A DNA stretch of 16,064 bases from contig JBBIPZ010000032.1 in the NCBI GenBank assembly GCA_037442505.1, positions 1 through 16,064 on the forward strand. Direction: 5' to 3'. Below, one piece after another: positions 1-16,064 of this stretch; the first letter of the stretch is position 1, and each line of letters begins with the position of its first letter. Source of the DNA: JBBIPZ01 sp037442505 [NCBI: Deltaproteobacteria bacterium] (GTDB lineage Bacteria > CALINM01). The notes below the pieces were generated by a model. The model was not told the DNA's origin, did not search any database, and was given only the letters and a program-made list of their open reading frames with translations. A program made the translations under genes and the position numbers.

Positions 1-2
1 TC

Positions 3-2297
3 TTTGATATAGCCAATAACGCAAGACCAACTACTTCAAACACAAACACAAGGACAGTGTTTAAAAGATATTCTCTTATTGCATCGTTAACCGCTAATAA
101 TCACTGCCTTAGTTGTCATAACGCAAGCGGAAAGGTTAATCAGCCATTTGGCGATGGAAAGACGCCAAATCAATATTCATGGGACGGTAGCTCTGTTGCA
201 GAAAGATATGTGTCATTTACCACATACTCATCACATAAATACAATCCCGCAACGTATAATGTAGTGCCGCTAAAACGCAAAACCTCAAGTTCTCATTATG
301 CAATGAATATACATAAACGTGGAGTTATGGTTGGACAGGCATGGCAGGATGATCAGTCAGCTTTTATTGCTACAAATACCTATACTTCAACAAATGCTGG
401 TTCTGTTGCATGTTTAGATTGCCACAATTCGCATGGTTCTAACTTGCCATTTGGTCAGTTTGGTTTTAGTTCTTATAGTTCTGCAACAGGTAAGTATAAA
501 GGCGCAATTTTAAAACAGACTTGGAACGGTTTGCACGGCTATAATGTAAATTATACTCCTACAGAAGCCTACTATGTGAATAATTTGGGTGGTGCTGGTA
601 GTGGCAGGTCAGCTATCTGGTCGGCACAGGCTGCTTTATGTTTTGACTGTCATTTGGGTGAAGATACCAAGACAGGTGGTGTTGGTACAGCAACAACGAG
701 TATGCCAAGAAACTATATGCAGTATGGTAGAGCTAAAGGTAATGTTATAGCTGGTTACTATGACTCATTAGATTACGAAGCTGCCCGTGCTGCAAACAAT
801 AGAGCACTTTTACATGGACAGGGGCGCTGGTATATTGACAACAGTAATGCGGGATATTCCAATACCACAAATGCAAATAGTCCAGCATTCTGGCAGGGTG
901 AGTTTACTTATAAAAAAGGAACGATTATAGGCACACATTTCCAGAAACATCCGGGCAATTATGTAACTGGTTACACACCAAGAAACTGGAGGGACAGCGC
1001 CAACTCTGGTAACACAAATAGTAATTTTTTAGGCGGTGGTATGGGGTTACGTGGAATGTGCACATTCTGTCATGACCCTCACGGTGTCAACGTTGCAAAA
1101 GATCCAGCAAATATTGCCTACTACTCGCCTCAGCTTAAAGGCAGATGGCTAACGTCTCCATATTATGAGGATAGGCCTGGTAATAGAGAAACGGGTACTA
1201 ACTCAACCGGAAACTACGCAAGACTCCAATCATTTACTTATTTAAATAATTTAACCAACACTCGTGTTGCCCCCAGGATGTTACCATCTAAAACACTTAA
1301 TAGGCCAAGACAGACAGGATTAGGATATGGTTTTGGACTTGATGATACTACTGTTAAAGGACAGGATGGTTTCTTTATTGATGATAATACATTTGGTGTT
1401 ACGATTAACAACGGCACAAATGCGATTGATTTATATGGAAACAACATTTTGACCATTAACAGTGTCGGTTTCTGGTTTTCAGGCTGGACTAATGGAAATG
1501 GCGCTAAAACAATACGTACTGGCGGAAACGTAACCACAAATACAATTACAGAAACTGATGTCCAGTTTGCAGGTTTGTGCCTTGGCTGTCATCCTAAAAA
1601 CACTCTTTTAAACTCTCGTTCATCAAATGATACAAGAATACCTGCATTCAGAACTCGTGCACACAGAACTGTAAAAGGCTGGATGACTAGTTATAGCTCT
1701 TTAACTACTGGTAGGGCTGCAGATATCGTTCCCAACTACTATATTAACAGGGTTGCACCACAAATAACTCAGGGTTTTACTGGCGCAAACAATAATGCTA
1801 ATATTTCTATGTCGCCGCAATATACATACACAACTGCTGGTACCACTGCTTTAAGAGGGCTAGGTGCGTCGGTTGGTGTTGGTTACCATATACACTGGGG
1901 GCTCTGGCTTGGCAAACAGAATAATACAAATGGTGCAAACAACGTTCAGGTGCAGTATCATAACTTCCCATGTTCTAAATGTCACACCACACATGGCGCA
2001 AGATTGCCAAGACTGCTAAAAACTAACTGCCTTGACATCTGGCAATCAAAAGATGTTGCCAATAACTGGGCACCAGCAAACAACATTTTTAGGCAGAAGC
2101 ATTCAACTAACACTACTAATAACTGGCTGCAGAGGATGCCATTTATCACGGCAAATATTCCTCCAATTAGTAGTACCACCAACTTAGCCAATGTTTTAAA
2201 CTGGAACCCCGCAAGGCCTACAAGATGTCACAACAGTCCACTGGTAAAAAACGACCAGTATCAGACGAGGTGGAACGATGTTACACCGTGGCAGTAA
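3..2297 (+). CDS. Multihaem c-type cytochrome, OmcS-like/doubled-CXXCH type, 5'-truncated by window edge
   Basis: The reading frame is open to the left edge with no stop, so the true start and signal peptide lie outside the window; the GTG at 57 is only the first start-like codon. The 764 visible residues hold six CxxCH haem c motifs, at nt 105-119, 411-425, 639-653, 1059-1073, 1578-1592 and 1971-1985. Three are extended to CxxCHxxHG (CLDCHNSHG, CTFCHDPHG, CSKCHTTHG), a pattern common in extracellular and outer-membrane multihaem cytochromes, where the extra His can ligate a neighbouring haem. The stretches between motifs are rich in Asn, Thr, Gly, Ser and Tyr, as in secreted surface proteins. 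The protein ends WNDVTPWQ, after an isolated Cys (nt 2028) and an isolated Cys-His (nt 2226). Likely role: extracellular or periplasmic electron transfer, possibly to minerals. The exact family is not certain. Confidence 0.9.
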   Translation, partial: FDIANNARPTTSNTNTRTVFKRYSLIASLTANNHCLSCHNASGKVNQPFGDGKTPNQYSWDGSSVAERYVSFTTYSSHKYNPATYNVVPLKRKTSSSHYAMNIHKRGVMVGQAWQDDQSAFIATNTYTSTNAGSVACLDCHNSHGSNLPFGQFGFSSYSSATGKYKGAILKQTWNGLHGYNVNYTPTEAYYVNNLGGAGSGRSAIWSAQAALCFDCHLGEDTKTGGVGTATTSMPRNYMQYGRAKGNVIAGYYDSLDYEAARAANNRALLHGQGRWYIDNSNAGYSNTTNANSPAFWQGEFTYKKGTIIGTHFQKHPGNYVTGYTPRNWRDSANSGNTNSNFLGGGMGLRGMCTFCHDPHGVNVAKDPANIAYYSPQLKGRWLTSPYYEDRPGNRETGTNSTGNYARLQSFTYLNNLTNTRVAPRMLPSKTLNRPRQTGLGYGFGLDDTTVKGQDGFFIDDNTFGVTINNGTNAIDLYGNNILTINSVGFWFSGWTNGNGAKTIRTGGNVTTNTITETDVQFAGLCLGCHPKNTLLNSRSSNDTRIPAFRTRAHRTVKGWMTSYSSLTTGRAADIVPNYYINRVAPQITQGFTGANNNANISMSPQYTYTTAGTTALRGLGASVGVGYHIHWGLWLGKQNNTNGANNVQVQYHNFPCSKCHTTHGARLPRLLKTNCLDIWQSKDVANNWAPANNIFRQKHSTNTTNNWLQRMPFITANIPPISSTTNLANVLNWNPARPTRCHNSPLVKNDQYQTRWNDVTPWQ

Positions 2298-2312
2298 ATA
2301 TTGAATTAAAAT

Positions 2313-2320
2313 AAAGGAGG
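2313..2320 (+). promoter_or_regulatory. Strong Shine-Dalgarno site for the 18-codon gene
   Basis: AAAGGAGG lies nine bases before the ATG at 2330. It is among the best ribosome binding sites in the window and is the main reason to accept the very short gene that follows. Confidence 0.75.
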
Positions 2321-2329
2321 TAACAGATT

Positions 2330-2386
2330 ATGAAAAGTTACATTAAACCAAAAGCATTAGGAACAAGTTCAGTTCACCCTTGTTAA
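2330..2386 (+). CDS. 18-residue small peptide MKSYIKPKALGTSSVHPC, unknown function
   Basis: A complete ATG-to-TAA frame of 18 codons begins 32 bases after the cytochrome stop and is preceded by AAAGGAGG at ideal spacing. A rho-independent terminator starts 28 bases after its stop, so by position it is the last gene of the cytochrome transcript. The peptide is basic at the N-terminus (MKSYIKPK), has a Tyr-x-x-Pro motif, then Gly-Thr-Ser-Ser, and ends in Val-His-Pro-Cys. There is no membrane segment or signal peptide. Tyr-x-x-Pro followed by Leu/Gly resembles leader regions of some ribosomally made, modified peptides, and a C-terminal Cys is a plausible modification or ligand site; both points are inference. 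I do not recognise a named family. It could instead be a translated regulatory ORF or a chance ORF. Confidence 0.55.
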   Translation: MKSYIKPKALGTSSVHPC

Positions 2387-2413
2387 ATGCCAAAGTCAAT
2401 CAGTTTTGTTTCA

Positions 2414-2447
2414 CAAAAAAAGCGTGCTTTTAATGCACGCTTTTTTT
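2414..2447 (+). terminator. Rho-independent terminator after cytochrome/small peptide
   Basis: A perfect 7-bp GC-containing stem (AGCGTGC at 2421-2427 with GCACGCT at 2435-2441) has a 7-base loop. It is extended by a run of A on the left pairing with a run of T on the right, and the T-run follows the stem directly. It would end the cytochrome and small-peptide transcript and insulate xseB. Confidence 0.9.
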
Positions 2448-2533
2448 CTGTAAAACAGGACAATATCCTTTATAATACTTTCAAATACATCCTTCTTTAG
2501 TAAAGAGGAACTGGGAAAGATTTGAAAAAATAA

Positions 2534-2562
2534 ATTCTAAGGTTACTTTGTTCACTCAGAAT
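2534..2562. repeat. Imperfect inverted repeat, possible dispersed-repeat relic
   Basis: ATTCTAAG (2534-2541) and CTCAGAAT (2555-2562) are inverted repeats with one mismatch around a 13-base loop, followed by GACAAAAG. The CTCAGAATGACA core resembles a short sequence that recurs between genes in many bacterial genomes. Only one copy is seen here, so repeat status is inferred. The rest of the 2452-2615 spacer shows nothing I can name. Confidence 0.3.
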
Positions 2563-2615
2563 GACAAAAGTTCTTTTTCGACGGTCTTAATTTTTAAATG
2601 ATGATAAATTTTTAC

Positions 2616-2644
2616 TTGTCTAAAAGTAATATTTTCTGTAATCT
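2616..2644 (+). promoter_or_regulatory. Putative sigma70-type promoter for xseB-ispA-dxs
   Basis: TTGTCT (2616-2621) and TAATCT (2639-2644) are separated by exactly 17 bases. The ATG of xseB is only eight bases beyond the -10 hexamer, so transcription would begin at or within a base or two of the start codon, giving a leaderless message. This agrees with the absence of a Shine-Dalgarno site before xseB. The surroundings are AT-rich, so chance matches are possible. Confidence 0.45.
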
Positions 2645-2652
2645 TTTAAATT

Positions 2653-2904
2653 ATGAAAGAAACAAAAAATTTTGAAAATGCATTAAAAAAATTAGAAACA
2701 ATCACAAAAAAGTTAGAAAGTGATGATGTGTCGCTTGATGAATCTTTACTGCTTTTTGAAGAAGGAATTAAACTTGTGAAATTCCTTCAGTTAAAACTAT
2801 CCGAAGCAGAAAGAAAGGTCGAAATTCTTGTGAAAGATACAGAAAATAAGTTTCATTTAGAAGAGTTTAAAGAAAACGATGAGGGAAACGATGAATTTTT
2901 ATGA
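2653..2904 (+). CDS. xseB: Exodeoxyribonuclease VII small subunit
   Basis: This is the small subunit of exonuclease VII, which with XseA degrades single-stranded DNA in both directions to oligonucleotides. The 83 residues match the family's usual 65-85. The typical helical-hairpin sequence is clear: FENALKKLETITKKLES, then SLDESLLLFEEGIKL, then a heptad-like LQLKLSEAERKVEIL. The acidic C-terminal tail is normal. XseA is not in this window. There is no Shine-Dalgarno site before the ATG, but a promoter-like pair lies just upstream. The 3' end overlaps the next gene (ispA) by 14 bases. xseB-ispA-dxs is a widely conserved bacterial order, which supports all three calls. Confidence 0.93.
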   Translation: MKETKNFENALKKLETITKKLESDDVSLDESLLLFEEGIKLVKFLQLKLSEAERKVEILVKDTENKFHLEEFKENDEGNDEFL

Positions 2905-3778
2905 TTATATAGCAACAAGACGTGATATCATTGAACGACATTTAAACGATTATTTTCCTGATACACTTTTTCCTGAGACGCTCGTAAAGTCAATTAGATA
3001 TAGCCTTTTAAATACAGGGAAAAGGATACGCCCGATTCTTATGTTGGCGGTAGCTGATCTATTTGGAAAACCATATGAAAATGTGCTTGCTTTTGCATGT
3101 GCAGCTGAGATGATACACACTTATACGTTAATACACGATGATTTGCCATCAATGGACAACGATGATTACAGACGTGGCAGGCTCACAAATCATAAGGTGT
3201 TTGGTGAGGCTATAGCCATTCTTGCGGGTGATGCCCTGCTAACAGAGGCTTTTAGAATCATGACTGAAGCCAGTATCAAAAATAGACTTTCTCCCAAAAG
3301 GACGCTTGAGGCTATTTATGAAATAGCTTATGGATGTGGTATTAATGGTGTTGTTTCAGGGCAAGTGATGGATATTCTAAGTGAAAACAAAAAAATTGAT
3401 ATGCCTACACTCCAATATATCCATACACATAAAACTGGTGCGTTGATAGTTGCAGTTATCCGTGCAGCAGCTATTCTTTGCTTTGCACGTAAAAAGGATC
3501 TGGAGAGACTCACTGAGTATGGGAAATGTTTAGGTTTGGCATTTCAGATACAGGATGACATACTCGATGTTGAAGGCAGTTTCGAAAAATTAGGCAAGAA
3601 ACCGGGCGTAGATTCTGCAAGGAAAAAAAACACGTATCCTTCACTTGTTGGGATGGAAGAATCAAAAGAGATGATTTCCAGGTTGGCTGATAGGGCTTAT
3701 AAAATGTTGTTACCTTACGACGAGAAGGCTAAATATCTAAGAAGCTTTATTTTTTACCTGCAAAACAGGCAAAGCTGA
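2891..3778 (+). CDS. ispA: Polyprenyl (geranyl/farnesyl) diphosphate synthase
   Basis: This trans-isoprenyl diphosphate synthase condenses isopentenyl diphosphate with allylic diphosphates to make C10-C20 precursors of quinones and undecaprenyl lipids. Using the ATG at 2891 (295 residues), the first Asp-rich motif DDLPSMDND is at about 83-91 and the second, DDILD, at about 222-226. GKRIRP near residue 43-48 binds diphosphate. The ATG at 2891 has GAGGG five bases upstream; an in-frame ATG at 2879 would add four residues but lacks such a site, so 2891 is preferred. The gene starts inside xseB, and its TGA overlaps the dxs ATG by one base, so the three genes are probably translationally coupled. 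Chain length (GPP, FPP or GGPP) cannot be told from the sequence alone. Confidence 0.93.
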   Translation: MNFYDYIATRRDIIERHLNDYFPDTLFPETLVKSIRYSLLNTGKRIRPILMLAVADLFGKPYENVLAFACAAEMIHTYTLIHDDLPSMDNDDYRRGRLTNHKVFGEAIAILAGDALLTEAFRIMTEASIKNRLSPKRTLEAIYEIAYGCGINGVVSGQVMDILSENKKIDMPTLQYIHTHKTGALIVAVIRAAAILCFARKKDLERLTEYGKCLGLAFQIQDDILDVEGSFEKLGKKPGVDSARKKNTYPSLVGMEESKEMISRLADRAYKMLLPYDEKAKYLRSFIFYLQNRQS

Positions 3779-5643
3779 TGGCAGTTTTAGACAGGGTTAA
3801 CTTTCCTTCTGATTTAAAAAAGCTAACAATAAAAGAACTTGAAGAATTATGCGAAGAAATACGCACGCTTATAATTGATACCACTTCTAAAACTGGTGGG
3901 CATTTAGCATCAAGTCTGGGTGCAGTAGATCTAACTGTTGCACTGTATTATGTTTTTAACCCACCAGAGGATAAAGTGATATGGGATGTAGGGCATCAGG
4001 CTTATGCACACAAAGTTTTAACTGGCAGAAAAGATAAGTTTGATACACTCAGATGTTACAAGGGGATTGCTGGCTTTCCAAGGCGAGAAGAGAGTCCTTA
4101 TGATGTAATTACCTGTGGTCATAGCTCTACGTCTATCTCAGTAGCACTTGGTCTTGCCTGTGCGAGAGACTTATCAGGTGGCAAAGAAAATGTTATCGCG
4201 GTCATTGGAGATGGTTCTTTAACGGCTGGACTTGCTCTTGAAGGGATTAATAATGTGGGACATTTAGACAAAAACATGATTGTGATCCTTAATGATAACG
4301 AAATGTCAATATCTGAAAACGTTGGGGCTCTATCTTCATATCTATCAAGGATTTTGACAGGCGATTTTTATAGCCGTTTTAGAAAAAATGCCGAAAACCT
4401 GCTGCGTTCACTCCCCCGCATCGGCCCGATGTTGCTGAAAATGGCAAAAAGGGTAGAGGAGTTTCTAAAAAGTCTTATTACACCAGGTATAATTTTTGAA
4501 GAACTGGGATTTACCTATATCGGTCCTGTAAATGGACATAACCTGCAAAATCTGATAGAGACTTTAAGAAATGTTAAAAAACTCGAAGGTCCCAAACTAA
4601 TTCACATTTATACAAAAAAGGGGAAAGGCTATCCACCCGCAGAAAATAATCCCGAAATTTATCATGGCATTCCGCCTTTTGATAAGACGACAGGAGAGCT
4701 TAGAAAGTCATCATCTAAAACTTATACAGATGTTTTTGGAGAGACATTATTAGAAATTGCAAAAAAAGATAGTCGAGTAATAGCAATAACTGCAGCTATG
4801 AGAACGGGCACTGGTCTGCAAAAATTTAAGGATGCCTATCCTGAGCGTTTTTTTGACGTTGGTATTGCTGAACAACACGCTGTCACGTTTGCTGCTGGTC
4901 TTGCAGTAGCTGGCTATAGACCTTTTGTTGCGATATATTCTACTTTTTTACAGCGTAGTATTGATATGATTATACACGATGTATGTCTGCAGAATGTGCC
5001 TGTTGTCTTTGCAATAGATAGGGCAGGTATTGTGGGCGAGGATGGTCCAACTCATCATGGTCAGTTTGACATCTCATATTTAAGAATGATACCCAATCTT
5101 GTGGTTTGTGCCGCTTCTGATGCAAAAGAACTTGAGCTGCTTTTAACGTCTTCGATAACATGGTCAAGCCCAACAGCGATTAGATATCCACGTGGTGCCG
5201 CTTTAGTGGTAGAAAATAATAATGAGTTGTCATTTATAGAAGTAGGCAAGGGGACATTTTTAAGAAAGGGAGATGGTATTGCAGTTATAGCAGTAGGACC
5301 TTTGGTTTACGAGGCATTAAAGGCGGCAGAGATTTTAAGTGAAAAAGGGATTAACATTACGGTCTTCAATGCCCGTTTTGTAAAACCTCTTGATGAAACA
5401 GTTATCAGAGAGATTATTTCAACTCATGACAAAATTTTTACTTTAGAAGAAAACACCGTTAGTGGTGGATTTGGTTCGGCTGTGCTGGAGTTGCTTTCGA
5501 GAACAGAACAAAAAAAGATAGTTAAACTACTTGGACTTCCAGATAAATTTATAGAACACGGCAATCCAAACGTCTTAAGGGAATTGTGTGGCCTCACAGC
5601 CAAAAATATTGCAGATGAAATTATGAAATCTGCATCTGACTAA
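3778..5643 (+). CDS. dxs: 1-deoxy-D-xylulose-5-phosphate synthase
   Basis: This is the thiamine diphosphate enzyme that joins pyruvate and glyceraldehyde-3-phosphate in the first step of the non-mevalonate isoprenoid pathway. At 621 residues it is full length. The ThDP/Mg site GDGSLTAG is at about 144-151 with the following N at about 172-174. The GHQAYAHK segment is at about 72-79, the catalytic Glu of the transketolase-like domain is E365 in VGIAEQH, and the diagnostic GEDGPTHHG is at about 420-428. A transketolase C-terminal domain follows. It starts with the TGATG overlap from ispA, fitting coupled supply of C5 units and their condensation. No canonical T-run terminator follows; a REP-like hairpin lies about 50 bases downstream. 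Confidence 0.97.
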   Translation: MAVLDRVNFPSDLKKLTIKELEELCEEIRTLIIDTTSKTGGHLASSLGAVDLTVALYYVFNPPEDKVIWDVGHQAYAHKVLTGRKDKFDTLRCYKGIAGFPRREESPYDVITCGHSSTSISVALGLACARDLSGGKENVIAVIGDGSLTAGLALEGINNVGHLDKNMIVILNDNEMSISENVGALSSYLSRILTGDFYSRFRKNAENLLRSLPRIGPMLLKMAKRVEEFLKSLITPGIIFEELGFTYIGPVNGHNLQNLIETLRNVKKLEGPKLIHIYTKKGKGYPPAENNPEIYHGIPPFDKTTGELRKSSSKTYTDVFGETLLEIAKKDSRVIAITAAMRTGTGLQKFKDAYPERFFDVGIAEQHAVTFAAGLAVAGYRPFVAIYSTFLQRSIDMIIHDVCLQNVPVVFAIDRAGIVGEDGPTHHGQFDISYLRMIPNLVVCAASDAKELELLLTSSITWSSPTAIRYPRGAALVVENNNELSFIEVGKGTFLRKGDGIAVIAVGPLVYEALKAAEILSEKGINITVFNARFVKPLDETVIREIISTHDKIFTLEENTVSGGFGSAVLELLSRTEQKKIVKLLGLPDKFIEHGNPNVLRELCGLTAKNIADEIMKSASD

Positions 5644-5690
5644 AAAACTGACAAAAAACCAAAAATTACTCCAAACGCTTGTACAATCAT

Positions 5691-5738
5691 GGGGACAGGT
5701 CCCATTTTAAACCGTTTAAAAAAAATTGACCTGTCCCC
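5691..5738. repeat. REP-like palindromic element with GGGGACAGGTC arms
   Basis: GGGGACAGGTC (5691-5701) and its exact reverse complement GACCTGTCCCC (5728-5738) form an 11-bp perfect inverted repeat. A second palindrome, TTTTAAA-CCG-TTTAAAA (5705-5721), is nested inside. The same GGGACAGGTC core occurs twice near the right end of the window. Such arms resemble the termini of REP elements linked to RAYT (Y1 transposase) genes; that link is from general knowledge, and no transposase is present here. Lacking a T-run, it is not a classic terminator, although the hairpin could protect or end the dxs transcript. Confidence 0.7.
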
Positions 5739-5797
5739 TATTGAAAACAAAATCTTTGAAAGAAACTTTCTTATTATGGTAAACTTTTAATAAACGT

Positions 5798-5811
5798 TAT
5801 AATAAGGGGGT
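5798..5811 (+). promoter_or_regulatory. Perfect TATAAT overlapping the Shine-Dalgarno region of the UPF0173 gene
   Basis: TATAAT (5798-5803) is directly followed by AAGGGGGT (5804-5811), four bases before the ATG at 5816. The two elements compete: if TATAAT were a working -10, the transcript would begin at about 5810 and lose most of the Shine-Dalgarno site. No good -35 hexamer is seen at 17 bases. The Shine-Dalgarno reading is the safer one. Confidence 0.4.
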
Positions 5812-5815
5812 AAAA

Positions 5816-6511
5816 ATGATTAAAATTACTTATCACGGACATGCTTGTGTAGAGCTTAATGATGGTAATTATGACATAATTTTTGACCCATTTATAACGG
5901 GTAATCCTGTAACTAAAGCAAACGCAGAAGATATTAATCCTGATGCCATTCTTGTGTCTCACGGGCACGCTGATCATTTAGGTGATGCTGTTTCTATCTC
6001 AAAAAGAACAAACGCCGTGATTATAGCTCCATTTGAGCTGGCTACTTACTGCGCTGAAAAAGGTGCAACAAATATCCATCCGATGCATATTGGGGGCAGC
6101 CACAAATTCGATTTTGGAAGGGTAAAGTTGACGTTGGCGTTGCATGGGTCTGCATTTGTCTCAGAAACAGAGCGTATTTACACAGGTAATCCTTGTGGTT
6201 TTGTCGTAAATTTTGGGGGTAAAACAGTTTATTTTGCCGGGGATACCGGTCTTTTTTCTGATATGAAGATGATAGGGGAGCTTAACAAGATAGATTTTGC
6301 GTTCCTTCCGATTGGCGACAATTTTACTATGGGGATTGATGATGCGGTTCAGGCTGCAAGGTTGCTCAACACAAAGTTAGTAATACCTATACACTATAAC
6401 ACCTGGGATGTGATAAAACAGGATCCAGAATCATTTGTCTCTAAGTTAAATGAAATCGGAATAAAGGGACTTGTAATACCTTTTAATAACTCTGTTACTT
6501 TAGAAGATTAA
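5816..6511 (+). CDS. UPF0173-family metal-dependent hydrolase (metallo-beta-lactamase fold)
   Basis: At 231 residues it matches the usual size of the UPF0173/UlaG-like group. The metal-binding motif HGHADH is at 49-54 (VSHGHADHLGD). Further ligands are likely the His of GGSHKFDFG, the Asp of FAGDTGLFSDM and the His of IPIHYNTWD near the C-terminus. The N-terminus MIKITYHGHACVEL is highly typical. It is cytoplasmic, with no signal peptide. The physiological substrate of this family is not established as far as I know. AAGGGGGT provides a good Shine-Dalgarno site. The next gene starts three bases after the stop, so it probably heads a four-gene operon with the Ccs-like genes. Confidence 0.93.
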   Translation: MIKITYHGHACVELNDGNYDIIFDPFITGNPVTKANAEDINPDAILVSHGHADHLGDAVSISKRTNAVIIAPFELATYCAEKGATNIHPMHIGGSHKFDFGRVKLTLALHGSAFVSETERIYTGNPCGFVVNFGGKTVYFAGDTGLFSDMKMIGELNKIDFAFLPIGDNFTMGIDDAVQAARLLNTKLVIPIHYNTWDVIKQDPESFVSKLNEIGIKGLVIPFNNSVTLED

Positions 6512-6514
6512 TAT

Positions 6515-7669
6515 ATGCCTGATTTTGATCTGATTTTATTAGGAGAAACAGCCTTTACTATCGATTTGAAAAGTGAATTTGAAGGCAAAGTAAAGCTGCT
6601 GTTTGTCGACAACACTGCTTTTAAAAAAGAGTTTTCTACTGAGCTTTTTCCAGAAGTCACTTATATTCCACAGACAAAACAAATAGAAGGATTGTTTGGA
6701 CAAGTAATTTCTGAGTCCTTTAGGGTGGATTTATCCTCTAAACGGAACATTTTTAATCTTATGTGGACTGAAGAACTGAAAGAAAAGATAGAAAAGCTTG
6801 ACTTGTTAGAAAAATCAGCTGCTTTTGAGTTGAATATTGCAAACTATTTAATGTTGGAAAGCTTTGCGGAATCGATGTTTAGCACATTAATAAAAAATAT
6901 AAACTTCACATTTAAAAATTTAAGCCAGATTAGGAAACTTTACTTACACAGACTTAGCAATGGTATTGGTGAATTTAAGAATTTCATCACAACACTAAGG
7001 CTTTTTCTTGCCCCGGGAGAGGTAAATAATGCAGCGTTCGATAAATATATTTTCTACTCGTTTATCTCAAAACAGCCATATAAAATCGAAGAAGAGCTAT
7101 TTGTAAATAGTTCAAAAAACGATGCTGGTTTGTTAGTTGCGATAACACATGGAGAAAACTGGGAACTTCGCTTTGAAAAACAAAAGGTCACTGGCAAAAT
7201 TCTTGTTTCTGGCATACCACCGCATATATTTAATATTTGTGATATCTCTCATCCCTTTGAGCTTGGCTACCATAGAGCCTTTTTTTGTTTAACTCCAGTT
7301 TCACCTTTAGAGCCTTCTCCAATGATGGCAGACGAGCTTGTATATGCCAATAAAGATAGGTTCTGCTTTATAAAAAAGCAAAAAAATAAAGGTTTGCATT
7401 TTTTTGTCCCCGCTAAAATCTCCGAAAAATTAGATCTTGGCGTACTTGAAGATGTTTTTGATAGTTTGTTTCCGCACGTTATCAACCTGCCGCAGTTTAA
7501 TGTTTTATCTCATATCTATCCTGTTTATGACAGTTTCAAAAACAAAAAATTTGCAGAAGAAAAGACAGTTTATTTTTTGAAAAATTTTGAATATCCTTTT
7601 TTAGGAATTGATGGTGAAATGCTTTACAGAAAAAAACTAAAGGAGACGTTATGGAAAAAGCTCCTTTAG
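6515..7669 (+). CDS. Uncharacterised 384-residue protein in Ccs-like operon, possibly degenerate flavoprotein fold
   Basis: I do not recognise this protein. It is soluble, with no signal peptide or membrane helices. The N-terminus (PDFDLILLGETAFTIDLKSE) looks like the first strand and helix of a Rossmann fold but lacks a GxGxxG dinucleotide motif. The centre has a VSGIPPHIF segment, and the C-terminus (FLGIDGEMLY at about 362-371) resembles the end of amine-oxidase or phytoene-desaturase-like flavoproteins. A degenerate flavoprotein is therefore a weak hypothesis only. It starts three bases after the UPF0173 gene with no clear Shine-Dalgarno site. Its last 19 bases overlap the CcsA-like gene, whose Shine-Dalgarno site lies inside it. 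The tight coupling suggests a role linked to haem or cytochrome c maturation. Confidence 0.75.
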   Translation: MPDFDLILLGETAFTIDLKSEFEGKVKLLFVDNTAFKKEFSTELFPEVTYIPQTKQIEGLFGQVISESFRVDLSSKRNIFNLMWTEELKEKIEKLDLLEKSAAFELNIANYLMLESFAESMFSTLIKNINFTFKNLSQIRKLYLHRLSNGIGEFKNFITTLRLFLAPGEVNNAAFDKYIFYSFISKQPYKIEEELFVNSSKNDAGLLVAITHGENWELRFEKQKVTGKILVSGIPPHIFNICDISHPFELGYHRAFFCLTPVSPLEPSPMMADELVYANKDRFCFIKKQKNKGLHFFVPAKISEKLDLGVLEDVFDSLFPHVINLPQFNVLSHIYPVYDSFKNKKFAEEKTVYFLKNFEYPFLGIDGEMLYRKKLKETLWKKLL

Positions 7670-8349
7670 TTTTTGCAGTTTGTTTTCTGCTGTATTCTAT
7701 TTTTATAAGACCTCATAAGGCTGCTTCTATAATAGCGATGCTATCTATTGGAGTCCTTTTAGGTTATAGAGCCTTTATTTATAAACATTTTCCTGTTATT
7801 GGGCTTTTCGAAACTCTTAATTTTTTTGGTTTTGCTATTTTAGTAATAGGTTTTTTTATAAATGCGAAAAAGCCTTTAGAAGAAATGTTAAAAAACGTTT
7901 TTGTACTGATATTAATTGGTTTTTCGCTTTTTGCGCAGAGTTCAGCATCTCCATTTTTGCCTGACTCACTCAAAACGGTACTCTTTCCCATTCATGTGGC
8001 TTTTTCTTTTATTAGTTATGCCTTTTTTACCCTTGCGTTTATTAATGTCATATCGCAAGGTGATGCAAAAACGGCGATGGAGCTAAACTATTTTGGTTTT
8101 GCTGTTTTTACGATTGGTCTTTGGGCTGGCGGAATATGGGCTTTCAAGGCTTGGGGAGCTTATTTTTTGTTTAGTATCAAAGAGATTTTTTCTTTTGTAA
8201 TCTGGATATACTATGCTGGCCTTATCCACGTAAGGTTTTTTAAGAAAAAGGATGCGGTTATTTATTATGGTACAATTATTGGTTTTATTATTGTAATTTT
8301 TACCTATATAGGCATCGGGCTCTTTATGAAAAATACACATTCACTGTGA
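7651..8349 (+). CDS. CcsA/ResC-like cytochrome c biogenesis membrane protein with degenerate WWD motif
   Basis: This 232-residue protein is almost wholly hydrophobic, with about eight predicted membrane helices. It matches the haem-handling protein of system II cytochrome c maturation. The conserved external His is H115 (FPIHVAFSFISYAFF), the second is H193 (LIHVRF), and the earlier GLFETLNF matches the family's conserved Pro/Glu segment. The haem-presenting WWD segment, normally of the form WGxYWxWDPKE, here reads WGAYFLFSIKE (168-178). Both late Trp are Phe and Asp-Pro is Ser-Ile, while the leading Trp and the Lys-Glu remain. It could be a specialised or altered haem exporter, or a HemX-like protein. 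AAAGGAG (7639-7645) is a strong Shine-Dalgarno site. The ResB-like partner follows seven bases later. Confidence 0.85.
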   Translation: MEKAPLVFAVCFLLYSIFIRPHKAASIIAMLSIGVLLGYRAFIYKHFPVIGLFETLNFFGFAILVIGFFINAKKPLEEMLKNVFVLILIGFSLFAQSSASPFLPDSLKTVLFPIHVAFSFISYAFFTLAFINVISQGDAKTAMELNYFGFAVFTIGLWAGGIWAFKAWGAYFLFSIKEIFSFVIWIYYAGLIHVRFFKKKDAVIYYGTIIGFIIVIFTYIGIGLFMKNTHSL

Positions 8350-8356
8350 TGTTATT

Positions 8357-9343
8357 ATGAAAAAAATTTTAAAATCACTATTTTTTGATGTTGAATATTC
8401 TGGATACGTATTGGGGCTGATATCACTATTTTCAATCATTGGTGCGTTTATAATTTATTTTTACCCCGATGGGTACAATCTGATTTCCTCAAAACCCCTT
8501 TTTGAGTGGATGTATTTTAACCAGCGATTTGATACGTTCTGGCTATACCTTATTACACTGCTCTTTGGATATACAGCAATAACAGGATTGATTTGTTTGG
8601 CTAAAGACGTGTTTAATTTGAGGTTTTTTCAAGCAGTATTCCATTTAACATTTTTGCTTGTGCTTCTTGCACATCTCATAACAGCTATGTATGGTTTTAG
8701 AATTACAGAAGTAATTTTGCCTCAATCGCGACCGGAAACTATTATTACGCCTCCACCATTTAAACATTTAAAAATATTTTTCAGAGATGCGCAATATCAA
8801 CAGAATGCTTATGGAATATTCACTGACATCAGGGCTGATATTATCTATCTGGATGAAAACAGAGAGAAAGAAGCGGTGCTGTCAATCAATAATCCATTAA
8901 AAATATCTGACTTTCATGTTGTTTTGAAAGATATTGGCAACTATTTAGCCGCTGTAAACATAAAAATTTATGATGGGAAGAATGAAGAAATGTTGTCACT
9001 GGAAGTTGGAAAAACATTTGTAAAAGATAAGTATAGCATAGATTTTTTAGCCCACGATTCTCAATTCAGCCAGATAAAAGTTAGCTATTATGAAAATGGG
9101 AACAAAGAAATACTCTTTTTAACATCAGGGAGCAAACTTAGGTTATCTGATAAGACATACACTGTCAAAGGTTTTTTCCCGGTAGTTGTGCCAGCGATTA
9201 TTGTTGATGTTACTTACGATCCTTCTTTGATGCTGATTTTTTATGCGTCTACATTGTTTACGGTTGTTTTGTCTGTTGATTTGTTAAGAAGATTTGTCAG
9301 GTTTTTTAGCAGGCGTAATTTAAATCCACAAGTGACCAGTTGA
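8357..9343 (+). CDS. ResB/Ccs1-like cytochrome c biogenesis protein
   Basis: At 328 residues it has the ResB layout: three N-terminal membrane helices (about 15-36, 55-80 and 88-112), a large extracytoplasmic domain (about 115-285), and a C-terminal helix (LMLIFYASTLFTVVLSVDLL) with a basic cytoplasmic tail. The third helix has two His (FHLTFLLVLLAHL) near where the family carries His. The INNPLKISDFHVVLKDIG segment fits the ResB pattern of a small-domain strand pair. ResB works with CcsA/ResC to hold apocytochrome and deliver haem. Divergence from canonical ResB is considerable, but pairing with the CcsA-like gene supports the call. The 3' end overlaps the opposite-strand radical SAM gene by 38 bases. 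No terminator was seen. Confidence 0.82.
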   Translation: MKKILKSLFFDVEYSGYVLGLISLFSIIGAFIIYFYPDGYNLISSKPLFEWMYFNQRFDTFWLYLITLLFGYTAITGLICLAKDVFNLRFFQAVFHLTFLLVLLAHLITAMYGFRITEVILPQSRPETIITPPPFKHLKIFFRDAQYQQNAYGIFTDIRADIIYLDENREKEAVLSINNPLKISDFHVVLKDIGNYLAAVNIKIYDGKNEEMLSLEVGKTFVKDKYSIDFLAHDSQFSQIKVSYYENGNKEILFLTSGSKLRLSDKTYTVKGFFPVVVPAIIVDVTYDPSLMLIFYASTLFTVVLSVDLLRRFVRFFSRRNLNPQVTS

Positions 9344-10358
9344 TATTTTCCAAATCAATGTGTGTTTCTGTCTCTTTAATGCAAATGCCTGACTTAATCG
9401 AGTCTTCTGACAGAATTTTTATTTTCAGACCAATTTCAGAAAAATATCTTACATTTGATTTGTTGTGTCCTGCAATGTGTTGATAATCTTTATTGCTGCA
9501 GTATAGCGTCAGACTTTTAAGATGAGTGTTTGATAAAATTTGTTTGAGCAGCTCCAGCCATAGAAAAGATATAGCCTTGCCTTTCCAATCGTCATCCGAA
9601 TAGCTAAAGACAACTTCATCTAATTTTACAAAGCTATCCAACCCTACGCGAATAACTTTGATATTGTTAGCTTTAAATGCATAAAGCCCATAAGCTATTC
9701 TTTTTATAATCTCTTCTTTAGATATTGGCGTCCATATTTTGCATCCAAAGTAACATGCTAAAGCCGTATCTTTAAACACAATTAAAGGGTATATTCTTAC
9801 GAAATCAGGTTTTAATTCACATACTATATCTACAGTGCTTTTAAAAGAGTTAAAGGTTTCAAAAGGAAGCCCTGTCATGATTTGGTGGCAAACGCTATAC
9901 CCTGATAACTTAAGAAGTGAAGTGGCCTCTTTAACTATTTGAACGCTATATCTTCTACCGATAAGCCTTAAAAGATTATTATCCAGTGACTGGATGCCCA
10001 ATTCAACTGTATCCACAATTCCCTTAATCATTTCGAGTTTTTCTGAATTAATACTGTCAGGTGTGGTTGAAACTCTGATAGTATTGGCTTTGCCTTGATT
10101 TTTAAGTTCTTTAGCCTGTTTTAGTAAAAGATTTAGTCTGGCGTCAGGTAAGTTTAAAAATGTCCCACCATAAAAGGCGAATTCTACATCAACATTTTCA
10201 TCTTTCTTGAGTGTGCTTGTATATCTTGTTAATGTATCTTTAATCGTCTCTGTTTTTTGATGACCGACAAATTTAAGTTGATTGCAGTAAATGCAATGGT
10301 TTTGGCATCCCTGCATAGATATAAAAAAAGGCACGATAATCTTTTTATTGCTCTTCAT
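9306..10358 (-). CDS. Radical SAM protein, Elp3/YhcC-like group, downstream of rnc
   Basis: This 350-residue protein has the radical SAM 4Fe-4S motif CQNHCIYC (C18, C22, C25) and the SAM-binding FAFYGGTF typical of the Elp3-like group. VELGIQSLDNNLL and a MTGLPFETFNSF segment follow. It lacks the C-terminal GNAT acetyltransferase domain of true Elp3, and the Cys spacing is the simple CxxxCxxC form. Proteins of this kind often sit next to rnc, as here; tRNA or other RNA modification is a reasonable guess, but the substrate is unknown. Its ATG lies within the last 14 bases of rnc, so expression is coupled. The last 38 bases (encoding VDLNYAC) overlap the ResB-like gene on the other strand. Confidence 0.85.
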   Translation of the reverse strand: MKSNKKIIVPFFISMQGCQNHCIYCNQLKFVGHQKTETIKDTLTRYTSTLKKDENVDVEFAFYGGTFLNLPDARLNLLLKQAKELKNQGKANTIRVSTTPDSINSEKLEMIKGIVDTVELGIQSLDNNLLRLIGRRYSVQIVKEATSLLKLSGYSVCHQIMTGLPFETFNSFKSTVDIVCELKPDFVRIYPLIVFKDTALACYFGCKIWTPISKEEIIKRIAYGLYAFKANNIKVIRVGLDSFVKLDEVVFSYSDDDWKGKAISFLWLELLKQILSNTHLKSLTLYCSNKDYQHIAGHNKSNVRYFSEIGLKIKILSEDSIKSGICIKETETHIDLENINWSLVDLNYAC

Positions 10359-11025
10359 CTGATAATATCATACAGCCAAGCTTAGCCGCCTGTTGCTCTG
10401 CCATTTTTTTGCTTTTCCCGAAGCCTTGAGCTATCTTCTTTTTTCCGATGTAAAGTTCTATAAAAAACTGTTTTTTGTGTGGTTCTCCTTCTTCTTTAGA
10501 TACAACATAAACTGGAGTGCCAAGTTTTTTTTGTTGAACAATCTCCTGAAACATCGATTTGTAATCCTTCATCTCTTTTCCTGATTCATAAAACAACACA
10601 TAGTTTTTGTAAAACCATCGTAGGACAAAATCATAGCCTTTCTCTAAATACATAGCACCGATAAATGCCTCAAAAACATCCGCTAAAATCGATGGTTTAC
10701 TGCGACCTTCGTCCTGCTCTTCTCCTTTGCCTAAAAGTATATATTTTTTAAGACCTAATTTTTCACAAACAGAAGAGAGCACCTCTTTTCTCACCAGACT
10801 TATTCTTTTTTTTGTAAGATATCCTTCTGACATGACAACATTTTCAAAAAAGATAGTATGAGAAACAACAAGGCTAAGGACTGCATCGCCAAGAAATTCT
10901 AATCGCTGATAATTTTTTTTGCCGTTGTAGGATGGGTGAATGAAGGCTTGCTTATATAGCTCAAGATTGCTGACTTTTTCTCCAGCGACACCTTCAATAA
11001 AATTAACAAACTCTTCGTCTAACAT
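10345..11025 (-). CDS. rnc: Ribonuclease III
   Basis: This double-stranded RNA endonuclease processes rRNA precursors and structured mRNAs. The 226 residues have the normal layout: a catalytic domain at about 1-150 with signature NYQRLEFLGDAVL (38-50), metal ligands E43, D47, D116 and E119 (SILADVFEAFIGA), and a C-terminal double-stranded RNA-binding domain from about 155 (YKSMFQEIVQQ to KMAEQQAAKLGCMIL). The signature has Tyr-Gln where most bacterial enzymes have Asn-Glu before RLEFLGD. There is no close Shine-Dalgarno site. A TACAAT hexamer (+ strand 11032-11037) lies six bases before the ATG, which hints at a leaderless transcript. Only 43 bases separate it from the divergent chemoreceptor gene. 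Confidence 0.95.
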   Translation of the reverse strand: MLDEEFVNFIEGVAGEKVSNLELYKQAFIHPSYNGKKNYQRLEFLGDAVLSLVVSHTIFFENVVMSEGYLTKKRISLVRKEVLSSVCEKLGLKKYILLGKGEEQDEGRSKPSILADVFEAFIGAMYLEKGYDFVLRWFYKNYVLFYESGKEMKDYKSMFQEIVQQKKLGTPVYVVSKEEGEPHKKQFFIELYIGKKKIAQGFGKSKKMAEQQAAKLGCMILSDEEQ

Positions 11026-11032
11026 TTTTTTA

Positions 11033-11061
11033 TTGTAATATTCCTTTTTTTTAGCTAATTT
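11033..11061 (+). promoter_or_regulatory. Putative promoter of the chemoreceptor gene, within the 43-bp divergent spacer
   Basis: TTGTAA (11033-11038) and TAATTT (11056-11061) are 17 bases apart. The chemoreceptor ATG lies seven bases after the -10 hexamer, and no Shine-Dalgarno site precedes it. The -35 hexamer overlaps the TACAAT proposed for rnc on the opposite strand, so the two promoters would be mutually exclusive. The very AT-rich background lowers confidence. Confidence 0.35.
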
Positions 11062-11068
11062 AATATTA

Positions 11069-12697
11069 ATGAAAAAGCTATTTTTAATTTTCTACATAGT
11101 CCTTTTTGTTTTACTATTTCTTGCCGCTAACATGATTTATGGTAGCGGTGGTATTTATTTTTTTAAAAATCTATTGTTCTCTTTAGCTGCTGTCGCAATA
11201 GCTTATTTCATTCATAATTATAGCATCAATGAAGATGAGAAAGAAACATTAATGCTTGTAGAGAGTGAAAGATCAAATATTTCTAAAGGTTTCGTAAGCG
11301 ACGAAAATCCATTTAAACCCATCATTGAGCCTCTTATGGGCTGCGTAATGTCAGTTAGAGATATAGAAAAGAAGATTAGAGAGTATTCTGTTCAGATTTT
11401 TCAGGGGTTGAGTAAGATTACTGCATCCAACAAAGATGAACAGGACGCAATAAATGGTATTGCAAAAAATATCGAAAACATTAATTTGAGTTTGCGTCAT
11501 TTTACTGAAAAGATAGAGGTTTTAAGTGCGTCAATAGAAGAAAGTTCTTCTTCTACCCTTGAATTGGGGGCAAGTATCGAAGAGGTTAGCGAAAGTGTGT
11601 CAAAACTGTTTAATTATGTAGATGAAACTTCCACTGCAATTTTCGAATTGACGGCCATTTCCAAGCAGCTTTCCCAGAATTTAGAGAATTTAAAAAAGGT
11701 TACAGAAGATACAAATTCAGCAATGTCTGAGATGGAGGCTTCTATCAAAGAAGTAGAAGTTAAGGCTTTGGAATCGGCTAAGTTTACGGAAGACATGGAA
11801 CGCGATGCACAGTTAGGAAAAGAAGCGATTAATGCTACTGAAAATAGCATGAATAAGATTAAAGAATCAAATAGCCTTTCTTACGCAGCATTAAATGAAC
11901 TCTCCAAAGATATAAAATCGGTTAGTAAGATATTAAAGGTGATAGAAGATATTGCAGAAGAGACAGCCTTATTGGCACTTAATGCAGCGATAATAGCGGC
12001 TCAATCAGGGGAACAGGGCAAATCGTTTGCCGTAGTTGCTGAGGAGATAAAGGAGTTAGCTGAAAGAACTGGGGTTTCTACAAAAGAAATAACAACGATT
12101 ATACAAAATATTCTCGTTAAGAGTGACAAGGCAAGTTCTGCCATAAATCAGAGCACAAAGATTATTCAAGAGGGTGTTGAACTTACATCACAGACAGGAG
12201 AAATCTTTAAAAAGATACTTGCCTCAATAGAGATGGCTGACGAGAGGGTGAGGGAGATTGCAAAAGCAAACATCGAACAGTCTAAAGGCATTTCTCATAT
12301 TGCAAAATCAACATTGCAGATAAATCAGATGGTCGCTGATTTTACACGTGCTATGATGGAGCAGAGAAGGGGGGCTGAACAGATAATAATAGCAACAGAA
12401 AAGGTGAAAGAGATTGCAAACTTCTCAAAAAATTCCACAGCTGAGCAGGCAAAAACCAGCAAACAGATTGGCAAGTTAGTTGTTGAAATAAATGATATGA
12501 GTAAATATTTCAAAGAACAGATAATGAAATTTCGTAATGATTTTGAAGAACTATCTAAAAGGATTGTTATTATCAGACCAAACTCAGAAAATATAAACAT
12601 TGCTTTAGAAGAACTCAGCTTATCTTTAAAAGGCATAGAATCAGAACTTAATAATCTCAACAAAATAAGAAAAGGGGTTAATGGCTCTAACTCTTAA
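11069..12697 (+). CDS. Methyl-accepting chemotaxis protein without sensor domain
   Basis: This 542-residue protein has two adjacent N-terminal membrane helices (about 5-22 and 33-49) joined by only about ten residues. There is thus no periplasmic ligand domain, and no clear HAMP domain follows. The remainder is long coiled coil. The signalling hairpin is at about 292-335 (VIEDIAEETALLALNAAIIAAQ then GEQGKSFAVVAEEIKELAERTG). The tip has ETALLALNAAIIAAQSGE rather than the enteric QTNLLALNAAIEAARAGE; the AAIIAAQ form is common in some anaerobic lineages. The C-terminus has no NWETF-type tail. It may sense membrane state or pair with another receptor. The next gene (DNA glycosylase) overlaps its 3' end by 17 bases. 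Confidence 0.92.
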   Translation: MKKLFLIFYIVLFVLLFLAANMIYGSGGIYFFKNLLFSLAAVAIAYFIHNYSINEDEKETLMLVESERSNISKGFVSDENPFKPIIEPLMGCVMSVRDIEKKIREYSVQIFQGLSKITASNKDEQDAINGIAKNIENINLSLRHFTEKIEVLSASIEESSSSTLELGASIEEVSESVSKLFNYVDETSTAIFELTAISKQLSQNLENLKKVTEDTNSAMSEMEASIKEVEVKALESAKFTEDMERDAQLGKEAINATENSMNKIKESNSLSYAALNELSKDIKSVSKILKVIEDIAEETALLALNAAIIAAQSGEQGKSFAVVAEEIKELAERTGVSTKEITTIIQNILVKSDKASSAINQSTKIIQEGVELTSQTGEIFKKILASIEMADERVREIAKANIEQSKGISHIAKSTLQINQMVADFTRAMMEQRRGAEQIIIATEKVKEIANFSKNSTAEQAKTSKQIGKLVVEINDMSKYFKEQIMKFRNDFEELSKRIVIIRPNSENINIALEELSLSLKGIESELNNLNKIRKGVNGSNS

Positions 12698-13370
12698 TGC
12701 TATTTACCTGGAACTTCTGCATCATTTTGGAAAACAAAATTGGTGGCCAGCTGAGACACCCTTTGAGGTGATGGTTGGTGCCATCCTGACTCAGAATACA
12801 TCATGGAAAAATGTTGAAAAATCTATAAATATTCTGAAGGAAAACAGACTACTTTCTCCAGAACGTTTAATTGCGTTGTCTGAGAGTGAACTGGCAAAAT
12901 ATATCAAATCTTCCGGCTTTTATAACCTTAAAGCAAAGCGGCTTAAGAATTTTTTATTTTTTTTCCAAACATACAGCTTTAGTTTAGATAAGCTTATAAA
13001 CGAGCCTGACCTCAGAGAAAAACTTTTAAACATTAAAGGGATTGGCAAAGAGACCGCTGACAGTATAATCCTTTATGCAATTGGAAAGCCTACTTTTGTT
13101 GTGGATGCATATACAAAAAGGATTTTTTATAGACTCGGTTTTTTAAATTCAGAAGACGCAAGTTATGAAACTGTTAAAGCTCTATTTCATTCTTCACTGC
13201 CCATGGATAGTAAAATCTTCAATGAATATCACGCACTTATTGTAGAACTGGCAAAGAACTATTGTAAGAAAAATCCTGTATGCAAAGGATGTCCAGTTAT
13301 GCAAGCTTGTAATTATAAAAAGGGTAAAGATACAGTGCAAATTAAAAATATCGAATTTTCAGGAGTGTAA
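12681..13370 (+). CDS. Endonuclease III-superfamily DNA glycosylase, MagIII-like
   Basis: This 229-residue helix-hairpin-helix base-excision glycosylase has its HhH motif at about 117-130 (NIKGIGKETADSII) and the catalytic Asp, D142, in FVVDAYTKRI. The 4Fe-4S cluster Cys are C195, C201, C204 and C210 (spacing x5, x2, x5). The Lys that makes Nth a bifunctional glycosylase/lyase is replaced by Glu (E124, GIGKETAD). This points to a monofunctional enzyme like MagIII, which removes 3-methyladenine, rather than classic endonuclease III. Substrate preference is inferred. AAAAGGGG about five bases before the ATG is a good Shine-Dalgarno site, and the gene begins inside the chemoreceptor gene. The M50 protease gene follows almost directly. 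Confidence 0.88.
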   Translation: MALTLNAIYLELLHHFGKQNWWPAETPFEVMVGAILTQNTSWKNVEKSINILKENRLLSPERLIALSESELAKYIKSSGFYNLKAKRLKNFLFFFQTYSFSLDKLINEPDLREKLLNIKGIGKETADSIILYAIGKPTFVVDAYTKRIFYRLGFLNSEDASYETVKALFHSSLPMDSKIFNEYHALIVELAKNYCKKNPVCKGCPVMQACNYKKGKDTVQIKNIEFSGV

Positions 13371-13371
13371 G

Positions 13372-14256
13372 GTGAGTGATGAAATTATCGATTTGAGTGA
13401 AAATGATTCCGGTTGGGGCGTGAAAAAAACAAAAAAGCCATTTCCATATCTAAATGTGGTGCTTTTTTTAATTACACTTTTTACAACTACTTTTGCTGGT
13501 TCTCTTTTTTCAGGAAAAGAGCCTAAAAGTTTGGCTGACTTATCATCAGGACTACCATTCTCGTTATCACTGCTTACAATACTTCTGTTTCACGAGTTTG
13601 GACATTATCTTATGTCAAGGAAATATAACGTAGAGGCAACACTGCCATATTTTATTCCCGCACCATCGTTCATTGGTACGTTTGGAGCGATAATCAAAAT
13701 GAAGTCCACCGTAAGAAGTAAGAAAGCATTGATAAATATTGGAGCTACTGGACCTTTAGCAGGATTTTTTATAGCCATACCTTTCTTGTTTTATGGGTTA
13801 TTAAACTCCAAAATGACACAGATTAAAGGCGAAGCAATGTTTCTTGGTGACTCGATAATAATGAAGCTGGCTACTTACATCGTTTGGGGTAACATTCCTG
13901 AAGGTTACGATATAGTTTTACACCCGGTAGCTTTTGCTGCATGGATTGGAATGTTTGTTACGGCAATGAATCTTATTCCTGTTGGACAGCTTGACGGTGG
14001 ACATATTATTTATGCTATGTTTACAAAAAACTTTAAAAAGATAACCTTTATTTCACTCCTGATTTTGTTGATACTTGGACTGTCTAAATGGGAAGGGTGG
14101 CTTATCTGGTCTTTTCTACTCTTCATATTAGGAAAAAACCACCCACCTGTGGAAGATGTTTTCGAGGATCTTCCGTTGCGAGAAAAGGTGATAGGGTATC
14201 TATCAATAGTTGTTTTCTTGTTAACCTTTATTCCCACGCCATTTAAAAGTGTATGA
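13372..14256 (+). CDS. Site-2 protease family (M50) intramembrane metalloprotease
   Basis: At 294 residues with about six membrane helices, the zinc motif HEFGH is at 74-78 in helix LLTILLFHEFGHYLM. The second motif, NLIPVGQLDG, is at 200-209 and supplies the third zinc ligand Asp. The FIPAPSFIGTFGAIIKMKS segment and the ATGPLAGFF turn place it in the EGY/Rip-like branch without a PDZ domain. Such proteases cut membrane-bound regulators such as anti-sigma factors; no substrate is evident nearby. The start is GTG at 13372, chosen because AGGAG (13361-13365) lies six bases upstream. It begins two bases after the glycosylase stop. The tldD gene converges on it with a 24-bp gap and no recognisable terminator. 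Confidence 0.92.
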   Translation: MSDEIIDLSENDSGWGVKKTKKPFPYLNVVLFLITLFTTTFAGSLFSGKEPKSLADLSSGLPFSLSLLTILLFHEFGHYLMSRKYNVEATLPYFIPAPSFIGTFGAIIKMKSTVRSKKALINIGATGPLAGFFIAIPFLFYGLLNSKMTQIKGEAMFLGDSIIMKLATYIVWGNIPEGYDIVLHPVAFAAWIGMFVTAMNLIPVGQLDGGHIIYAMFTKNFKKITFISLLILLILGLSKWEGWLIWSFLLFILGKNHPPVEDVFEDLPLREKVIGYLSIVVFLLTFIPTPFKSV

Positions 14257-14280
14257 TTTTATTTGTCAAATTGGAGAATT

Positions 14281-15630
14281 TTATATTCTGCCGCCAACAG
14301 TAAGTCTTGGGATACGTATTGTTGGTTGTCCATCACCGACTGGGACGCCCTGACCTTCTTTACCACATGTTCCGATTGCTGTGCCAAAATCATTAGCAAC
14401 TCCATCTATTTCCAGTAATATTTGAGGACCATTTCCCATAATGCTTAAATTTTTTAAAGGATACACAATCTCACCTTTTTCGATCCAGTATCCTTCCAGA
14501 ATTTCAAAAATAAAATCGCCTGTTAAGGTATTAACCTGCCCACCGCCCATTTTTTTAACAAAAACGCCTCGATCAATGGAGCTTAGCAAGGAAGAAACGT
14601 CATCACTATCAGGCATTATAAACGTGTTTGTCATTCTTGGGTAAGGCTTAAAAGCATAAGTCTGTCTTCTACCATTGCCCGTGCTTTTTGTATTATGTTT
14701 CAATGCATAAAAATTGTCATAAAGATAATTTTTTAGAATGCCATTTTCAATCAAAACTGTTTTATTTGATGTATTGCCTTCGTCATCCATAAAAAAACTG
14801 CCATACCCATTTGGATAAGTGCCGTCATCTATAACTGTTACAAGTTTTGATGCGACTTGATCCCCGAGTCGGTTACAATATATGGAAACACCTTTGTCTA
14901 TCAAATCTGCCTCGAGCCCATGTCCCACAGCCTCGTGAATAAGAGTTCCACCAGCTTCAGAAGAAAGGATACACGGGAAAATTCCAGCAGGGGCTGACTT
15001 TGCGGTTTTTAAAACGTTTGCTCTGTAAATGCAGGTACGAAGTAATTTATTAATCTCATCCTCAGAAATTTCTTTAAAAGTATATCCTATAGTTTCATAA
15101 ACAGTAAATTTTTCATTATCATAGCCAATAGTAAGATGAATAGCGAAGCGTTCGCCAAGTATATCAGAATTTGATGATGTCCCCAAAGTGTTTGTAACGG
15201 TGTAGCTCTTGCTGTATCTTAGAAATGATATCTTTGCGTTAAGAACTTCAGGTAATTCGCCGAGCAGTGTATTATAAACGTAGTTAGATATCTTAAGGTA
15301 ATCTTGAAAAGAGCGGGAGGGAGTAAACTCATTGCAAAATTTTTTCTCATAAAAAAAATCTTTTTTATTATCGGCGATTTGTTTGTCAAGAAGGCTTAAA
15401 TGTTTTGATAAAAGCCTTTCTTCATCTTCAAAATTTGATGCGGTAAAAAATACGTCATTATGTTTAAATGATCTTAAAGAACAGCCCCAATCTGACGTTT
15501 CGACACACTTTTCAATCTTTCCAGAGTCATTTTCCAACGCACAGACGGTAACCTTTTCTTCATAAACTTCAGAAAAGTCAGCAGATTTAGAAATACTGTT
15601 CAAAACTGAAAAGTGGTCTATTTTATTCAT
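14281..15630 (-). CDS. tldD: TldD/PmbA-family metalloprotease
   Basis: This 449-residue TldD-type protein (using the ATG at 15630) has the zinc motif HEAVGH at about 232-237 (GGTLIHEAVGHGLEADLI). The C-terminal Cys-containing segment (GTCGKEGQGVPVGDGQP) supplies a further ligand, and the ending RIPRLTVGG is highly typical. TldD is the catalytic half of the TldD/TldE heterodimer that degrades or trims unfolded peptides, including modified peptide precursors; TldE (PmbA) is not in this window. A TTG at 15636 is in frame, but the ATG at 15630 forms an ATGAATAA overlap with the stop of the upstream small gene, indicating translational coupling, so the ATG is preferred. There is no clear Shine-Dalgarno site. 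Confidence 0.94.
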   Translation of the reverse strand: MNKIDHFSVLNSISKSADFSEVYEEKVTVCALENDSGKIEKCVETSDWGCSLRSFKHNDVFFTASNFEDEERLLSKHLSLLDKQIADNKKDFFYEKKFCNEFTPSRSFQDYLKISNYVYNTLLGELPEVLNAKISFLRYSKSYTVTNTLGTSSNSDILGERFAIHLTIGYDNEKFTVYETIGYTFKEISEDEINKLLRTCIYRANVLKTAKSAPAGIFPCILSSEAGGTLIHEAVGHGLEADLIDKGVSIYCNRLGDQVASKLVTVIDDGTYPNGYGSFFMDDEGNTSNKTVLIENGILKNYLYDNFYALKHNTKSTGNGRRQTYAFKPYPRMTNTFIMPDSDDVSSLLSSIDRGVFVKKMGGGQVNTLTGDFIFEILEGYWIEKGEIVYPLKNLSIMGNGPQILLEIDGVANDFGTAIGTCGKEGQGVPVGDGQPTIRIPRLTVGGRI

Positions 15631-15841
15631 ATTCAATCACGTCAATAATGTCAAAATTAATATTATTACGTATTAATTGCAAAAGTTCTTTCATTTCCTC
15701 ATTATAATAAGGCGAAACGGCCAATTCAATTATAGGTTTAGTCTTATCAATGGTTCTAACAAAACCGTACCTTTCTGTAGCTTCAAGAATAGCGCAGAAA
15801 AACATAATATCCTTTTTGTCCATCGTTAAGTGATAAATCAT
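15623..15841 (-). CDS. DUF4911-like small protein, coupled upstream of tldD
   Basis: This 72-residue soluble protein has the pattern MDKKDIMFFCAILEATERYG, then FVRTIDKTKPIIELAVSP and EEMKELLQLIRNNINF. From memory this resembles DUF4911, a small family of unknown function that adopts a short alpha/beta layout. It lies directly upstream of tldD, and its TAA falls inside the tldD start (ATGAATAA). No Shine-Dalgarno site is seen. The ATG at 15841 is used; an ATG six codons later (MDKKD) is a possible alternative. A TATAAT hexamer sits ten bases before the start codon. Confidence 0.75.
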   Translation of the reverse strand: MIYHLTMDKKDIMFFCAILEATERYGFVRTIDKTKPIIELAVSPYYNEEMKELLQLIRNNINFDIIDVIEYE

Positions 15842-15851
15842 TTAAATTTAC

Positions 15852-15857
15852 ATTATA
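15852..15857 (-). promoter_or_regulatory. TATAAT -10 element before the DUF4911-like gene and tldD
   Basis: On the minus strand a perfect TATAAT ends ten bases before the ATG at 15841, so the transcript would carry only about three or four untranslated bases. No strong -35 is visible at 17 bases; a weak TTTAA-like stretch is present. It is consistent with the lack of a Shine-Dalgarno site. Confidence 0.4.
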
Positions 15858-15903
15858 ACACTTTTTTCAACTTTTTAAACCCCCAATATCAATATAGAAT
15901 ATA

Positions 15904-16064
15904 GGGGACAGGTCAATTATTTACATTTACATTTATGTTAATGTTAATTTATCTGGACGCCATCCAAATTCACTTAAACAAACTTCGGGCAATATAAGGG
16001 ACAGGTCCATTATTTACAATTACAAATTTTATTTAAACAAAGCAGGTAATTCCTGGGCTTTTGG
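15904..16064. repeat. Two direct GGGACAGGTC repeat units, probable REP/RAYT-type element edge
   Basis: GGGGACAGGTC-AATTATTTACATTTAC begins at 15904, and GGGACAGGTC-CATTATTTACAATTAC begins at 15998, in the same orientation about 94 bases apart. The core matches the arms of the palindrome at 5691-5738. Each unit also has a TTAAACAAA stretch downstream (near 15974 and 16035). The region runs to the right edge, so a RAYT-type transposase gene may follow, but none is visible. Apart from the promoter element near 15855, nothing else was recognised in 15842-16064. Confidence 0.55.

Follow-up and report, generated by a model that had tools for sequence, protein, structure and literature searches.

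An 18-residue peptide gene behind a multihaem cytochrome gene: a probable precursor for the GeoRSP maturation system

The stretch of DNA analysed here (the window, 16,064 nucleotides of a deltaproteobacterial contig) has an open reading frame of 18 codons directly behind the gene of a multihaem c-type cytochrome. Is this frame a gene and, if so, what is its product for? Our comparisons with related sequences suggest that the product of positions 2330-2386 is very probably a ribosomally synthesised precursor peptide, on which the GeoRSP maturation system or a close variant of it would act.

The peptide gene in the window

The features around the peptide gene are as follows.

3-2297, + strand: 3' part of the gene of a multihaem c-type cytochrome (PF09699, 9e-13; TIGR01905, 8.8e-10)
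2313-2320, + strand: Shine-Dalgarno site AAAGGAGG, read from the sequence, nine bases to the ATG
2330-2386, + strand: 18-residue peptide gene MKSYIKPKALGTSSVHPC (ATG 2330-2332, 18 codons, TAA 2384-2386; profile match)
2339-2350, + strand: YxxP (YIKP) segment, presumed PqqD-type recognition sequence (Tyr and Pro invariant in A1, both fixed by the search pattern)
2375-2383, + strand: C-terminal HPC, presumed modification site (172 of 172 distinct profile matches end in HPC, as does the profile itself)
2415-2447, + strand: intrinsic terminator, a 13-bp hairpin with a T run, 28 bases after the peptide stop

The ribosome site with its nine-base spacing, the 18 codons closed by TAA and the terminator 28 bases further on had been reported in a first-pass annotation, and all were confirmed in the sequence. 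The sole Cys and the sole His of the peptide do lie in its C-terminal HPC. A simple terminator scan of the window found none, the hairpin at 2415-2447 included. Between the end of the cytochrome frame (2297) and the peptide ATG there are 32 bases, and this spacing, together with the terminator, suggests that cytochrome and peptide are carried by one transcript. The left edge of the window cuts the cytochrome gene, of which 764 amino acids are present, with six CXXCH motifs and the C-terminus RCHNSP...RWNDVTPWQ. Only Paired_CXXCH models match this part over their cut-offs, and the earlier label 'OmcS-like' was not upheld.

We searched 916 six-frame segments of the window with a profile of 27 relatives, from which the window's own row had been excluded. 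The peptide frame was matched with 34.4 bits (E 6.9e-10), and the next best match had an E-value of 0.8. The Pfam and NCBIfam scan of the 18-mer, which was padded with two X and is shorter than such scans handle well, gave no match, and neither did the Rfam scan of the window at gathering thresholds.

The next gene after the peptide terminator is xseB, which starts at 2653, and the genes behind it were taken for ispA and dxs. The Dxs of the window is 53-57% identical to those of 15 genomes from several groups and 45% identical to that of one genome in which the peptide pattern (see below) had matched by chance; it had no match in genome G019. Given the 53-57%, the organism of the window is close to none of the 15 genomes and its lineage is unsampled. 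For the radical SAM gene of the window (9309-10358), the GeoRSP enzyme model TIGR04303 was absent among the best 25 of the 26 families listed. A CcsB-like gene (TIGR03144, below cut-off) and then an ORF without NCBIfam match occupy 7651-9340. We take the product of this ORF to be a ResB-like protein, and the two genes likely act as a pair in cytochrome c synthesis; they lie 5 kb from the cytochrome of the window.

A peptide family under coding constraint and its gene neighbours

An initial pattern, taken from an idea of the first-pass annotation, matched MKKYMKPKVVGSSSVHPC, preceded by AAAGGAGG, in a phage contig (L013). The pattern scan in genomes of 84,980 species, blind to gene context, returned at least 100 stretches with at least 103 matches, i.e., 97 in-frame 18-mers and six chance matches. 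The pattern fixed M1, K/R2, Y4, K/R6, P7 and HPC, whose invariance is thus built in, and left positions 3, 5 and 8-15 free. The copies (at least 97) came from Desulfuromonadales genera or from records labelled 'Desulfuromonadales' or 'Deltaproteobacteria', and one locus (L050) from a MAG labelled Phycisphaerae. The family has the consensus MKKYMKPKVVGSSNVHPC and a length of 17-20 residues. Profile searches found longer-start forms, such as MKKRTYIKPRVVGSANVHPC, in Geobacter-type genomes (a working label, see below), and the form MKTRYVKPRVTGQSSVHPC in other classes. The 172 distinct matches that all end in HPC were kept at 15 bits or more, after removal of those with more than six residues beyond the alignment.

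The free positions were also conserved: among 99 sequences, including those of the window and the phage, G11 was found in 96, S12 in 98 and V15 in 95. Over the ten free codons of 93 distinct genes, pS was 0.456 and pN 0.028 (pN/pS 0.06), which bears out the coding constraint expected of a genuine short gene. Sites resembling a Shine-Dalgarno sequence precede 94 of the 97 copies and 199 of 1939 ATGs picked at random from these loci, and for AGGAG or GGAGG the numbers are 89 of 97 against 57 of 1939. The family is thus real and consists of short, ribosomally encoded peptides under constraint, as RiPP precursors are. In the 110 nt downstream, 122 of 161 copies have a hairpin and T run that reach at least -12 kcal/mol in stability, against 20 of 154 other long ORFs (contig-edge copies omitted).

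The genes that precede the 97 or more pattern-found copies were classed by motif rules, with few proteins scanned against domain libraries. They encode the GeoRSP radical SAM enzyme (rSAM) in 34 cases, a multihaem cytochrome in 30, an FG-GAP protein in nine, an HDIG protein in five and other proteins in ten; one copy had no ORF within 600 nt and eight were at a contig edge. The set of 172 genes has 44 rSAM neighbours, a number inflated by the stretches that were fetched around GeoRSP, so the 97-gene set is the fair one. The radical SAM/SPASM products that precede the peptide end in PDPHCW(K/V).

Conserved short ORFs with an HPC end beside related cytochromes, for which the first-pass annotation had proposed to search, were therefore found (the 30 of 97 copies above). 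Its idea that short length has hidden a new family of micro-proteins linked to cytochromes was strongly supported, except that the family is wider than cytochromes and extends to the GeoRSP operon, FG-GAP and HDIG genes and a phage.

The cytochrome of the window is homologous to the peptide-paired cytochromes in the class of genome G002 (best E 9.5e-48, 33% over 596 aligned positions, in G169). Many of these paired cytochromes end in a lone CH and then WNxVTPW or a WN...W variant. The link is selective, since G169 has paired-CXXCH clusters (near 1804, 2315 and 3328 kb) that are remote from every one of its six peptide matches. With the cytochrome of the window as query, we retrieved nine stretches from genome contigs, none of them confirmed, and none from plasmids.

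Other arrangements recur. An FG-GAP repeat protein precedes the peptide in nine of the 97 loci (L080:1345-2802, + strand, L057, L090, L098, L111 and others); PF13517 was matched in L080, the sole one scanned, and the others were assigned by motif. An HDIG-domain protein of about 190 amino acids does so in five (L075:3873-4436, - strand, with a match to TIGR00277, and L050, L052, L069 and L117). In L119, two tandem peptide genes follow a multihaem cytochrome, with starts 103 bases apart.

Linkage with GeoRSP in relatives

GeoRSP is a curated radical SAM system represented in NCBIfam by TIGR04302 (geo_PqqD_fam), TIGR04303 (GeoRSP_rSAM) and TIGR04304 (GeoRSP_SPASM), with cut-offs of 100, 400 and 300 bits, respectively. 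We found no substrate model for it in the databases searched, and no description of a GeoRSP substrate or of the HPC peptide in the openly licensed literature searched. In one peptide-bearing locus, scanned gene by gene, the operon has the following order.

L076, 3618-7974, - strand, part 1: beta-helix proteins (one NosD-like), PhnD-like binding protein, unmatched ORF (at a guess, a TPR protein), YedE-type putative selenium transporter
L076, continued: GeoRSP PqqD, GeoRSP rSAM, peptide, GeoRSP SPASM protein (below cut-off), cysteine desulfurase

Peptide-linked rSAMs passed the TIGR04303 cut-off in L076 (445 bits), L087 (471.5) and L174 (461.7), and scored 399.5 in L330. In the peptide-adjacent operons L076 and L174, the PqqD proteins scored 100.3 and 98.6 bits, and the SPASM proteins 93.8 and 87.2; in L330, nothing matched the PqqD-like neighbour at 1e-20. 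Operons that contain the peptide represent a close variant of GeoRSP, in which the SPASM protein scores far below its cut-off. Genome G169, with six peptide matches, has all three components over their cut-offs (rSAM, L152, 614.9 bits; PqqD 164.8; SPASM 339.4). Its peptide copies are not next to the rSAM, and four of the six are within about 30 kb. The peptide therefore goes with GeoRSP proper as well as with the close variant, whose operons fit the models more loosely.

We searched 69 GeoRSP loci for homologues of the L076 operon proteins, in stretches of 3.4 to 9 kb that make the counts lower bounds. Homologues of its PqqD protein (tblastn) were beside the rSAM in 69 of 69 loci; the PqqD-type protein precedes the enzyme. 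Those of its SPASM protein (tblastn) were found in 33 of 34 Geobacter-type, 26 of 26 Desulfuromonadales-type and one of nine other-class loci. YedE was present in at least 50 loci, PhnD in at least 51, the NosD-like beta-helix protein in at least 41 and the desulfurase in at least 24, the latter near GeoRSP only in the Desulfuromonadales type. The search for the GeoRSP rSAM in plasmids and phages returned only MftC-like and distant proteins.

Peptide and enzyme co-occur. Among the 277 genomes of the class of G002, the rSAM was found at E 1e-60 or better in 87 (at most seven candidates scored per genome), with 81 over the TIGR04303 cut-off, and the peptide in 95. The peptide is carried by 85 of the 87 genomes with GeoRSP versus 10 of the 190 without (Fisher 4e-57, which overstates the case because such p-values ignore phylogeny). 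The GeoRSP genomes G190 and G234 had no peptide match, also at E 0.1. Ten genomes had the peptide without a GeoRSP match (G013, G020, G034, G044, G139, G157, G160, G164, G244 and G247), four of them labelled as MAGs. In the 45 genomes behind the peptide loci, the rSAM was found at E 1e-100 in 36, as fragments in G003, G006, G018 and G035, and not at all in G013, G019, G020, G034 and G044; it was found in none of five genomes with chance matches (a sixth, L109, was left out).

For the reverse test we started from TIGR04303 and looked downstream of the rSAM. Among 26 Desulfuromonadales-type loci (26 fetched of 52), 22 had the peptide no more than 350 nt beyond the enzyme gene; they include 11 of the 13 loci whose genomes were absent from the output of the peptide scan. 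The peptide was found at this distance in none of the 34 Geobacter-type loci (L138-L171), a working label for those 35 GeoRSP genomes in the class whose rSAM scores are high, of which G156 was omitted. These loci fit the GeoRSP models best, and nearly all of these genomes carry the peptide elsewhere. Outside the class of G002, the peptide came just after the rSAM in seven of nine loci (G306, G342, G376, G403, G430, G285 and G037).

We also drew 198 genomes evenly from the phylum of G037. The rSAM was found in 12 and the peptide in 12, of which 11 had both; the peptide was thus present in 11 of the 12 genomes with GeoRSP (marginally in G310) versus one of the 186 without. The outliers were G454, with the rSAM only, and G435, whose peptide match looks spurious (13 of 18 positions, inside a frame of 494 amino acids). 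Five of the 12 genomes with GeoRSP were known beforehand (G037, G285, G220, G168 and G214), and in the seven new ones the peptide was clear in five, marginal in G310 and absent in G454.

In these relatives, the family is therefore linked to a modifying enzyme and a recognition domain, the other mark of a RiPP precursor. The coding constraint, together with co-location and co-occurrence with GeoRSP, lends strong support to the suggestion of the first-pass annotation that the gene encodes a modified-peptide precursor. Since the peptide family lies beside an orphan GeoRSP enzyme in relatives, it is very probably the missing substrate of that enzyme.

Possible role, alternatives and known systems

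The leader-like Tyr-x-x-Pro start reported earlier is indeed there, as YxKP at residues 4-7, the motif that PqqD-type proteins bind. A passage of PMC12710340 describes PqqD-like RREs as binding Y/W/LxxP sequences, with YxxP as the RRE recognition sequence. We infer that the organism of the window has GeoRSP and that the peptide enters it as follows. The transcript of cytochrome and peptide would be made and would stop at the terminator, and translation of the peptide would start at its own strong ribosome site. The GeoRSP PqqD-type protein, acting as an RRE, would bind the YxKP part and pass the peptide to the GeoRSP radical SAM/SPASM enzyme. The conserved remainder, with VHPC at its C-terminus, would form the core, and the enzyme would modify this VHPC, probably at the Cys. 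A thioether or similar chemistry at the Cys would suit both the sulfur/selenium genes of the operon and what other SPASM enzymes do. Among the exported redox proteins that the small product may then serve would be the multihaem cytochrome encoded upstream of the extra copy.

There is one maturation locus for several precursors, and many of these lie downstream of cytochrome genes, an arrangement which suggests that supply is coupled to the synthesis of particular exported redox proteins. More tentatively, and with somewhat more against it than for it in our judgement, the GeoRSP product could be a redox or metal cofactor that derives from the peptide and is used in extracellular electron transfer. 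The precursor copies behind the genes of giant multihaem cytochromes (and a few others) that need it would then couple supply to demand, and phage copies would sustain the supply during infection.

The phage copy is at 6695-6751 (- strand) of L013, a tailed phage record of 78 kb (IMGVR_UViG_3300002231_000542) that encodes portal, terminase, major head and minor tail proteins. This was the sole peptide-bearing contig found in IMG/VR with the patterns used. Its gene differs from the copy after the L087 rSAM at four of 57 bases, all synonymous, and the 18 residues are identical. It stands alone, with a promoter-like site (TTGACA-17-TATAGT) upstream and a long hairpin downstream. We did not find the GeoRSP rSAM in this record, so the phage, as far as it is sequenced there, brings the precursor only. 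The edge of another viral contig (L016, 43-119, - strand) has MKAYSRPITGDTGLMSIGGC, a short ORF with GGAGG, YxxP and a C-terminal Cys that is outside the HPC family.

A copy kept by a phage, and the one to six copies per genome (231 matches in the 95 genomes of the class of G002, median two), would also suit a secreted signal or an antimicrobial RiPP made by GeoRSP and found near cytochromes merely because the cell expresses both in one growth state. The linkage with GeoRSP is equally expected of such a product. Yet no peptide exporter or immunity gene was named in L076, the sole operon scanned gene by gene, and the peptide sequence is nearly constant across clades. Most antimicrobial cores vary between clades, unlike the HPC peptide, and we regard a secreted product as unlikely.

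The chances are slimmer still that the peptide works as an unmodified micro-protein, whose own His and Cys bind haem, a metal or the cytochrome, and whose presence in the GeoRSP operon is incidental. This would agree with the invariant HPC, with its pairing, in two lineages, with cytochromes from a single homologous group, with the copies in 10 of 190 genomes lacking a detected GeoRSP and with the missing rSAM adjacency in the 34 Geobacter-type loci. It would leave unexplained why 34 of 97 copies come directly after the GeoRSP rSAM, why co-occurrence with GeoRSP is near-perfect, why the start is leader-like (YxxP), and why other copies follow FG-GAP and HDIG genes or are found in a phage. A leader ORF or 3' element with a regulatory role, whose translation would control the following hairpin by attenuation without any functional peptide, is hardly credible and was rejected: the hairpins are frequent (the 122 of 161 above, and 40 of 43 copies following the rSAM at a laxer threshold of -6), but the downstream gene differs in the loci examined (SPASM in L076, xseB in the window, an ORF of 66 amino acids in phage L013), residues are conserved while synonymous sites are free (pN/pS 0.06), there is no run of one codon, and the phage copy is alone with its own promoter-like site.

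Read as a GeoRSP precursor, the peptide gives this system a candidate substrate of 18 letters that can be synthesised and tested in vitro; MKKYMKPRVVGSSNVHPC is the candidate named alongside MKSYIKPKALGTSSVHPC of the window. A modified-peptide pathway with one maturase locus, and with as many as six similar precursors placed downstream of cytochrome and other genes, would be organised in a new way, and the arrangement hints that metal-reducing bacteria may possess an unknown cofactor. Annotation easily overlooks genes of 57 bases, so that whole families of this kind can stay unseen.

Among known systems, lasso peptide precursors share the YxxP leader motif and the stand-alone PqqD-type RRE, but the HPC peptide has only 18 residues and ends in HPC. 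No lasso cyclase or protease was found among the nine L076 operon proteins scanned, and the lasso assignment was rejected. PQQ (PqqA/PqqD/PqqE) and mycofactocin resemble the present system in combining a short peptide, a PqqD-type RRE and a radical SAM/SPASM enzyme. The PqqD-type protein of L076 even exceeds the TIGR03859 cut-off (50.3 vs 46 bits). PQQ fails despite this match, since the peptide is unlike PqqA and five rSAMs scored 122.1, 113.4, 119.5, 124.1 and 116.2 bits, below the PqqE cut-off of 381.35 (TIGR02109).

Mycofactocin is made from a short peptide (MftA) with an RRE protein (MftB) and a radical SAM/SPASM enzyme (MftC). When the rSAMs were scanned with NCBIfam, the MftC model ranked second or third, and plasmid homologues of the GeoRSP rSAM, mostly annotated mftC, are 29-32% identical to it. 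The five rSAMs scored 193.5, 185.4, 172.5, 195.3 and 206.6 bits, below the MftC cut-off of 265 (TIGR03962), and this assignment was also rejected; the HPC family further differs by its VHPC end and its several copies per genome, many behind cytochromes. From GeoRSP, the family departs in that 63 of 97 copies are not after the rSAM (eight of these are at contig edges) and in that NCBIfam returned no model for the peptide (the 18-mer padded with two X). It agrees with GeoRSP in that the peptide co-occurs with its rSAM, directly follows it in 22 of 26 and seven of nine loci of two groups, and is present in G169, where all three models exceed their cut-offs.
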